NCBI RefSeq assembly: GCF_947499845.1 | Contig: NZ_CANMPM010000016.1 | Coordinates: 1-64,000 of the forward strand | DNA length: 64,000 nucleotides | From: an uncultured Pseudokineococcus sp. | GTDB lineage: Bacteria; Actinomycetota; Actinomycetes; Actinomycetales; Quadrisphaeraceae | Reading direction: 5' to 3' | In this document: positions 1-64,000 of the stretch, in pieces | How positions within the stretch are numbered: the stretch's first letter is position 1 | Layout of the letters: each line of letters begins with the position of its first letter | Notes under the pieces: model-generated | What the model was told of the DNA's origin: nothing | Seen by the model: only the letters and a program-made list of their open reading frames with translations | Database searches by the model: none | Position numbers and translations under genes: made by a program

Positions 1-72
1 ACGCCCACCCGCCCGACGACGACTCCAGGCCCGCCACCGACCAGGCACCGCGACCTATCGGTGGATCAGGGC

Positions 73-480
73 TCAGAGGGCGCGGCCGAGGACCAGTCCG
101 AGCGCGGCCGCGAGGGTGCTGACGACGACGGTGGCGGCGGCCGCCGCGGCGGCGGCACCGACGCGGCGCTGCTCGAGCAGGCGCAGCACCTCGACGACGG
201 CGGTGCCGAAGGTGGTGAAGCCGCCGCAGACGCCGGTGGCGAGCACGGCCGCCGCGGCGGCGTCGGACGCGGGCGCGGCGGGCCCGCCCAGCAGCCCGGT
301 GACGAGACCGATGAGCAGCGAGCCGAGCACGTTGACGACCGCGGTCCCCCACGGCAGCCGGCCGCCGAGCCGGGTGCGCACCTCGCCGTCCACGACGACG
401 CGCACGACGGCGCCCACCCCGCCGGCGAGGGCGACGAGCACGACGACCGCCCCGCTCACGAGCGCCGCCCCCGGGGCCAC
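73..480 (-). CDS. crcB: CrcB/Fluc fluoride channel, subunit 1
   Basis: Membrane channel that lets fluoride leave the cell; the family works as a dual-topology dimer. The 135-residue product is mostly four hydrophobic helices, about the usual size. Visible signatures are GGVGAVVR near residue 20, GTAVVNVLGS with the conserved Asn near residue 50, and GGFTTFGT near residue 87. It starts at GTG and overlaps the 3' end of the upstream crcB copy by 25 bp, so the two are one operon, as is usual for actinobacterial heteromeric CrcB pairs. I see no fluoride riboswitch ahead of the pair. Confidence 0.93.
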   Translation of the reverse strand: MAPGAALVSGAVVVLVALAGGVGAVVRVVVDGEVRTRLGGRLPWGTAVVNVLGSLLIGLVTGLLGGPAAPASDAAAAAVLATGVCGGFTTFGTAVVEVLRLLEQRRVGAAAAAAAATVVVSTLAAALGLVLGRAL

Positions 481-890
481 CGGGCGACCAGCGCGACGCC
501 CGCGGCGGCGGCCGCGACGCCCACGACGAGCGTCGTCGCCGCGTAGGCGACGGCGAGCGCGGGGGCGCCCGCCTCACCCAGCCGCACCGTCTCGAGCGCC
601 AGCGCGCTCGTCGTCGTGAGCCCGCCGAGCAGGCCGGAGCCCAGGACGACGCGCAGGGCGCGCCGGCGCCCGACGTCGGGCCCGGCGCGCACCAGCGCCT
701 CGAGCAGGGCCCCCAGCAGGAGGGCGCCGACGGCGTTGACGAGCAGCGTCCCCCACGGCCAGCCGCTGGCCTCGTGCGGGAGGGCCCGCCCCGCGGCCCA
801 GCGCAGCGCCGTGCCGGCGGACCCGCCGAGCAGGACCCCCAGGAGCAGGGACGGGGACCGGTGCGCCGGGCGCGCGTCGGGCTCGCTCAT
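456..890 (-). CDS. crcB: CrcB/Fluc fluoride channel, subunit 2
   Basis: Second CrcB paralogue, 144 residues, first gene of the crcB pair. It shows GGSAGTALRW near residue 22, GTLLVNAVGALLLG near 47, and GGLTTTSAL near 89. The last motif differs from the usual FTTFS of the family: the pore-lining Phe position is Thr here, while the partner keeps FTTFG. This fits a heterodimer with specialised halves. ATG at 890 was chosen because the hydrophobic core begins about 15 residues later; longer reading frames upstream are not membrane-like. Confidence 0.92.
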   Translation of the reverse strand: MSEPDARPAHRSPSLLLGVLLGGSAGTALRWAAGRALPHEASGWPWGTLLVNAVGALLLGALLEALVRAGPDVGRRRALRVVLGSGLLGGLTTTSALALETVRLGEAGAPALAVAYAATTLVVGVAAAAAGVALVARWPRGRRS

Positions 891-928
891 GCGGCGCTGA
901 TCAGCGGAGCGGGGTGCGGGACGTCGGC

Positions 929-1414
929 TCAGACGTCGGTGACGGTGAGCTCCCCGACCATGCTCGGGTGGGGGTCGCAGCGGTAGACGTAGTCGCCGGG
1001 CTGGAGGGAGACCCGCCACTGCGTCGTCGTGGTCTCCGGGACCGTCGTCGACTCGTCGACGCCGGGACCCTCGAGGTGGACGTTGTGCGAGGTCGCCGGG
1101 TCGTCCACCTCGACGACGTAGTCGCCCGCCGGCAGCTCGGTGACCTCCTGGCCGTCCGCGTCGACGAGGGAGATGACGTACGCCTCGGGGTCGTCCGGGG
1201 TGCCGACCGACGCACGCAGGACGGGGACGGACGCGTCCGCCGTCGCCGCACCGCCCTCGGAGGACGACCCGCCGGACGGGGCGGACGACGACGCGGACGA
1301 CGGGGCGGACGACGGGGCTGCGGCCGGCGCGCCCGCCGGCTCCGACGCGTCGTCGCCGCAGCCGGCGGTCGCGAGGACCAGCAGAGCGGCGAGCGCCAGG
1401 GCGGGTGCGCGCAC
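929..1414 (-). CDS. Cupredoxin-like copper lipoprotein
   Basis: Exported small blue-copper-type protein of 161 residues. The GTG start at 1414 is preceded by GGAGG at good spacing. An N-terminal signal peptide ends in a lipobox-like ATAGC with Cys at residue 19. A Ser/Ala/Gly-rich linker (about 25-60) follows, then a cupredoxin fold. Likely type 1 copper ligands are His in SHNVHLEG, and Cys, His and Met in YRCDPHPSM near the C-terminus. It lies 38 bp ahead of crcB and could be co-transcribed with it. Its redox partner is unknown; electron carriage or copper handling at the membrane is inferred. Confidence 0.85.
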   Translation of the reverse strand: MRAPALALAALLVLATAGCGDDASEPAGAPAAAPSSAPSSASSSAPSGGSSSEGGAATADASVPVLRASVGTPDDPEAYVISLVDADGQEVTELPAGDYVVEVDDPATSHNVHLEGPGVDESTTVPETTTTQWRVSLQPGDYVYRCDPHPSMVGELTVTDV

Positions 1415-1542
1415 GGCGACCTCCGTGTGGGTCGGGACCGCGCGGGCGCGCGGCGCCGGACGCCCGCCCGGCGCGACGAGCATCCCCCACCCGCCGCCGC
1501 GCCCACCCGCCGGGGCCCCCGGGGACCGGGACCGGGACCTCC

Positions 1543-2510
1543 TCAGCGCGCGCCGGCCGCGCGGACGAGCTGGTCGAGGTACCGGCGACGGACGACGGCG
1601 TGGCGCTCGAGACCGGCGGTCGTCAGCAGCCCCCCGGCCGCCGCCAGGACCTCGGCGGCCCTCACCGCGGCCCCGTAGGCGACCGCGTCGGCGACGACGC
1701 CGGGCCCGACCCGCAGGTGCAGGGAGACGCGCTCCTCACCGGCGACGACCGAGCGGCTGACCCGCTCGCGGACCTGGCGCCGGACGCCGTCGAAGGCCCT
1801 GGCCGCCGCGTCGAGGCCGGCGGCGACCCTGACGACGTCGTCCGTCCGCTGCACCGAGGGCGCTCGCGTCCCGTCCCGGCCCCCCACGTCCAGCAGCACG
1901 AGCTGGAGCTCGCGCAGGAGGTCGTCCATGTGCTCCTTGGCCGCCAGCAGCTCCCGGGCCGGCACATCGGGCACCACGACGACGTCCTCCTCGTCCACGG
2001 CGCCCCCGACGGCGACGGCCCCACCGCCCGGCGCCTCGGCGGCCGGGCCCTCGTCGTCCCACGCCGCCAGGAGGTCCTCCACGCTGAGGTCGGCGTCGTC
2101 GACGGCCCGCCCGTCCACCTCGAACCACACGACCTTGCCGTCGCCCGTCTCCCGAGCCCCCCAGCCGGAGGAGAGCCTGCGCACCAGGAGCAGGCCCCGC
2201 CCCGTCGTCGCGGTCGCGCTGGGGGCGGTGGAGATCGGCAGGACGCCGGACCCGTCGGACACCTCGACCCGCGCCCCGGCCTCGGCCGGGTGCACGGCGA
2301 CCTCGAAGCTCGTCCGGGCGTGCAGGACGGCGTTGCCCGCCAGCTCGGAGACCAGGAGCCCCGCGTCGTGGCCAGGTGCCCCAGGCCGACGGCCACCAGC
2401 GCGCCCTCGACGAGGCTGCGGGCTCCGCGCACCGCCTCGATGCGCGGGGGGAAGGTGCGCCTGGTCGACGACGTCGGCGCGCGCGGCGCGTCCTCGCGTC
2501 GTCCGCCCAT
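1543..2510 (-). pseudogene. Anti-sigma-type ATP-binding (HATPase) protein, interrupted by an apparent frameshift
   Basis: The reading frame opens at ATG 2510 (MGGRREDAPRAPTSS) and runs to about 2372. There the family sequence continues in another frame: the first frame gives LGHLATTRG, the second DAGLLVSELAGNAVLHARTS. Adding one G after LGHLA would restore HLADDAGLLVSELAGNAV, the N-box of HATPase_c_2/RsbW-like proteins; a G-box (TTGRGLLLVRRLSSGWG) follows in the second frame. About 150 uncharacterised residues extend to the stop. Proteins of this fold bind or phosphorylate anti-sigma antagonists. It is either a true single-base-deletion pseudogene or a sequencing error; the clean second frame over about 820 bp argues for recent damage or error. 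Confidence 0.75.
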
Positions 2511-2655
2511 GCCTGACCCACCCCCCCGAGCCCCGTACGACCGACGGTACTCGCGGCGACGCGGCGCAGGCCCCCGGCGACGTCCGCCCGTCGAGGAGGA
2601 GCGACCGGCCGTGGGCCGCGCCCGCCGGCGGTGCCGCGCGCGGGGACGGCGGAGC

Positions 2656-3612
2656 TCAGGCGGCGGGACCGTCCGCCGAGGCGAGCGCCAGCAGGTCGCG
2701 GGCGGCGCCCGCCGGGGGCGTCGCGCCGCCGCGCCAGACCGCGCGCAGCGTGCGCCGCAGGTCGACGCCGCGCACGGGGACGGCGACGAGGCGGCCGAGG
2801 GCCAGCTCGTCGGCGACGTCGAGGCTGCTCAGCGCCCCGGGTGCGACGCCCGCGACGACGGAGGCCCGCACCGCGGCCGCGCTGGCGAGGACGAGCGCGG
2901 GCTCGGCGACGTCGTGCCCCGCGGGCAGGGCCGCGGCGAGGGCCCGGCGCAGCGCCGACCGGGTGCCCGAGCCGCTCTCCCGGCTCACGAGCGGCGTCGC
3001 GGCGAGCTCGGCCGCGGCGATGCCGCTGCGGCGCCGCGCCCACGGGTGCTCCGGCGCGACGACGACGACGAGCCGGTCGGCCGCGACGGCGCGCGCGGCG
3101 AGCCCCTCGGGGGCCTCCGGGCCCTCCACGAAGCCGAGGTCGACCTCACCGGCCCGCACGAGCGCGGCGACCTCCTCGCTGTTCGTCGTCCGCAGCGCCA
3201 CCTGGGCCGGGGCGCGACCCGCATCCCGCTCGCGCCGGGCCGCCTCGGCGAGCCAGCGCGGCACGAGGTGCTCGGCGGCCGTGAGCGAGGCGGCCAGGCG
3301 CAGGTGGGTGGCGGCGTCCTGGCGCAGCGCCGTCGCCGCCGCGTCGAGGTGGGCGGCGGCGTCGAGCACGGCGTCGGCCCACCGCGCCACGAGCTCGCCG
3401 GCGGGGGTCAGCCGCGAGCCGCGGGCCCCGCGCAGGACGAGCGGGACGCCGACGAGCGCCTCGGTCGAGCGCAGCCGCGCCGAGGCGGCCTGCTGGGTGG
3501 TGCCGCAGGCGGCGCCCGCCGCCCCCAGCGACCCGAGGTCGCGCACCGCGACGAGCAGCTGGAGGGCCCGCAGGTCGGGCACGCGGTCGCCGAGCACGCC
3601 CGAGCGTCGCAC
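2656..3612 (-). CDS. LysR-family transcriptional regulator
   Basis: DNA-binding regulator of 318 residues, typical LysR length. The N-terminal winged helix-turn-helix (about 10-70) reads LRALQLLVAVRDLGSLGAAG then QQAASARLRSTEALVG. The remaining two thirds is the periplasmic-binding-like effector domain. It is divergent from the TDT transporter at 3701, so that transporter is the obvious target; the 88-bp gap would hold both promoters. GTG 3612 is used; a second GTG at 3582 (VPDLRAL) is equally possible. The effector is unknown; sulfite or a dicarboxylate is plausible from the neighbour. Confidence 0.88.
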   Translation of the reverse strand: MRRSGVLGDRVPDLRALQLLVAVRDLGSLGAAGAACGTTQQAASARLRSTEALVGVPLVLRGARGSRLTPAGELVARWADAVLDAAAHLDAAATALRQDAATHLRLAASLTAAEHLVPRWLAEAARRERDAGRAPAQVALRTTNSEEVAALVRAGEVDLGFVEGPEAPEGLAARAVAADRLVVVVAPEHPWARRRSGIAAAELAATPLVSRESGSGTRSALRRALAAALPAGHDVAEPALVLASAAAVRASVVAGVAPGALSSLDVADELALGRLVAVPVRGVDLRRTLRAVWRGGATPPAGAARDLLALASADGPAA

Positions 3613-3700
3613 CGACGCCCGCCAGCCACAACCGGGGGATGTGGGTCCACGCCGCGCTGGGGGCTACCGGCCCGGCGCGACGCGGCGCAGGGTCGACGAC

Positions 3701-4876
3701 GTGCCCGCCGCTCCCCCCGCTCCCGCCCCCGCCCCTCCCGCGACGCCGCCGGCGCCGCGCCGCCTGCTGCCCGCGCTCGAGCACCCGGGGCAGGCGCTCG
3801 AGCACGTCACGCCCAACTGGTTCGCCTCCGTCATGGGCACGGGCGTCGTCGCCGTCGCCGCGTCGTCGCTGCCCCTGCAGGGGGTGGTCCTCGACGCCGT
3901 CGCGCTCGTCGCCTGGCTGCTCGCCGCGACGCTCCTCGTCGTCCTGGCCGTCGCCTTCGCGCTGCACTGGCGGCGCCACCGGGCGCTCGCCGCCGGCTAC
4001 GCGCGCCACCCCGTCATGGCCGGCTTCTACGGCGCCCCGGCGATGGCGCTGCTGACGACGGGCGCGGGCGCGCACCTCGTCGGCGAGCGGCTCCTCGGCG
4101 AGGCCGCGGGCGTCGCCGTCTTCGCCGTCCTCTGGGTGCTCGGGACGACGCTGGGCGTGGCGACGGCCGTGTGGGTGCCCTTCCGCACCGCCACCCGCGC
4201 GGGGGACGCCGCCGCGGCGGGCGAGCGGGCCGGCGAGCCGCTGCCCGCGTGGATGATGCCGGTGGTCCCGCCGATGGTGTCGGCGTCGACGGGCGCGCTG
4301 CTCGTGCCCGAGGTGCCGGCCGGCCAGCTGCGGCTCGCGCTGCTGCTGGCGTGCGCGGCCCTCTTCGGGCTGGGCCTGCTCGCGGGGCTCATGACGGCGA
4401 CGCTCGTCCACGGGCGGCTCCTCACGGGCGGCCCGCTGCCCGTGCAGGCGGCGCCGACGACGTGGATCACCCTCGGCGTCGTCGGGCAGTCGGCCACCGC
4501 GGCGGTGCTCCTCGGCGGCGCGACCGCCGCGGTGGCGGGCGCGGGCTCGGACGCCGCGCGGGTCGTGCACGTCCTCGGCGTCGCCTACGCCGCCGCGATG
4601 GTCGGCTTCGGCGGCCTGCTCCTCTTCCTCGCGGCGGCGATGACGGCGCACGCCGCCCGCCGCGGCCTGCGCTTCTCGCTGACGTGGTGGAGCTTCACCT
4701 TCCCCGTCGGCACGTGCGTCACCGGCGCGAGCGGCCTGGCCGCCGCCACGGGCTCGACCGCCGCGGCCGCGCTCGCCGTGGGCCTCTTCTCGCTGCTCCT
4801 CCTGGCCTGGGCGCTCGTCGCCGGCCGGACGGCGCGCGGAGCCGCCAGCGGCGCGCTCCTCCTGCCGGCGGGCTGA
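3701..4876 (+). CDS. TDT/TehA-Mae1 family transporter (SLAC1-like)
   Basis: Integral membrane protein of 391 residues with about ten hydrophobic helices, as in the tellurite-resistance/dicarboxylate transporter (TDT) family that includes TehA, malate permease Mae1 and sulfite exporter Ssu1. The diagnostic start of the fold, HVTPNWFASVMGTGVVA, is near residue 37, and another conserved stretch is LTWWSFTFPVGTC near 327. A Pro/Ala-rich tail precedes helix 1. GTG at 3701 gives the shortest plausible product; the frame is open far upstream only because of GC bias. Substrate cannot be told from sequence; the nearby sulfite operon makes sulfite export a possibility. Confidence 0.85.
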   Translation: MPAAPPAPAPAPPATPPAPRRLLPALEHPGQALEHVTPNWFASVMGTGVVAVAASSLPLQGVVLDAVALVAWLLAATLLVVLAVAFALHWRRHRALAAGYARHPVMAGFYGAPAMALLTTGAGAHLVGERLLGEAAGVAVFAVLWVLGTTLGVATAVWVPFRTATRAGDAAAAGERAGEPLPAWMMPVVPPMVSASTGALLVPEVPAGQLRLALLLACAALFGLGLLAGLMTATLVHGRLLTGGPLPVQAAPTTWITLGVVGQSATAAVLLGGATAAVAGAGSDAARVVHVLGVAYAAAMVGFGGLLLFLAAAMTAHAARRGLRFSLTWWSFTFPVGTCVTGASGLAAATGSTAAAALAVGLFSLLLLAWALVAGRTARGAASGALLLPAG

Positions 4877-4950
4877 CGGGTCCCTCGAGCGCGCGGGCCG
4901 CGCGCGGGCACCCCGGGGCTGACAGCACCGCCGGAGGGACGTACCGTAGG

Positions 4951-4969
4951 GAAGGCAAGCCTCACCTGC
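4951..4969 (+). promoter_or_regulatory. Candidate DtxR/IdeR iron box
   Basis: The 19-mer GAAGGCAAGCCTCACCTGC matches the actinobacterial iron box TTAGGTTAGGCTCACCTAA at 12 of 19 positions, including the CTCACCT half-site. It lies 56 bp before the start of the siderophore-interacting protein, the kind of gene IdeR/DmdR represses in iron-replete cells. Match quality is moderate; function is inferred. Confidence 0.55.
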
Positions 4970-5025
4970 GGTCGTCGCGGGTGGGCCCCCACCGCCGGCC
5001 TCCCGCGCCGGACCCGAGGAGCTTC

Positions 5026-5916
5026 ATGACCACCACGACCGAGGCCCGCCCCGCCTCCGCACCGGCGCAGGCCGCGCCGCACCGGGAGCGGGTCGCGACG
5101 GCGCAGGCCGCCGGCCGGGCCGGGACGGCGCGCCGCCGCCCCGTGCGCGAGCGGCTCGCGGCCGTCGCCGTGCCGGTCCGGGTCAGCGCCGTCCGCCGCG
5201 TCACGCCGTCGGTCGTCCGGGTCACGCTCGCCGGGGAGGACCTGCGCGCGGCGCCCGCGCTGGGCGCCGACCAGTACTTCCGGCTCCTGCTGCCCCGCCC
5301 CGGCCAGGAGCGCCCGCGGCTGCCCGAGACGGAGCGGTGGTGGCCGGAGATGCAGGCCATGCCGGCCGACGAGCGCCCCGTGCTGCGCAACTACACGGTC
5401 CGCGACGCGCGCCCCGCGGACGGCGAGCTCGACGTCGACCTCGTGGCCCACGGCGAGACCGGCCCGGCGAGCACCTGGGCGCTGCGGGCCGCGCCCGGCG
5501 ACGAGGTGGGCGTCATCGTGCAGGACACGTGCTTCGCGCCCCCGGCCGGCACGGGGCACGTGCTCCTCGTCGCCGACGCGACGGGCGTGCCCGCGGCCGC
5601 CGGCATCCTCGCCGCGCTGCCGTCCGGGACGACGGCGACGGTCCTCGTCGAGGTGCCCACCGCGCAGGACGCCCCCGACCTGCCCGTGCGCGACGGCGTC
5701 GAGGTGTCCTGGCGGGTCGCGGGCGACGCGGGCTCCCTGCTCGAGGACGTCGCGGCGCGCTCGCTGCCGACCGCGGGCGTCTACGCGTGGGTCGCCGGGG
5801 AGGCCGCCCTGGCGACCTCCGTCCGCCGCCACCTCGTGCGCGAGCGCGGCCTCGGCAAGGACGACGTGTACTTCTGCGGGTACTGGCGCGCCGACGCCCC
5901 CGCCTACGCGGACTGA
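5026..5916 (+). CDS. Siderophore-interacting protein (FAD-dependent ferric-siderophore reductase)
   Basis: Cytoplasmic flavin reductase that frees iron from imported ferric siderophores. The 296-residue product has the FAD-binding barrel with the RNYTVRD motif near residue 125 and the C-terminal SIP domain ending in the family hallmark YFCGYWRADAPAY. ATG 5026 has GAGGAG just upstream. The first 45 residues are low-complexity and extra compared with most homologues. A candidate iron box precedes the gene. No siderophore transporter or synthetase gene is nearby, so it stands alone and converges on the cysG operon. Confidence 0.92.
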   Translation: MTTTTEARPASAPAQAAPHRERVATAQAAGRAGTARRRPVRERLAAVAVPVRVSAVRRVTPSVVRVTLAGEDLRAAPALGADQYFRLLLPRPGQERPRLPETERWWPEMQAMPADERPVLRNYTVRDARPADGELDVDLVAHGETGPASTWALRAAPGDEVGVIVQDTCFAPPAGTGHVLLVADATGVPAAAGILAALPSGTTATVLVEVPTAQDAPDLPVRDGVEVSWRVAGDAGSLLEDVAARSLPTAGVYAWVAGEAALATSVRRHLVRERGLGKDDVYFCGYWRADAPAYAD

Positions 5917-5946
5917 CCGGTCCGACCGGGCCGATCGGCCCCCCGC

Positions 5947-7257
5947 TCAGCCGGGCTGCGAGCCGGGCAGCGACCCGGACTGCGTGCCGTGCTGGGCCTC
6001 GGCGACGGCGCCCCACCCCGGGGCCAGGCGCACGACGTCGCCGACGACGACCACCGCCGGGGCGCGCACGCCCCGCTCGGCCGCGAGGTCGGCGATCGTC
6101 GCGAGGGTCCCGAGGGTCGTGCGCTGGCGCGGCCCGTACCCGTCCTCGACGACGGCGGCCGGGGTCGTCGGCGGGCGCCCCGTGGCCACGAGCGCGCGGG
6201 CCGACGCCGCGAGCGCGCTGACGCCCATGAGCAGGACCACGGTGTGCGCCTCCACCGGCACGCCCGCCAGCAGGGCCGGCGTCGCGGCGAGGTCCTCGTG
6301 GCCGGTGAGCACCGTGAAGCCGCGGGCGACGCCGCGGTGCGTCACGGGGATGCCGGCGGCCGCGGGCACCGACACCGCCGACGTGACCCCCGGGACGACC
6401 TCGACCTCGAGCCCGGCGGCGCGGCACGCCGCCAGCTCCTCCCCGCCGCGGCCGAAGACGTAGGGGTCGCCGCCCTTGAGCCGCACGACCGCCCGCCCGG
6501 CGAGCCCGTGCTCGACGAGGACCTCGTTGATGCGCTCCTGGGGCACCGGGTGGTTCCCCGGCGTCTTGCCGACGTCGACGACGAGCACGTCGTCGTCGAG
6601 CTCCTCGAGCACCGACCGGGGGCCCAGGCGGTCGACGACGACGACGTCCGCCTCGGCCAGCAGCCGTCGCCCGCGGGCCGTGAGCAGGCCCGGGTCGCCC
6701 GGCCCCCCGCCGACGAGCGCGACCCGCCCGGCTCCCCCAGACCCCGACCCCGACCGCGCCCCCGACCGCGCCCCCGACCGCCCCGGCGACCGGCGCAGCG
6801 GCAGGTCACCGGCCTGCAGGGCCGCCGCGACGCCGTCGCGCAGCCGCACCGCCCGCCGGGGGTCGCGGCCGGCGCTCACGGCCACGACGACGTCGTCGAC
6901 GCGCGCCACCGACGGCGTCCACGCCGTGGCGCGATCCGCGTCCCCGCGGTCCACGCACCACGTGCGGCGGCGCTCCGCCTCGGCCGAGACGGCCGCGTCC
7001 ACGGCCGGCAGGCCGGTCGCCGTGAACGCGAGCCAGGCGCCGTCGAGGTCGCCCTCGACGTAGGGCCGGCGCTCGAGGCGCACGCGCCCCGCGCCGGCCA
7101 GCGCCGCGAGGCCGGGCACGACCTCCGGGGCGACGACGACGACGTCGGCGCCCGCCGCGAGCAGCCCGTCGACGCTGCGCGCGGCCACCGCGCCGCCGCC
7201 CACGACGACGACGCGGCGGCCCCCGACGCGCAGGGACAGCGGGAGGAGGTCGCTCAC
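5947..7257 (-). CDS. cysG: Siroheme synthase: precorrin-2 dehydrogenase/ferrochelatase fused to uroporphyrinogen-III methyltransferase
   Basis: Makes siroheme, the prosthetic group of the sulfite reductase encoded upstream. The N-terminal part (about 1-165) is the CysG-N NAD-binding domain, with VVVVGGGAVAARSV near residue 16. The C-terminal part is the SUMT methyltransferase: VALVGGGPGDPGLLT, VVVDRLG, and the VRLKGGDPYVFGRGGEE signature near residue 263. The 436-residue length fits a two-domain fusion. A Gly/Ser/Arg linker near residues 168-182 is encoded by short tandem repeats at about 6741-6785. GTG 7257 starts 40 bp after cysH ends; the order is sir-cysH-cysG. Confidence 0.93.
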   Translation of the reverse strand: MSDLLPLSLRVGGRRVVVVGGGAVAARSVDGLLAAGADVVVVAPEVVPGLAALAGAGRVRLERRPYVEGDLDGAWLAFTATGLPAVDAAVSAEAERRRTWCVDRGDADRATAWTPSVARVDDVVVAVSAGRDPRRAVRLRDGVAAALQAGDLPLRRSPGRSGARSGARSGSGSGGAGRVALVGGGPGDPGLLTARGRRLLAEADVVVVDRLGPRSVLEELDDDVLVVDVGKTPGNHPVPQERINEVLVEHGLAGRAVVRLKGGDPYVFGRGGEELAACRAAGLEVEVVPGVTSAVSVPAAAGIPVTHRGVARGFTVLTGHEDLAATPALLAGVPVEAHTVVLLMGVSALAASARALVATGRPPTTPAAVVEDGYGPRQRTTLGTLATIADLAAERGVRAPAVVVVGDVVRLAPGWGAVAEAQHGTQSGSLPGSQPG

Positions 7258-7297
7258 GCGCCGGAGCGTGCCAGCCGGGGCCCGTGCTGCGGGCGGC

Positions 7298-8185
7298 TCA
7301 GGTGTGGATCCCGCACTCGGTCTTGCCGAGCCCGGCCCAGCGGCCCGACCGCGGGTCGGCCCCGGGCTCGACCCGCTGGGTGCACGGGGCGCAGCCGATC
7401 GAGGGGAACCCGTCGAGCAGCAGCGGGTTGAGCAGGACGCCGTGCTCCTCGGCGTAGCCGACGAGCTCGTCCCACGACCACGCCGCGATCGGGTTCACCT
7501 TGACGAGCCCGTGCTTCTCGTCGAACTGGACGACCGGCGCCCCGGTGCGCGTGGAGGCCTCCTCGCGCCGCACGCCCGTGACCCAGGCGTCGTAGCCCGC
7601 GAGCGCCGCCCGCAGCGGCTCCACCTTGCGCATCGCGCAGCACAGCCCCGGGTCGCGGTCGTGCAGCCGCGCGCCGTAGCGGGCGTCCTGCTCGGGCACC
7701 GTGAGGGCGGCCCGGACGTCGACGACCCGGACGTCCATCGTCTGCGCCACCGCGTCGCGCGTGCCGAGGGTCTCGGCGAAGTGGTAGCCCGTCTCGAGGA
7801 ACAGCACGTCCACGCCGGGACGGGCGCGCGACGCCAGGTGCGGGAGGACGGCGTTGGCCATCGAGGAGGCCACCGCGACGCCGTCGCCCAGCTCCTCGGC
7901 GACCCAGGTGAGCACCGCGAGGGCGCCGTCGACGCCTCGCGCGTCGCCGAAGCGGCGCTGCCCCTCCTCGGCCAGGGCCCGCAGCTCGGACTCCGTGCGG
8001 GTGCGCCGCCGCGCCGGCCCGCCCGCAGGTGCCTGCTCGTGGGCGACCTGCTCGGTGGCGGGGGCGACGTCCGGGTCCGTGCTCGGCCCGGACCCGACGC
8101 CGGAGGCGTCGCCGGGCGCTGCGCCGTGGCGGCGCGGCCGCGCCACGCCCCGGTCGGTGCTCCTCTCGACGCCCTGCGCGGTCAT
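7298..8185 (-). CDS. cysH: Adenylyl-sulfate (APS) reductase, iron-sulfur type CysH
   Basis: Reduces activated sulfate to sulfite in assimilation. The 295-residue product carries the two cysteine pairs that bind a [4Fe-4S] cluster (LCCAMRK and GCAPCTQ) and the C-terminal ECGIH catalytic Cys motif. The cluster pairs mark the APS-using branch rather than cluster-free PAPS reductases. The N-terminal 60 residues are low-complexity. The start ATG at 8185 overlaps the sir stop as ATGA, so translation is coupled to sulfite reductase. The sulfate-activating genes cysD/cysN and transporters are not in this window. Confidence 0.93.
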   Translation of the reverse strand: MTAQGVERSTDRGVARPRRHGAAPGDASGVGSGPSTDPDVAPATEQVAHEQAPAGGPARRRTRTESELRALAEEGQRRFGDARGVDGALAVLTWVAEELGDGVAVASSMANAVLPHLASRARPGVDVLFLETGYHFAETLGTRDAVAQTMDVRVVDVRAALTVPEQDARYGARLHDRDPGLCCAMRKVEPLRAALAGYDAWVTGVRREEASTRTGAPVVQFDEKHGLVKVNPIAAWSWDELVGYAEEHGVLLNPLLLDGFPSIGCAPCTQRVEPGADPRSGRWAGLGKTECGIHT

Positions 8186-9906
8186 CGCAGCTCCTCCTCG
8201 TCGACCCGGTGGGCCCACGTCGCGAAGGTCTCGTCGCCGTCGCGGCCCGCGTCGTAGCGCCGGACGACCCGCTCGACGTAGTCGACGAGGTCGTCCGCGG
8301 TGACCTTGAGGCCGCGCACGGTGCGTCCCAGCCCGGCCTCCTCCCGGTCCGCGGAGGCGAGCCCGCCCCCGAGGTGCACCTGGAAGCCTGGCACCTGCTC
8401 GCCGTCGTCGCCCGCGACGAGCTGGCCCTTGAGGCCGATGTCGGCGGTCTGGATGCGCGCGCAGGAGTTGGGGCAGCCGTTGACGTGCAGGCGCACCGGC
8501 GCCGGCAGGCCCGCCTGCACGTCGGCGAGGCGCTCGTCGAGCTCGGCGGCCGCGCGCGTCGCCGTGGCCTTCGTCTCGACGATGGCGAGCTTGCAGTACT
8601 CGATGCCCGTGCACGCCATCGTCGTGCGGCGGAAGAGGTCCGGCCGCGCCTCGAGGCCCAGGGCGGCGAGCCCGTCCACGACCTCCTCGACCTCGTCGGC
8701 GGGCACGTCGAGGACGACGAGCTTCTGGTGCGGGGTGAGGCGGACCCGGTGGCTGCCGTGCGCCTCGGCGAGGTCCGCGACGCCGGCGAGGACCTCGCCG
8801 CTGACCCGGCCGACCGACGGGGCGACGCCGACGTAGCGGCGCCCGTCCTTCTGCGGGTGGACGCCGACGTGGTCGCCGCTGCCGACGGGCGGGGGCGGCG
8901 GCGGGCCGTCGGGCAGCGCGCGGTGGAGGTACTCGTCCTGCAGCACCTGGCGGAAGCGCTCGGCGCCCCAGTCCGCGAGGAGGAACTTCAGGCGCGCCTT
9001 GTTGCGCAGGCGGCGGTAGCCGTAGTCGCGGAAGACCTGGACGACGGCGTGCCACACCTCGGGCACCTCGTCGGGGCGCACGAAGGCCCCGAGCCGCGAG
9101 GCTAGCCGCGCCGTCGTCGAGAGGCCGCCGCCGACGAAGAGGTCGTACCCGAGGCCGAGCTCGGGGTGCTCGACGGCGACGAAGGACACGTCGTTGATCT
9201 CGTGCACGACGTCCTGGCTCGGGTGGCCGGTGATCGCCGACTTGAACTTGCGGGGCAGGTTGGCCAGCTCGGGGTCGCCGATCCAGCGGCGCTGGATCTC
9301 CTCGATCTGCGGCGTCGGGTCGAGCAGCTCGTCGGCCGCCACGCCCGCCACCGGCGAGCCGAGGATGACGCGCGGGCAGTCGCCGCACGCCTCGGTCGTC
9401 CAGAGCCCGACGGCCTCCAGGCGGCGCCAGATCTCCGGCACGTCCTCGATGCGCACCCAGTGCAGCTGGACGTTCTGCCGGTCGCTGATGTCGGCGGTGC
9501 CCCGGGCGAACTCCGTCGAGACGCCGGCGACGACGCGCAGCTGCTCGGTGGTGAGCGCCCCGCCGTCCACGCGCACGCGCATCATGAAGTACTCGTCCTC
9601 GAGCTCGTGCGGCTCGAGCTGCGCCGTCCGCCCGCCGTCGATGCCGGGCTTGCGCTGGGTGTAGAGGCCCCACCAGCGCAGCCGGCCGCGCAGGTCGTCG
9701 GGGTCGATGCTCGCGAAGCCCTCCTTCGCGTAGACCTCCTCGACCCGCCGGCGCACGTTCAGCGCGGGGTCGTCCTGCTTGAACTGCTCGTTGTGGTTCA
9801 GCGGCGCCGTGCCGTCGACCGCCCACTGGCCCTGGGGCCGGGCGGCGCGGGCGGGACGGGCCGGGCGCGCCGGCGCGCCGGTGGCGGCGGGGGGAACGGC
9901 GTTCAT
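8182..9906 (-). CDS. sir: Ferredoxin-dependent assimilatory sulfite reductase
   Basis: Reduces sulfite to sulfide with six electrons, using siroheme and a [4Fe-4S] cluster. The 574 residues include two ferrite-like repeats. Cluster/siroheme ligands appear as ACGDCPR near residue 180 and the main pair CTGIEYCKLA and NGCPNSCAR near 435 and 475. SDRQNVQLHW matches the sulfite/nitrite reductase half-domain. Sulfite rather than nitrite reductase is preferred because cysH and siroheme synthase follow in the same operon. A possible -10 (TACGCT, minus strand, 9985-9990) lies about 80 bp upstream. Confidence 0.93.
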   Translation of the reverse strand: MNAVPPAATGAPARPARPARAARPQGQWAVDGTAPLNHNEQFKQDDPALNVRRRVEEVYAKEGFASIDPDDLRGRLRWWGLYTQRKPGIDGGRTAQLEPHELEDEYFMMRVRVDGGALTTEQLRVVAGVSTEFARGTADISDRQNVQLHWVRIEDVPEIWRRLEAVGLWTTEACGDCPRVILGSPVAGVAADELLDPTPQIEEIQRRWIGDPELANLPRKFKSAITGHPSQDVVHEINDVSFVAVEHPELGLGYDLFVGGGLSTTARLASRLGAFVRPDEVPEVWHAVVQVFRDYGYRRLRNKARLKFLLADWGAERFRQVLQDEYLHRALPDGPPPPPPVGSGDHVGVHPQKDGRRYVGVAPSVGRVSGEVLAGVADLAEAHGSHRVRLTPHQKLVVLDVPADEVEEVVDGLAALGLEARPDLFRRTTMACTGIEYCKLAIVETKATATRAAAELDERLADVQAGLPAPVRLHVNGCPNSCARIQTADIGLKGQLVAGDDGEQVPGFQVHLGGGLASADREEAGLGRTVRGLKVTADDLVDYVERVVRRYDAGRDGDETFATWAHRVDEEELR

Positions 9907-10077
9907 GGGCGGGCGTCCCTCGGGTCGACGGGCGGCGGAGCCTGCCGGGCGGCGGGCTCTGCGAGCGGCTCCAGCAACCCCGCCAGCGTATGCACCATTC
10001 CGACCGACTCACTTCAGGTCCAGCATCCGGGACCGCGCCGGCTCGCGCGCCGACCGGCGCCGCCCGACCATCGGGGC

Positions 10078-11157
10078 ATGCCGCGCCTGCGCACGTCCTC
10101 CCCCAACGACCCGGGGTGGACCCGCGTGAAGCACGGGAAGGGCTTCCGGTACCTCGACGCGCTGGGCGAGCCGCTCGCCCCCGACGCGCGGGCGCGCTGC
10201 GAGGAGCTCGTCATCCCGCCCGCGTGGACGGACGTGTGGATCTGCCCGTGGCCCAACGGCCACATCCAGGTCGTCGGCACCGACGCCGCCGGGCGCCGCC
10301 AGTACCGCTACCACGACGAGTGGCGCCGCCAGCGCGACCGCGCCAAGCACGACCGGGTCCTCGAGGTCGCCGAGCGCCTGCCCGCCGCGCGCGAGCGGGT
10401 CGCACGGGAGCTGCGCCAGCCGGGCATGCCCCGAGAGAGGGCCCTCGCCACCGCCTTCCGGCTCCTCGACCTCGGCTTCTTCCGCATCGGCGGCGAGAGC
10501 TACGCCGAGGCCAACGGCAGCTTCGGCCTCGCCACCATCGAGAAGCAGCACGTGGGCGTCGAGGGCGACAGGATCGTCTTCGACTACGTCGCCAAGTCCG
10601 GCAAGGACCGGCACATCGCCGTCGCCGACGCCGACGTCATCGACGCCGTCCAGACGCTGCGCCGGCGCCGGGGGCCGCGCACGGACGACCTCCTGGCGTG
10701 GAAGGACCGCGCCGGCTGGCACGACATCACGAGCACCGAGATCAACGCCTACGTCAAGGAGGTCGTCGGCGGCGACGTCTCGGCCAAGGACTTCCGCACC
10801 TGGCACGCCACCGTGCTCGCCGCCGTCGCCCTCGCCGTCTCGACCAACGCGGCGACGTCGGCGACGGCGCGCAAGCGGGCCGTCAGCCGGGCGATGCAGG
10901 AGGTCTCCATGTACCTCGGCAACACCCCGACGGTCGCCCGCACCAGCTACGTCGACCCGCGCGTCGTGGACCTCTTCGAGGACGGCGTGACGATCGAGAA
11001 CGCCCTGGGGCTGCTCGGCGGCGACGTCGAGCCCGGCGAGCCGGCCACGCACGGCGACGTCGAGGCGGCCGTCCTCGCCCTCCTGCACGACGAGCCGGTG
11101 TCCGACCGCCGCGCCGCCCGCCAGGGGCGCCGGTCGCGCGAGCGCGCCGCCGCCTGA
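10078..11157 (+). CDS. DNA topoisomerase IB (poxvirus-like)
   Basis: Relaxes supercoiled DNA by transient 3'-phosphotyrosine linkage, no ATP needed. The 359-residue product has the IB N-terminal domain (RYLDALGEPL, CPWPNGHIQVVG) and the catalytic core: FRIGGESYAEANGSFGL, VAKSGKD with the catalytic Lys, KDFRTWHATVL with Arg, and the Tyr in ARTSYVDPRVV. A -10-like GACCAT sits six bases before ATG with no ribosome site, suggesting a leaderless mRNA and fixing the start. It is an accessory topoisomerase of many actinobacteria; its physiological role is not known. Confidence 0.93.
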   Translation: MPRLRTSSPNDPGWTRVKHGKGFRYLDALGEPLAPDARARCEELVIPPAWTDVWICPWPNGHIQVVGTDAAGRRQYRYHDEWRRQRDRAKHDRVLEVAERLPAARERVARELRQPGMPRERALATAFRLLDLGFFRIGGESYAEANGSFGLATIEKQHVGVEGDRIVFDYVAKSGKDRHIAVADADVIDAVQTLRRRRGPRTDDLLAWKDRAGWHDITSTEINAYVKEVVGGDVSAKDFRTWHATVLAAVALAVSTNAATSATARKRAVSRAMQEVSMYLGNTPTVARTSYVDPRVVDLFEDGVTIENALGLLGGDVEPGEPATHGDVEAAVLALLHDEPVSDRRAARQGRRSRERAAA

Positions 11158-11179
11158 GCGGGCCGGGCCGGCGGCGGCG

Positions 11180-11581
11180 TCAGCCCCAGCCCAGCTCGTG
11201 CAGGCGCTCGTCGTCGATCCCGAAGTGGTGCGCCACCTCGTGCACGACGGTGACGGCGACCTCCTCCACGAGGTCGTCGACGTCGTCGCAGAGCCGCAGC
11301 AGCGGCCCCTTGAAGACGGTGATCCGGTCGGGCAGGGAGCCGGCGTCCCACCAGCCGTCGCGCTCGGTGAGGGGCGTGCCCTCGTAGAGACCGAGCAGCG
11401 TCGCCGCCGGGTCGTCCGGGTCGAGGTCCCCGGCGGCGCGGGCCTCGGCCAGCTGCTCCTCGTCCGGCTCGTCGGCCACGAGGACGACGACGTTGCTCAT
11501 CGCCGCCGCCAGCTCCGGGGGGATGCGGTCGAGGCCGTCACCGACGGCGGCCTCGAACTCCTCGTCACCCATCTCCAGCAC
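11180..11581 (-). CDS. Zincin-like metallopeptidase family protein
   Basis: Small single-domain protein of 133 residues with the zinc-protease motif HEVAHHFGIDD (HExxHxxGxxD) close to its C-terminus. The preceding segment (VVLVADEP, LLGLYEGTPLTER, DRITVFKGPL) matches the actinobacterial metallopeptidase family once typified by a minimal-zincin structure. GTG 11581 is preceded at six bases by CAGGCT, a leaderless-type -10, so I prefer it to the inner ATG at 11572. It converges on topoisomerase IB. Substrate unknown. Confidence 0.87.
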   Translation of the reverse strand: MLEMGDEEFEAAVGDGLDRIPPELAAAMSNVVVLVADEPDEEQLAEARAAGDLDPDDPAATLLGLYEGTPLTERDGWWDAGSLPDRITVFKGPLLRLCDDVDDLVEEVAVTVVHEVAHHFGIDDERLHELGWG

Positions 11582-11603
11582 GGGCCGAGCCTGCCACCGG
11601 ACC

Positions 11604-11660
11604 GCTCGGGGGCTCGCTCGGGGGCTCGCTCGTGGGCCCGCCGCCGGGCCCGCCGCCGGG
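11604..11660 (+). repeat. Degenerate 12-bp tandem repeat, five units
   Basis: Two identical units of GCTCGGGGGCTC (11604-11615, 11616-11627) are followed by GCTCGTGGGCCC, GCCGCCGGGCCC and a partial GCCGCCGGG. The array lies between the metallopeptidase start and the tRNA-Glu promoter. No function is evident; the exact two-copy core suggests slippage. Confidence 0.7.
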
Positions 11661-11710
11661 ACTCGTCCGCACCGCCGCCGGGGCCCGTCGGGGGCCGCCC
11701 GGGGGCCGCT

Positions 11711-11740
11711 TTGGAGAAGGGGCGCCCGGTCCCCTATGCT
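11711..11740 (+). promoter_or_regulatory. Promoter of the tRNA-Glu/Asp/Phe cluster
   Basis: TTGGAG (11711-11716) and TATGCT (11735-11740) are separated by 18 bases, a good housekeeping-sigma promoter for an actinobacterium. Transcription would start near 11747, about 58 nt before tRNA-Glu. No other promoter-like pair is seen between the three tRNAs. Confidence 0.65.
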
Positions 11741-11804
11741 CCTGCACGTCCGAACGCGGCACGCCGCCGGAGGACGCCCCGGGCTCGCCGGGCGTGGGGG
11801 CACG

Positions 11805-11877
11805 GCCCTCATCGTCTAGCGGCCCAGGACACCGCTCTTTCACAGCGGCAGCACGGGTTCGAATCCCGTTGGGGGCA
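11805..11877 (+). tRNA. tRNA-Glu (anticodon TTC)
   Basis: A full cloverleaf folds by eye: acceptor GCCCTCA pairs with TGGGGGC, anticodon stem CCGCT/AGCGG encloses CTTTCAC giving anticodon TTC, and the T arm is ACGGG-TTCGAAT-CCCGT. The discriminator is A and the CCA end is not encoded. First gene of a three-tRNA cluster. Confidence 0.96.
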
Positions 11878-11930
11878 CGCACGTCGCACCACCGCCCCGC
11901 TCGGGGCGCAGCACCACGGCCTCACCCAGA

Positions 11931-12007
11931 GGCCCCGTAGCGCAGTTGGTTAGCGCGCCGCCCTGTCACGGCGGAGGTCGCGGGTTCGAGTCCCGTCGGG
12001 GTCGCCA
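11931..12007 (+). tRNA. tRNA-Asp (anticodon GTC)
   Basis: Acceptor GGCCCCG pairs with CGGGGTC, the anticodon loop is CTGTCAC giving GTC, and the T loop is TTCGAGT. The discriminator is G at 12004 and CCA (12005-12007) is encoded. It follows tRNA-Glu by 53 bp. Confidence 0.96.
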
Positions 12008-12059
12008 GCAGCACCCGGTCAGCCCGTCCCACCCGGTGGGCGCCGGCGCTGCCGCGCAG

Positions 12060-12135
12060 GGCCAGATAGCTCAGTTGGTAGAGCGTCCGACTGAAAATCG
12101 GAAGGTCGGCGGTTCGACCCCGCCTCTGGCCACCA
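12060..12135 (+). tRNA. tRNA-Phe (anticodon GAA)
   Basis: Acceptor GGCCAGA pairs with TCTGGCC, the anticodon loop CTGAAAA gives GAA, and the T arm is GGCGG-TTCGACC-CCGCC. The discriminator A is followed by an encoded CCA (12133-12135). Last gene of the tRNA cluster, with a strong terminator 12 bp downstream. Confidence 0.96.
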
Positions 12136-12147
12136 CGAGCAGCGCAT

Positions 12148-12187
12148 CGACGAAGGCGGCCCCCCTCGAGGGTGGCCGCCTTCGTCG
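12148..12187 (+). terminator. Terminator of the tRNA cluster
   Basis: A perfect 14-bp inverted repeat, CGACGAAGGCGGCC and its complement (12148-12161 and 12174-12187), encloses a loop whose core CCCTCGAGGG is itself self-complementary. There is no U-tract, which is common in high-GC actinobacteria. Confidence 0.8.
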
Positions 12188-12275
12188 TGCGTCAGGGGTG
12201 CGCCCCGCGGCCGCGCCGGGACCGGTCTCCCGCTGCCGAGCCGCCGGCTCCCCGCGCCGCCCACGGGCTCGCGAC

Positions 12276-12315
12276 GCGACGGAGCCCGCGACCTCTCGGT
12301 CGCGGGCTCCGTCGC
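12276..12315 (-). terminator. Terminator of the NlpC/P60 gene
   Basis: An 18-bp perfect inverted repeat with a four-base TCTC loop (loop 12294-12297) begins 17 bp after the NlpC/P60 stop codon. It separates that gene from the convergent tRNA cluster. Confidence 0.85.
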
Positions 12316-12331
12316 TCGGGGTCGAGGCCGC

Positions 12332-12817
12332 TCAGGCGACGCGGCCCCAGGTGACGCCGCTCGTCGCCCAGATCGTGCGCTTGGAGACGACGCGACCCGG
12401 CTTCGGGGCGTCCCAGATCTGCCAGTTCCCGGCGTAGATGCCCACGTGGTAGACGGAGCCGCTCGAGCTGTGGAAGAAGACGAGGTCGCCGGGCTGGAGC
12501 GACTTCGTCGGGATCTTGGGGATCGCCGCCCGCTGCTGGGCCGCGGTGCGCGGCAGCGTGCGGCCGGCCTGCCGGTACGACCACTGGGTGAGGCCGGAGC
12601 AGTCGAAGCGGGTGGGGCCGGTGGCGCCGTAGACGTAGGGCATGCCGGCGCGGGTGGCCGCCGCGGCGACCGCCTTCCCGCCGGCCGTGGTGGCGGCCTC
12701 GGCGCTCGAGGCCGCAGGGCCGGCCGAGAAGCCGGCGAGGAGCGCCAGCGAGGCGACGAGGACGAGCAGCATGCGCGCGGGCGCGCGCAGGACGGTGCTG
12801 GGCAGGGCAGAGCTCAT
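12332..12817 (-). CDS. Secreted NlpC/P60 peptidoglycan endopeptidase
   Basis: Cell-wall hydrolase cutting stem-peptide bonds. The 161-residue precursor begins at ATG 12817, well placed behind GGAGGAAA, and has a signal peptide (about residues 8-42) ending near SAEAA. The NlpC/P60 domain follows with the catalytic Cys in RFDCSGLTQWSY, LQPGDLVFF, and the catalytic His in VYHVGIYAG. It is a minimal enzyme: one catalytic domain, no LysM or other binding domain. A c-di-AMP riboswitch occupies its leader, tying wall hydrolysis to this second messenger. Confidence 0.93.
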   Translation of the reverse strand: MSSALPSTVLRAPARMLLVLVASLALLAGFSAGPAASSAEAATTAGGKAVAAAATRAGMPYVYGATGPTRFDCSGLTQWSYRQAGRTLPRTAAQQRAAIPKIPTKSLQPGDLVFFHSSSGSVYHVGIYAGNWQIWDAPKPGRVVSKRTIWATSGVTWGRVA

Positions 12818-12835
12818 GGGGGTTTCCTCCGGGTA

Positions 12836-13010
12836 CCGCCTGCGGGGGGTGACCTGTCGGGTTCGGGCTCCAGAGATGCCCGGCCGCTGCTGCGGCTTCA
12901 CCCCGAGGACCCAGCTCCCGCTGGGCCCGGCGCGCCTGGTTCCTCCGCCCCTGCCGAGTCCTCCTGTGCTCAGGTCGCGCGCCGCGGCGGTGGCAGGGTT
13001 CGGCGTCCGC
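12836..13010 (-). ncRNA. ydaO/yuaA-type c-di-AMP riboswitch
   Basis: Reading the minus strand from 13010, the leader carries the conserved blocks of this class in order: GACGCCGAACCCTGCC, then GGCAGGGGCGGAGGAACCA, then CTCGGGGTGAAGCCG, then CGGCCGGGC, and finally CGAACCCGACAGGTCACC before a closing strand. The complementary CCTGCC/GGCAGG pair forms an internal helix. The class is usually an off-switch and in actinobacteria commonly precedes NlpC/P60 or resuscitation-factor genes, as here. The downstream ribosome site lies within 10 bp of the motif end, so control could act on translation or termination; I see no terminator in the leader. Confidence 0.88.
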
Positions 13011-13253
13011 GCGGCCGCCCCGCCATCGGCGGGGTCTTCTGACGAAGTGGTCGGCGCGAGTGTGCCAGACCTTTACCCGATCGAGACAGGAGATGTCTCA
13101 AGCACGTCGTCCCGCTGCCGAAGGGGCGCACGAGGACCGTGGGGCGCGTGGGACCGGTCCGGCGACGTCCCGCCCGCGCGGCCGGGGCCGTGCGGCCCCA
13201 GGAGGGCGACGCAGGAGGGGGGCCCGGGAGAGCACCGCGGGAGGGCGGCCCGT
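13011..13253. other. Divergent intergenic region between the riboswitch leader and the J-like gene
   Basis: No gene is seen. The region holds an interrupted palindrome GAGACA-5-TGTCTC (13083-13099). On the minus strand this overlaps a possible promoter for the NlpC transcript (TTGAGA, then TAAAGG/GGTAAA about 18 bases on). A short CCCCGCC/GGCGGGG hairpin follows at about 13018-13034. Confidence 0.45.
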
Positions 13254-13265
13254 CACACTCCTGCC

Positions 13266-13580
13266 GTGAGCACCCCGGCACCCGGTCCCGCCGACGACGA
13301 CGAGGCGGCCTACCGCGCCGCCCGGCGGCGGGCCGCGCGGCAGCACCACCCCGACGTGGGCGGGAGCACCGAGGAGTACCTCGCCGCGCTGGCGGAGGTG
13401 GACCGCCGCTTCGGCCGGGCGCCGGACGGGCGCCTCCTCGGCCCCGACGTGGTCGTCGTGACGACGCTGCGGCGGCGGGCGCTGCGCGTGGCCCTGCGCG
13501 GGGCGCGCGACGCCTCGCGCGCCGTGCGCCGGCGGCTGCCCCCGGGCGTGCCCGGCTCGCGGCGCTACGGCAACCTCTGA
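13266..13580 (+). CDS. J-domain-like miniprotein
   Basis: Protein of 104 residues whose N-terminal 45 look like helix II, the HPD loop and helix III of a DnaJ domain: YRAARRRAARQHHPDVGG then STEEYLAALAEVDRRFG. Helix I is missing or very short, and there is no zinc or substrate-binding domain; the rest is basic (RRRALRVALRGARDASRAVRRR). GTG 13266 has CACACT six bases upstream, fitting a leaderless mRNA. It ends two bases before the HAD hydrolase start, so the two form an operon. Stimulating a DnaK ATPase is possible from the HPD motif but untested. Confidence 0.7.
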   Translation: MSTPAPGPADDDEAAYRAARRRAARQHHPDVGGSTEEYLAALAEVDRRFGRAPDGRLLGPDVVVVTTLRRRALRVALRGARDASRAVRRRLPPGVPGSRRYGNL

Positions 13581-13582
13581 GG

Positions 13583-14263
13583 GTGCCCGCCGCCGCGCTC
13601 CCCGACCTCGTCCTCCTCGACGTCAACGAGACCCTGTCGGACACCGCTCCGGTGGCCGCCGCCCTCGAGGAGGTCGGCGCTCCCGGCCACCTGGCGGCCA
13701 CGTGGTTCGCCGGGGTGCTGCGCGACGGCTTCGCGCGCACGGCCGCCGGCGCCGCGGCCCCTTTCGCCGACGTCGCCCGCGGCGGGCTGCGGGCCGTCCT
13801 CGAGGGCGAGGTCGACGACGTCGACGCGGCCGCCGGCCACGTCATGGACGCCTTCCTGCACCTGCCGGCCCACGCCGACGTGGCGCCGGGCCTGGCCGCC
13901 CTGCACGCCCTCGGCCCGAGGGTCGCCACGCTCTCCAACGGCGCGGCCGCGGTCGCCGGGGCGCTGCTCGAGAGGGCCGGCGCGCGCGACCACGTCGACC
14001 TCCTCCTGTCGGTGGAGGACGCGCCGGGCGGGGCGTGGAAGCCCGCCCCCGCGGCCTACGCGCACGGGCTGGCGACCGCGGGGGCGGCGCCGGACCGCGC
14101 GCTCCTCGTCGCCGTGCACCCGTGGGACGTCGACGGCGCCGCCCGCGCCGGCCTGCGCACCGCGTGGGTCGACCGCGCGGGCCGGACCTACCCGGACCAC
14201 CTGCTGGCGCCGGACCTCACCGTCCCGTCGCTGACGGCGCTGGCGGAGCGGCTGGCCGCCTGA
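13583..14263 (+). CDS. HAD-superfamily hydrolase (haloacid dehalogenase type II-like)
   Basis: Hydrolase of 226 residues using an aspartate nucleophile. Motif I is LLDVNETLSD near the N-terminus (Asp at about 12), motif II is TLSNG, motif III Lys is in WKPAP, and motif IV is VAVHPWDVDGA. The DVNETL form is that of the type II dehalogenase-like group, whose members often act on small acids or phosphates; the substrate cannot be assigned. GTG 13583 directly follows the J-like gene. The 3' end overlaps the convergent cobK by 47 bp. Confidence 0.85.
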   Translation: MPAAALPDLVLLDVNETLSDTAPVAAALEEVGAPGHLAATWFAGVLRDGFARTAAGAAAPFADVARGGLRAVLEGEVDDVDAAAGHVMDAFLHLPAHADVAPGLAALHALGPRVATLSNGAAAVAGALLERAGARDHVDLLLSVEDAPGGAWKPAPAAYAHGLATAGAAPDRALLVAVHPWDVDGAARAGLRTAWVDRAGRTYPDHLLAPDLTVPSLTALAERLAA

Positions 14264-15092
14264 GCGGCGCTCCCCCGCCGGCAGCACCGCCGCCCCCGGC
14301 CGCGCCGCCGTCGAGGACCTGCCGCACCCAGGCGGAGGCCGAGGCGGCGTCGGCCGCGCGCGCGGCCCGCTCGGCCCCCGGGGGCGCCGGCGGGCGCTGG
14401 ACGACGACGACGGGCAGGTCGAGCTCGCGCGCCGCGACGAGGACCGCCGCCCCGCCGGGCCCCCCGCTGTCGGTCGTCACGACGACGCCGACGCCGCGGT
14501 CGACCATGAGCGCGACCTCGCCGTCCACGTCGCCGGCGCGCCGGCGGAGGACGACCTCGCACCCGGCCGGCAGCGGCGGTCGGGGCAGGCGCGGGACCCG
14601 CAGGACCAGCCGGGGACGCTCCAGCCGCCCGAGCGCCCCGAGGTCGCGGGCCCCGCCCGCCACCAGGGCGCGCTCCCACGGGCCGTCGCGCAGGACCTCC
14701 GCCGCCGCGTCGAGGTCCGGCACGGGTCGCCAGTCGTCTCCCGGCTGGGGCAGCCAGGCCGGGCGGTCGAGCAGGAGCAGGGGGACGTCGGCGGCGGCGC
14801 ACGCCGCGACCGCGGTGCTCGTGATGCGGGCCGAGAAGGGCGACGTCGCGTCCACGACCGCTCGGACGTCGTGGTCGCGCAGCCACGCGGCGAGGCCCTC
14901 GGGGCCGCCGAAGCCGCCGCGGTGGACCTCGCCGGGCGGCGGGACGGGGACGTGCCGGTCGACGGGCAGCGAGCTGGTGACCCGGACCCCGGGCGCGTCC
15001 ACGAGGTCCACGGCGAGCGCCTGGGCCACCGTCGTCCCGCCCAGCAGGAGGACGTGGTGGGCTGCGGGCTGCACGCCCCCATGCTCGGGCAC
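14217..15092 (-). CDS. cobK: Precorrin-6A (cobalt-precorrin-6A) reductase
   Basis: NAD(P)H-dependent reductase of corrin-ring synthesis (CobK/CbiJ). The protein shows the family's HHVLLLGGTTVAQALA start, the VVDATSPFSARIT motif near residue 90, PLLLLDRPAW, and TTDSGGPGGAAVLVAARELDLPVVVVQRP near the C-terminus. A Gly/Ala/Pro tail of about 30 residues is extra and reaches into the convergent HAD gene. The start is uncertain between GTG 15092 and GTG 15074. No other cobalamin gene is in the window, although the siroheme synthase at 6 kb makes the shared precursor precorrin-2. Confidence 0.85.
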   Translation of the reverse strand: MPEHGGVQPAAHHVLLLGGTTVAQALAVDLVDAPGVRVTSSLPVDRHVPVPPPGEVHRGGFGGPEGLAAWLRDHDVRAVVDATSPFSARITSTAVAACAAADVPLLLLDRPAWLPQPGDDWRPVPDLDAAAEVLRDGPWERALVAGGARDLGALGRLERPRLVLRVPRLPRPPLPAGCEVVLRRRAGDVDGEVALMVDRGVGVVVTTDSGGPGGAAVLVAARELDLPVVVVQRPPAPPGAERAARAADAASASAWVRQVLDGGAAGGGGAAGGGAPLRRPAAPPAPSATGR

Positions 15093-15167
15093 CGCGCGCG
15101 GGCGCGGCGCGGCGGTCGCGCAACGATGCGGTGACGACCGCACGGCCGCCTCCCCGCCCGCCGGTGG

Positions 15168-15404
15168 CTACCGGGGGTCGCGCGGGCCGGTGCCGGCGGA
15201 CCCGCCGCGCGAGCCGCCGTGACCGCTCGTGCCCAGCGCCTTGCCCAGGGCGTTCTTGGCCTTCGTCACCGTGGACGAGTGCTTGCCGCCGGTGCGCCGG
15301 TTGACGGCGTCGCCCGCCCGGTCCAGGCCGGAGGACACCTTGTCGGGGTTCTGCGACGCGTAGCTGCGCGCCTTCCCGACGAGCCGGCCGATGTTCAGCG
15401 CCAC
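15168..15404 (-). CDS. Orphan MT0933-like (Rv0909-type) antitoxin family protein
   Basis: Small helical protein of 78 residues matching the pattern of the Rv0909/MT0933-like antitoxin family: LVGKARSYASQNPDKVSSGLDRAGDAVNRRTGGKHSSTVTKAKNALGKALG. GTG 15404 follows GGGAG at seven bases and puts this motif at the N-terminus; longer frames are low-complexity. No toxin gene adjoins it (cobK and pfk flank), so it is an orphan, and the toxin-antitoxin role is inferred only from the family name. The C-terminus is Gly-rich. Confidence 0.75.
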   Translation of the reverse strand: MALNIGRLVGKARSYASQNPDKVSSGLDRAGDAVNRRTGGKHSSTVTKAKNALGKALGTSGHGGSRGGSAGTGPRDPR

Positions 15405-15543
15405 GAGGTGCTCCCTGTCCGCGCCCGCGGGCGCTCGTGCGTCGTGCGGGGCCGGGGCCGGCCCGCTCGCACCAGCGTCGCCGTCCTTCCCCGGCCCCGC
15501 CACCCGCGGCGGGCGGGGAGGACGGGTCGGCGGGGAGGGGCGG

Positions 15544-16920
15544 CTACTGCCCGCCGAAGGCGGGCACCTCGATGGACTCGGCGCCCTCGCCCAGCGACGC
15601 CGGCTGCCCGGTGGCCTCGAGCACGGACCACCACAGGTCGCCGTTGGGGTCCACGCGGTTGCGCGTGCTGACGGCGAGCTGGATGGGGATGTGGACGAAG
15701 CGCCGCCGCCACCGCCCGACGACCATGTTCGTGCGCCCGGCCATGGCGGCGTGCACGGCCGCGTGCGCGAGGCGCGTGCAGTAGACGCTGTCGTAGGGGT
15801 TGGCGGGCACGCTGCGGATGACGTAGCTCGGGTCGATGTAGCGGAGGTTGAGCTCCATGCCGTGGGCGGCGAAGTCCGCCGTGATGCGCTGGCGCAGCAG
15901 CCGGCCGACGTCCTGGAGCCGCTTGTTGCCGCTGGCGTCCACGAGCCCGCCCTCGGCCTCGGCCTCGGTGAAGAGCTCCTGCCCGGCGCCCTCCGCCGCC
16001 ACGACGAGGGCGTGGCCCTGCGAGCGCACCTTCGCGCGCAGCACCTCGAGGAAGCCCCCCGGCCCGTCGAAGGCGAAGGGCACCTCGGGGATGAGGACGA
16101 AGTCGGCGTCGTTCTGCGCGAGGGCCGCGTAGCAGGCGATGAAGCCCGAGTGCCGGCCCATGAGCTTGACGACGCTCACGCCGCCGGGCGCCGAGCGCGC
16201 CTCGACCTTGGCGCTGCGGATGGAGCGCGTCGCCTCGGAGAACGCCGTCTGGAAGCCGAAGCTCTGGTCGAGGAAGGGGATGTCGTTGTCGATCGTCTTC
16301 GGCACGCCCACGACGCCGATGGGGCGGTCGCGGCGGCCGATCTCCTCGGCGATGCGCTGGGCGCCGCGCATCGAGCCGTCGCCACCGATGACGAAGAGGA
16401 TGCTGATGCCCATCCGCTCGAGGCAGTCGACCACCTGGCCGATGTCCTGCTCGCCGCGCGAGCTGCCGAGGATGGTGCCGCCGAGCGCCGCGATGCCGTC
16501 GACCGACTCCACCGTCAGGTCCACGACGTCGTGGCCGTACTCGGGGATGAACCCCTGGTAGCCGTTGCGGAAGCCGTGGATGCGCCGCACCCCGTAGTGG
16601 GTCGTGAGCTCCGAGACGAGCGCGCGGATGACGTTGTTGATGCCCGGGCACAGGCCGCCGCAGGTGACGATGCCGACCCGCGTCTTGGACGGGTCGAAGA
16701 AGATCTTCCGGCGGGGGCCCGCGGCCTCGAGGCTCGGGAGCTCGCCCTCGCCGCGGCGCTCGGAGGACGAGCGCGTGTCGTCGAAGAGGATGCGGTCGCC
16801 CTCCTCCACCGCGTGGTGGCTCGTGCGACGCCGCTCCAGGAGGGGCGCGAGGGGGGACGGGACCGTCCGGGGCCCGAGGGTCCGGACCTCGAAGTCGATG
16901 TCCGCGTCGCTGCTCGCCAT
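15544..16920 (-). CDS. pfkA: 6-phosphofructokinase, group II (plant/Treponema-like) type
   Basis: Phosphorylates fructose 6-phosphate in glycolysis. The 458-residue length and about 75-residue N-terminal extension fit the long PFK group. Motifs: GIVTCGGLCPGINNVIR, IGGDGSMRGAQR near residue 180, PKTIDNDIPF near 205 with the catalytic Asp, and MGRHSGFIACYAA. The glycine in GGDGS (not GGDDS) argues for ATP rather than pyrophosphate use, although the Lys in PKTIDND is shared with pyrophosphate enzymes. ATG 16920 has GAGAGGTGA upstream. It is monocistronic. Confidence 0.9.
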   Translation of the reverse strand: MASSDADIDFEVRTLGPRTVPSPLAPLLERRRTSHHAVEEGDRILFDDTRSSSERRGEGELPSLEAAGPRRKIFFDPSKTRVGIVTCGGLCPGINNVIRALVSELTTHYGVRRIHGFRNGYQGFIPEYGHDVVDLTVESVDGIAALGGTILGSSRGEQDIGQVVDCLERMGISILFVIGGDGSMRGAQRIAEEIGRRDRPIGVVGVPKTIDNDIPFLDQSFGFQTAFSEATRSIRSAKVEARSAPGGVSVVKLMGRHSGFIACYAALAQNDADFVLIPEVPFAFDGPGGFLEVLRAKVRSQGHALVVAAEGAGQELFTEAEAEGGLVDASGNKRLQDVGRLLRQRITADFAAHGMELNLRYIDPSYVIRSVPANPYDSVYCTRLAHAAVHAAMAGRTNMVVGRWRRRFVHIPIQLAVSTRNRVDPNGDLWWSVLEATGQPASLGEGAESIEVPAFGGQ

Positions 16921-17072
16921 GCCGGGTCACCTCTCGCCGTCCGTGCTCGTGCCGGTCGGCGCCATCCTGGCGCATCCCGGAGGTGATCCCCGTCACACCC
17001 CTGCAGCTCCGCCCCCGCCGGCCCCCGGCCCGACCCCGGGGCCGTGCGACCTCGCGCCGGCCCGGCGCCGCG

Positions 17073-17675
17073 TCAGCGCGGCGCGAGGCCCGCGGCGCGC
17101 AGCACCTCGGCGCGCTCGTCGGCGTCGAGGCGGTCGACGTAGAGCAGCCCGTCGAGGTGGTCCACCTCGTGCTGCAGGCACACCGCCGCGAGGCCGGAGG
17201 CGGACACGCGCACGGGCTCGCCGCGGACGTCGACGCCGGTGACGACGGCGGAGGTCAGGCGCTCGACGGCGGCGACCTCGCCGGGCACGGACAGGCAGCC
17301 CTCGTCGTCCGTGGCGCGCCGCGCGAAGACGCCGGGCAGGCGCAGGACGGGGTTGACCACCGTCGCGACGACGCGCTCGCCGGCCGCGTCGGGGCAGTCC
17401 ATGACGAACATCCGGGCGTCGACGCCGATCTGGTTGGCGGCGAGCCCGACGCCGTCGGCCGCGTGCATGCTCACCACCATGTCGGCCTCGAGCTGCGCCA
17501 GGTCCGCGTCGAACGCGGTGACGGGGGCGCAGGGGCGGTGGAGCACGGGGTCGCCGTCGAGGACGATCGGCCGCACCCGTCCGACGGGGCCGCCGTCACC
17601 GGCGCCCTGCGCGGGACCCGGGCCTGCCGGCGACGGGTCGGGCTGGGCGGGGGGCGGGGTGGTCCCGGACGGCAC
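17073..17675 (-). CDS. def: Peptide deformylase
   Basis: Removes the formyl group from nascent proteins. All three metal-site motifs are present: GVGLAANQIG, EGCLSVP and QHEVDHLDG, so Cys and two His ligands and the Glu base are intact. The 200 residues include a Pro-rich N-terminal tail of about 35 before VRPIVLDGDPVLHRP. GTG 17675 follows AGGAGGAG at ideal distance. It lies between pfk and bldC, both on the same strand but with their own signals. Probably a secondary or principal PDF; other copies cannot be judged from this window. Confidence 0.94.
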   Translation of the reverse strand: MPSGTTPPPAQPDPSPAGPGPAQGAGDGGPVGRVRPIVLDGDPVLHRPCAPVTAFDADLAQLEADMVVSMHAADGVGLAANQIGVDARMFVMDCPDAAGERVVATVVNPVLRLPGVFARRATDDEGCLSVPGEVAAVERLTSAVVTGVDVRGEPVRVSASGLAAVCLQHEVDHLDGLLYVDRLDADERAEVLRAAGLAPR

Positions 17676-17824
17676 GGTCTCCTCCTGGCACGACGGCGCC
17701 GGAGGGTCCCGGCGCGGGCGCCCCATGCTAGGTCCGGGCCGCCGGCGCCGGGCCGCCCCTCCTCGCCGCCGAGCGGCGGGAGCGGCCGCCCCGGGGGCCC
17801 CGGGGAGCGCCCGGGGCCGCCGCC

Positions 17825-18037
17825 TCAGTCCTCGGTGGCGCGCGGCTGCGGGACGGCGCCGCCGAGCAGCTCGCGCACCTCGGCCTCGCGGTAGCGGCGG
17901 TGCCCGCCGAGGGTCCGGATCGAGGAGAGCTTGCCCGCCTTGGCCCAGCGGGTGACCGTCTTGGGGTCCACGCGGAAGAGCGCGGCGACCTCTGCGGGGG
18001 TGAGCAGGCTCTCGACCTCGTCGGTGCGAGCGGTCAT
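17825..18037 (-). CDS. bldC: BldC, MerR-like developmental DNA-binding protein
   Basis: Small regulator of 70 residues consisting only of a MerR-type winged helix-turn-helix: LLTPAEVAALFRVDPKTVTRWAKAG, then SIRTLGGHRRYREAEVRELL. This is nearly the textbook BldC of Streptomyces, which binds cooperatively to tandem direct repeats and delays development. ATG 18037 has AGGAGG at six bases. The neighbourhood with DUF3073 and purM-purF matches the order known from Streptomyces, supporting orthology. Long intergenic DNA upstream likely carries its control sites. Confidence 0.96.
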   Translation of the reverse strand: MTARTDEVESLLTPAEVAALFRVDPKTVTRWAKAGKLSSIRTLGGHRRYREAEVRELLGGAVPQPRATED

Positions 18038-18576
18038 GGCGTCCTCCTGGGGGGGCTCGGGCCGGCGCGGCGCCGACCCGTGGTGTCTCGGGCGTCGAGT
18101 GTGCTGTCGCAACCTGTGAGTCGCCATAGTCCGGAATGACTAGGTCCTGGGTGTTCGTCATCGACGGTGACGGGTCGGGGCGCTGGGTGACGGAAAGACG
18201 CTTTCCCGTGACCGCGGGTGATCTCCGACGCTCTGGGTCGTCACATCCGTGACCATCTCGTGATGCCGTCGTCCGTCTGATGAGAACAGCGCGTCACCCG
18301 GACGGACGCGGGAGGGCGCCGGACGGGTGAGGCGCACGACGCCGCCGGCGCGACGGCGCACCCCCGGTCGGCCCTCCCGACGGCGCTCGCCGACGGCCCG
18401 GGAGGCCGCACGGCGGGGTCGGGGACGGCGCGGACGGGCCGCCCCCGGGGCCCCGGACCGGTGTGCCGGAAGCGACGGCGAGGCTGTAGCGTGGCGGACG
18501 CGCAGAGATGACCAGGCCCCGGGGCCGCCGTCCTCGACGGCCTGCCCCGGCACGACGTTCAGAGGGGGTCGACGCC
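18038..18576. promoter_or_regulatory. Gene-free control region between bldC and the DUF3073 gene
   Basis: This 539-bp divergent region has no credible ORF and is visibly less GC-rich than its surroundings at 18100-18290. It contains a cluster of GTGAC/GTGAT pentamers: forward at 18167, 18187, 18208, 18218, 18249 and 18260, and reverse (GTCAC) at 18240 and 18293. A candidate -10 for DUF3073 (TAGCGT) lies at 18487-18492, giving a leader of about 80 nt. The remainder shows nothing recognisable. Confidence 0.5.
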
Positions 18577-18771
18577 ATGGGGCGCGGCCGTCAGAAGGCG
18601 AAGCAGACCAAGGTCGCTCGCCAGCTCAAGTACTACAGCCCGGAGACGGACTACAAGTCCCTCGAGCGCGAGCTCGGGCACTCCGGCGCGTCGTACGACC
18701 CGCCGGAGCGGGACAGCTCCGACGAGGACGACGACGGCTACGGCGGCTGGGCCTCCGGCTCCTCCCGCTGA
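18577..18771 (+). CDS. DUF3073 family protein
   Basis: Protein of 64 residues, conserved across actinobacteria, function unknown. The basic N-terminus MGRGRQKAKQTKVARQLKYY and the acidic, Gly/Ser-rich tail (SSDEDDDGYGGWASGSSR) are characteristic. ATG 18577 follows GAGGGGG. It sits between bldC and purM, as in Streptomyces, and ends before a strong bidirectional hairpin. The charge split might suit nucleic-acid binding; that is only inference. Confidence 0.92.
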   Translation: MGRGRQKAKQTKVARQLKYYSPETDYKSLERELGHSGASYDPPERDSSDEDDDGYGGWASGSSR

Positions 18772-18781
18772 CACCTCTCAC

Positions 18782-18825
18782 CGCACGAGCGCACCGTCGG
18801 CTGCGGCCGGCGGTGCGCTCGTGCG
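18782..18825. terminator. Bidirectional terminator between DUF3073 and the purF-purM operon
   Basis: A 20-bp inverted repeat (18782-18801 and 18806-18825) with one G-U pair and a four-base TGCG loop separates the DUF3073 gene on the plus strand from the end of purM on the minus strand. It would stop transcription from both sides. Confidence 0.85.
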
Positions 18826-18930
18826 CGTCCGCACGGCGGGTGCGCCCCTCCGGCTGCCCCGGCCCCCGGGAGCCTGAGCCCGAGTGCCTGAGCTCGGGTC
18901 GTCCGACCCGGGTCGCCCGAGCCGGCTCGC

Positions 18931-20049
18931 TCACGCCGGGGGGTGCTCGCCCCGCAGGACGACGCTGCCGCCGTCGACGCCCTTGGCGCCGACGGTGACC
19001 TCGGGGCCGCGCCCGCCGTCGTCGGGGCCCACGCCCCCCGCCACCCAGGCGCTCACGCCGGCGGCCGCGAGGTCCGCCAGAGCGCCGTCGACGGCGTCGG
19101 GCGCCACGACGGCGACCATGCCGACCCCCATGTTGAGGGTGCGCTCCAGGTCGGCGCGGGGGACGCCGCCGAGGCGGCCGACCAGGCGGACGACCGGGGG
19201 CGGGGACCAGGTGCCGCGGTCGACCCCCGCCTGCAGGCCCGCGGGCAGGACGCGGCCGAGGTTGGCCGCGAGCCCGCCGCCGGTGACGTGGCTGAGGGCC
19301 CGCAGGTCCGCGCCGAGCCCGCGCGCGAGCGCGAGGCAGGGGCGCGTGTACAGGCGCGTGGGCTCGAGGAGCTCCTCCCCCAGGGTGCGCCCCAGCTCGT
19401 CGACGTGGCGCTCGAGGCCCCACCCGGCGTCGGCGACGACCCGGCGCACGAGCGAGTAGCCGTTGCTGTGGAGCCCCGAGCTCGCCATCGCGACGACGAC
19501 GTCGCCGTCCCGCACGCGCTGGGGGCCGAGGACGTCGTCGGCCTCGACGACGCCGGTGGCGGCGCCCGCGACGTCGTACTCGTCGGGCTCCATCAGCCCG
19601 GGGTGCTCGGCCGTCTCGCCGCCGACGAGGGCGGTGCCGGTCTCCTCGCAGCCGCGGGCGACGCCGCGGACGAGGTCGGCGACGCGCTCGGGGTCGACGC
19701 GCCCGCAGGCGATGTAGTCGGTCATGAACAGGGGCCGCGCCCCGCTCACGACGATGTCGTCGACGACCATGGCCACGAGGTCGATCCCCACCGTGTCGTG
19801 GACGCCCATCGCCCGCGCCACGGCGATCTTCGTGCCGACGCCGTCCGTGCTCGTCGTCAGCAGCGGCCGGCGCATCCCGACGAGGGCGCTCGCGTCGAAG
19901 AGCCCGGCGAAGCCGCCGAGGCCGCCCACGACCTCGGGCCCGTGCGTGCGCGCCACCGCCTCGCGCATGAGCGCGACCGCGCGGTCGCCGGCCTCGACGT
20001 CGACGCCGGCGGCCGCGTACGTCGTGCCCGTCGGGGCGCCGCCGCTCAC
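18931..20049 (-). CDS. purM: Phosphoribosylformylglycinamidine cyclo-ligase (AIR synthetase)
   Basis: Fifth step of de novo purine synthesis, closing the imidazole ring with ATP. The 372-residue product has the PurM signatures TYAAAGVDVEAGDRAV, STDGVGTKIAVA, GIDLVAMVVDDIVVSGA, LVGGETAEHPG, SGLHSNGYSLVRR and VTGGGLAANLGRVLP. GTG 20049 overlaps the purF stop as GTGA, so it is the second gene of a purF-purM operon with coupled translation. The C-terminal 20 residues are a Gly-rich extra. Ends about 105 bp before the bidirectional terminator. Confidence 0.95.
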   Translation of the reverse strand: MSGGAPTGTTYAAAGVDVEAGDRAVALMREAVARTHGPEVVGGLGGFAGLFDASALVGMRRPLLTTSTDGVGTKIAVARAMGVHDTVGIDLVAMVVDDIVVSGARPLFMTDYIACGRVDPERVADLVRGVARGCEETGTALVGGETAEHPGLMEPDEYDVAGAATGVVEADDVLGPQRVRDGDVVVAMASSGLHSNGYSLVRRVVADAGWGLERHVDELGRTLGEELLEPTRLYTRPCLALARGLGADLRALSHVTGGGLAANLGRVLPAGLQAGVDRGTWSPPPVVRLVGRLGGVPRADLERTLNMGVGMVAVVAPDAVDGALADLAAAGVSAWVAGGVGPDDGGRGPEVTVGAKGVDGGSVVLRGEHPPA

Positions 20050-21620
20050 CGGCCGCGCCCCGCGACGGCGCCCTCGGCGTCCTTCACCGCGCCGCTCGGC
20101 GCGGCCGCCGCGGCGCCGAGGACGGCGTCGCCCTGCACCTCGGTGAGCCCCAGCTCGAGCTGGTGCTTGCCGAGGCGCTGGGCGTCCGGCAGCGGCACCG
20201 GGTACTCGCCCGTGAAGCACGCGGAGCAGAGGCGGTCGGCCGGCTGCTCGGTGGCCTCGACCATCGCCTCGTGGGAGATGTACCCCAGCGAGTCGGCGCC
20301 GATGCTGCTGCGGATCTCCTCGACGCCCAGGCCCGCGGCGATGAGCTCCGCGCGGCTGGCGAAGTCGATGCCGTAGAAGCACGGCCACGTGACGGGCGGC
20401 GACGAGATGCGCACGTGCACCTCGGCGGCTCCGGCCTCGCGCAGCATCCGCACGAGCGCCCGCTGGGTGTTGCCCCGCACCACGGAGTCGTCGACGACGA
20501 CGAGCCGCTTGCCGCGGATGACGTCGCGCAGCGGGTTGAGCTTGAGGCGGATCCCCAGCTGGCGGATGGTCTGGTCGGGCTGGATGAAGGTCCGGCCGAC
20601 GTAGCTGTTCTTGACGAGCCCCTGGCCGTAGGGGATGCCGGAGGCCTCGGCGTACCCGATGGCGGCGGGCGTGCCCGACTCCGGGGTGGGGATGACGAGG
20701 TCGGCCTCGACGGGGTGCTCGGCGGCGAGGCGGCGCCCCATCTCGACGCGGGCGGCGTGGACGACGCGTCCGGAGATCGTCGTGTCGGGGCGCGCCAGGT
20801 AGACGTACTCGAAGACGCAGCCCTTGGGCGTGCCCTCGGAGAAGCGGGTGCTGCGCAGGCCGTCCTCGTCGATCGCGACGAGCTCGCCGGGCTCGACCTC
20901 GCGGACGACGCTGGCGCCGACGATGTCGAGCGCCGCCGTCTCGGACGCCACGACCCAGCCGCGCTCGAGGCGCCCGAGGACGAGGGGGCGCACGCCGTGG
21001 CGGTCGCGGGCCGCGTAGAGCGTGCGCTCGTCCATGAAGACGAGGCTGAAGGCGCCCTCGAGCAGGGGCAGCACCTCCAGCGCCGTCGCCTCGAGCGTGC
21101 GGTCGGGGTGCCCGGCCAGCAGGGCCGTGACGAGCGCCGTGTCGGTGGTGTTGCCGCGCGCCAGCTCCCCGCTCGCCGCGGACTCGCCGGAGTCCCCCCG
21201 CATCTCGGCGACCATGTCCCGCAGCGCGTGGCTGTTGGTGAGGTTGCCGTTGTGCCCGAGGGCCACGGTGCCCGTCGCCGTCGCCCCCAGCGTCGGCTGG
21301 GCGTTCTCCCACCGGCTCGCGCCCGTCGTGGAGTAGCGCGTGTGGCCGATGGCGAGGGTGCCCTGGAGCGCGCGAAGGGCCGGCTCGTCGAAGACCTGGG
21401 ACACGAGACCCATGTCCTTGTAGACGAGCAGCTGCGTGCCGGTGCTCACGGCGATGCCCGCGGACTCCTGCCCGCGGTGCTGCAGCGCGTAGATCCCGAA
21501 GTACGTCAGCCGCGCGACGTCCTCGTCGGGGGCCCAGACGCCGAAGACCCCGCAGGCGTCCTGCGGGCCCTTCTCGCCGGGGAGCAGGTCGTGGGTCAGC
21601 CGTCCGTCGCCACCGGGCAC
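20046..21620 (-). CDS. purF: Amidophosphoribosyltransferase
   Basis: Commits PRPP and glutamine to purine synthesis. The 524-residue product has an N-terminal Ntn glutaminase whose mature Cys follows a short propeptide (DACGVFGVWAP) and the PRTase domain with VVVDDSVVRGNT. GETPKGCVFEYVYLARP-like residues near 295 are typical. The start is GTG 21620: CACCAT lies six bases before it with no ribosome site, indicating a leaderless mRNA, and longer frames have no homologous content. The type with propeptide usually carries an iron-sulfur cluster. Confidence 0.94.
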   Translation of the reverse strand: MPGGDGRLTHDLLPGEKGPQDACGVFGVWAPDEDVARLTYFGIYALQHRGQESAGIAVSTGTQLLVYKDMGLVSQVFDEPALRALQGTLAIGHTRYSTTGASRWENAQPTLGATATGTVALGHNGNLTNSHALRDMVAEMRGDSGESAASGELARGNTTDTALVTALLAGHPDRTLEATALEVLPLLEGAFSLVFMDERTLYAARDRHGVRPLVLGRLERGWVVASETAALDIVGASVVREVEPGELVAIDEDGLRSTRFSEGTPKGCVFEYVYLARPDTTISGRVVHAARVEMGRRLAAEHPVEADLVIPTPESGTPAAIGYAEASGIPYGQGLVKNSYVGRTFIQPDQTIRQLGIRLKLNPLRDVIRGKRLVVVDDSVVRGNTQRALVRMLREAGAAEVHVRISSPPVTWPCFYGIDFASRAELIAAGLGVEEIRSSIGADSLGYISHEAMVEATEQPADRLCSACFTGEYPVPLPDAQRLGKHQLELGLTEVQGDAVLGAAAAAPSGAVKDAEGAVAGRGR

Positions 21621-21674
21621 GGCGTCATGGTGGCACAGCGCGCGGCGCCGGCCGGACGCCCGAGGGCCGTCGGA

Positions 21675-21720
21675 AGCCGTCCACGAGCGTGACCGTGCAC
21701 GGTCACGCTCGTGGACGGCT
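21675..21720. repeat. 46-bp perfect palindrome
   Basis: Positions 21675 to 21720 read identically on both strands, centred on GTGCAC (21695-21700): each 23-base arm is an exact reverse complement of the other with no spacer. It lies 55 bp upstream of the purF start and about 70 bp upstream of the small plus-strand gene at 21793. It could be an operator, a terminator remnant or a very stable RNA hairpin. Confidence 0.9.
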
Positions 21721-21792
21721 CCGCCGAGCACCCCCCGGACGGGTGAGGTCACGTCGATCGCCATCACGGACGGCTGGGCAGGGCTGTGGCGG

Positions 21793-22083
21793 TTGCTGCC
21801 GGACTGGGCCTTCTTCCCCGTCGTGCTGGCGGTCTCGCGCCAGGGCACCGAGGTCGGGCCCGACGTGCTGCGGCGGCGGCACGGCGTCGTCCGCCGGGCC
21901 TGGCGCCCGTGGGAGGACGTCGTCGAGGTCCGGCCCCCGGGGCGCTGGGACCAGTGGCCGGTCGCCGTCCTGGACCGCGAGCGCCTGGACCTGCGGGGCA
22001 TGGCGACCGCCGACGTCGAGCGCCTCGCCGCCGCGCTCGAGGGGGCCCGCCGGCACGGGCCCGGGACGGCGGGCCGGGCGTGA
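21793..22083 (+). CDS. Small PH-domain-like hypothetical protein
   Basis: Product of 96 residues (if TTG 21793 is the start). The central part, VGPDVLRRRHGVVRRAWRPW followed by EDVVEVRPPGRW and DRERLDLRGM, resembles bacterial PH-like domains that contain a strand-turn 'G..VRR...W..V' pattern. There is no clear ATG/GTG start; a GAGGT motif seven bases before an ATC codon at 21757 hints that translation might begin further upstream. The stop codon lies in a perfect terminator hairpin, supporting a real transcript. Function unknown. Confidence 0.5.
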   Translation: MLPDWAFFPVVLAVSRQGTEVGPDVLRRRHGVVRRAWRPWEDVVEVRPPGRWDQWPVAVLDRERLDLRGMATADVERLAAALEGARRHGPGTAGRA

Positions 22084-22112
22084 CGGACGGCGGGGTCCCC
22101 CGCCGTCCGTCA
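22081..22112. terminator. Terminator between the PH-like gene and rtcB
   Basis: A perfect 15-bp inverted repeat (TGACGGACGGCGGGG and its complement) spans 22081-22112 with a two-base centre. It includes the stop codon of the plus-strand PH-like gene and begins 14 bp beyond the rtcB stop on the minus strand, so it can serve both. Confidence 0.82.
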
Positions 22113-22125
22113 GCCCCCACGGCCC

Positions 22126-23319
22126 TCAGTCCCCCTTGACGTTCACCACCTGCCGCAGGACGTGGCGGACGTCGACGAGGCGGGCGGCGTCGGCCATGAC
22201 GACGTCGACCGGCTTGTAGGCCTCCGGGTGCTCGTCGAGGAAGGCGTCCGACTCGCCCCACACGACGTCCCCCATGCGGGCGTCGAGGTCGCTGCGGGAG
22301 AAGCGCCTCCGCGCCGCGGAGCGCGACCACGCCCGCCCCGCCCCGTGGGGCGAGGAGTGCAGCGCGACCGGGTCGCCCCGGCCGACGACCACGTACGACG
22401 CGTCGCCCATCGAGCCCGGCACGAGGCCCGGCTCGCCCTCGCGGGCGCTGATGGCGCCCTTGCGGGAGAGCCACACCTCGCGCCCGAAGTGCCTCTCGCG
22501 CGCGGTGTAGTTGTGGTGGCAGCCGATGGTCTCCTCGCGGACGACGTCCTCCGGCCCGCCCAGCCCCAGGGCCTCGGCGAGCGCGGCGACGACCCGGTCC
22601 ATCATCTCCTCGCGGTTGAGCGCGGCGAAGCGCTGCGCCCACAGGAGGGCCTCGACGTAGGCGTCGAACTCGGGCTCCCCCTCGACGAGGTAGGCCAGGT
22701 CGCGGTCGGGCAGGTCGTAGAAGCGCCGGGTCGCCTGCTCCTGGGCCACCCGGATGTGCCGCTGCGCCAGCTGGTTGCCGACGCCGCGCGACCCGGAGTG
22801 CAGGAATAGCCACACCCGCCCCTGCTCGTCCTCGGACACCTCGATGAAGTGGTTGCCCGAGCCGAGCGTCCCCAGCTGCCGCTCCCAGCGCCGCGAGACC
22901 TCGTCCGCCTGCTGCGCACCGGGCGTCCCCCGCAGCTCCGCGACGCGGGGTTCCGCCGTCGCCTCGACACCGCGGTTGCGCCCGCCCGCGGACAGCGGCA
23001 CGCGCCGGCTGATGCCGGCGTGCAGCGCCCGGAGGTCGGTGCGGCGCAGCGTCTCGACGTCGTACGACGTCCGGACGGCGAGCATCCCGCAGCCGATGTC
23101 GACGCCCACGGCGGCGGGGATGATCGCGCCGTCGGTGGGGATGACGGAGCCGACCGTCGCCCCCTTGCCGAGGTGCGCGTCGGGCATGAGGGCGACGTGC
23201 GGGTGGACGAACGGCATGGTCGCCGTCGTGAGGGCCTGCTCGCGGGTGGCGTCGTCGAGGATCGACGCCCAGCTCATCAGGCGCGGGGAGAGCCGGTCGG
23301 GCCGGCCGTCGGTGGGCAT
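22126..23319 (-). CDS. rtcB: RNA-splicing ligase RtcB
   Basis: Joins 2',3'-cyclic-phosphate and 5'-hydroxyl RNA ends using GTP and Mn. The 397-residue length is typical of the short bacterial form. Metal ligands and signatures are visible: MPDAHLGKGATVGSV, GVDIGCGM with the conserved Cys, LGSGNHFIE, HSGSRGVGN, CHHNYT, and the guanylylated His in SSPHGAGRAWSR. No rtcA cyclase or rtcR activator adjoins it, so it is not a classical rtc operon; it may repair tRNA or other stress-cleaved RNA. Confidence 0.95.
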   Translation of the reverse strand: MPTDGRPDRLSPRLMSWASILDDATREQALTTATMPFVHPHVALMPDAHLGKGATVGSVIPTDGAIIPAAVGVDIGCGMLAVRTSYDVETLRRTDLRALHAGISRRVPLSAGGRNRGVEATAEPRVAELRGTPGAQQADEVSRRWERQLGTLGSGNHFIEVSEDEQGRVWLFLHSGSRGVGNQLAQRHIRVAQEQATRRFYDLPDRDLAYLVEGEPEFDAYVEALLWAQRFAALNREEMMDRVVAALAEALGLGGPEDVVREETIGCHHNYTARERHFGREVWLSRKGAISAREGEPGLVPGSMGDASYVVVGRGDPVALHSSPHGAGRAWSRSAARRRFSRSDLDARMGDVVWGESDAFLDEHPEAYKPVDVVMADAARLVDVRHVLRQVVNVKGD

Positions 23320-23381
23320 GGGTCTGCTCTCTCGTGCGGGAGGAGCCGCACGGGTCCGCGCGGCCCGACGAGGATCGCCCC

Positions 23382-23399
23382 GTGACGGCGGGCCGTCAC
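23382..23399 (-). terminator. Hairpin downstream of the small membrane protein gene
   Basis: GTGACGG and CCGTCAC enclose CGGG, 57 bp after the stop of the gene at 23456-23785 and 63 bp before the rtcB start. It is probably a modest terminator; no U-tract follows. Confidence 0.5.
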
Positions 23400-23455
23400 G
23401 CGAGTTCCGCGGCGGTGACCTCCCGGCACCGCCCGGGGGCCCGGGCCGCCGCGGC

Positions 23456-23785
23456 TCAGCCCCGGCGCGCCACGCGCTCGAGCAGGACGCCGACGAGCCC
23501 GCCGAGGAGGCCGAGCGAGAGGCCCAGGGCGGCGAGGAGGTAGCCGAAGACGGCGGCGCGGCTGTACGTCGCGCTCGGCTCGCTCGTCAGGGCGAGGACG
23601 AGCGCGAGCACCGCGCCGACGGCCACGCCGAGGCCGACGAGCACCCGGTAGCGGGGGGCGCGGCGGTAGCGCACGCGCTGCGCTCCGGCGAGGTCGGCCT
23701 CCGTGGGGGCCGGGCGCTCACCGGCGCCGTCGGTGCCGTCGGTGCGCCGGTCGTCGCCGTCGACCGGGGGCGGCTGCTCGCTCAC
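23456..23785 (-). CDS. Hypothetical two-helix membrane protein
   Basis: Product of 109 residues: a polar N-terminal 40 (MSEQPPPVDGDDRR), a basic stretch VRYRRAPRYR, then two transmembrane helices (about 48-66 and 78-102). The central RYRRAPRYRVLVGLGVAVGA resembles actinobacterial DUF-type membrane proteins found near purL, but I cannot name the family. GTG 23785 is preceded by TAGCGT at seven bases, a leaderless start. Function unknown. Confidence 0.75.
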   Translation of the reverse strand: MSEQPPPVDGDDRRTDGTDGAGERPAPTEADLAGAQRVRYRRAPRYRVLVGLGVAVGAVLALVLALTSEPSATYSRAAVFGYLLAALGLSLGLLGGLVGVLLERVARRG

Positions 23786-23867
23786 GGCCGGGACGCTACC
23801 CGCCGTCGACGCGCCCCCTCCGAGGGCACCGGGCGCACGAGCCCGGTGCCTCCGGGACGGGCGGACG

Positions 23868-24241
23868 TCAGGCGCCGCCCGGCCACAGGGGCAGCACGTC
23901 GCCGAGCACCGCGCGCAGACCGCTCGCCGAGACGCGGCCCTGGGCCACGGCGTCGTCCCACCGCAGGCCGCCGGTGACGAGGCCGAGCCACGTGGCGGCG
24001 TCCGTCTCGACGACGTTGGGCGGCGTCCCCCGGGTGTGGCGGGGCCCCTCGACGCACTGCCCGACGCCGAAGGGCGGCACCCGCACCTCCACGCTGCTGC
24101 CGGGCACGCGCTCGGCCAGCTCCTCGAGGGACCCGCGCACGGCCAGCGCCGTCGCCGCGCGGTCCGCCCCGGCGGGGTCGGCCTCCCACGCGCGGACGGC
24201 GTCGCGGGCCCGCTCGGCGGTGATGCGGCGACGTGCGGGCA

Positions 24242-24242
<1 letters not shown>
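23868..24242 (-). CDS. Sterol-carrier-family (SCP-like) protein
   Basis: Protein of 124 residues of the actinobacterial 'sterol carrier' family that habitually follows purL. It has helical [16 protein letters not shown] at the start, then [42 protein letters not shown], which looks like the lipid-cavity strand-turn of SCP-2 folds. The ATG overlaps the purL stop by one base (TGATG), so it is translationally coupled to purL. Why a putative lipid-binding protein travels with a purine enzyme is unknown. Confidence 0.87.
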
Positions 24243-26581
<2,339 letters not shown>

Positions 26582-26587
26582 GGGCGC

Positions 26588-26593
26588 AGGCTA
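26588..26593 (-). promoter_or_regulatory. -10 element for leaderless purL
   Basis: On the minus strand TAGCCT is followed by GCGCCC and the purL ATG, so transcription would begin at or next to the start codon. The same layout recurs ahead of many genes in this window. Confidence 0.6.
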
Positions 26594-26695
26594 CCGAGGC
26601 GCCGGGGCCCTCCCGCCCGCGCCGGAGGGCCGCGGTGACGCTCCGGGCCGCGTCGACGGCTCAGGTCGCGCGGACGACGTGCCGAGGACACCGGT

Positions 26696-27577
26696 GTGGA
26701 GGGCATCAGCGGCATCACCGCGCGCATGGCCGGCATCCAGGCGCAGATCGACGCGCTGGCCGTCGGGGGGCCGGGGCGCGCTGCCGCGCCGGTCGCGGCG
26801 AGCGCCCCCACCTCCAGCGCCGCGTCGTCGTCGGCCTTCTCCGACGCCCTCGCCCAGCAGCTGGGCCAGCAGGCCGGCCCGCAGCAGCCCGGCGGGACCG
26901 CGTCGTCGCTCGCCGCGGCGCTCGGCGCCGGCACGGGCGCAGGTGGCCTCGCCGCGGCACTGGCCGGCGGGACGACGGCGACCGCGGAGCCGGCCTTCAC
27001 GACCACGACGACGAGCCTGTCCTCCGACGGCCTCGCCCAGCTGCTCGCCGCCCTGCCGGGCGCCCGCACCGGGGCCGGCGCGCCGTCGAGCTCGCCGACG
27101 GTCGGCGCCGTCGGTGCGGCGGGGGCGGCGTCGTCCGCGCCGGCCGTCGTCGGGAGGCTCGACGCCAGGGGCGTGCCGCTGGACCTGAAGGCTCACGGCA
27201 ACGGGAAGGTGCCGGAGGGCCAGCTCGTCGAGATCGGCGGCGCCGGGTCGGGCGAGCGCCTGTGGGGCCCGGCCGCGGCCGCGTACGACCGCATGGCCGC
27301 CGCGGCACGGGCCGACGGCGTCACGTGGCGCGTCAACGACAGCTACCGGTCCTACGAGGACCAGGTCTCCATGGCCGCCCGCAAGGGCCTGCGCAGCGAG
27401 GGCGGCCTCGCCGCCGCGCCGGGCACGAGCAGCCACGGCTGGGGGATGGCCGTGGACCTCGGCCTCGACGGCCGCGCCCAGGTGTGGATGCGCGAGAACG
27501 CCGGCCGCTACGGCTTCGCCGAGACCGTCTCCGGCGAGCCCTGGCACTGGGGCTTCCGCCCGACCTCCGCCGCCTGA
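26696..27577 (+). CDS. VanY-like D-Ala-D-Ala carboxypeptidase with flagellar-type N-terminus
   Basis: Protein of 293 residues. The C-terminal third is a peptidase M15/VanY domain with the zinc site: WRVNDSYRSYEDQV, TSSHGWGMAVDLG (SxHxxGxAxD) and EPWHWGF. The first 20 residues, MEGISGITARMAGIQAQIDAL, resemble the start of peptidoglycan hydrolases encoded in actinobacterial flagellar clusters. A long Ala/Gly/Thr-rich middle follows. There is no signal peptide, which would fit export through a flagellar apparatus, but no flagellar gene is in the window. GTG 26696 start. Confidence 0.82.
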   Translation: MEGISGITARMAGIQAQIDALAVGGPGRAAAPVAASAPTSSAASSSAFSDALAQQLGQQAGPQQPGGTASSLAAALGAGTGAGGLAAALAGGTTATAEPAFTTTTTSLSSDGLAQLLAALPGARTGAGAPSSSPTVGAVGAAGAASSAPAVVGRLDARGVPLDLKAHGNGKVPEGQLVEIGGAGSGERLWGPAAAAYDRMAAAARADGVTWRVNDSYRSYEDQVSMAARKGLRSEGGLAAAPGTSSHGWGMAVDLGLDGRAQVWMRENAGRYGFAETVSGEPWHWGFRPTSAA

Positions 27578-27618
27578 CCCGTCCCTCTCGACCGCAACCT
27601 CCCCGGCGGCCCTCACCG

Positions 27619-27636
27619 CACTCTGTCGTCAGAGTG
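27619..27636 (+). terminator. Short hairpin after the VanY-like gene
   Basis: CACTCTG and CAGAGTG enclose TCGT, 42 bp after the stop codon. Plausible terminator or processing hairpin of the VanY-like transcript. Confidence 0.45.
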
Positions 27637-27654
27637 CCCCTGCGCCCGACGTCT

Positions 27655-27765
27655 CCCCGCACGTCGTCGTCGAAGTGCCGTGCAAGTGACCCCCTCGAGG
27701 GCGAAGTGCCGACGACGTGCGGGGAAGGCGGCCCCGCGGAGGCGAGGTGCCGACGACGTGCGGAG
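27655..27765. repeat. Intergenic direct and inverted repeats
   Basis: A 24-bp unit beginning GCGAAGTGCCGACGACGTGC at 27701-27724 recurs at 27742-27765 with two changes. The 15-mer CCCCGCACGTCGTCG (27655-27669) is the exact reverse complement of 27710-27724, so a large hairpin with a 40-bp loop is possible. The CGAAGTGCCG core also occurs at 27671-27680. The region between the VanY-like gene and purQ codes for nothing I recognise. Confidence 0.8.
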
Positions 27766-27774
27766 GGGGCCCGG

Positions 27775-28479
27775 TCAGGAGACGAGCTGGCGCAGCACCG
27801 AGGAGAAGAAGCGCAGGCCGTCGGTGCCGGCCGTGCCGGTGCGCGGGTCGGGGCCGTAGCCGGCCTCGACGGCGTGCTCGGGGTGCGGCATGAGGCCGAC
27901 GACGTTGCCCGCGGCGTTGGCGACGCCGGCGATGTCGCGCGCGCTGCCGTTGGGGTTCCGGCCCCCCTCGGGGACGACGTACCGCAGCGCCACGAGACCC
28001 TCGCCCTCGAGGCGGTCGAGCGTCGCCTCGTCGGCCAGGTAGCCGCCCTCCCCGTTCTTGAGCGGGACGACGACCTCCTCGCCGGAGGCGTACTCGTGGG
28101 TCCACGCGGTCGCGGCGTTCTCCACGCGCAGGCGCTGGTCGGTGCAGACGAAGGTCCGGTGGTCGTTGCGCACGAGGGCCCCGGGCAGCAGGTGCGCCTC
28201 GCAGAGCACCTGGAAGCCGTTGCAGATGCCGAGCACCGGCAGCCCGCCGCGGGCGGCGTCGACGAGCGGCTCCATGACGGGCGCGAACCGGGCGATCGCC
28301 CCGCACCGCAGGTAGTCGCCGTAGGAGAAGCCACCGGGCAGGACGACGGCGTCGACGCCCTTGAGGTCGGCGTCCCCGTGCCAGAGCCGGACGGGCTCGC
28401 CGCCGGCGAGGCGGACGGCGCGCGCGGCGTCCCCGTCGTCGAGGGAGCCGGGGAAGGTGACGACGCCGACGCGGCCCAT
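27775..28479 (-). CDS. purQ: Phosphoribosylformylglycinamidine synthase, glutaminase subunit
   Basis: Class I glutamine amidotransferase that feeds ammonia to PurL. The 234 residues carry [10 protein letters not shown] at the start, the catalytic Cys in [14 protein letters not shown] near residue 85, and the His/Glu of the triad in [13 protein letters not shown] 28479 overlaps the purS stop by one base (TGATG), so purS-purQ is a coupled operon. It is separated from purL by the VanY-like gene on the opposite strand. Confidence 0.95.
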
Positions 28480-28766
28480 CAGGCGGTCCCGCCGGCGAGC
28501 GTCGTCGTGGCGGCGTCGGCCTCGACGGGGGCGACGCGGACGACGTCCTCGATGACGGGGTTCGAGAGGAGCACCTCGGCCGCGCGGGCGGCCTCCTCGA
28601 GCACCTCGGGCGTCACCTCGCCCTCGACCTCGAGCTCGAAGCGCTTGCCCTGCCGGACGCCGGTGAAGCGCCCGAAGCCGAGGCGCGGCAGCGCGCCCGC
28701 GACGGCCTTGCCCTGGGGGTCCAGGATCTCGGGCTTCGGCATGACCTCGACGACGACGCGACCCAT
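28479..28766 (-). CDS. purS: Phosphoribosylformylglycinamidine synthase, PurS subunit
   Basis: Small bridging subunit of the PurLQS complex that holds glutaminase and synthase together. The 95 residues match the family: [36 protein letters not shown], and [13 protein letters not shown]. Normal length is about 80; a short Ala/Thr tail is extra. TAGCGT sits seven bases before ATG 28766, so this operon head appears leaderless. purQ follows with a one-base overlap. Confidence 0.94.
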
Positions 28767-28773
28767 GACGCAG

Positions 28774-28779
28774 ACGCTA
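28774..28779 (-). promoter_or_regulatory. -10 element for leaderless purS-purQ
   Basis: On the minus strand TAGCGT is followed by seven bases and then the purS ATG. No Shine-Dalgarno sequence precedes the start codon. Confidence 0.6.
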
Positions 28780-28864
28780 CCGGGGCGCGGCCGCCGCCCC
28801 CGCCGCCGTCCGTGCTGCGGGAGCAGCGGGCTCGCCGCGGCGCGGTGGGCCCCGGAGGCCGGCG

Positions 28865-29647
28865 TCAGACGCCCGGTACGGGGCCGCCGCGCTCGGCGAG
28901 CATGTCCCGCAGGACGGTGAGCTCGGCCTCCTGGCCGGTCGCCATCGCGTCCGCCAGCGCCCGGACCTCCGGCTCGGAGGCCTCCTGCGCGGCGGCGCGC
29001 GCCATCTCCACGCCCGCGACGTGGTGCGGGATCATGAGCTGCAGGAAGATCCGCGCGGCGTCCTCGCCGTCCGCGGCCGCGAGGGCGTCCATCTGCGCGG
29101 CGCTCGCCATGCCCGGCATGTCGCCGACGGCGCCGAGCCCCTCGGCCGGCACCGCGCCGACGTGCCCCCCGTGGCCTCCCGCCGCGTGGCCCTCGAGCCC
29201 GGACATCCAGGCCATGACCGGCTCGGTGCGCCCCTGGCCGAGGCCCCAGAGCTCCCGCCAGCCGTACATCTGGCCGGCCTGCTGCTGCTGGGTGAGCGCG
29301 ATGTCGAGGGCGAGGGTGCGCACGTCCTCGTCCTCGGCCCGGTCGCGCACGAGGGTCGACATCTGCACGGCCTGCCGGTGGTGGGCCTGCATGTCGAGGG
29401 CGAAGCCCGCGTCGACCGAGCCCGCCGCGGGGGCGGCGCCGCCCCCGGGGCCGTCGGACCCCCAGTGCAGGCCGAGCACGAGGCCGAGGACGACGAGCAG
29501 CCCCGCCGACGCCGCCGCGCCGGCGACGACGACGGCGCGGGTCGCACCCGTGAGGACGCCGTCGCCGCGCGGGCCCCCTCCGAGCCCCTCGTCCGGGCCC
29601 TCCCCGACCGGGCCCTCCCCGCTCTGCCCCGCCTCCGTGGACGTCAG
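28865..29647 (-). CDS. DUF305 membrane-anchored protein, probable CTG start
   Basis: DUF305 proteins are ferritin-like helical bundles of unclear function, often near copper or metal genes. One membrane helix (AVVVAGAAASAGLLVVLGLVL) is followed by two His-rich motifs typical of the family: MQAHHRQAVQMSTLVRD and LMIPHHVAGVEMARAAA, plus a Met/His linker (HAAGGHGGH). No ATG, GTG or TTG exists in frame before the helix. The only start-like codon is CTG at 29647-29645, overlapping the DUF3105 stop as CTGA. With it the protein is 260 residues. An internal GTG would cut through the helix. Confidence 0.78.
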   Translation of the reverse strand: MTSTEAGQSGEGPVGEGPDEGLGGGPRGDGVLTGATRAVVVAGAAASAGLLVVLGLVLGLHWGSDGPGGGAAPAAGSVDAGFALDMQAHHRQAVQMSTLVRDRAEDEDVRTLALDIALTQQQQAGQMYGWRELWGLGQGRTEPVMAWMSGLEGHAAGGHGGHVGAVPAEGLGAVGDMPGMASAAQMDALAAADGEDAARIFLQLMIPHHVAGVEMARAAAQEASEPEVRALADAMATGQEAELTVLRDMLAERGGPVPGV

Positions 29648-30276
29648 GACAGGCCGCCCGTGCAGGCGGCGCCGGGCTCCGGCGTCTGCTCGCCCTGGAC
29701 GTACTGGGCCAGGAAGGGCGCGATGCGCTCGTCCGAGGCGTCCTCGACGGCGAGCTGGGTGCCCCACGCGCTGAGCGTGACGGGGCTCTCCATGCCCGCG
29801 TAGGGGCTGACGAGCGTGTAGTCGTAGGGCTCGGCGGCCGCGACGAGCGCGTCCACCTGGTCCTGGGGCAGCGACGGGTCGTAGGTGATCCAGACCGCGC
29901 CGTGCTCGAGCGAGTGCACCGCGTTCACGTCGGGGACCGGCTCGGAGTAGACGCCGCAGTTCCACCAGACGGCGTTGTGGTCGCCGCCCACCGGGGGCGT
30001 CTGCGCGTAGTCGACCTCGCCCGTCACGTGCTCGCGCCCGAGGTCCTCGAAGGTCTGCACGCCGTCGACCGGCGCCTCGAGGGCGGCCTGCTCGGTCGCC
30101 CGCTGCTCGCGGGTGACGACGAGCACGACGGTCACCGCAGCGACGAGCGCGACGACGATCCCCGCCGTGACGCCGATGATGAGGCCGCGCTGCCGGCGCT
30201 CGCGCCGGGCCTGCTGCTCGCGGAGGGCGGCGGCGCGGGCCGCGCGCTCCTCGCGGGGACGGGTCGGTGAGGCCAC
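29644..30276 (-). CDS. DUF3105 membrane-anchored protein
   Basis: Protein of 210 residues: a basic coiled N-terminus (EERAARAAALREQQARRERRQR), one transmembrane helix (IIGVTAGIVVALVAAVTVVLVV), then the extracytoplasmic DUF3105 domain with YAQTPPVGGDHNAVWWNCGVY, VNAVHSLEHGAVWITY and VTLSAWGTQL. GTG 30276 has GGAG upstream. DUF3105 and DUF305 genes are commonly paired in actinobacteria, as here with a four-base overlap. Conserved His and Cys (GGDH, NCG, SLEHG) suggest metal binding; no function is established. Confidence 0.87.
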   Translation of the reverse strand: MASPTRPREERAARAAALREQQARRERRQRGLIIGVTAGIVVALVAAVTVVLVVTREQRATEQAALEAPVDGVQTFEDLGREHVTGEVDYAQTPPVGGDHNAVWWNCGVYSEPVPDVNAVHSLEHGAVWITYDPSLPQDQVDALVAAAEPYDYTLVSPYAGMESPVTLSAWGTQLAVEDASDERIAPFLAQYVQGEQTPEPGAACTGGLS

Positions 30277-30441
30277 GGGGGTCTCCTCGGCTGGGCTCGA
30301 GCGGGCCGGTGCGCACGGGGCGCGGGCCCCGTCGCGGCCCGCGGCGGACGACCTCCCCATGGTCGCACCACCGGCCCGGCCGCCGGGCGGCCACCCGCTG
30401 CACCGGGTGTGGCCCACGGGGTCCGGTGCCATCGTGGCGGC

Positions 30442-31104
30442 ATGCGCATCACCCATCTGGGCCACTCGACGCTGCTCGTGGAGGCGGGCGGCGCCCGCGT
30501 CCTGCTCGACCCGGGGGCCTTCACCCCCGGCTGGGAGGACGTGCGCGACCTCGACGCCGTCGTCGTCACCCACGCCCACCCCGACCACCTCGACCCGGCC
30601 GAGGGCCGCTTCGAGGCGCTGCGCGACGGCAACCCGCGAGCGCGCGTCCTCGCCGAGCCGCAGACCGCCGCCGACGAGCGCTGGGGCGCCGAGCCGCTGC
30701 CCGCGGGCACGACGACGCGCGTCGCCGGCCTGCCGCTGCGGGCCGTGGGCGGGCAGCACGCCGTCATCCACGAGGACATCCCGCTCGTGGGCAACGTCGG
30801 CGTCCTCCTCGGCGGCGAGGGCAGCGGCGAGCCGGTCCTCTTCCACCCCGGCGACGCCTACGGCGCGGTGCCCGACGGCGTCGAGGTGCTCGCCGCGCCG
30901 CTGACGGCCCCGTGGACCTCGCTCAAGGAGACCGTCGCCTTCGTCCGCGCCGTCTCCCCGCGCGTCGTCGTGCCGATCCACGACGCCGTCGTCTCGGCGG
31001 CGGGCCGGGGGATCTACCTCGCGCAGCTCGACGCCCTGGGCCCCGACGGCGCGCGCGTCCTCGACCTCGCCGGCGCCGGGCCCACCGAGGTGCCGGCCCT
31101 GTGA
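30442..31104 (+). CDS. MBL-fold metallo-hydrolase (UlaG-like)
   Basis: Metallo-beta-lactamase-fold hydrolase of 220 residues. Metal ligands: HLGHSTLLVE at the start, VVTHAHPDHLD (HxHxDH) near residue 53, LFHPGDAYG and VPIHDAVVS later. The short form and HLGHS start are those of UlaG/YtnP-like enzymes acting on small lactones, phosphodiesters or unknown substrates. ATG 30442 is preceded by CATCGT at six bases, a leaderless start. The DUF1990 gene follows with a GTGA overlap. Confidence 0.87.
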   Translation: MRITHLGHSTLLVEAGGARVLLDPGAFTPGWEDVRDLDAVVVTHAHPDHLDPAEGRFEALRDGNPRARVLAEPQTAADERWGAEPLPAGTTTRVAGLPLRAVGGQHAVIHEDIPLVGNVGVLLGGEGSGEPVLFHPGDAYGAVPDGVEVLAAPLTAPWTSLKETVAFVRAVSPRVVVPIHDAVVSAAGRGIYLAQLDALGPDGARVLDLAGAGPTEVPAL

Positions 31105-31628
31105 GCCCCGCCCTCGACCTCGCCACCGCGAGCGCCGGCGACGGCCCCGACGTCTCGGCCGGCTGGAGCCCGGGCTGGCAGGACACGCGGCGCAGCGCCG
31201 TGGTCGGGCCGGCCTCGCCCGGCGGGGCGGCGGGGGCCTTCGCCCGCGCCCGGGCCGGGCTGCTCGGCTGGGAGGTGCAGCGGCTCGCGGGCGTGCGCGT
31301 GCCGCTCTCGACGCCGGACGCCGCGCCCGGCGTCGAGGTGCGCCAGAGCGCCGGGCCGGGCGGGCTGCTCGTCGCCCGCTGCCGGGTGACCGAGGTCGTC
31401 GACGAGCCCGGCCGGGCCGGCTTCACCTACGAGGCCCTCACCCCGCACCCCGAGGAGGGCGAGGAGTCCTTCCTCCTCCAGCGGCTCGGCGACCGGGTCG
31501 TCCTGACGGTCGCCTCGCGCTCGCGGCTCGCCTGGGCGCCCGCCCGCCTGGCGAGCCCCCTGGCCCGCGGCGCCCAGCGCCTCGCCGTCGCGCGGTACCT
31601 GCGCGCGGGGCGGCTCCTCGCCCGCTGA
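31101..31628 (+). CDS. DUF1990 family protein
   Basis: Protein of 175 residues, function unknown. The pattern fits DUF1990: an N-terminal segment ending in WEVQRLAGVRV, a central VARCRVTEVVDEPGRAGFTYEALTPHPEEGEESF with the conserved F-Y-TL-GHPE-like motif, and VASRSRLAWAPARLASPLARGAQRL at the end. The fold is probably START/SRPBCC-like. GTG 31101 overlaps the MBL hydrolase stop as GTGA, so both are translated together. Confidence 0.82.
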   Translation: MSPALDLATASAGDGPDVSAGWSPGWQDTRRSAVVGPASPGGAAGAFARARAGLLGWEVQRLAGVRVPLSTPDAAPGVEVRQSAGPGGLLVARCRVTEVVDEPGRAGFTYEALTPHPEEGEESFLLQRLGDRVVLTVASRSRLAWAPARLASPLARGAQRLAVARYLRAGRLLAR

Positions 31629-31650
31629 CGCCTCCGCCGTCACCCGCCCG

Positions 31651-31671
31651 CCCGCCCCTGACGGGGGCGGG
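31651..31671. terminator. GC-rich hairpin between convergent genes
   Basis: CCCGCCCC and GGGGCGGG enclose TGACG between the ends of the DUF1990 gene and the minus-strand disulfide oxidoreductase. It can serve both directions, though no U-tract is present. Confidence 0.5.
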
Positions 31672-31686
31672 AGGGGGCGGGTCGGG

Positions 31687-33138
31687 TCAGAGGCCGTAGG
31701 CCTCGAGGAGGCGCAGCCAGACCTCGCTGATCGTCGGGTACGGCGGGACGGCGTGCCAGAGCCGGTCCAGCGGCACCTCGCCGGCGACGACGACGGCGGC
31801 CGACTGGCACAGCTCGGCGACGTCCTGCCCGACGAAGGTGACGCCGACGACGACCGAGCGGCTCTCGTCGACGACCATGCACGCCCAGCCGGTGTAGCCG
31901 TCCGCCTGCAGCGACGAGCCGGCGACGGCGATGTCGAGCTCGACGACGCGGACGTCGAGGCCGACGTCGCGGGCCTGCTGCGCCGTCAGGCCGACCGACG
32001 CGACCTCCGGGTCGGTGAAGACGACCTGCGTGACCGCCCGGTGCAGGGCGGTCGTCGCGTGCTTGCTCCAGGGCGCGGGCTCGCCGTCGGCCTCGCCGCG
32101 GGCGCGGGCCGCCACGACGTCGCCGACCGCGCGGGCGGCGTACTTGCCCATGTGCGTCAGCGGCGCGAGGCCCGTGACGTCGCCGGCCGCGTAGAGCCAC
32201 CGGCCGTCGACGCCGCGGACCTGCCCGGCGGCGTCGATGTCGAGGGCCTGGCCCGGCTCGAGGCCGACGGTCTCCAGGCCCAGGTCGCCGGTCTGCGGGC
32301 CGCGGCCGGTCGCGACGAGCAGCTCGTCGCCGACGAGCACCCGGCCGTCGTCGAGGGTGAGGCGCACCTCGCCCTCGTCGCCGTCGCGCTCGACGGAGGA
32401 GGCCCGCGGGCCCATGACGACCTCGACGCCCTCCTCCCGCAGCGCGTCCGCGACGAGCTCGCCCGCGCGGGGCTCGAAGGCCGACAGCACGGCCGACCCC
32501 GCGACGAGCGTGACGTCGGAGCCGAGGCGCCGGTACGCCGTCGCCAGCTCGCTGCCGACGACGCCCGCGCCCAGCACGAGCAGCCGGGGCGGGACCGAGC
32601 GCGACGACGTGGCCTCGCGGCTCGTCCAGCACCTGACGCCGTCCAGCCCGTCGATCGGCGGCGCCTTCGGGGTCGACCCGACGGCCACGACGACGGCCTG
32701 CCGGGCGACGAGCGCCGTCGTGCCGCCGTCCGCGCCGGTGACGACGACGCGGCGCTCGCCGTCGAGCCGGGCCCGGCCGCGCAGCAGCTCGAGCCCCGCG
32801 CCCTCGACCCACTCGACCTGGCTGGAGTCGTCCCAGCCGCTCGTGAAGGAGGTGCGCCGCTCGAGGACGGCCTGCACGTCGACCTCGCCGGTGGCGGCGG
32901 CCGCGGCGCCGGGGACGCGCCGCGCCGCGGCGAGCGCGGCGGTCGGGCGCAGGAGCGCCTTGCTCGGCATGCACGCCCAGTAGGAGCACTCGCCGCCCAC
33001 CAGCTCGTCCTCGACGACGACCACCTCGCCGAGGCCGCCCCGGTGGGCGCGGTCGGCGACGTTCTCTCCCGTCGACCCGCCGCCGATGACGACGACGTCG
33101 ACCTCGCGCTCCTGCGTGCTCGGTGTCTGCTCGCTCAT
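31687..33138 (-). CDS. FAD/NAD(P) disulfide oxidoreductase (lipoamide dehydrogenase/mercuric reductase-like)
   Basis: Class I pyridine nucleotide-disulfide oxidoreductase, 483 residues. It has the FAD-binding VVVIGGGSTGENVA, redox-active Cys pair in GGECSYWACMPSK, NAD-binding LLVLGAGVVGSELA, the second FAD motif WLYAAGDVTG, and the C-terminal HAVPPYPTISE with the active-site His and Glu. ATG 33138 is supported by CATCGT seven bases upstream (leaderless). It has no lipoyl or heavy-metal domain and no E1/E2 neighbours, so substrate is open; mycothiol-, soluble transhydrogenase- or quinone-related roles are possible. Confidence 0.88.
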   Translation of the reverse strand: MSEQTPSTQEREVDVVVIGGGSTGENVADRAHRGGLGEVVVVEDELVGGECSYWACMPSKALLRPTAALAAARRVPGAAAAATGEVDVQAVLERRTSFTSGWDDSSQVEWVEGAGLELLRGRARLDGERRVVVTGADGGTTALVARQAVVVAVGSTPKAPPIDGLDGVRCWTSREATSSRSVPPRLLVLGAGVVGSELATAYRRLGSDVTLVAGSAVLSAFEPRAGELVADALREEGVEVVMGPRASSVERDGDEGEVRLTLDDGRVLVGDELLVATGRGPQTGDLGLETVGLEPGQALDIDAAGQVRGVDGRWLYAAGDVTGLAPLTHMGKYAARAVGDVVAARARGEADGEPAPWSKHATTALHRAVTQVVFTDPEVASVGLTAQQARDVGLDVRVVELDIAVAGSSLQADGYTGWACMVVDESRSVVVGVTFVGQDVAELCQSAAVVVAGEVPLDRLWHAVPPYPTISEVWLRLLEAYGL

Positions 33139-33244
33139 GCGGGCGACGATGCCCCAGCGAGGGCACCCCGGCACCTCGTCGCGCGCGACGGACCCGCTCG
33201 CCGCCGCCGTCCCGGACGCCGTCCGCGGTCGACGCGGGCGCCGG

Positions 33245-34285
33245 TCAGTGCCGGGCGCGCAGGTGCTCGCGGAGCAGGTCGCCGCCGAAGTCGTCGCGCA
33301 GGTGGCGCCAGACGGTGTGCACGTGGTCGGCGCCGTGCTGGGTGTCGTCGAGCTCGAGGAGCAGGCTCGGCGCCCGGACGGCGTAGTAGTGCCCTTCGCC
33401 GCGCTCCAGCGAGCCCAGCCAGGTCAGCTCGACGCCGCCGAGCCCGTCGGCGAGGACCTCCTCCCAGCACGCCGCCGCGTACGCCGCGGGCGCCCGGGCG
33501 AGGTAGCGCTGCACCAGCGCCTCGAGGGAGCGCTGCGCGACCGGCGGCATGTCGCGGTGGGCCAGCCCCCGGGGCAGCGCCCCGGGGTCGGCCACCGGGT
33601 CGGTCCCGGTGAGGACGTCGGCGGGCGCCGTCCCCGACGGCCGCGCGACGGCCAGGCGGTCGCCGTCGAGGGCGGCGAGCACGTCGCGCGCCAGGTCCTC
33701 CTCCGGCCCGAGCAGGCGCCACCCCGCGCGGGGGCCGCGCGGCACGACCGCCGGCTGCGCCCCGACGAAGTGCGGCGTGACGTGCACGCGCGCCTCGACG
33801 AGCGTGACGTGGACCGCGAGGTGGTGGCCGCTGACCCGCCACGCCCACGCCCCGTCGGCGGGGTCGCCCTCGAGCCGCAGCGCGTAGGGGTCGGGGTCGT
33901 CGCGGCCCTCGAGCGAGGCCGGGTCGAGCGGCGTGCCGGCCTCCCGGTGCTCGGCGGCCAGCTGCTGGCGCACCCGCTCGAGCTCCAGCGCCCCGGTGAC
34001 GACGCCGCTGCCGCCGTCGCGGGCGTCGCCCGCCGTGGCGAGCAGCGCCAGCGCGGCCTCGCGCGCGCCGCCCTCGAGGTCGCCGAGCACGAGCCCGGGG
34101 TAGCGCCCGTCGACGTAGGTCCACTCCCGCCGCCGGGGGTCGTCGAGGGTGCCGCCGCGCAGCGCCTCGCGCTGCTCCGGGCCGAGCGCGTCGAGGAGCG
34201 CGCGCGCCGCCCCCGCGGCCGCGCCGGCGCTGGCGGGGTCGACGGGGGGTCCGGCGTCGACGGAGGGGCCGGGAGCGGTGGTCAC
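33245..34285 (-). CDS. DUF3500 family protein
   Basis: Protein of 346 residues of an uncharacterised actinobacterial and planctomycete family. Signatures include WAWRVSGHHLAVHVTLV, VTPHFVGAQPA, LLGPEEDLARDVLAAL, and LLLELDDTQHGADHVHTVWRHLRDDFGGDLLREH, rich in His and Asp that could bind metal. GTG 34285 start; no clear ribosome site. No signal peptide is visible. It stands alone between the oxidoreductase and purC. Confidence 0.8.
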   Translation of the reverse strand: MTTAPGPSVDAGPPVDPASAGAAAGAARALLDALGPEQREALRGGTLDDPRRREWTYVDGRYPGLVLGDLEGGAREAALALLATAGDARDGGSGVVTGALELERVRQQLAAEHREAGTPLDPASLEGRDDPDPYALRLEGDPADGAWAWRVSGHHLAVHVTLVEARVHVTPHFVGAQPAVVPRGPRAGWRLLGPEEDLARDVLAALDGDRLAVARPSGTAPADVLTGTDPVADPGALPRGLAHRDMPPVAQRSLEALVQRYLARAPAAYAAACWEEVLADGLGGVELTWLGSLERGEGHYYAVRAPSLLLELDDTQHGADHVHTVWRHLRDDFGGDLLREHLRARH

Positions 34286-34355
34286 GCCCCACCGTCGCCC
34301 CGGACCGCGCCCACGGCGACCGGGGCGCCCGCCCGGCGCGGGGATGGGCGCCGCC

Positions 34356-35323
34356 TCAGCCCCAGCGCCGCCCGGTGAGCCGCTCGTAGGCCTCGACGTA
34401 GCGCCCGCGCGTGGCCTCGACGACGTCGTCGGGCAGCGGCGGGGGCGGCGCGTCGGCCGCCCGGTCCCACCCGGAGGCGTCCGAGAGCAGCCAGTCGCGC
34501 ACGAACTGCTTGTCGAAGGACGGCTGGGCGCGCCCGGGCGCCCACGCGGCGGCGTCCCAGAAGCGGGAGGAGTCGGGGGTGAGGACCTCGTCGGCCAGCA
34601 CGAGCGCCCCCGGGGCGTCGGCGGAGGCGGCGTCGACGCCGGGCGGCAGCCCGAGCTCGATCTTCGTGTCGGCGAGCAGGACGCCGCGCTCGCGGGCCAC
34701 CTCCTCGCCGAGGGCGTACAGGCGCAGCGTGACGTCGCGCGCGCGCTCGGCGAGGGCGGGGCCCAGCAGGTCGGCGACGACGGCGAAGCTGACGTTCTCG
34801 TCGTGGCCCACGTCGGCCTTGGTCGCCGGCGTGAAGACGGGGCGGTGCAGGCGCGAGCCGTCCTCGAGCCCGTCGGGCAGCTCGACGCCGCACACGGCTC
34901 CCGTGGCCCGGTAGTCGGCGAGGCCGGAGCCGGTGAGGTAGCCGCGGGCCACGCACTCCACGGGCAGCATCTCCAGGCGCCGGCAGCGGACGGCGCGGCC
35001 GGCGACCGCCGCGGGCACGCCCGAGGACGCGTCGTCGGGGCCGACCTCGGCGGACAGGACGTGGTCGGGGACGCCCAGCCCGGCGTCGGCCAGCCGCTCG
35101 AACCACCACAGCGACAGGGCCGTGAGGACGGCGCCCTTGTCGGGGACGGGCGTGGCGAGCACGTGGTCGAAGGCGCTGACGCGGTCGCTGGCGACGACGA
35201 GGAGGTCCCCCTCGCCGGGCGCCGCGGAGGCGGGCTCGTAGAGGTCGCGCACCTTGCCCGAGCGCACGTGGCGCCAGCCGGGCAGCTCGGGCGGCGCGGG
35301 GGCGGAGCCCGGGGCGGCGGCGC

Positions 35324-35327
<4 letters not shown>
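34356..35327 (-). CDS. purC: Phosphoribosylaminoimidazole-succinocarboxamide synthase
   Basis: Eighth step of purine synthesis, joining aspartate to CAIR with ATP. The 323 residues contain RSGKVRDLYE, LVVASDRVSAFDHVL, IPDKG-like VPDKGAVLTALSLWWF, VECVARGYLTGSG, GHDENVSF, LADTKIELG and LADEVLTPDSSRFW with FDKQFVRDWL near the end. GTG 35327 overlaps the purD stop as GTGA, giving a purD-purC operon. Confidence 0.95.
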
Positions 35328-36607
<1,280 letters not shown>

Positions 36608-36614
36608 CCGCCGG

Positions 36615-36620
36615 AGCCTA
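36615..36620 (-). promoter_or_regulatory. -10 element for leaderless purD-purC
   Basis: On the minus strand TAGGCT is followed by CCGGCGG and the purD GTG. This placement decides between two possible purD starts. Confidence 0.6.
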
Positions 36621-36673
36621 GGGGCCGTCACGGGGCGGACCCCCGCGGGCGGGCGTCGGCCGCCGTCTACGCT

Positions 36674-36744
36674 CGCTCATCTGAGCGCACTTCGGTCACA
36701 TCCGAGTCTCGGCCTTGACGCGCGGCCTCCCAGCCGGGTCTCAT
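36674..36744 (+). promoter_or_regulatory. Possible operator and promoter of the polyol transport operon
   Basis: An interrupted palindrome CGCTCA-TC-TGAGCG (36674-36687) lies upstream of TTGACG (36715-36720) and a weak TCTCAT (36739-36744, spacing 18). The leader to the binding-protein ATG would be about 125 nt. No regulator gene adjoins, so the palindrome's partner is unknown. Confidence 0.4.
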
Positions 36745-36875
36745 CTGCACCGGAGGCGGCACCCAGCCCGAGACGACGACGTCGCGATGACGCCCGAGCC
36801 CTCCTCGGCCGGCCCGCAGCCCGCACCCGACCAGCCACGGACCCGCACCCGCACGCTCCGGAAGGACACGACCGC

Positions 36876-38246
36876 ATGACCGCACGACGACGTGCCCCCC
36901 TCGCGCTCGCCGCCATCTCCACGGTCGCCCTCGCCGCCACGGCGTGCGGCGGCGCCGGCGGCGGCGGTGGCGGCGGCGGGGGCGGCGACGCCTCCGGCGA
37001 GGCGCAGAGCATCAACGTGATCATGGTGAACAACCCGCAGATGGAGGACCTGCAGCAGCTCACCGCCGACAACTTCACGGCGGACACGGGCATCCAGGTC
37101 AACTTCACCGTCCAGCCCGAGAACGACGTCCGCGCCCAGATCGCGCAGGACTTCGCCGCCCAGGCCGGTCAGTACGACGTCGCCACCATCTCCAACTACG
37201 AGGTGCCGTTCTTCTCGGAGAACGGCTGGCTCGCCCCGCTGACCGACTACGCCGAGGGCGACGACGCGTTCGACCAGAGCGACATCCTCGAGCCCATCGC
37301 GGCGGGCCTCACCGGCTCCGACGGCGAGCTCTACGCCGAGCCGTTCTACGGCGAGTCCTCGTTCCTCATGTACCGCACCGACCTCTTCGAGGAGGCCGGG
37401 CTGACCATGCCGGACCAGCCGACGTGGCAGGAGGTCGCCGACCTGGCGGCGCAGATCGACGACCCGAGCGGCACCCGCGGCATCTGCCTGCGCGGCCTCC
37501 CGGGCTGGGGCCAGGTCTTCGCGCCCCTGACGACGGTGGTCAACACCTTCGGCGGCACGTGGTTCGACGAGGACTGGGACGCCCAGGTCAACGCGCCGGA
37601 GTTCGTCGAGGCCACGCAGTTCTACGTCGACCTCGTGACCCAGCACGGCGAGGCGGGCGCGGCGCAGGCCGGCTTCACCGAGTGCCTCAACGACATGACG
37701 CAGGGCAACGTGGCCATGTGGTACGACGCCACGTCGGCGGCCGGCTCCCTCGAGGCGGACGGCTCGCCGGTCGCCGGGCAGATCGGCTACGCGCCGGCCC
37801 CGGTCGTCGAGACCGACTCCAGCGGCTGGCTCTACAGCTGGGCCTGGGGCGTGCAGGCGGCGTCGGAGAAGCAGGACGCCGCGTGGAAGTTCATCTCCTG
37901 GGCCTCCAGCCAGGAGTACGAGGAGCTCGTCGGCTCCGAGCTCGGCTGGTCGCGCGTGCCGGCCGGCAAGCGCAGCTCGACCTACGAGAACCAGGACTAC
38001 CTCGACATCGCCGGCGCCTTCGCCGAGGCCACCGAGGCGGCCATCTCCTCGGCCGACCCCAACGACCCGGGCGTGCAGCCGCGGCCGGCGCCGGGCATCC
38101 AGTTCGTCGCCATCCCCGAGTTCGCCGACCTGGCCACCGGCATCTCCGAGGGCATCAGCTCCAACATCGCCGGGCAGGGCTCGGTGCAGGAGACGCTCGA
38201 CCAGGGCCAGGAGGACGCCCAGGCCGTGGCGGACCGCTACAAGTGA
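36876..38246 (+). CDS. Sugar/polyol ABC transporter substrate-binding lipoprotein
   Basis: Extracytoplasmic binding protein of 456 residues. The signal peptide ends in a lipobox (LAATACGG) followed by a Gly-only linker (GGGGGGGGGG), then a type 2 periplasmic-binding fold of the family 1 (maltose-like) group: INVIMVNNPQMEDLQQLT, YDVATISNYEVPFF, EPFYGESSFLMYRTDLFEEAGL, and WDATSAAG-like MWYDATSAAGSL. Two permease genes and a polyol dehydrogenase follow, the layout of sorbitol/mannitol (SmoEFG) systems, so a sugar alcohol is the likely ligand. Confidence 0.9.
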   Translation: MTARRRAPLALAAISTVALAATACGGAGGGGGGGGGGDASGEAQSINVIMVNNPQMEDLQQLTADNFTADTGIQVNFTVQPENDVRAQIAQDFAAQAGQYDVATISNYEVPFFSENGWLAPLTDYAEGDDAFDQSDILEPIAAGLTGSDGELYAEPFYGESSFLMYRTDLFEEAGLTMPDQPTWQEVADLAAQIDDPSGTRGICLRGLPGWGQVFAPLTTVVNTFGGTWFDEDWDAQVNAPEFVEATQFYVDLVTQHGEAGAAQAGFTECLNDMTQGNVAMWYDATSAAGSLEADGSPVAGQIGYAPAPVVETDSSGWLYSWAWGVQAASEKQDAAWKFISWASSQEYEELVGSELGWSRVPAGKRSSTYENQDYLDIAGAFAEATEAAISSADPNDPGVQPRPAPGIQFVAIPEFADLATGISEGISSNIAGQGSVQETLDQGQEDAQAVADRYK

Positions 38247-38264
38247 CCTGACCGGGCCCGCCCC

Positions 38265-38309
38265 GAGCAGGCCAGCCCCGAGCAGGTCAGCACCGAGCAG
38301 GTCAGCACC
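38265..38309 (+). repeat. Three tandem 15-bp units after the binding-protein gene
   Basis: GAGCAGGCCAGCCCC (38265-38279) is followed by two identical copies of GAGCAGGTCAGCACC (38280-38294 and 38295-38309). They begin 18 bp after the stop codon and end 8 bp before a strong hairpin. Confidence 0.85.
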
Positions 38310-38317
38310 GACGAGGA

Positions 38318-38343
38318 CCGGCCCCGCCCCACGGCGGGGCCGG
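38318..38343 (+). terminator. Hairpin between binding-protein and permease genes
   Basis: An 11-bp perfect stem, CCGGCCCCGCC with its complement, encloses CCAC. Such hairpins between a binding-protein gene and its permeases commonly attenuate transcription or protect the upstream mRNA so that more binding protein is made. Confidence 0.65.
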
Positions 38344-38452
38344 TCCCGCGCCCCGCACCGGGGCGCCCGCACCGACGGCCCCTCCACCCGCGCGCAGGGG
38401 CCCCCGCCGGTCCGAGCCCGCGCCGGCCCGACTCCCCACCGCAGGAGAGCCC

Positions 38453-39415
38453 ATGAGCGTCAGCGAGACGACCGCAGAGCAGCGGACCGTCCTGCAGGAC
38501 CCCTCACCGCAGGAGCAGCGCACCGCCTCCCGCAAGGCCGGCTGGGTCCGCCGAGCCCCCCTCATGCCGGCGCTGGTCTTCGTCATCATCATGACCCAGC
38601 TGCCGTTCGCGACGACCATCGTCATCTCGTTCATGAGCTGGAACGCGCTGCGCCCGAACGAGCGCGGCTTCGCCGGCTTCGGCAACTACGCGCAGGTCTT
38701 CAGCGACTCGGGCCTGCGGTCGTCGGTCTTCACGACGATCCTCCTGACGATCGTCGTCGTCGGCGTCAGCCTCGTCCTGGGCCTGCTCATCGCGCTGCTG
38801 CTCGACCGCCACTTCTTCGGCCGCGGCGTGGTCCGCACGCTGATGATCGCGCCCTTCCTCGTCGTCCCGGTCGCGGCGGCGCTGCTGTGGAAGCACGCCA
38901 TCCTCAACCCGAGCTACGGCCTCATCAACGGCGTGCTCACGTGGGTGTGGGGGCTGTTCGGGAGCGAGAACCCGCCGCAGGTGGCCTGGCTCACCCAGTT
39001 CCCGCTGCTGTCGATCGAGGCGGCCCTCATCTGGCAGTGGACGCCCTTCATGATGCTCATCCTGCTGGCGGGCCTGCAGAGCCGGCCGGCCGAGGCCTTC
39101 GAGGCCGCCAAGATGGACGGCGCCAGCGCCGTGCAGGCCTTCCGCTACATCACGCTGCCCCACCTGCGCCGCTACATCGAGCTGGGCGCCACCCTCGGCG
39201 CCATCTTCATCGTCCAGAACTTCGACGCCGTCTTCACGATGACCTCGGGCGCGCTCGGCACCGCCAACCTGCCGTACACGATCTACCAGACCTTCTTCGT
39301 GCGGCAGGACTACGGCCTGGCCGCCGCCCAGGGCGTCATCGTCGTCATCGGCACGATCATCGTGGCGACCTTCGCCCTGCGCTCGGTCTCGTCGCTGCTC
39401 AAGGAGGAGAGCTGA
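38453..39415 (+). CDS. Sugar/polyol ABC transporter permease 1 (MalF-like)
   Basis: Inner-membrane subunit of 320 residues with six predicted helices after a polar N-terminal 33. The ATPase-docking EAA loop is EAFEAAKMDGASAVQAFRYITLP near residue 222. Sequence style (PFLVVPVAAALLWKHAILNPSYGLINGVL) is that of SmoF/MtlF polyol permeases. ATG 38453 follows GGAGAG. It overlaps the second permease by one base (TGATG). Confidence 0.92.
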   Translation: MSVSETTAEQRTVLQDPSPQEQRTASRKAGWVRRAPLMPALVFVIIMTQLPFATTIVISFMSWNALRPNERGFAGFGNYAQVFSDSGLRSSVFTTILLTIVVVGVSLVLGLLIALLLDRHFFGRGVVRTLMIAPFLVVPVAAALLWKHAILNPSYGLINGVLTWVWGLFGSENPPQVAWLTQFPLLSIEAALIWQWTPFMMLILLAGLQSRPAEAFEAAKMDGASAVQAFRYITLPHLRRYIELGATLGAIFIVQNFDAVFTMTSGALGTANLPYTIYQTFFVRQDYGLAAAQGVIVVIGTIIVATFALRSVSSLLKEES

Positions 39416-40377
39416 TGACCACCCCCGGGACATCTCACGGGACCCAGCACCAGTCCGAGCCCGGCAGCGCCCGCCGCACCGACGCGCAGGAGGTGGCCCC
39501 CACGGCCACCGCCGCCGAGGCCGACGCGGCGCCGCCGCGCCAGACCTACCGCAAGCACTCGCCGCTCAGCCGGCCCAACCCGCTGTGGGGCGTGCTGGCG
39601 TGGGTCGTCGGCCTGCTCTTCGCCTCGCCCGCGCTGTGGATGGTGCTCACCTCCTTCCACAGCGAGGTCGACGCCGCGACGAACCCGCCGTCGCTCTTCG
39701 CGCCGCTGACGCTCGACGGCTACCAGAGCTTCTTCGGCAACAGCAACGCGTGGCCGTCGCTCATCAACTCGGCGACCGCCTCGGTCGTGTCGACGGTGAT
39801 CGTCCTCGTGCTGAGCATCCCGGCGGCCTACGCACTGTCGATCCGCCCCGTGAAGAAGTGGTCGGACGTCCTCTTCTTCCTGCTGTCGACGCGCTTCCTG
39901 CCGATCGTCGCCGCCGTCCTGCCGCTCTACGTCTTCGCGGTGTGGTCCGGCGCGCTCGACCAGATCGGCCTGCTCATCGCCCTGTACACGGCGATGAACC
40001 TGCCCATCGCCGTGTGGATGATGCGCTCGTTCCTCGCCGAGGTGCCGGTGGAGATGCTCGAGGCGGCGCAGCTCGACGGCGCCGGCCTCATCCGCACGCT
40101 GCGCAGCGTCGTCGCCCCGGTGGCCATGCCGGGCATCGCCGCGACCGCGCTCATCTGCTTCATCTTCAGCTGGCAGGAGCTGCTGCTCGCCCGGTCGCTC
40201 ACGGGCGTCGTCGCGGGCACGGCCCCCGTCTTCCTCACGAGCTTCGTCACCAGCCAGGGCCTCTTCCTGGCGCAGGTGTCCGCCGCCGCGACGATCGTGT
40301 CGCTCCCGGTGCTCCTCGCCGGCTTCGCCGCGCAGGACAAGCTCGTCCAGGGCCTCTCCCTCGGCGCCGTCAAGTGA
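39415..40377 (+). CDS. Sugar/polyol ABC transporter permease 2 (MalG-like)
   Basis: Partner permease of 320 residues with six helices after a 50-residue polar tail. It shows PALWMVLTSFHSEVDAATNPPS, FLLSTRFLPIVAAVLPLYVF, and the EAA loop EMLEAAQLDGAGLIRTLRSVVAPVA near residue 215. ATG 39415 shares one base with the first permease stop. No ATPase gene follows, so the transporter probably borrows a shared MsmX/MsiK-type ATPase encoded elsewhere. Confidence 0.92.
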   Translation: MTTPGTSHGTQHQSEPGSARRTDAQEVAPTATAAEADAAPPRQTYRKHSPLSRPNPLWGVLAWVVGLLFASPALWMVLTSFHSEVDAATNPPSLFAPLTLDGYQSFFGNSNAWPSLINSATASVVSTVIVLVLSIPAAYALSIRPVKKWSDVLFFLLSTRFLPIVAAVLPLYVFAVWSGALDQIGLLIALYTAMNLPIAVWMMRSFLAEVPVEMLEAAQLDGAGLIRTLRSVVAPVAMPGIAATALICFIFSWQELLLARSLTGVVAGTAPVFLTSFVTSQGLFLAQVSAAATIVSLPVLLAGFAAQDKLVQGLSLGAVK

Positions 40378-40471
40378 GTCGTCTGGTGCGCGGCCGCCCC
40401 GGGGCGGCCGCGCACCGGACCCCCGCGCCCGAGCCCGGCCCCCCGCTCCCCCACCCCGGAGGTCCTCCGCG

Positions 40472-41980
40472 ATGACCGCCCCGACCGCCCTGTCCGCCGA
40501 CACCCTCGCGTCGCTCGGCGACCGGCTGCCCGTCCCGTCCTACGACCGGGGGGCGGTGACCACCGGTGTCGTCCACTTCGGCGTGGGCGGCTTCCACCGC
40601 GCCCACCAGGCGATGTTCCTCGACCGGCTCATGGAGCGCGGCGAGGCCCTGGACTGGGGGATCTGCGGCGTCGGCGTCCTGCCGGGCGACCAGCGCATGG
40701 CCGAGATCATGGCGGCGCAGGACCACCTCTACACGCTCGTGCTCAAGCACCCCGACGGCACCTACGAGCCGCGCGTCGTCGGGTCGATCCACGACTACCT
40801 CTTCGCCCCGGACGACCCGGAGGCGGTGCTCGAGCGGATGGCCGACCCGGCCGTGCGCATCGTGTCGCTCACGGTCACCGAGGGCGGGTACCACGTGCAC
40901 CCGGTCACCGGCGAGCTCGACACCCGCGACCCCCGCCTGCAGGCCGACCTCGCGGGCGACGCGGCCCCGCAGACGACGTTCGGCTTCATCACCGAGGCCC
41001 TGCGCCGCCGGCGCGAGCGCGGTACCGGGCCCTTCACCGTCATGTCCTGCGACAACATCCAGGGCAACGGCGACGTCGCCCACAAGATGATCACCGCCTA
41101 CACGCGGGCCCGCGAGGAGCGCACGGGCGGGGACCTCGCCGACTGGGTGGAGGCCGAGGTGCCCTTCCCCAACTCGATGGTCGACCGCATCACGCCGGTG
41201 ACGACGGACGAGGACCGCGCCGCCGTGGCCGAGCGGTTCGGCGTCGAGGACGCCTGGCCCGTCGTCGCGGAGCCCTTCGTGCAGTGGGTGCTCGAGGACC
41301 GCTTCGCCGCCGGCCGCCCCCCGCTGGAGGACGTCGGCGTGCAGGTCGTCGACGACGTCCACCCCTACGAGCTCATGAAGCTGCGGCTGCTCAACGCGAG
41401 CCACCAGGCGCTGTGCTACCTCGGCTACCTCTCGGGCCACCGCTACGCCCACGAGGTGTGCCAGGAGGACCTCTTCGCGCGCTTCCTCCTGGCGTACATG
41501 GACGACGAGGCCACCCCGACGCTGGAGCCGGTCCCCGGCGTCGACCTCGACGACTACAAGCCGGGGCTCGTGGACCGCTTCGCCAACCCGGAGGTCCGCG
41601 ACACGCTCGCCCGCCTGTGCGCCGACTCGAGCAACCGCATCCCCACCTGGCTGCTGCCGGTGGTGCGCGAGAACCTCGCGGCCGGGCGGTCCGTGGACCA
41701 CGCCGCGCTCGTCGTCGCGTCGTGGGCGCGCTACGCCGAGGGCGTCGACGAGGACGGGCAGCCGATCGAGGTCGTCGACGCCGACGCCGACGGGCGCACC
41801 GCCGCGGCGAGAGCCCAGACCCAGGGCGACGACCTCGCCTTCCTGCGCGACGCGGACCTCTTCGGCGACCTCGCCGAGCAGGAGGCCTTCACGACGCCGT
41901 ACCGCGAGGCGCTGTCCTCCCTGCACGAGAAGGGCGCCCGCGCGACGCTCGAGGAGCACATGGCCCGCGCGCGCGTCTGA
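40472..41980 (+). CDS. Mannitol dehydrogenase family polyol dehydrogenase
   Basis: Long-chain NAD-dependent polyol dehydrogenase of 502 residues that would oxidise mannitol, arabitol or sorbitol brought in by the adjacent importer. Visible motifs: VVHFGVGGFHRAHQAMFLD near residue 33 (Rossmann start), VSLTVTEGGYHVHP, FTVMSCDNIQGNG, FPNSMVDRITPVT, and the catalytic-region LMKLRLLNASHQALCYLGYL with the essential Lys and Asn-His. ATG 40472 follows CGGAGG. Last gene of the transport operon. Confidence 0.92.
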   Translation: MTAPTALSADTLASLGDRLPVPSYDRGAVTTGVVHFGVGGFHRAHQAMFLDRLMERGEALDWGICGVGVLPGDQRMAEIMAAQDHLYTLVLKHPDGTYEPRVVGSIHDYLFAPDDPEAVLERMADPAVRIVSLTVTEGGYHVHPVTGELDTRDPRLQADLAGDAAPQTTFGFITEALRRRRERGTGPFTVMSCDNIQGNGDVAHKMITAYTRAREERTGGDLADWVEAEVPFPNSMVDRITPVTTDEDRAAVAERFGVEDAWPVVAEPFVQWVLEDRFAAGRPPLEDVGVQVVDDVHPYELMKLRLLNASHQALCYLGYLSGHRYAHEVCQEDLFARFLLAYMDDEATPTLEPVPGVDLDDYKPGLVDRFANPEVRDTLARLCADSSNRIPTWLLPVVRENLAAGRSVDHAALVVASWARYAEGVDEDGQPIEVVDADADGRTAAARAQTQGDDLAFLRDADLFGDLAEQEAFTTPYREALSSLHEKGARATLEEHMARARV

Positions 41981-42036
41981 GCGTCCGGGTCCTCCCGCGG
42001 GCCGGGGGCGCCGGACGACGTCCCTAGCCTGCGGGG

Positions 42037-43035
42037 GTGCGCGTCCTCCTCGCCCTCCCGGAGCCCCTCCCCGGCCGCTTCTTCTCGCGCGCCGCGCGCG
42101 AGCGCCTGGCGGCGGTCGGCGAGGTCGACGTCCACCCGACGCCGGCGGACCACCGCTCCCCCGCGGCGACGGCGGCGCTCGCCGAGGCCGAGGTCCTCCT
42201 GACCGGCTGGGGCACCGACCTCCTCGACGAGGAGGTGCTCGCGACCGCGCCCCGCCTGCGCGCCGTCGTCCACAGCGCCGGGTCGGTCCGGCCGGTCGTC
42301 ACGGCGGGCGTCGTCGGGCGCGGCGTGCTCGTGTCGAGCCAGGCGCGGCTCAACGCCCTGCCCGTGGCCGAGTACGCGCTCGCGACGATCCTGCTGTCCC
42401 TCAAGGGCGTCCTCGTGGCGCAGCGGCGCTACCGGGAGGCGCGCGGCGCCGTCGACGTGCGCGACCTCCTGTCCTCCCACGGCGTCCACGCCCGGCGCGT
42501 GGGCGTGGTCGGCGCGTCCGTGGTCGGCCGGCGCCTGCTCGAGCTGCTGCGCCCCTTCGACCTCGAGGTCGTCCTCGCCGACCCGACGCTCGGGGCCGAG
42601 GAGGCGGCCGCGCTCGGGGCCGAGCTCGTCGAGCTCGACGAGCTGCTGCGCACGAGCGACGTCGTCAGCCTGCACGCGCCCCTCCTGCCCTCGACCCGGG
42701 GCGTGCTCGACGCGCGGCGGCTGGCGCTCATGCCGGACGGGGCCGTGCTCGTCAACACCGCCCGCGGCGGCCTCGTCGACGAGGCGGCGCTCGTCGCCGA
42801 GCTCGTCGCCGAGCGGCTCTCGGCGGTCCTCGACGTCACGGAGCCCGAGGTCCCCGACCCGTCCTCGCCGCTGTGGTACCTGCCCGGCGTGCTCCTCACG
42901 CCCCACGTCGCGGGGGCGCTCGGCTCGGAGCTGCTGCGCCTCGGGGACGGAGCGGTCGAGGAGGTCGAGCGGCTCGCCGCCGGGCTCCCCCTCCTGCGGC
43001 CGGTGACGACCGAGGTCTACGACCGCCTCGCCTGA
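42037..43035 (+). CDS. D-isomer-specific 2-hydroxyacid dehydrogenase
   Basis: NAD(P)-dependent dehydrogenase of 332 residues. It has the NAD fold with GVVGASVVGRRLLELL (GxxGxxxG with Ala/Ser in the loop), SDVVSLHAPLLPSTRGVL, the catalytic-Arg motif LVNTARGGLVDEAAL, a Glu in VTEPEVPDPSSPLW, and the catalytic His in LLTPHVAGAL. TAGCCT lies six bases before GTG 42037, a leaderless start. Hydroxypyruvate/glyoxylate reduction is plausible given glycerate kinase 5 kb away, but substrate is not settled. Confidence 0.9.
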   Translation: MRVLLALPEPLPGRFFSRAARERLAAVGEVDVHPTPADHRSPAATAALAEAEVLLTGWGTDLLDEEVLATAPRLRAVVHSAGSVRPVVTAGVVGRGVLVSSQARLNALPVAEYALATILLSLKGVLVAQRRYREARGAVDVRDLLSSHGVHARRVGVVGASVVGRRLLELLRPFDLEVVLADPTLGAEEAAALGAELVELDELLRTSDVVSLHAPLLPSTRGVLDARRLALMPDGAVLVNTARGGLVDEAALVAELVAERLSAVLDVTEPEVPDPSSPLWYLPGVLLTPHVAGALGSELLRLGDGAVEEVERLAAGLPLLRPVTTEVYDRLA

Positions 43036-43076
43036 GGTGCGCCCGCCCCGCGGGGTGACCGGCGGGACGGGGCGCC

Positions 43077-43961
43077 TCACAGGTGCGGCAGGACGAGCTC
43101 GGCGTACCGCTCGACGACGCGGGCGAGCACCTCGTGCCCGTCGCTCGCCCAGACCTCGGCGTTGAAGACCTCGACCTCGACGTCACCGCCGTAGCCCGCC
43201 GCGGCGACCCAGCGGCTCACGGGGGCGAAGTCGACGACGCCGTCGCCCATGATCCCCCGCGAGAGCAGCGGGTCCTCGGCGATGGGCACGAGGAAGTCGC
43301 ACACCTGATAGCTGCCGAGGCGGCCCTCGGCGCCGGCGCGGGCCACCGCCGCCTCGAGCTCCGGGTCCCACCAGACGTGGAAGGTGTCGACGACGACCGC
43401 CACGTCCTGCGCGGGGTGGGCCCCGGCCACGTCGAGGGCCTGGTCGAGCGTGGAGAGCACGGCGCGGTCGGCGCAGTACATGGGGTGCAGCGGCTCGAGC
43501 AGCAGCCGGACGCCGTGCTCGTGCGCGTGGGGGACGAGCTCGGCGAGCGCGTCGGCGGCGCGGGCGCGCGCGCCCAGGAGGTCGCGGTCCCCTTCCGGCA
43601 GGCCGCCGAGCACCATGACGAGGTCGCGCGTCCCGAGGGTCGCGGCCTCCTCGACGGCGCGGCGGTTGTCGTCGAGGGCCGCCCGGCGGTCGCCCGGGTC
43701 GGCGGCGGTGAGGAAGCCGCCGCGGCACAGGCTCGACACGCGCAGGCCCGCGTCACGCACGAGACGGGCGGCCCGCTCGAGGCCGGCCTCCTCGACGCGG
43801 TCGCGCCACAGCCCGACGGCGGGCAGGCCCGCCCGGGCGGCCCCCTCGACGGCCTGCTCGAGGGTCCACCGCTTCGTCGTCGCCGTGTTGAGCGACAGAC
43901 GGGCGAGGTCGGCCGGGCGCTCGTCGGCGGGCGCCCGCTCCTCGCGGACCGGCGCGCTCAC
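43077..43961 (-). CDS. Sugar phosphate isomerase/epimerase (xylose isomerase-like TIM barrel)
   Basis: TIM-barrel protein of 294 residues. Metal-binding carboxylates and His are placed as in IolE/Hyi-type epimerases: GLPAVGLWRDRVEE, VRLLLEPLHPMYCADR, VAVVVDTFHVWWDPEL, SYQVCDFLVP, MGDGVVDFAPVSRWV and VEVEVFNAEVWA. GTG 43961 overlaps the DUF993 stop as GTGA. Third gene of the LacI-controlled cassette; likely isomerises a sugar or keto-inositol intermediate. Confidence 0.87.
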   Translation of the reverse strand: MSAPVREERAPADERPADLARLSLNTATTKRWTLEQAVEGAARAGLPAVGLWRDRVEEAGLERAARLVRDAGLRVSSLCRGGFLTAADPGDRRAALDDNRRAVEEAATLGTRDLVMVLGGLPEGDRDLLGARARAADALAELVPHAHEHGVRLLLEPLHPMYCADRAVLSTLDQALDVAGAHPAQDVAVVVDTFHVWWDPELEAAVARAGAEGRLGSYQVCDFLVPIAEDPLLSRGIMGDGVVDFAPVSRWVAAAGYGGDVEVEVFNAEVWASDGHEVLARVVERYAELVLPHL

Positions 43962-45235
43962 GCCTCCACCCCCGCCACGGCGAGGAGGGCGCGCACGCGC
44001 GCCGCCGCGAGGGCCGGGTCGCGCAGGAGCCCGGCCTCGTCGGCGAGCACGAGGGTGCGCGCCAGGTGCGGCAGCGAGCGGGCGGCGTGCATCCCGCCGA
44101 CCATCGCGAAGGCCGGCTGGTGCCCGTTGACCCACGACAGGAAGGCGATGCCCGTCTTGTAGGACGACGTCGGCGCGGCGAAGACGTGGCGCCCGAGCTC
44201 CTGGGTCGACTCGAGCAGCGCGAGGGCGCGGGCGTCGTCACCCGCGTCCAGCGCCTGGAGCGCCTCGGAGGCGGCGGGGTAGATCGCCGCGAAGATCCCG
44301 AGGAGAGCGTCGGAGTGCCCGCCCTCGTCGCCGACGACCAGCTCGGGGTAGTTGAAGTCGTCGCCCGTGTACATGCGCACGCCCTCGGGGAGGCGCGGGC
44401 GCAGGGCCCGCTCGGGGGCCGCGTCGAGCAGCGACATCTTGATGCCGTCGACCTTCGCGGCCCGGTCCGCGACGAGCCCCGCGACGAGGTCCGACGCCGT
44501 CGCGACGTCGTCCGAGCCCCAGTACCCAGCCAGGGCCGGGTCGAACATCGGCCCGAGCCAGTGCAGGACGACGGGCGCCGGGGCCTCGTCGAGCAGCGTG
44601 CCGTAGACGTCGAGGTAGTCCTGCGGTCCCTCCGCGACGCGGGCCAGGGCGCGCGAGGCCATGAGGACGACCCCGGCCCCGGCGCCGGCCACGAGCTCGA
44701 CCTGCTCCCGGTAGGCGTCGAGGACGGCGCGGACGCCCGCGTGTCCGGAGGGCAGAGCGGCGAGGTCGAGCTGGTCGGTGCCCGCGCCGCAGGCGACGAG
44801 CCCGCCGACGGAGGCCGCCTCGGCCGCCGAGCGGCGCACGAGCTCCCGGACGGCCGCCCAGTCGAGGCCCATGCCGCGCTGCGCGGTGTCCATGGCGTCC
44901 GCGACGCCGAGGCCGTGCGACCAGATCTCGTGCCGGTAGGCGAGGGTCGCGTCCCAGTCGACGTCCGCCGGCGCGCCGGGGACGTTGTCGGCGAGGGCCC
45001 GCGGGACGACGTGCGCCGCCGCGTAGGCCCGTCGCGAGGCGGGCGGACCGTCGGGCCGCGTCCAGCGCACGGGCTCGCGGAGCTCGTGCTCCACGAGGGC
45101 GCCGGAGGCGTCGGGCAGCCGCAGGACCAGGCCGGTGCCGGCCCGGGGCCCCAGCGGCTCCGCCGTCGGCCCGGTCGTGGAGGTGTCGCTCGTGGGGGCG
45201 CCGCTCGTGGGGGCCCCGGTCGCGAGGGCGGTCAC
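43958..45235 (-). CDS. DUF993 (dihydrodipicolinate-synthase-like) protein
   Basis: Protein of 425 residues from a family annotated as DUF993 or 'dihydrodipicolinate synthase family'; it is probably a TIM-barrel class I aldolase-like enzyme. Landmarks: YAAAHVVPRALADN, LAYRHEIWSHGLGVADAMDTAQRGMGLDW, LVACGAGTDQLD, VVLHWLGPMFDPALAGYWG, KVDGIKMSLLDA with the likely Schiff-base Lys, YTGDDFNYPELVVGD, and GIAFLSWVNGHQPAFAMVGG. The first 35 residues are low-complexity. GTG 45235 overlaps the upstream oxidoreductase stop. Its reaction is not known to me; carbon-carbon cleavage of an oxidised sugar is inferred. Confidence 0.85.
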   Translation of the reverse strand: MTALATGAPTSGAPTSDTSTTGPTAEPLGPRAGTGLVLRLPDASGALVEHELREPVRWTRPDGPPASRRAYAAAHVVPRALADNVPGAPADVDWDATLAYRHEIWSHGLGVADAMDTAQRGMGLDWAAVRELVRRSAAEAASVGGLVACGAGTDQLDLAALPSGHAGVRAVLDAYREQVELVAGAGAGVVLMASRALARVAEGPQDYLDVYGTLLDEAPAPVVLHWLGPMFDPALAGYWGSDDVATASDLVAGLVADRAAKVDGIKMSLLDAAPERALRPRLPEGVRMYTGDDFNYPELVVGDEGGHSDALLGIFAAIYPAASEALQALDAGDDARALALLESTQELGRHVFAAPTSSYKTGIAFLSWVNGHQPAFAMVGGMHAARSLPHLARTLVLADEAGLLRDPALAAARVRALLAVAGVEA

Positions 45236-46383
45236 AGCACGATCTCCGGGACCTCGAGGCGGCGGCCCTCGGCGGAGCTGCGGAGCCCCAGCTCGGCGAG
45301 CTGGACGCCGCGCGCGGCGGAGGCGAGGTCGTAGCGGTGCGGCCGCCCGGCGGCGACGTCGAGGAGGAACTCCTCCCACTGGCGCTTGAAGCCGTTGTCG
45401 AGCTCGGCGTTGGCGGGCACCTCGAGCCACTGGTCGCGGAACGGCTCCGTGACCGGCAGGTCGGGGTTCCACACCGGCATCGGCGTGTGCGAGCGGTGCT
45501 GCGCCATGCACCGGTTGAGGCCGGCGACGGCCGAGCCGTGCGTGCCGTCGACCTGGAACTCGACGAGCTCGTCGCGGAAGACGCGGACCGCCCAGGAGGA
45601 GTTGATCTGGGCGACGACGCCGCCCTCGACGTCGAAGATGCCGTACGCCGCGTCGTCGGCGGTCGCGGCGTACTCGCGCCCCTGCTCGTCCCACCGCGCC
45701 GGGATGTGCGTGGCCGTCCGGGCGGTCACGGTCTCGACCTTGCCGAGGATCCCCTCGAGCACGTAGTTCCAGTGGCAGAACATGTCGACGGTGATGCCGC
45801 CGCCGTCCTCCGCGCGGTAGTTCCAGCTGGGCCGCTGGGCGGGCTGGCCGTCGCCCTCGAAGACCCAGTACCCGAACTCCCCGCGCAGGGAGAGGATGCG
45901 GCCGAAGAAGCCCTCGTCGACGAGGCGGCGGAGCTTGACGAGCCCCGGCAGGTAGAGCTTGTCGTGGACGACGCCGACGGTGACGCCCGTCGTCATGGCG
46001 AGGCGCGCGAGGTCGACGGCCTCGTCGAGCGTCTCCGCGGTCGGCTTCTCGGTGAAGACGTGCTTGCCGGCCTTCATGGCGGCGGTGAGCGCGGCGGCGC
46101 GGCGCGAGGTGACCTGCGCGTCGAAGTAGACGTCGACCGACGGGTCGTTCACCACGCCGTCGACGTCCGTCGTCCACTCCTCGACGCCGTGGCGGGCGGC
46201 GAGCTCGCGCAGCTTGTCCTCGCTGCGCCCGACGAGCACGGGCTCGACCTGCACGCGCGAGCCGTCCGGCGCGACGACGCCCCCCGCCTCCCGGATGGGC
46301 AGGATCGAGCGCACGAGGTGCTGGCGGTAGCCCATGCGGCCGGTGACGCCGCTCATGGCGATGCGCAGGGTGCAGGTGGACAT
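45232..46383 (-). CDS. Gfo/Idh/MocA family oxidoreductase
   Basis: NAD(P)-dependent sugar or inositol dehydrogenase of 383 residues. It starts with a Rossmann motif (RIAMSGVTGRMGYRQHLV), has the EKP signature (HVFTEKPTAET) near residue 120 and the catalytic-domain GGGITVDMFCHWNYVLEGILG with conserved Asp and His. ATG 46383 follows GGAGG at seven bases. First gene of the Gfo/Idh-DUF993-epimerase operon, preceded by a LacI-type operator and divergent from the lacI-family gene. Confidence 0.9.
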   Translation of the reverse strand: MSTCTLRIAMSGVTGRMGYRQHLVRSILPIREAGGVVAPDGSRVQVEPVLVGRSEDKLRELAARHGVEEWTTDVDGVVNDPSVDVYFDAQVTSRRAAALTAAMKAGKHVFTEKPTAETLDEAVDLARLAMTTGVTVGVVHDKLYLPGLVKLRRLVDEGFFGRILSLRGEFGYWVFEGDGQPAQRPSWNYRAEDGGGITVDMFCHWNYVLEGILGKVETVTARTATHIPARWDEQGREYAATADDAAYGIFDVEGGVVAQINSSWAVRVFRDELVEFQVDGTHGSAVAGLNRCMAQHRSHTPMPVWNPDLPVTEPFRDQWLEVPANAELDNGFKRQWEEFLLDVAAGRPHRYDLASAARGVQLAELGLRSSAEGRRLEVPEIVL

Positions 46384-46467
46384 CGATGGCCTCCTCGGCG
46401 CGGGGACGGACGCCGCTGCAGGGCAGCGGCGACGGGCGGCACGGGCACCGCTGCCCCGGCCGTGGTT

Positions 46468-46489
46468 GGATAGCGCTTTCCTCACGATA
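46468..46489 (-). promoter_or_regulatory. LacI-family operator overlapping the cassette promoter
   Basis: GGATAGCGCTTTCC (46468-46481) is a near-palindrome centred on AGCGCT, the classic CcpA/LacI-family half-site arrangement. On the minus strand a -10-like TATCGT (46484-46489) lies directly upstream, so a bound repressor would cover the start of transcription of the Gfo/Idh operon. The regulator is most likely the LacI-type protein encoded 214 bp away. Confidence 0.7.
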
Positions 46490-46566
46490 GGCAGGCACCG
46501 GCACCCGGTCAAGGACGTCTCGTCCCCGCGCCCGTGCGAGGAGACGGCGGGAGGAGACGAGGACCG

Positions 46567-46698
46567 GTGGACGCGGTGACCGAGCGTGCGGAGCAGACCG
46601 GCGGGCGCGGCGACGGCCGGCCCGCCGTGCGCGTCGAGGGGCGGCGGGTCGAGGTCCTCTGGGACGGTGGGGCACGGTCTCCCCTGGAGGTGCCATGA
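46567..46698 (+). CDS. Possible 43-residue leader ORF before the lacI-family gene
   Basis: GTG 46567 follows GAGGAGACGAGGA and opens a 43-codon frame (VDAVTERAEQTGG ... ARSPLEVP) whose TGA overlaps the LacI ATG as ATGA. The layout implies translational coupling. The peptide resembles nothing I know, and GC bias makes short frames common, so it is tentative. Confidence 0.35.
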   Translation: MDAVTERAEQTGGRGDGRPAVRVEGRRVEVLWDGGARSPLEVP

Positions 46699-47783
46699 CC
46701 GACACCCGCAGCACCCCCCCGGCGGGCGGCGACGCGCCGGCCGCGACGCCGGACCGCCGGTCCCCCGTGACGCTGAGCGACGTGGCCCGGGCGTCGGGCG
46801 TCTCGCTGGCCACGGCGTCGCGCGCCGTCAACGGCAGCGCGCGCAAGGTCCGGCCCGACCTGCACGCCCGGGTCCTCGCCGCGGCCGCGCAGCTGGGCTA
46901 CACCGCCAACGGCCCGGCGCAGGCGATGGCCCGCGGGCGCACGAGCGTGCTCGGCCTCGTCGTCCAGGACATCGCCGACCCGTACTTCTCGACGATGGCG
47001 GCCGGCGTCGTCCGCGGCGCCGAGCAGCGCGGCCTCGTCGTCACCATCGGCACGACGGGGCGCGACCCCGCCAAGGAGGCCCAGCACGTGGCGGCCCTGC
47101 GCGGGCAGCGCGCCAGCGCCGTCGTCGTCGTCGGCTCGCGCACGGACGACGCGGCGGTGCAGGCGCGCCTCGCCGAGGAGGTCGCCGCCTTCGAGGCCTC
47201 CGGCGGCCGCGCCGTCCTCGTGAGCCAGGAGTCGCTGCCCGTCGACACCCTCGTGGTGGAGAACGAGCAGGGGGCCGAGGCCCTGGCGCGGGCGCTCACC
47301 GAGCGCGGCCACGAGCGCTTCGCCGTGCTCGCCGGCCCGCCCGGGCTGCTGACGGCGCGCGACCGCCTCGCGGGCTTCCGCGCGGGCGCGGCGGCCGGCG
47401 GCGGGCGGGTGGTCGACGACCTCGTCCTCCACGGCGACTTCACCCGCGACGGGGGCCACGCGGCGATGCACCGGCTCCTCGACGCCGGCTTCGACCGCGG
47501 CTGCGTGCTGGCCGTCAACGACGTCATGGCCGTCGGCGCCATGGCGGCGCTGCGCGAGCGGGGCGTGGACCTGCCCGGCGCCGTCGCGGTCGCCGGCTTC
47601 GACGACATCTCGACGCTGCGGGACGTCACGCCGGCGCTGACGACGGTCCGCCTACCGCTGCAGGAGATCGGCGAGCGCGCCGTCGAGCTGCTGCTCGACG
47701 AGGAGGGCGGCGGGCCCCGCACGGTGCGGGTCCGGGGCGAGGTCGTGCTGCGCGCCAGCACCCCCGACCTGCGCCGCGGGTAG
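46695..47783 (+). CDS. LacI-family transcriptional regulator
   Basis: Repressor of 362 residues. The N-terminal helix-turn-helix and hinge are textbook: VTLSDVARASGVSLATASRAVNG (about 25-47), then YTANGPAQAMARGRTSVLGLVV. The sugar-binding core has DIADPYFSTMAAGV, LVSQESLPVDTLVVENEQGA and VAVAGFDDISTLRDVTPALTTV. A Pro/Ala-rich 24-residue tail precedes the HTH. It faces the Gfo/Idh cassette across an AGCGCT operator, so it very likely represses it. The stop codon TAG is shared with the -10 of glycerate kinase. Confidence 0.93.
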   Translation: MTDTRSTPPAGGDAPAATPDRRSPVTLSDVARASGVSLATASRAVNGSARKVRPDLHARVLAAAAQLGYTANGPAQAMARGRTSVLGLVVQDIADPYFSTMAAGVVRGAEQRGLVVTIGTTGRDPAKEAQHVAALRGQRASAVVVVGSRTDDAAVQARLAEEVAAFEASGGRAVLVSQESLPVDTLVVENEQGAEALARALTERGHERFAVLAGPPGLLTARDRLAGFRAGAAAGGGRVVDDLVLHGDFTRDGGHAAMHRLLDAGFDRGCVLAVNDVMAVGAMAALRERGVDLPGAVAVAGFDDISTLRDVTPALTTVRLPLQEIGERAVELLLDEEGGGPRTVRVRGEVVLRASTPDLRRG

Positions 47784-47786
47784 CGT
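47781..47786 (+). promoter_or_regulatory. -10 element for leaderless glycerate kinase
   Basis: TAGCGT begins with the TAG stop of the LacI-family gene and is followed by CCGGCC and the glycerate kinase GTG. The gene can therefore be transcribed independently of lacI as a leaderless mRNA. Confidence 0.6.
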
Positions 47787-47792
47787 CCGGCC

Positions 47793-48950
47793 GTGCGCGT
47801 CGTCGTCGCCGTCGACTCCTTCAAGGGCTCCCTCGGCAGCCGGGAGGCGGGTGAGGCGGTCGCCGCGGGCGTCCGCGCCGCCGCCCCGGGCGCCGAGGTC
47901 GCCGTCCTGCCCGTGGCGGACGGCGGCGAGGGCACCACCGCCTGCCTCGCCGACGCCTGGGGGGCCGGCCCGCGCGAGACCGCCACGACCGACGCGCTGG
48001 GCCGCCCCTGCCGCGCGGGCTGGGCCCTCTCGCCCGACGGCTCCACCGCCGTCGTGGAGCTCGCCGCCGCCAGCGGGCTCCCCGGCGTCGCGGACGTCGC
48101 GCCGCGCCCCCGGGACGCCACGACGCTCGGGACGGGCGCGCTGCTGCGAGCGGCGCTCGACGCGGGCGCGCGGGAGGTGGTGCTGTGCCTGGGCGGCAGC
48201 GCGACGACCGACGGCGGCGCCGGCCTGCTCACCGCGCTCGGCGGCCGGCTCCTCGACGGCGCCGGGCAGCCGCTGCCACCGGGCGGGGGCGCGCTCGCCG
48301 GCCTCGCGCGCGTCGACCTCGCCGGGCTGCACCCGCGGGCGCGGGAGGTGCGCTGGCGCCTGGCCTGCGACGTCACCAACCCGCTGCTCGGCCCGCGGGG
48401 GGCGGCGGCCGTCTACGGCCCGCAGAAGGGCGCGACCGCCGACGACGTCGCGGCCCTCGACGGCGCGCTCGCCCGGCTCGCCGAGGTCCTGCGCGAGGAG
48501 ACCGGCGCCGAGGTCGCCGACCTGCCCGGCTGCGGCACCGCCGGCGGTGCACCGGCCTGCCTCGTCGCGGTCTGCGGGGCGCAGCTCGAGCCGGGGGCGC
48601 CACTGGTGCTCGGCGAGGCCGGCCTGCCGTCCCTGCTCGCGCGCGGGGCCGACCTCGTGCTCACGGGCGAGGGCTCCTGCGACGCGCAGTCGCTGCAGGG
48701 CAAGGTCGTCGACGGCGTCGCCGCCGCCGTGCGCGCCGAGCCGGCCAGCGCCGGCGCCGCCGTCGTCGTCCTGGCGGGGAGGGTGGACGTGGCCCCGGCC
48801 GAGCTCGCGGCCGCGGGCGTCGACGCCGCCTTCAGCATCGCCCCCGGCGCCGCCGCCCTCGCCGACCTCCAGCGCGACGCCGCGACGCTGCTCGCCGACC
48901 TCGCGGAGCGGGTCACCCGGCTCGTCGGCCGGACGGCGGTGCGCGGCTGA
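47793..48950 (+). CDS. glxK: Glycerate kinase (GarK/GlxK family)
   Basis: Phosphorylates glycerate with ATP, feeding it to glycolysis. The 385 residues match family 1 glycerate kinase: VVVAVDSFKGSLGSREAGEAV, VLPVADGGEGTT, VELAAASGLPGV, VVLCLGGSATTDGGAGLLTALG, CDVTNPLLGPRGAAAVYGPQKGA, and LVLTGEGSCDAQSLQGKV. GTG 47793 is a leaderless start. It would complete glyoxylate/hydroxypyruvate use with the 2-hydroxyacid dehydrogenase nearby. The HNH gene follows with a CTGA overlap. Confidence 0.94.
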   Translation: MRVVVAVDSFKGSLGSREAGEAVAAGVRAAAPGAEVAVLPVADGGEGTTACLADAWGAGPRETATTDALGRPCRAGWALSPDGSTAVVELAAASGLPGVADVAPRPRDATTLGTGALLRAALDAGAREVVLCLGGSATTDGGAGLLTALGGRLLDGAGQPLPPGGGALAGLARVDLAGLHPRAREVRWRLACDVTNPLLGPRGAAAVYGPQKGATADDVAALDGALARLAEVLREETGAEVADLPGCGTAGGAPACLVAVCGAQLEPGAPLVLGEAGLPSLLARGADLVLTGEGSCDAQSLQGKVVDGVAAAVRAEPASAGAAVVVLAGRVDVAPAELAAAGVDAAFSIAPGAAALADLQRDAATLLADLAERVTRLVGRTAVRG

Positions 48951-49366
48951 GCGGACGTCGCGAGCGGGACGCCACCGAGCCCGGGGCCGACCGGCCGGAC
49001 GAGGAGCCGCGCGCGGCCCGCCTGGCGCGCGCCGTCGAGCGCGAGGGCGGCACGTGCGCCTGGTGCCGCCGCCCCTTCGGGCCGCTCGTGCCGCCCACGA
49101 CCGACCACCTCGTGCCGCGCGTCCGCGGCGGCCCGTCCTGGTTGGAGAACGAGGTGGCGGCCTGCCGGCGCTGCAACGCCCAGCGCGGCCACGCCGGCGC
49201 CGCCGACTGGGTGCGCGAGTGCCGGGGGCGGGGCTGGGAGCCAGACGTGGAGCACCTCCTCGCCGTGCTCGCCGCGCTGCAGGGGGCCGTGGCCCGCCGC
49301 GGCGGGCAGCGCCGCGCCCGCGAGGCCGCCGACCGGCAGGCGCGCCGCCTCGAGCGGCTCCGCTGA
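48947..49366 (+). CDS. HNH endonuclease family protein, probable CTG start
   Basis: Small nuclease-like protein of 139 residues. The HNH/McrA-type zinc site is present: CAWCRRPFG, then TTDHLVPRVRGGPSWLENEVAACRRCNAQRGH (CxxC...DHxxPxxxGG...N...CxxCN). The C-terminus is a basic helix. No ATG, GTG or TTG lies in frame between glxK and the first Cys pair; the only start-like codon is CTG 48947, which overlaps the glxK stop as CTGA. Function in DNA cutting is inferred; role in the cell unknown. Confidence 0.78.
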   Translation: MSGRRERDATEPGADRPDEEPRAARLARAVEREGGTCAWCRRPFGPLVPPTTDHLVPRVRGGPSWLENEVAACRRCNAQRGHAGAADWVRECRGRGWEPDVEHLLAVLAALQGAVARRGGQRRAREAADRQARRLERLR

Positions 49367-49440
49367 CCCCGGTCGGGGCGGGACGCACGAGGGGCCCCAC
49401 GACCCTGGACAGCCCGTCGCGGGAGCGGTCTGATGCGCCC

Positions 49441-50211
49441 ATGACGCTGCGCACCGAGCCCCGGCCCGCCGGCACGCCCTGCTGGATCGACGTGGCCGTC
49501 AGCGACGTGCGGGCGTCGTCGGACTTCTACGCCGCCGTCCTCGGCTGGGACGTGGCGGAACCGGACGAGCAGCACGGCGGCTACGTCATCGCCTCCGTCG
49601 ACGGGGCTGCGGCGGCCGGCATCGGCCCGAAGCAGGACCCGGACGCCCCCAGCGCCTGGACCCTCCACCTCGCGACCGACGACGCCGACGCGACGGCGGC
49701 CGCGGCGGTCGAGCACGGCGGCGTCGTGCTGCTGCCGCCGGGCGACGTCGGGCCGCTCGGGCGGCTCGCGGTGCTCGCGGACCCCACCGGCGCGACCGTG
49801 GGCCTGTGGCAGGCCGGCACCCACATCGGGTGCGGCGTCGTCGACGCCCCGGGCGGGCTCGTGTGGGAGGACCTGCGCTCCCCCGCCCCCGACATCGCGC
49901 GCGCCTTCTACGCCGGCGTCTTCGGCTACAGCACCGAGGGCGTCGACATGGCGCCCGAGGACTACACGACCTTCGCCCTGCCCGCCGGCGACCCGCTCGG
50001 CGGCATCGGCGGCCTGATGGGCGCCGACGCGCCCCACTGGCTCGTCTACCTGGGCGTCGAGGACGCCGACGCGGCCGCCGCGGCGGCGGAGGCGTCCGGG
50101 GGCCGCGTGGTCTCCCCGGCCGTCGACACGCCCTTCGGCCGCATGGCCGTCCTCGCCGACCCCGACGGCGCCGTCTTCACGGCCATGGCCCTCGCGGACC
50201 CGCCGGCCTGA
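49441..50211 (+). CDS. VOC/glyoxalase-like protein, two domains
   Basis: Protein of 256 residues with two vicinal-oxygen-chelate modules. Each begins with a similar strand-helix: CWIDVAVSDVRASSDFYAAVLGWDV (about 14-38) and WEDLRSPAPDIARAFYAGVFGYS (about 142-164), and ends with a variant of GRxAVLADPxGA. This is the 27-kDa antigen/CFP30B-like layout of actinobacteria. TCTGAT six bases before ATG 49441 suggests a leaderless mRNA. Substrate unknown. Confidence 0.87.
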   Translation: MTLRTEPRPAGTPCWIDVAVSDVRASSDFYAAVLGWDVAEPDEQHGGYVIASVDGAAAAGIGPKQDPDAPSAWTLHLATDDADATAAAAVEHGGVVLLPPGDVGPLGRLAVLADPTGATVGLWQAGTHIGCGVVDAPGGLVWEDLRSPAPDIARAFYAGVFGYSTEGVDMAPEDYTTFALPAGDPLGGIGGLMGADAPHWLVYLGVEDADAAAAAAEASGGRVVSPAVDTPFGRMAVLADPDGAVFTAMALADPPA

Positions 50212-50264
50212 GGCCGGCGCGTCGCCGAGCGGCGCCCGCGGGCGGGAGGACCGACGGGCTCAGC

Positions 50265-50858
50265 TCACCAGCGGTGGGCGACGTCGAGGACGACCCTCGA
50301 GCCGGCGCCGTCGCGCAGGACGAAGGAGCGGAACGGCGTGCGGGCGCGCACGCCCACGCCGACCGTCGTCTGCCCCTCGAAGCTGCCCGCCCAGGCGACC
50401 TGGCGCAGGGCGCCCATGCCGGTGGTGGTGACGAGCTCGCGGGCGTCGGCCGGCGCGTAGGTGGGGCGGAAGCCCTCGTCGTGGCTGGGCGCCCCGACCA
50501 CGACGACGAGCTGGGCGCCGCCCCGCAGCGGCACCGGCGCCCCCGAGCCGTCCTGGGTGACGCCGTCGACGTAGCGGACGGCGTGGCCGCCGACCTCCCC
50601 GCGGACGTCGACCACGAGCCGGTCGAAGCAGGCGTGGCGGCCCGCCCGGACGCCGGTCACGGCGCCGCTGCCGAGGCCGAGGGCGACCTCGTCCGTCGAG
50701 CCCCAGGCGGTGCGGCAGGTGGCCGCGTCCGCGGCGCCCGCCGCCGTCGGGGCCGCCAGCAGGCCGACCGCCAGCGCCAGCGCCGCGGCGCCGCGCACCG
50801 CGCGGCCCCGCCGTGCGCGAGCGCCCTCGACGAGCCCGGTCACCCCTGCTGCACCCAT
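50265..50858 (-). CDS. Secreted AMIN-like domain protein
   Basis: Exported protein of 197 residues with a signal peptide (AVRGAAALALAVGLLAAPTAAGAADAA). The mature part shows the AMIN-like pattern of actinobacteria: HACFDRLVVDVRGEVGGHAVRYVDGV, VVVVGAPSHDEG, VTTTGMGALRQVAWAGSFEGQTTVGVGVRARTPFRSFVL, ending SRVVLDVAHRW. AMIN domains bind peptidoglycan or other envelope polymers in other bacteria; a wall-associated role is inferred. ATG 50858 follows GAGGGGG. Confidence 0.83.
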   Translation of the reverse strand: MGAAGVTGLVEGARARRGRAVRGAAALALAVGLLAAPTAAGAADAATCRTAWGSTDEVALGLGSGAVTGVRAGRHACFDRLVVDVRGEVGGHAVRYVDGVTQDGSGAPVPLRGGAQLVVVVGAPSHDEGFRPTYAPADARELVTTTGMGALRQVAWAGSFEGQTTVGVGVRARTPFRSFVLRDGAGSRVVLDVAHRW

Positions 50859-50982
50859 GACGCCCCCTCGCTGCGGCGTCGCCCCTCGGCTCGCCAGGAG
50901 CGGGACTGTAGTGACGCCCCGGGGCCGCCGCCGGGCGTTCACCCGTGCGGCCCAGCGCTCCCGGCTCGCTCGGGGGACGCGC

Positions 50983-52308
50983 TCAGAGGAGGTACTGGAA
51001 GACCTGGCTGCCCGGCTCGAGCCGCTCGACGTCGAGGCCGGTCTCGACCATGCGCCGCTCCAGGGGGGCGAGGTCCTCGGGGCGGGCGACCTCGACGCCG
51101 ATGAGGGCGGGCCCGGTCTCCCGGCTGTTGCGCTTGACGTACTCGAAGCGGGTGATGTCGTCCTCCGGGCCGAGGACCTCGTCGAGGAAGCGGCGCAGCG
51201 CCCCCGGCTCCTGGGCGAACTGGACGAGGAAGTAGTGCTTGAGGCCCTCGTGGACGAGGGAGCGCTCGAGCACCTCCCCGTAGCGGCTGACGTCGTTGTT
51301 GCCCCCGGACAGCACGCAGACGACGTCCTGCCCCGGCTCGAGCGCGACCGGCGCCCCGAGGGCCGCGGTGGCGAGCGCCCCGGCGGGCTCGGCGATGACG
51401 CCGTCGACCTGGTACAGCCGCAGCATCTCCGTGCAGACGCGCCCCTCGGGGACGGCGACGAGCTCGGCGCCGCTGTCGCGCACGAGGGGCAGGGTCACGT
51501 GCCCCGCCGTCCGCACCGCGGCGCCGTCGACGAAGGTCTCGACGTCCCGCAGCGGCACGGGGCGTCCCGCGGCCAGCGCCGCGGCCATCGACGCGGCGCC
51601 CGCCGGCTCGACGCCGACGAGCCGGACGCCGGGGTGGCGCGCGGCCACCCACGTCGCCGTGCCGGCGAGCAGGCCCCCGCCGCCGACGGGGACGACGAGG
51701 ACGTCGGGCACCCGCCCGGTCTGCTCGCGGTGCTGCTCGACCAGCTCGACGGCGACGGTGCCCTGGCCGGCGACCGTGCGGGGGTCGTCGAAGGCGGGCA
51801 CGACGACGGCGCCGGTGCGCTCGGCCTCCTCGCGCGTGGCGGCGACGGCGTCGTCGTAGACGTCGCCGACGACGACCACCTCGACGGACGAGCCGCCGAG
51901 GGCCGCGATGCGCTCGCGCTTCTGGCGGGGCGTCGTGCGCGGCAGCAGCACGCGGCCGCGCACGCCGAGCTCCCGGCAGGCGGCGGCGACGCCCTGGCCG
52001 TGGTTGCCCGCGCTCGCGCAGACGACGCCGCGGGCCAGCTCCTCCGCGGAGAGCTGGGCGATGAGGTTGTAGGCGCCGCGCACCTTGTAGGAGCGCACGT
52101 CCTGGAGGTCCTCGCGCTTGAGGTGCACCCGCGCGCCCGTGGCCTCCGAGAGCCGGACGGACTCCTGCAGCGGCGTCCGCCGGACCACGCCGGCCAGGCG
52201 GCGGGCGGCGTCCTCCACCGCCTCCGGGGTGACGGGCGGCGCTGCCGCGGCTGCTGACCGGGGCGGCTCCGCCGCCGAGGGACCGGTCGCCGTCTCCCCT
52301 CGGGGCAC
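50983..52308 (-). CDS. ilvA: Threonine ammonia-lyase (threonine dehydratase)
   Basis: PLP enzyme turning threonine into 2-oxobutyrate for isoleucine synthesis or catabolism. The 441 residues hold the PLP-lysine motif SYKVRGAYN near residue 75, CASAGNHGQGVA, VPVGGGGLLAG, VCVLSGGNNDVSR, and a single C-terminal ACT domain (KHYFLVQFAQEPGALRRFLDEVLG). One ACT domain instead of two is the short form common in actinobacteria. The 25-residue N-terminus is low-complexity. GTG 52308 is the start. Confidence 0.93.
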   Translation of the reverse strand: MPRGETATGPSAAEPPRSAAAAAPPVTPEAVEDAARRLAGVVRRTPLQESVRLSEATGARVHLKREDLQDVRSYKVRGAYNLIAQLSAEELARGVVCASAGNHGQGVAAACRELGVRGRVLLPRTTPRQKRERIAALGGSSVEVVVVGDVYDDAVAATREEAERTGAVVVPAFDDPRTVAGQGTVAVELVEQHREQTGRVPDVLVVPVGGGGLLAGTATWVAARHPGVRLVGVEPAGAASMAAALAAGRPVPLRDVETFVDGAAVRTAGHVTLPLVRDSGAELVAVPEGRVCTEMLRLYQVDGVIAEPAGALATAALGAPVALEPGQDVVCVLSGGNNDVSRYGEVLERSLVHEGLKHYFLVQFAQEPGALRRFLDEVLGPEDDITRFEYVKRNSRETGPALIGVEVARPEDLAPLERRMVETGLDVERLEPGSQVFQYLL

Positions 52309-52506
52309 GGCCGTGGTCGTCGTCGAGGCGTCGATGAGCCCTCTCCCGCGCTCGCGGCCGCGCCGCTCCGGCGGCCTCGTGGCGGGCGCCGCCCCGGCGA
52401 GCGCGGCCGGCTCGGCCCCGCGCCCACCGGTCGAGCGCCCGCCGTGGATGCTAGACGCGCCCGAGGAGCGGGACAGGAGGCGTCCGCCGACCGGTCACGC
52501 CGCCGG

Positions 52507-53466
52507 TCAGCCCTCGGTCGGCGCGGCGACCTGCGCGCGCTCGGGCGGGCGCCGCGCCCAGAAGGACGCCAGCGTGGAGCCCGAGAGGTTGTGCCAGACG
52601 GAGAAGAGCGCGGCGGGCAGGGCGGCCAGCGGCGCGAAGTGCGCCGTCGCGAGGGCCGCCGCGAGCCCGGAGTTCTGCATGCCGACCTCGATGCTCACCG
52701 CGCGGGACGCCGCCTCGCCGACGCCGGTGACCCGCCCGACGAGCCGCCCGAGCGCCAGCCCGAGGAGGTTGTGCAGCACGACGGCCAGCAGCACGAGCAG
52801 GCCGGCCGAGCGGACGGCGTCCGCGTTCGCCCCGACGACGGCGGAGACGACCACGACGATCCCCAGCACCGAGACGAGCGGCAGGAGCGGCAGCGCGCGC
52901 TCGACGAGCCCCGGCGCCAGGCGGCGCACGAGGGCGCCGGCGAGGACGGGCACGAGGACGACCTGGAGGATGGAGACGACGAGCGAGGAGGCCTGGACGT
53001 CGAGCGTCGAGCCGACGAGCCACAGCACGAGCAGGGGCGTGAGCACCGGCGCGAGGAGCGTCGAGACCGTCGTCATGGCGACGGACAGCGCGACGTCGCC
53101 GCGGGCGAGGTGGACGACGACGTTGGAGGCCGTGCCCCCCGGCGAGGCGCCGACGAGCACCATGCCGACGACGAGCAGCGGGTCGAGGTCGAGGGCCCGC
53201 GCGACGGCCCACCCCAGCAGCGGCATCACCGTGTACTGGGCCAGGACGCCGACGAGGACGGCGCGGGGCCGTCGCCCGAGCACGGCGAAGTCCGCCGGCC
53301 GGAGCGTCAGGCCCATCCCGAACATGATGACGCCGAGCAGCAGCGGCACCTGCGGCGCCAGCGACGCGGTGGGCCCGGGCAGCAGCAGCCCGAGGACGAG
53401 CCCGCCGACGACCAGCAGGGCGAACCACCGGCCGACGACCTCGGCCACGCGCACCAGGGCTCGCAC
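52507..53466 (-). CDS. BASS-family (bile acid:sodium symporter-like) transporter
   Basis: Membrane protein of 319 residues with nine to ten helices. Family signatures: MFGMGLTLRPADF near residue 55, VLVGASPGGTASNVVVHLARGDVALSVAMTTVSTLLAPVLTP near 105, and the second crossover EVGMQNSGLAAALA near 270, which form the paired sodium-binding repeats. GTG 53466 follows GGAGGGAGGGG. Its own promoter (TAGCCT, 53549-53554 minus strand) separates it from the MFS gene. Substrate may be pyruvate, pantothenate or another organic anion. Confidence 0.88.
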   Translation of the reverse strand: MRALVRVAEVVGRWFALLVVGGLVLGLLLPGPTASLAPQVPLLLGVIMFGMGLTLRPADFAVLGRRPRAVLVGVLAQYTVMPLLGWAVARALDLDPLLVVGMVLVGASPGGTASNVVVHLARGDVALSVAMTTVSTLLAPVLTPLLVLWLVGSTLDVQASSLVVSILQVVLVPVLAGALVRRLAPGLVERALPLLPLVSVLGIVVVVSAVVGANADAVRSAGLLVLLAVVLHNLLGLALGRLVGRVTGVGEAASRAVSIEVGMQNSGLAAALATAHFAPLAALPAALFSVWHNLSGSTLASFWARRPPERAQVAAPTEG

Positions 53467-53519
53467 GGCCCCTCCCTCCTGACGACCGGGCACCTGCCCG
53501 CGCGGACGACCGGACCTCC

Positions 53520-53543
53520 CCGCCCCGCGGGACCGCGGGGCGG
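53520..53543 (-). terminator. GC-rich hairpin between MFS and BASS genes
   Basis: An 11-bp perfect stem (CCGCCCCGCGG with its complement) lies 42 bp after the MFS stop and inside the presumed leader of the BASS transporter gene, just past a TAGCCT -10. It may terminate the MFS transcript and shape the BASS leader. Confidence 0.5.
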
Positions 53544-53584
53544 CCGCAGGCTACGGAGGCCGCGGCGCGGCGCGCCCCGCCGTC

Positions 53585-54874
53585 TCAGCTGGCCTCGCCG
53601 ACCGTGACGGCCTGGGCCTGCACGGCGGGCGGCACCTCCGCCCCGCCGGGCGCAGCGGCCCGGCCGGGCAGGCGGCCGAGGTGCCGGCGGCTCGCGGCGA
53701 GCACGAGGACGCCGACGAGCACGGCCGCCGCGCCGACAGCGAAGGGCACGTGGGGGCTGAGGCTCTCGCCGAGCCGGCCCGCCAGCCAGGGGGCCACCGC
53801 CCCGCCGCCGAAGCGCACGAAGCTGTAGGCGGCGGAGGCCGTGGAGCGCTCGACGGGCGCGACGAGCATGACCGCCTCGGTGATGAGCGTGTTGACGAGG
53901 CCGAGCGGGATCCCCGCGAGGACGACGCAGACGGCGAGGACGGCCTGCGAGCCCGTGAGCAGGGCCATGACGGCGAGGTCGACGGCGAAGAGCCCGAGCG
54001 CGAGGAGGATGCCCGGCACGGTCCCGACCCGCCGCTGGAGCCGCGGGGCGAGGAGGACCGAGCTCAGCGCCAGGCAGGCGCCCCAGCCGAAGAAGACGAG
54101 GCCGACGGCGTAGATGCCGAGGTCCAGGGGGAAGGGCGTGTAGGCGAGGAGCGTGAAGAAGCCGACGTTGTAGAGCAGCGCGGTGACGGCCACGGCGAGC
54201 AGCCCGCGGTGGCGCAGCGCGCGGAAGGGGTCGAGCGGCGTCGTCGCCCGCGCCGGCCTCGGCACCTCCGGGAGGAAGACGGCGACGGCGACCACGGCCA
54301 CGGCCATGAGGACGGCGACGCCGAAGAAGGGGCCCCGCCACGAGATGCCGCCCAGCAGGCCGCCGAGCAGGGGGCCCGTGGCGATGCCGATCCCCAGCGC
54401 GGCCTCGTAGAGGATGATCGCGCCGGCCACGCCGCCGCTGGACGCGCCGACGATGGTCGCGAGCGCCGTCGCGATGAAGAGCGCGTTGCCGAGGCCCCAG
54501 CCCGCGCGGAAGCCGACGATCTCGCCGATGGTGCCGGAGGAGCCCGCGAGGGCGCTGAAGACGACGACGAGCGCCAGCCCGCCGAGCAGCGTCCGCTTCG
54601 GGCCGATGCGGCTGGAGATCGTCCCGGTCACGAGCATCGCGACACCGGTGACGGCCATGTAGCTCGTGAAGAGCAGCGAGACCTGCGACGGGGACGCGTC
54701 GAGCTCCTCGCCGATCGGCTTGAGGATGGGGTCGACGAGCCCGATCCCCATGAAGGCGATGACGCAGGCCGCCGCGACGGCCCAGACCGCTCGCGGCTGG
54801 TGGAGCAGGCCGCCCCCTCCGCCGTCGTGCGGCGTCGCGGGGGTGGTGGGCGTGGTCGAGGGCTCGGGTGCCAC
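53585..54874 (-). CDS. MFS efflux transporter
   Basis: Major facilitator of 429 residues with twelve predicted helices. Landmarks: FMGIGLVDPILKPIGEELDASPSQVSLLFTSYMAVTGVAML (helices 1-2), the motif A-like loop GTISSRIGPKRTLLGGL, and drug-exporter-like motif C region AALGIGIATGPLLGGLLGG. GTG 54874 follows AGGAGG. The marR-family gene lies immediately upstream on the same strand (43-bp gap), so drug or metabolite export under MarR control is inferred. Confidence 0.9.
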   Translation of the reverse strand: MAPEPSTTPTTPATPHDGGGGGLLHQPRAVWAVAAACVIAFMGIGLVDPILKPIGEELDASPSQVSLLFTSYMAVTGVAMLVTGTISSRIGPKRTLLGGLALVVVFSALAGSSGTIGEIVGFRAGWGLGNALFIATALATIVGASSGGVAGAIILYEAALGIGIATGPLLGGLLGGISWRGPFFGVAVLMAVAVVAVAVFLPEVPRPARATTPLDPFRALRHRGLLAVAVTALLYNVGFFTLLAYTPFPLDLGIYAVGLVFFGWGACLALSSVLLAPRLQRRVGTVPGILLALGLFAVDLAVMALLTGSQAVLAVCVVLAGIPLGLVNTLITEAVMLVAPVERSTASAAYSFVRFGGGAVAPWLAGRLGESLSPHVPFAVGAAAVLVGVLVLAASRRHLGRLPGRAAAPGGAEVPPAVQAQAVTVGEAS

Positions 54875-54917
54875 GGGGGCCTCCTAGGGAGTCGCTGCGG
54901 GAGGGGACGGCGAGGGG

Positions 54918-55388
54918 TCAGCCGCCCGGCGGGGCGTGCGCGACGAGGTCGCGCAGGACGGCGAGCCCGCGCGCGAGGTCCTCGTGCTGCTGCCCCGAGA
55001 GGGCCCCGAGGCGCGGGGCGAGCGCCCGGCCGACGGCGGCGCGCTGCTCGGCGAGGCGCTCCCGCCCCTCCGACGTGGTGGCGACGAGCGAGGCGCGCGC
55101 GTCCTCGGGGTCGGCGGACCGCTCGACCCAGCCGTGCCGCTCGAGGCGCTGCACGAGGGCGGTGGCGGTGGGCTGGGAGGTGCGGTCGAGGGCCGCGAGG
55201 GCGCTGACGCGCAGCGGCCCCAGCTCGTCGACCTGCGACAGGGCGCGCCAGAGCGCCGTCGGCATCGCCCCGTCGGCGGCTCGCCCCGCCCAGCGGGTGA
55301 AGCGCGCGGCGATCACGAGGAGGTCGACGGCGAGGGTCTCGTCCACCGGGGCCCCCGGCACGGGCGCGGGTTCCGTTCGCTCGGGCAC
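54918..55388 (-). CDS. MarR-family transcriptional regulator
   Basis: Repressor of 156 residues with the MarR winged helix: LRVSALAALDRTSQPTATALVQRLERHGWVERSADPEDARASLVATTSEGRERL (about 58-112), including the DxR wing. GTG 55388 start. A perfect 15-bp palindrome lies 12 bp upstream of the start, a probable autoregulatory operator. The downstream MFS transporter is the likely co-regulated target. Confidence 0.91.
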   Translation of the reverse strand: MPERTEPAPVPGAPVDETLAVDLLVIAARFTRWAGRAADGAMPTALWRALSQVDELGPLRVSALAALDRTSQPTATALVQRLERHGWVERSADPEDARASLVATTSEGRERLAEQRAAVGRALAPRLGALSGQQHEDLARGLAVLRDLVAHAPPGG

Positions 55389-55400
55389 CGGTCAACAGTA

Positions 55401-55415
55401 CATAGGTTACCTATG
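55401..55415 (-). promoter_or_regulatory. MarR operator palindrome
   Basis: CATAGGTTACCTATG is a perfect palindrome around a central T, set 12 bp before the marR-family start codon in otherwise GC-rich DNA. It overlaps where the -10 would be, so the MarR protein probably shuts its own operon here. Confidence 0.72.
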
Positions 55416-55521
55416 CATCGTCCATCCGGGCGCCGCTCCGGCGGGCGGAGGGGCGGGATCACGCGGGCCGGCGAGGGATGGTCGCCCGACCACCCCTCGC
55501 CGGCCCTCGCGGCGACGCGGC

Positions 55522-56577
55522 TCAGCGCTGGGCGATGACCGCCGCGCGCCGCGAGTCGTCACGGATCTGGCCGACGAGCTCGGAGAGCACGTCCTCCAGC
55601 GTGACGATGCCGATGACTTGCCCGCCCGCGTCCCGGACGGCGGCCAGGTGCGCCCCGTCGCTCTGCATCGTCGTCAGCACGGTGCGCAGCGCGGCGTCGG
55701 ACGGCACCTCCGGCAGGGGACGCACGCGCGCGGGGTCGAGCGGCTGGCCGCGCCGGTCGGCGTCCGTCTCGAGCAGGTCCTTGACGTGCACGTAGCCGTG
55801 CAGGGACCCGTCGCCCGCCTGCAGCGGGAAGCGGGAGAAGCCGCGCACCGCCGTCCGCTCCGCCTCCTCCGGCGTGACGCGCACCGGCAGGGTCGTGACC
55901 TCGCCGAGCGGGATCATCACCGAGGCGACGTCGTGCTCGTCGAACTCGAGCGCCTCGAGGAGCAGGGCGCCCTCGCGCTCGTCCAGCAGCCCGCCCTCGC
56001 GGGACTCGGTGACGAGCCCGGCCACCTCGTCGCGGGTGAAGACGCTGGCCACCTCGTCCTTCGGCTCGACGCCCAGCGCCCGCAGCACGAGGTTGGCGGT
56101 GCGGTTGAGCAGCCAGATGACGGGGTGCAGCACCCGCACGACGAGCACGAGCGGCGGCCCGAGGACGAGCGCCGCGCGGTCCGGCCCCGCGAGGGCGATG
56201 TTCTTCGGCACCATCTCGCCGAGCACGACGTGCAGCAGCGTGACGAGGCCGAGGGCGATGGCGAAGGCCACCGGGTGCAGCAGGGCCTCCGGGAGGCCCG
56301 CCGCCTCGAAGGGCACCTCGATGAGGTGCGCGATGGCGGGCTCGGAGAGGGCGCCGAGCAGGAGCGAGCAGATGGTGATGCCCAGCTGCGCGCCGGCCAT
56401 CATCAGCGACACGTGCTCCATGGCGTGCAGCGTCGTCCGCGCCGCGCGCGAGCCCTCGGCCGCGCGGGGCTCGATCATCGTGCGCCGCGCGGAGATCAGC
56501 GCGAACTCCGCGCCGACGAAGAAGGCGTTCAGGGCGAGCAGCAGCGCCGTCAGCGCCAGGCCCAGCCAGTCGCTCAC
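55522..56577 (-). CDS. CNNM/CBS-pair protein (HlyC/CorC-related), distal copy
   Basis: Membrane protein of 351 residues. An N-terminal CNNM (DUF21) domain with four helices (FFVGAEFALISARRTMIEPRA, LGITICSLLLGALSEPAIA, LGEMVPKNIALAGPDRAA) is followed by a CBS pair (VASVMIPLGEVTTLPV, VIGIVTLEDVLSELVGQIRDDS). It lacks the C-terminal CorC domain of its neighbour. GTG 56577 overlaps the upstream paralogue's stop as GTGA. Such proteins are linked to magnesium or cobalt efflux. Confidence 0.92.
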   Translation of the reverse strand: MSDWLGLALTALLLALNAFFVGAEFALISARRTMIEPRAAEGSRAARTTLHAMEHVSLMMAGAQLGITICSLLLGALSEPAIAHLIEVPFEAAGLPEALLHPVAFAIALGLVTLLHVVLGEMVPKNIALAGPDRAALVLGPPLVLVVRVLHPVIWLLNRTANLVLRALGVEPKDEVASVFTRDEVAGLVTESREGGLLDEREGALLLEALEFDEHDVASVMIPLGEVTTLPVRVTPEEAERTAVRGFSRFPLQAGDGSLHGYVHVKDLLETDADRRGQPLDPARVRPLPEVPSDAALRTVLTTMQSDGAHLAAVRDAGGQVIGIVTLEDVLSELVGQIRDDSRRAAVIAQR

Positions 56578-58016
56578 CGGTCCCCCTCCCCGCGGGTCGC
56601 GGCGTGCTCGACGTCGCGGGCCCCTCTCGCGTCGTCGGACCCGTCGTCCGTCTCGTCGTCGTCGTGGTCGTCGTCCTCGGCGCCCTCGGGCACGAGCAGC
56701 TCGACGACGACCTGCTCGATCCGGTGGCCGTCGAGCGCGGCCACCTCGAGCGCGATGTCCTTCGGCGGGCGCCCGGGCGCCTCGTCCGCGGGCACGACGA
56801 CGCGGTCGCCCACCACGGGCAGGCGCTCGAGGTGGAGCGTCACGAGCCCGCCGAGCGTGTCGTAGTCCTCGTGCTCGGGGACCACCGCGCCCAGCAGCTC
56901 GCTGGCCTCGTCGGGGCGCAGGTTGCCGGCCAGCTGCCAGCGGCCCTGCGCGTCGGGCGGCACGGGCTCCTCGTCGGGGTCGTGCTCGTCGCGGACCTCG
57001 CCCACGAGCTCCTCCACGAGGTCCTCGAGCGTGACGAGGCCCGCGACGTCCCCGAACTCGTCGACGACGACGGCCATCTGCAGGCCGTCCGCGCGCAGCT
57101 GGTCGAGCAGGGCGTCCAGCGGCACCGTGTCGGGCACGTGCACCGCCTCCGCCATGACCTCGCGCACGCGGGTGGTCGCCCGCTGCTCGAAGGGCACGCC
57201 GAGCGCGTGCCGCACGTGGACGACGCCGATGGCCTCGTCGTGCTCCTCGTCGAGGACGGGGAAGCGCGAGTGGCCGCTCTCGGCGGCCGCGTGCAGCACC
57301 TCCGCCACGGTGTCGTCGAGGTCGCTCGTGTCCATGAGGCCGCGCGGCGTCATGACGTCGCGGGCGCGCCGGTCGCCGAAGGCGAGGGAGCGCTGCAGGA
57401 GGTCGGCCGTGTCCGCGCGCAGGGTCCCCTGGTCCGCGGAGTGGCGGACGAGGCCCGCGAGCTCCTCGGGCGAGCGCGCGGACGCCAGCTCCTCCTGCGG
57501 CTCGAAGCCGAGGAGGCGCAGGATCCGGTTGGCCGCGCCGTTGCAGAAGCGGATGAGCGGCGCGAAGACCCGCGTGAAGCCGCGCATGAAGCCGTTGACG
57601 ACGCGGGCGGTCCGCATGGGCTGGGAGATGGCGATGTTCTTCGGCACGAGCTCGCCGAAGAGCATCGTCAGCACCGTGGCCAGCACGAGGGCGAGGGCCG
57701 TGGCGACCCCGCTCGCCGCGCGCGGGCCCAGGCCGGCCGCCTCGAGGGGGCCGTCGACGATCTCGGCGATCGCCGGCTGCGACAGGTAGCCGATGGCGAG
57801 GTTGGTCACCGTGATGCCGACCTGCGCGCCGGACAGCTGGGTCGACAGGCTGCGCAGGGAGCGGAGGACGCCGTCGGCGCCGGGCTCGCCGCTGCGGGCG
57901 GCCTGCTCGACGGCGCTGCGGTTGACGGTGACGAAGGCGAACTCGGCGGCCACGAAGGCGCCGCACGCCAGCACGAGGCCGGCGGCCAGCAGGAGGAGGA
58001 GCACGTCCGCGATCAC
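56574..58016 (-). CDS. CNNM/CBS/CorC_HlyC transport-associated protein
   Basis: Membrane protein of 480 residues with the full architecture: CNNM domain (AFVAAEFAFVTVNRSAVEQAA, VGITVTNLAIGYLSQPAIAE, FGELVPKNIAISQP), a CBS pair (ARDVMTPRGLMDTSDLDDT, VVVDEFGDVAGLVTLEDLVEELVGEV), and a C-terminal transporter-associated domain (WQLAGNLRPDEASELLG, DTLGGLVTLHLERLPVVGD). An acidic DDD/E tail closes it. GTG 58016 start. First of the coupled CNNM pair; a heteromeric Mg/Co exporter is inferred. Confidence 0.93.
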   Translation of the reverse strand: MIADVLLLLLAAGLVLACGAFVAAEFAFVTVNRSAVEQAARSGEPGADGVLRSLRSLSTQLSGAQVGITVTNLAIGYLSQPAIAEIVDGPLEAAGLGPRAASGVATALALVLATVLTMLFGELVPKNIAISQPMRTARVVNGFMRGFTRVFAPLIRFCNGAANRILRLLGFEPQEELASARSPEELAGLVRHSADQGTLRADTADLLQRSLAFGDRRARDVMTPRGLMDTSDLDDTVAEVLHAAAESGHSRFPVLDEEHDEAIGVVHVRHALGVPFEQRATTRVREVMAEAVHVPDTVPLDALLDQLRADGLQMAVVVDEFGDVAGLVTLEDLVEELVGEVRDEHDPDEEPVPPDAQGRWQLAGNLRPDEASELLGAVVPEHEDYDTLGGLVTLHLERLPVVGDRVVVPADEAPGRPPKDIALEVAALDGHRIEQVVVELLVPEGAEDDDHDDDETDDGSDDARGARDVEHAATRGEGDR

Positions 58017-58324
58017 GCGCGCCTCCGGCGGGTGCGGGGCGGCGTCGTGGACGGGCGGGGACGGCGGGCCTCGCGCCGGTGGCGCGGGCCGGCGGCGTCC
58101 CGCGGGGAGGGGGCCCGTCGCGCGACGGTCGCGCGTCTGGAGCCCTCCCCGGTCGTACTGTCCCGAGCGTCGGATGGTGCGGCGCTCATGGTCTCCTCTC
58201 CTCGCGGTGGCGCGCCCGCCGTCGGCGGGCGGCGCGCGGGGAGCCCCGCGCGCCCGACCAGTGTGGGGCCTGGCGCGCGGGAGCGGTGCGCTGCGTCCTC
58301 AGGCGGCGCGCCCGGAGGAGGGAC
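58017..58324. other. Gene-free region between the CNNM pair and purA
   Basis: I see no gene in these 308 bp. They hold the purA terminator candidate at 58214-58230 and must contain the CNNM promoter. No magnesium (M-box, ykoK) riboswitch motif is recognisable, although such an element would have been expected ahead of a metal exporter. Confidence 0.4.
58214..58230 (-). terminator. Hairpin downstream of purA
   Basis: GCCCGCCG and CGGCGGGC flank a single T, with further imperfect GCGCGC pairing outside, about 95 bp after the purA stop. Plausible terminator for purA. Confidence 0.45.
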
Positions 58325-59611
58325 TCAGCCCAGGAGGTCGTGCCGGACGACGGACTGCTCGCGCCCCGGCCCGACCCCGACGACCGAGATGCGCGCTCCG
58401 GACATCTCCTCGAGGGCCTCGACGTAGCGCTGCGCGGCGGCGGGCAGGTCGGACCACTCGCGGGCGCCCGAGATGTCGCCCTCCCAGCCCTCGAGCTCGG
58501 TGAGCACGGGCCGGGCGTGGTGCAGGTCGGTCTGCGTCGCCGGCAGCTCGTCGACCCGTCGCCCGTCGACCTCGTAGCCGGTGCACACGGGGATGCGCTC
58601 GCGCCCGCCGAGGACGTCGAGCTTGGTGAGGACGAAGTCCGTGACGCCGTTGACCCGGGCGGCGTAGCGCGCCACCGGGGCGTCGTACCAGCCGCAGCGG
58701 CGGGGGCGCCCCGTCGTCGTGCCGAACTCGGCGCCGGCCTCGCGCAGGGCGTCGCCCTCGGCGCCGTGCAGCTCCGTGGGGAAGGGGCCCTCGCCGACGC
58801 GCGTCGTGTAGGCCTTGACGACGGCGACGACCCGGGAGACCCGCGTCGGGGGGATGCCCGAGCCCGTGCAGGCGCCGCCCGCGGTGGCGCTCGACGACGT
58901 CACGAAGGGGTAGGTGCCGTGGTCGACGTCGAGCATCGTGGCCTGGCCGGCCTCGAGCAGCACCGTGCGCCCCTCGTCGAGGGCCTCGTGGAGGAGGAGG
59001 CCGGTGTCGGCGACCATGGGCCGCAGCCGCTCGGCGTGCTCGAGCAGCTCGTCGACGACCTCGTCGACCTCGATCGCCCGGCGGTTGTAGACCTTGACGA
59101 GCACGTGGTTCTTGAGGTCGAGGGCCGCCTCGACCTTCTGCCGCAGGATGCTGGCGTCGAAGACGTCCTGGACCCGCAGGCCGACGCGGGACATCTTGTC
59201 GGCGTACGTCGGCCCGATGCCGCGGCCCGTCGTGCCGATCTTCCGCGAGCCGAGGAAGCGCTCCGTGACGCGGTCGAGCACCCGGTTGTACGGCGGGATG
59301 AGGTGGGCGCTCGAGCTGACGACGAGCGCGCTCGTGTCGACGCCGCGCGCCTCGAGGCCGTCGAGCTCCTCGAAGAGCACCGAGAGGTCGACGACGACGC
59401 CGTTGCCGATGACCGGGACGACGCCCGGCGTGAGGATGCCGCTGGGCAGGAGGTGCAGGGCGTACGTCTCGCCGCCCACGACGACGGTGTGCCCGGCGTT
59501 GTTGCCGCCGTTGAACTTGACGACGTAGTCCAGGCGGTCGCCGAGCTGGTCGGTCGCCTTGCCCTTCCCCTCGTCCCCCCACTGGGCACCGACGAGCACG
59601 ATGGCGGGCAC
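58325..59611 (-). CDS. purA: Adenylosuccinate synthetase
   Basis: First step from IMP to AMP, using GTP and aspartate. The 428 residues carry the GTP-binding [68 protein letters not shown], and [14 protein letters not shown]. Length is canonical. GTG 59611 start with GAGGAAGCAGG some 20 bases upstream. The DUF3151 gene lies 199 bp upstream on the same strand, a neighbour pair common in actinobacteria. Confidence 0.96.
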
Positions 59612-59810
59612 GGGCGTGCACCTGCTTCCTCAGACGACGGACGGGACGGGCGCGGGGCGGACCGCCGCGCGGCCCCGTCGCGGTCGACCGGGCCGTCGAC
59701 AGGGGCGTCGACCGGGGCGCGAGGCTACCGCGCACGGCGGCGCGGGCGCCCAGCGCCGGACCGGTCGGGTACCGGGGCGGCCGGCGCCGGACGGGTCAGC
59801 GCTGGACCGG

Positions 59811-60260
59811 TCAGCGCTGGGGCAGCAGCTCGACGGGGGCCTGCGCGTCGCAGTCGGCGAGGAAGCCGGCGCACCGGTCGGCCTCGTCGCCCTCCCCCAC
59901 CGCCGCCGCGGCCCGGGCCAGGGCGGCGAGCGCGCGCAGGAAGCCGCGGTTGGGCTCGTGCGCGTACGGCACGGGCCCGGCGCCGCGCCAGCCCGCGCGC
60001 CGGAGGGCGTCGAGGCCGCGGTGGTAGCCCGTGCGGGCGTAGGCGTAGGCCTGGACGACCTCGCCGTCGGCCAGGGCGTCCTCCGCGAGGACGGCCCACG
60101 GCAGGCTCGCCGCCGGCGTCCGGGCGGCGACCTCCGCCGCGTCCTGCCCCTGCTCGAGGGCCCGCGCCGCGGGCGCCTCCAGGTCGTCCGGCAGGAGGGT
60201 CGCGGGCGGCCCGCCGAGGAGGTCGCGGGAGCCGCGCGCGGGGGGCGTGGGTGCGCTCAT
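59811..60260 (-). CDS. DUF3151 family protein
   Basis: Actinobacterial protein of 149 residues, function unknown. Family landmarks: RDLLGGPPATLLP, PWAVLAEDALADGEVVQAYAYARTGYHRGLDALRRAGWRG, PVPYAHEPNRGFLRALAALARAAAAVGE, and CAGFLADCDAQA. It is helical, TPR-like in rhythm. CACACT six bases before ATG 60260 marks a leaderless start. Confidence 0.9.
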   Translation of the reverse strand: MSAPTPPARGSRDLLGGPPATLLPDDLEAPAARALEQGQDAAEVAARTPAASLPWAVLAEDALADGEVVQAYAYARTGYHRGLDALRRAGWRGAGPVPYAHEPNRGFLRALAALARAAAAVGEGDEADRCAGFLADCDAQAPVELLPQR

Positions 60261-60471
60261 GGCGCCAGTGTGGCCGACGGGGCGGGCACCGCCCGCCCGG
60301 CGCCGCCCGTCGCCGCCCGTCCACGCCCGGACGCCCGCCCGGCCCCGCCGGCCCCGCGTCCGACCCGCGGGGTGCGTCGCCCGTGCCCGGTGCGCCGGGA
60401 ACGCCTGACCCGGACGGGTCGTCGCGCTCGCCGCGGAGGCCGGGCCCCGGTGCCCCGGGTACCGTGCGGGG

Positions 60472-60546
60472 GTGATGCCGAGCACGGCGGGGGCCTCCCG
60501 CGCACGACGGGGCGGCCCCTCCCGCGATCGGGGGGCCGCCCGGTGA
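60472..60546 (+). CDS. Possible 24-residue upstream ORF coupled to the STAS gene
   Basis: GTG 60472 lies six bases after a TACCGT -10, the leaderless pattern of this genome, and opens a 24-codon frame (VMPSTAGASRARR ... GAAR) whose TGA overlaps the STAS GTG as GTGA. If the promoter is real, the ribosome would read this peptide first. The Arg-rich sequence is not recognised. Confidence 0.4.
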   Translation: MMPSTAGASRARRGGPSRDRGAAR

Positions 60547-60899
60547 TCGAGCTGTCGACGACCGCGACGGCGACGGTCCTCGTCGTCGCCGGCGACCTCG
60601 ACCTGTCGGCCCGGAACGAGTTCCCGGAGATCGTGGCGCGGGTCAGCGGCCTGCGGCGCCAGCTCCTCGTCGTGGACCTGTGCCGCACGACCTTCCTCGA
60701 CTCGACGGGCGCGGCCTTCCTCATCTCCCTCGCCGACGCCACGGCGCGACGGGGCGGCGTGACGTCGCTGCGCGGCGGCGACGACCGCACCCTCTACGTG
60801 CTCGAGGTCTGCGGCGCCCTCGACATGTTCCGCGTGGTCGAGGACCACCGCTGCGAGCCGGACCAGGCGCCGAGCCCCTGGGCGGGCGCCCGACGCTGA
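60543..60899 (+). CDS. STAS-domain anti-sigma factor antagonist
   Basis: RsbV/SpoIIAA-like protein of 118 residues. The STAS fold runs VLVVAGDLDLSARNEF, then LLVVDLCRTTFLDSTGAAFLISLADATARR, with the phosphorylatable Ser in DSTG near residue 55. GTG 60543 overlaps the short upstream ORF as GTGA. It is convergent with the LOV-PP2C-kinase gene, which could phosphorylate or dephosphorylate it. A short Pro-rich tail ends the protein. Confidence 0.88.
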   Translation: MIELSTTATATVLVVAGDLDLSARNEFPEIVARVSGLRRQLLVVDLCRTTFLDSTGAAFLISLADATARRGGVTSLRGGDDRTLYVLEVCGALDMFRVVEDHRCEPDQAPSPWAGARR

Positions 60900-60982
60900 C
60901 CGGTGCAGCGCTGACCGGCGCTCCCGACGCGTCCGCTGCGCCCCACCCGCCCCGCCGACCCACCCGGGCCGGCGCGCGCGGG

Positions 60983-63163
60983 TCAGCCGCGCCCGCCGCC
61001 GGTCGCCGGCGGCTGGTCGGGCAGCCGGGCCCAGACGGTCTTGCCGGAGCCGGAGTGGCGCCATCCCCAGTCCGAGAGCCGCTCGACGACGTGCAGGCCG
61101 AAGCCGCCGGGACCCTCGCGCCGCTCGGCCACGACGCCGGGGGGCGCGGGATTGGCGTCGTCGACCTCCACGAGCAGCCCCCGCTCGTCGTGCTGCAGGC
61201 GCAGCCCCACCGGCCCCCAGCCGTGCAGGACGGCGTTGCCGACGAGCTCGGAGACGACGAGCTCGGCCTGGGCGGTGCTGGGCAGCCCCCAGAGCCGTCC
61301 GAGCCGGGACGCCTTGCGGCGGGCGCGGGCGACGGACCCCGGGTCCCCGGGGAGCTGCCAGCGGCGGCGGCGGGGGCCGGGGCGGGTCGGCGCCGGGCCG
61401 GGCACCCGCACGACGACGACGGCGAGGTCGTCCTCGGGCACGTCGCCCAGCACCTCGAGCAGGTGCTCGCCGGTGCCCGCGGCGTCCGTGCCCCACGCGC
61501 CCTCGCAGGCCTCGACGAGGGCGGCGACGCCGTCGCGCAGGGAGCGGGACCGGCGCTCGACGAGCCCGTCGGTGCACAGCACGAGCACGTCGCCGGGCCC
61601 CGCCTCGACGACCGCCGTCGAGCGCGGCCGGTCGCCGACCCCCACGAGGACGCCCTCGCCCCCCGAGAGCGCCCGCGCACGCCCGGCCTGCACGAGGACG
61701 GGCGGCAGGTGGCCGGCGCGCGACCACGACACCTCCCACGTGCCGTCGCCGAGGTCCTCGAGCCGCGCGTAGAGCAGGCTGGCCGAGCGGCGGATGCGCA
61801 TGCCGGCGACGAGCTGGTCCACCCGCATGAGGACGGTCCCGGGCTCCTCCTGCTCGTGGGCGTAGGCGCGCACCACCGAGCGCAGCTGCCCCATCGCGGC
61901 CGCCGCCTCGATGTCGTGGCCGACGACGTCGCCGACGACGAGCCCGACGGCGTCGGGGCCCGGCGTCATGACGTCGAACCAGTCGCCCCCGACCTGCGCG
62001 TGGTCCGCGCTCGGCACGTAGTAGGACCACACGTCGAGGTCGGGCACGTGGGGCTGCTCGGGCAGCATGCTGCGCTGCAGCGCCTCGGCGAGCAGGTGCT
62101 GCTGCTCGAGCAGCCGCGCGCTCGCCAGGGACAGCCCCAGGCGGCGGGCCACCTCGACGAGCAGGTCGACGTCGTCGTCCTCGAGGCCCTCGCCCCCGCC
62201 GGCGGGCGCGTCCGCGACGACGAGGACCCCGAGGACGCCGTCGCGCCCGGGCACCGGGACGGAGAGGACGGGCCGGGGCCCGCCGCCGCGAGCCGCGTCG
62301 TCGGCCGGCTCGACGAGGAGGCGGTCGAGCAGCCCGGCGAGCCACCCGCTCGCGGCGGGGCCCGCGCCGGGCTCGGCCGGGTCGGCGGGCGGGGCGCCGG
62401 CGCCCGCGAGGCGGGCGCGCCGCGGCCCCTCCTCGCGGCCGAGGGCCTGGTCGACGAGCGGGTCCAGCCCCTCGCGGGCGCCGAGGAGCGAGAAGGGCGG
62501 CACGGACGGCAGCTCGTCGACGCCCGTGACGGCGCCGAGGCGCAGCCCGTCCTGCACGAGCAGCACGGCCGACCAGGGCACGAGGCGCTCGAGGACGCCC
62601 GTGAGCCGGGCGAGGGACCGGCGGACGTCGAGCTCGGCGACCGCCTCGGCGACGTCGGCGAGGAGCGACAGGCGCCCGCGCGCCGCGGTGGCGGCGCGCT
62701 CGGCCTCGACGCGGGCCGTGACGTCCACCTGCACGCCGACGCGGTGCACGAGGTCGCCCCGCTCGTCGAGCACCGGCGAGACCGACACCTCGTTCCAGAA
62801 GGGCGTCCCGTCGCGCCGGACGTTGCGCAGCACGACCGTGACCGGCTCGCGGGCCGCCATGCCGGCGCGCAGGCGCTCGAGCTCGACGGGGTCGGTGCCC
62901 TCGTCCTGCAGGAAGCGGCAGTTGCGCCCGACCGCGTCCTCGGCGGCGTACCCCGTGGTGCGGGTGAAGGCGTCGTTCACCCAGACGAGGGGGTCGTCGG
63001 CCTGCCGCGGGTCGCTGACGACGACGGGCACGTCGGTCGCCAGGGCGGCCAGGGCGGCGAGTGCGGTGCTGTCGTCACCGGGCGCCGACGAGGGGGTGCC
63101 GGGAGGGACGCCGTCGCCGTCCGGGCCTCCGGTCGGTCGTCCACCGGCCACCGGGTTGACCAC
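60983..63163 (-). CDS. Blue-light LOV receptor with GAF, PP2C (SpoIIE) and HATPase domains
   Basis: Signalling protein of 726 residues. The N-terminal PAS domain (about 40-150) is a true LOV domain: WVNDAFTRTTGY, GRNCRFLQ with the photoadduct Cys at residue 82, FWNEVSVSPV and VGVQVDVT, all flavin contacts. A GAF-like domain (about 165-380) follows, then PP2C/SpoIIE (QVGGDWFDVM, VVGDVVGHDIEAA, LVLCTDGLVE) and a C-terminal HATPase (VVSELVGNAVLHGWG, GPGGFGLHVVERLSDWG). It thus combines phosphatase and anti-sigma-kinase-like modules. GTG 63163 follows GGAGC. Flanked by two STAS genes, it should report blue light into partner switching. Confidence 0.92.
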   Translation of the reverse strand: MVNPVAGGRPTGGPDGDGVPPGTPSSAPGDDSTALAALAALATDVPVVVSDPRQADDPLVWVNDAFTRTTGYAAEDAVGRNCRFLQDEGTDPVELERLRAGMAAREPVTVVLRNVRRDGTPFWNEVSVSPVLDERGDLVHRVGVQVDVTARVEAERAATAARGRLSLLADVAEAVAELDVRRSLARLTGVLERLVPWSAVLLVQDGLRLGAVTGVDELPSVPPFSLLGAREGLDPLVDQALGREEGPRRARLAGAGAPPADPAEPGAGPAASGWLAGLLDRLLVEPADDAARGGGPRPVLSVPVPGRDGVLGVLVVADAPAGGGEGLEDDDVDLLVEVARRLGLSLASARLLEQQHLLAEALQRSMLPEQPHVPDLDVWSYYVPSADHAQVGGDWFDVMTPGPDAVGLVVGDVVGHDIEAAAAMGQLRSVVRAYAHEQEEPGTVLMRVDQLVAGMRIRRSASLLYARLEDLGDGTWEVSWSRAGHLPPVLVQAGRARALSGGEGVLVGVGDRPRSTAVVEAGPGDVLVLCTDGLVERRSRSLRDGVAALVEACEGAWGTDAAGTGEHLLEVLGDVPEDDLAVVVVRVPGPAPTRPGPRRRRWQLPGDPGSVARARRKASRLGRLWGLPSTAQAELVVSELVGNAVLHGWGPVGLRLQHDERGLLVEVDDANPAPPGVVAERREGPGGFGLHVVERLSDWGWRHSGSGKTVWARLPDQPPATGGGRG

Positions 63164-63245
63164 GCGCTGCTCCGATCGTCTAGCGTGACCGTCGTTCCGC
63201 GGCGTGGCCTGCGGCACCACCGGGGAGAGCGGGTCGGAGGTCTCG

Positions 63246-63689
63246 ATGTCGGGCGAAGGTAGCACCGGGGCACCGCCCAGCGCGGGCGTCACCACAGCGG
63301 GCGGCGACGACGCCGACGCGGGCTCGGTCCACGTGATCATGGGTCGCACGAAGACGCGCATCGTCCTGTCGGGCGAGATCGACGCGCTGGTGAGCCCCGA
63401 CCTCGTCGAGGCCGCCGCCGAGGCCGAGGACGCCGGTCGGCCCGTCGAGGTCGACGCCCACCACGTCACCTTCATGGACTCCACGGGCGTGGCCTTCCTC
63501 GCGCGCCTGGCCTCGCGCTCGTCCACGCGCCTGGTGCTCATCCGGCCGCCCGACGTCGTCCGCTTCCTCATCGAGGTCACGTCGATCAACGACCTGCTCG
63601 ACGTCGTCGACGACGACCCGGGCGTCGACGACTCGCTGCCCGAGCACACCCCCGACGACGACCCCGACGGGCCGGACCGCGCGGCCTGA
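63246..63689 (+). CDS. STAS-domain anti-sigma factor antagonist
   Basis: RsbV-like protein of 147 residues. The STAS domain (about 33-120) reads TRIVLSGEIDALVSPDLVEAAAEAEDAG, VEVDAHHVTFMDSTGVAFLARLASRSS with the phosphorylatable Ser in DSTG, and LVLIRPPDVVRFLIEVTSINDLLDVVDD. A Ser/Gly tail precedes it and an acidic DDDPDG tail follows. ATG 63246 follows GGAGG. It is divergent from the LOV-PP2C-HATPase gene (82-bp gap), strongly suggesting they act together. Confidence 0.9.
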   Translation: MSGEGSTGAPPSAGVTTAGGDDADAGSVHVIMGRTKTRIVLSGEIDALVSPDLVEAAAEAEDAGRPVEVDAHHVTFMDSTGVAFLARLASRSSTRLVLIRPPDVVRFLIEVTSINDLLDVVDDDPGVDDSLPEHTPDDDPDGPDRAA

Positions 63690-63765
63690 CCCGCGCCCGC
63701 GCGTCAGCGCACCGGCCCCGGGCCGCCGCTCGGGGCCGGTGAGCTCCGTCAGAGGCTCGGGTCCG

Positions 63766-64000
63766 TCAGAGGCTGAGCACGACGCCGCCGAGCGCGGCGA
63801 CGGGCAGGCCGACGAGGAGGAAGGCGCCGAAGCCGGTGAGGGCGCCGTCGCCGCCCCGCTCGGCGCGGCGGTCGGGGCCCGCGGCGAGGCCCCCGCCCGC
63901 GGTGCCGATGTCGACGCTCGCGCCGCGCGTGAGCTGGTCGGTGGACGTGAGGCCGGCGAGCCCGCCCGCGACGATCGCCGCGACGCCCCACGCCGAGGCG
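63766..64000 (-). CDS. C-terminal part of an unidentified membrane protein (runs off the window)
   Basis: The last 78 codons of a minus-strand gene whose start lies beyond the right edge. The visible end has two hydrophobic helices, ASAWGVAAIVAGGLAGL and GFGAFLLVGLPVAALGGVVLSL, joined by a polar loop (TDQLTRGASVDIGTAG, then DRRAERGGDG). The family cannot be named. The 10-mer around its stop (GTCAGAGGCT) is repeated just downstream at 63749-63758. Confidence 0.6.
   Translation of the reverse strand, partial: ASAWGVAAIVAGGLAGLTSTDQLTRGASVDIGTAGGGLAAGPDRRAERGGDGALTGFGAFLLVGLPVAALGGVVLSL

Follow-up and report, generated by a model that had tools for sequence, protein, structure and literature searches.

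In the window, i.e., the whole stretch of 64,000 nucleotides of Pseudokineococcus DNA that was analyzed, a receptor gene placed between two STAS genes can be read with moderate confidence as a conserved three-gene partner switch, which combines a bifunctional kinase/phosphatase with two STAS proteins, is light-gated here and probably had an ancestral output other than a SigB-type sigma factor (Table 1). STAS1 is convergent with the receptor gene (gap of 83 nt), and STAS2 is divergent from it (gap of 82 nt). A STAS1 start at 60472, as given in the preliminary description, was out of frame, and the start codon was found in the column of the tabulated GTG in 16 of 16 aligned orthologs, for which the script picked starts near that column.

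Table 1. Coordinates of the three genes, the receptor domains and the intergenic element
Feature	Position	Strand	Characteristics
STAS1	60543–60899	plus	118 aa; DSTG with predicted phospho-acceptor Ser54; Pfam STAS, 8.7e-9
LOV–(GAF-like)–PP2C–HATPase receptor	60983–63163	minus	726 aa; GTG start; GGAG 6 nt upstream
Receptor LOV	about residues 44–150		Cys within GRNCRFLQ
Receptor linker helix	residues 149–175		
Receptor GAF-like	residues 176–347		
Receptor long helix	residues 329–365		end near LQRSMLP
Receptor PP2C	residues 372–588		
Receptor HATPase	residues 600–714		
Conserved 17-bp element	63170–63186		CTCCGATCGTCTAGCGT; receptor/STAS2 gap
STAS2	63246–63689	plus	147 aa; DSTG with predicted phospho-acceptor Ser79; Pfam STAS_2, 5.4e-16

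The two DSTG-bearing STAS genes that had been described beside the receptor were both found, and their acceptor serine was invariant (64 of 64 sequences for STAS1 and 64 of 64 for STAS2). Comparison with the PDB gave SpoIIAA chains as the best, although weak, matches of STAS1 and STAS2 (4.6e-4 and 7.4e-4), and both proteins are considered putative substrates of the receptor. The receptor itself matched the Pfam families PAS_9 (residues 56–150, 8.4e-19), SpoIIE/PP2C (404–587, 1.5e-38) and HATPase_c_2 (605–713, 6.5e-10), and no Pfam match to a STAS domain was detected in its chain. The GAF assignment is the weakest domain call of the receptor, since the Pfam GAF models failed to reach their cut-offs in this region (GAF_3, 22.2 bits vs. 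27). The AlphaFold model of the receptor, built with 17 sequences only, had a mean pLDDT of 80.1, and its top Foldseek match was to the RsbU and RsbW domains of Rv1364c (E = 2e-20, 363 alignment columns). In the VIA-align comparison, which covers the PP2C and LOV parts and barely probes the GAF-like and HATPase parts, the modeled PP2C was close to Rv1364c (Z = 27.7, rmsd of 2.4 Å over 221 residues, the HATPase part being outside the comparison), and the modeled LOV domain fitted crystal structure 9vf7 at 1.2 Å over 138 residues. By sequence, the PP2C domain matched Rv1364c with E = 1.6e-21, while the HATPase part alone gave no match in the PDB at 0.1. In the model, the long helix precedes PP2C, and a role for it as a regulatory switch is suggested only by analogy with SpoIIE (PMC5468089, in its available part).

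A profile search with STAS1 detected it, as a single copy per genome, in 64 of the 396 genomes of the order, and STAS2 was located next to STAS1 or the receptor in all 64; the receptor was present in 56 of them. At the level of the class, STAS1 was found in 4 of 394 genomes, all belonging to the same order. The gene order and orientation of the window were reproduced in 48 of the 64 genomes (one split over two contigs), with STAS1 lying 0.7–2.9 kb away in five of these 48, and STAS1 was on the strand of the receptor in 8 of the 64. STAS2 was divergent from the receptor in each of the 56 receptor-bearing genomes, even where STAS1 had moved or turned; genome G005 was read on two contigs (L127 and L128), its STAS2 orientation was taken from L128, and the STAS1 row of L128, a cross-match on STAS2, was not counted. 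It should be noted that unlinked STAS genes in relatives had been set beforehand as a refuting observation for the preliminary description; the linkage of the STAS genes with the receptor turned out to be conserved. Meanwhile, the "five-gene-arm arrangement" mentioned there was not recognizable, the conserved genes being three in number. The remaining eight genomes carried a STAS1–STAS2 tandem pair without the receptor, and therefore the pair has a receptor-independent use or is served by another enzyme.

The output domains were the most uniform part of the receptor. The metal-binding aspartates of PP2C were invariant in 70 of 70 receptor rows (69 different), and the same held, in the HATPase domain, for the N-box Glu and Asn, the G1 Asp and both G2 glycines (70 of 70 rows, 69 different). 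In the window receptor, the predicted catalytic residues include Asp532 of PP2C and Glu639 and Asn643 of HATPase. The presence of PP2C and HATPase in a single protein was borne out, together with the conservation of their catalytic residues. The alignment of 17 sequences combined the window, 14 full-length module loci drawn from 48 loci, and loci L125 and L126; left out were L013, which duplicates L125, L014 and L022, which each hold one half of the P. marinus gene, and the shorter or different LOV, PAS or PP2C matches among the 48 loci. The arrangement is not a matter of chance, as relatives show it again with all catalytic residues conserved. In RsbW/SpoIIAB-type kinases, the G1 box reads D-x-G-x-G. 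The receptor departs from this pattern, with D-x-N-P in 69 of the 70 rows and N-S in one, and its kinase activity is therefore not certain. This departure, along with the 19 HATPase_c_2 matches at E ≤ 0.001 in the genome of the window, would suit a receptor acting as a light-gated phosphatase only, in which the HATPase domain is a regulatory or docking nucleotide binder and other RsbW-like kinases phosphorylate the STAS proteins. However, the invariance of the N-box, G1 and G2 residues listed above, with HATPase as conserved as PP2C, makes such a reading unlikely.

The gap shared by the receptor and STAS2 contains a conserved 17-bp element, whose CTCC is the complement of the GGAG ribosome site of the receptor and whose TAGCGT may be a candidate −10 hexamer for STAS2; TTGACC (63156–63161) is located 19 nt upstream. 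The element was exact in 18 of 64 loci and had no more than one mismatch in 23 of 64, whereas none of 1280 mononucleotide shuffles matched at ≤3 mismatches. In the set of 396 genomes, it was found in 24, with one site each and always at the module (reversed control, 0); the site of the 24th genome was also beside a receptor/STAS2 pair. In the genome of the window, the 14-base core had one exact site, none further at one mismatch and nine at two mismatches vs. 15 for the reversed control; a genome-wide regulon motif was ruled out on account of the single site and of two-mismatch matches being fewer than in the reversed control. Rfam gave 0 matches on 59000–64000. As the sigma-70 and terminator consensus scans gave 0 sites, it is conservation that argues for the promoter reading of the element.

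These data also bear on whether the STAS genes are bystanders, retained by a stable fba–purA neighborhood and not serving as receptor substrates. The genes fba, an RNA methylase gene, DUF3151 and purA were neighbors in 19 module loci (among the 27 loci listed), with names confirmed by Pfam in the genome of the window and assigned in other genomes by similarity or from gene lists. The fact that fba, DUF3151 and purA flank the module in many of these 19 loci would fit such retention, as would the eight genomes with STAS1 and STAS2 and without the receptor. This explanation is nevertheless highly improbable, given the constant divergence of STAS2 from the receptor, also where STAS1 is displaced or inverted, and the 17-bp element found in their shared gap only.

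The claim of an intact LOV core in the receptor of the window was upheld: the adduct Cys of GRNCRFLQ, the downstream Asn, the FWN Asn and the Gln of the flavin pocket were all present, and the best sequence matches of the receptor in the PDB were LOV-bearing chains (4.8e-29 and weaker). Judging from these residues, the protein is a probable blue-light receptor with predicted flavin binding. Light as the general input of the module was not substantiated, the photochemical Cys being kept in only 5 of 56 receptors of the order sample. Some Cellulomonadaceae carried LOV-like domains in which the Cys was replaced, mostly by Pro. Among 14 Cys-less module orthologs, the site was occupied by Pro in 13 and by Ala in one, and both Asn and the Gln were retained in 10 of the 14; these orthologs came from patterns of the window protein and lean to LOV-like sensors, the order sample being without such bias. 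Median pairwise identity over 68 receptor rows (without L127 and L018, the latter identical to L205) was 0.27 for the sensor and 0.33 for the GAF-like region vs. 0.64 and 0.65 for PP2C and HATPase, respectively. Consequently, the output core has been held while the sensor drifts. In the tree of 45 LOV domains (5 module domains with Cys, 15 Cys-less module domains and 25 others), the Cys-less domains formed one group, and the Cys-bearing ones were placed among other LOV proteins (support 100/99); uniting all module domains was not rejected (p-AU = 0.171). Both loss of the Cys and replacement of the domain are thus compatible with the tree.

A toggle of one sigma factor, as proposed in the preliminary description, was not supported by the data on the module. 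Searches of all frames in 80 module loci (961 kb), with SigB-type and primary sigma proteins of these genomes and the two other sigma matches of the genome of the window as queries, revealed no SigB/F/G-, primary- or FliA/WhiG-like sigma gene near the module. An ECF-like frame was found near one locus (L190:4036–4791; weak, 28.9 bits), and a match in L210 was discarded as an unrelated shadow frame. At the level of whole genomes, no SigB/F/G match at E ≤ 1e-60 was obtained in 48 of the 64 module genomes; such a match was present in 16 of 64 vs. 58 of 332 other genomes of the order. None of the 50 module genomes searched down to 1e-15 exceeded the SigBFG family cut-off. A single sigma match of 130–134 bits, i.e., in the range of the primary sigma factor, was found in 16 of these 50, and the catalytic residues of their receptors were complete. 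Two to five matches were found in 33 of the 50, the additional ones mostly of about 60–131 bits and below the cut-off, and these could be targets. SigB-like genes just under the cut-off were noted in G175 and G282, and G294 had one in two frames.

In the genome of the window, one SigBFG sigma gene was over the cut-off (249.8 bits; C7:169830–170468), on a contig other than that of the module, with an RsbW-like HATPase gene (C7:170795–171139) upstream on the same strand and no match to STAS PF01740 on C7. This set of genes would be compatible with a canonical toggle, in which the receptor sets STAS phosphorylation and thereby frees the C7 sigma factor from its RsbW-like anti-sigma, or the receptor HATPase itself holds the sigma factor. 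Moreover, each of the five genomes that keep the LOV Cys contained a SigB-type sigma gene, and a sigma output is therefore possible in the light-sensing lineage, including the genome of the window. Even so, such a toggle appears somewhat unlikely: the C7 gene is unlinked to the module, 48 of the 64 module genomes gave no SigBFG match at E ≤ 1e-60, and 16 of 50 showed a lone sigma match in the primary range, yet the receptor, both STAS genes and all catalytic residues are retained. The ancestral output of the module was probably not a SigB/F/G sigma factor.

The preferred reading, that of a three-gene partner switch, may be outlined as follows. The RsbW-like HATPase domain would phosphorylate the serine of the DSxG motif in both co-encoded STAS proteins, and the SpoIIE/RsbU-like PP2C domain would remove the phosphate. 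This balance would be biased, in Pseudokineococcus and a small number of relatives, by a LOV domain capable of photochemistry: blue light would produce a flavin–Cys adduct, and the signal would pass through the linker helices and the GAF-like domain to the helix before PP2C. Downstream targets would in turn be bound or released by STAS1 and STAS2. Other, mostly non-LOV, inputs would govern this enzyme and its two STAS partners in related lineages. What we infer here comprises the binding of flavin, the kinase and phosphatase activities, the role of STAS1 and STAS2 as substrates, the direction of the light effect and the output.

We tentatively regard the three genes as an actinobacterial module of this order that was not found described in the literature searched. 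It would consist of a bifunctional kinase/phosphatase with two dedicated STAS proteins and, in many lineages, a divergent-promoter element of its own with a single site, and would act on a non-SigB target. Its sensor would be interchangeable or decaying: a true blue-light receptor in only a few lineages, and in other lineages a LOV-like domain that lacks the Cys and possibly senses redox state. The module offers a natural series in which the output core is fixed and the sensor grades from a photochemical LOV domain through LOV-like domains lacking the Cys to a diverged PAS domain or no sensor, permitting a direct test of how LOV signaling is lost or rewired. It also raises the question of the target of a partner switch in cells seemingly without any SigB-type sigma factor.

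Among known systems, HsbR combines serine kinase and phosphatase parts, and the inputs of SypE and HsbR are response regulators. According to the available parts of the respective publications, the SypE kinase/phosphatase of Vibrio fischeri sets the single-domain STAS protein SypA (PMC8256260), and HsbR/HsbA/HsbD of Pseudomonas also involves a single-domain STAS protein (PMC7647112); in both cases, a sigma factor is either not the output or not the sole output. The module resembles them in a kinase/phosphatase protein acting on stand-alone STAS, whereas they have one STAS protein and the module has two, with a LOV or PAS input. Rv1364c of Mycobacterium tuberculosis, in the portion of PMC9138534 available, likewise unites a PAS sensor, PP2C and an RsbW-like kinase in a single polypeptide, with a STAS domain as the target; however, it carries its own STAS domain in the chain and regulates SigF, whereas in the module STAS is encoded by two genes apart from the receptor, the sensor is LOV, a GAF-like domain is added and no sigma gene is linked. 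Given Rv1364c and SypE, the two opposed activities in one protein, considered unusual in the preliminary description, have precedents. The accessible text of PMC4844311 lists SpoIIE-type phosphatases and STAS domains among LOV effectors, and both LOV–SpoIIE receptors and YtvA-type LOV–STAS proteins share with the module a LOV domain feeding phosphatase or STAS partner switching, although that text describes no fused kinase/phosphatase with a STAS gene on either side. Finally, Yee et al. (2015; PMC4682037, as far as its available part goes) reported natural Cys-less LOV-like domains, with about 70 GenBank entries in which the Cys is replaced, Pro included; in the 14 module orthologs, the Cys is likewise replaced, by Pro or Ala, and, unlike those cases, the Cys-bearing and Cys-less versions here occur on one orthologous receptor in the same gene neighborhood.

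The receptor protein was 96–98% identical to that of P. marinus JCM 14547, in line with the assignment of the window to Pseudokineococcus, and 81–82% identical to that of an uncultured Pseudokineococcus. Its PAS, SpoIIE-type PP2C and HATPase_c_2 domains exceeded the Pfam cut-offs, with GAF models matching only below the cut-off. In the AlphaFold model (mean pLDDT 80.1), a PAS/LOV fold was predicted to lead through a long linker helix into a GAF-like region of alpha/beta type, which another long helix joins to the PP2C part, with the HATPase part last. The top Foldseek match of this model was the Rv1364c structure comprising PP2C plus kinase (E = 2e-20); a second structural comparison of the PP2C part with the Rv1364c structure gave Z = 27.7, and 138 residues of the LOV part could be superposed on a LOV crystal structure at 1.2 Å. 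The start-to-start gap between the receptor and STAS2 genes was 82 nt. A 24-codon frame (60472–60546, plus), which may be a chance one, has a TGA stop that shares bases with the GTG start of STAS1 (GTGA); its first codon is the STAS1 start of the preliminary description. A further HATPase_c_2 match, partial and with 26.4 bits under the family cut-off, lay at the far end of the window (2122–2361, minus).

Features of the receptor–STAS module and its candidate sigma target
Feature	Location	Strand	Remark
Receptor gene	window, GTG 63163 to stop 60983	minus	726 residues
STAS1 gene	window, 60543–60899	plus	convergent with receptor
STAS2 gene	window, 63246–63689	plus	divergent from receptor
17-bp element CTCCGATCGTCTAGCGT	window, 63170–63186		receptor/STAS2 gap
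SigB-type sigma gene with upstream RsbW-like gene	G000:C7:169830–171139		candidate target in the window's own genome

The first search yielded 14 additional full-length loci from Actinotalea, Cellulomonas and related MAGs, with STAS1 and STAS2 adjoining the receptor in each; one of them (L024), labelled Proteobacteria, is probably a mis-binned contig. In total, 396 genomes sampled evenly from the order were screened with a STAS1 profile, and the neighbourhoods were read for all 64 positives, which belonged to seven families and had a single match each. STAS2 was present in 64/64 of these genomes and the receptor in 56/64. The receptor gene flanked by two STAS genes, as noted in the preliminary description, is real and conserved, and the module is supported more strongly than the window sequence could reveal. 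In each of the 56 genomes with a receptor, STAS2 was oriented divergently to it. STAS1 lay downstream of the receptor but on the other strand in 48 of them, at a distance of 0.7–2.9 kb in five, and shared the receptor's strand in eight (seven downstream, one upstream). A STAS1–STAS2 tandem without the receptor was found in 8/64 genomes (G004, G002 and G007–G012; loci L167–L174); since G004 belongs to the window's own genus, receptor loss is suggested there. Genome G023 carried the receptor and STAS2 without STAS1 on a 12-kb stretch, and the profile search of the order likewise gave no STAS1 match in it. In a class-wide draw of 394 genomes, the STAS1 profile matched in four, all from this order.

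In the receptor alignment (70 rows, 69 different), the PP2C Asp residues and the HATPase Glu, Asn, Asp and G2 glycines were invariant, and the DSxG serine was present in 64/64 STAS1 and 64/64 STAS2 sequences. The output domains were the more similar (median pairwise identity over 68 rows: PP2C, 0.64; HATPase, 0.65), whereas the sensor (0.27) and the GAF-like part (0.33) had drifted. Three STAS1 cysteines were nearly fixed (Cys47, 63/64; Cys90, 60/64; Cys104, 63/64) and may have a redox or metal role.

The photochemical Cys was found in 5/56 receptors of the order sample (G000, the window's own genome, and G003, G005, G006 and G027); the light input proposed earlier is probably genuine in the window's lineage but local. 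Pro replaced Cys in G146 and G262, both Asn and the Gln being kept; the other 49 receptors contained neither Cys nor the full Asn/Asn/Gln set, the alignment columns being rough where the sensors diverged. Among the 14 first-search loci, the Cys position was occupied by Pro in 13 and Ala in one, and all of Asn, Asn and Gln were retained in ten. The best PDB matches of the Cys-less domain of one locus (L016) were still LOV-bearing chains (4.8e-32). According to Yee et al. 2015 (PMC4682037), natural LOV-like proteins occur with Cys replaced by Pro and other residues, and flavin binding and photoreduction were demonstrated for one Cys-replaced protein. The tree of LOV domains was compatible with both Cys loss and domain replacement. 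Four more GRNCRFLQ LOV proteins are encoded in G000 (contigs C3, C10, C26 and C30; L062, L065, L064 and L063, respectively), that of C3 also having a PP2C-like match. Six Cellulomonas/Actinotalea loci (L027, L028, L030, L032, L034 and L036) contained a separate Cys-bearing LOV gene (GRNCRFL in four, GRNCRVL in two), located between genes that we read as transporter-like and nucleotidyltransferase-like, and its similarity to the receptor ended before the HATPase.

The 17-bp element was exact in 18/64 loci and present with at most one mismatch in 23/64, in six families, whereas 0/1280 mononucleotide-shuffled sequences came within three mismatches. At up to one mismatch, it occurred in 24/396 genomes, with one site each (reversed pattern, 0), namely, in 23 module loci and the G023 receptor/STAS2 pair, and only in this divergent gap. 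In receptor-less G004, ATCGTCTAGCGT was kept at almost the same distance ahead of STAS2. The best match had at least five mismatches, a level also reached by shuffles, in 35/64 loci, including Cys-bearing G003 and loci of group f13, several of which carried the related block ATCGTCTACGGTGT. We infer a divergent promoter or operator serving STAS2 and the receptor; TAGCGT within the element may be a housekeeping -10 of the actinobacterial kind.

A light-set toggle of one sigma factor, as proposed in the preliminary description, is the weaker reading: no SigB/F/G-, primary- or FliA/WhiG-like sigma was found in the 80 module loci (961 kb searched), and the SigB/F/G family model (E ≤ 1e-60) matched in 74/396 genomes, namely, 16/64 with the module and 58/332 others; therefore, the module and SigB-type sigma do not travel together. 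In a deeper search of 50 module genomes, down to 1e-15, none passed the SigB/F/G family cut-off; G175 and G282 came close, and G294 had a SigB-like gene in two frames. Some sigma match was obtained in 49/50, the exception being G304 (89% complete). Two to five matches, the extra ones mostly without assigned identity, were found in 33 genomes and exactly one, of 130–134 bits, in 16. This single match was the primary sigma in the three genomes checked, G037, G053 and G338 (with the G338 protein as yardstick, those of G037 and G053 scored at least 1000 bits and the primary-type sigma on contig C22 of the window's own genome about 700 bits) and, judging from the uniform score, presumably also in the other 13. 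All 16 retain intact catalytic residues in their receptors. Taken together, these results make it improbable that the module generally acts on a SigB-type sigma. Such a sigma could still be the target in the window's own genome, where contig C7 carries one, with an RsbW-like gene upstream; the contig gave no PF01740 STAS match. A SigB-type sigma was present in 5/5 LOV-Cys genomes, which are related, so this co-occurrence is not independent evidence. Near the module locus of G244, an ECF-sigma-like frame (L190:4036–4791) scored 28.9 bits against an ECF-like protein of the window's own genome.

In the titles, abstracts and passages searched, with subscription journals thinly covered, no account of such a receptor with two flanking STAS genes was found, which is a weak absence. 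STAS switches with non-sigma outputs are on record (PMC8256260, PMC7647112), and the pairing of LOV with a SpoIIE phosphatase counts among the listed classes of LOV protein (PMC4844311). Kinase and phosphatase parts are joined in one protein, as in the receptor, in both Rv1364c (PMC9138534) and SypE (PMC8256260).
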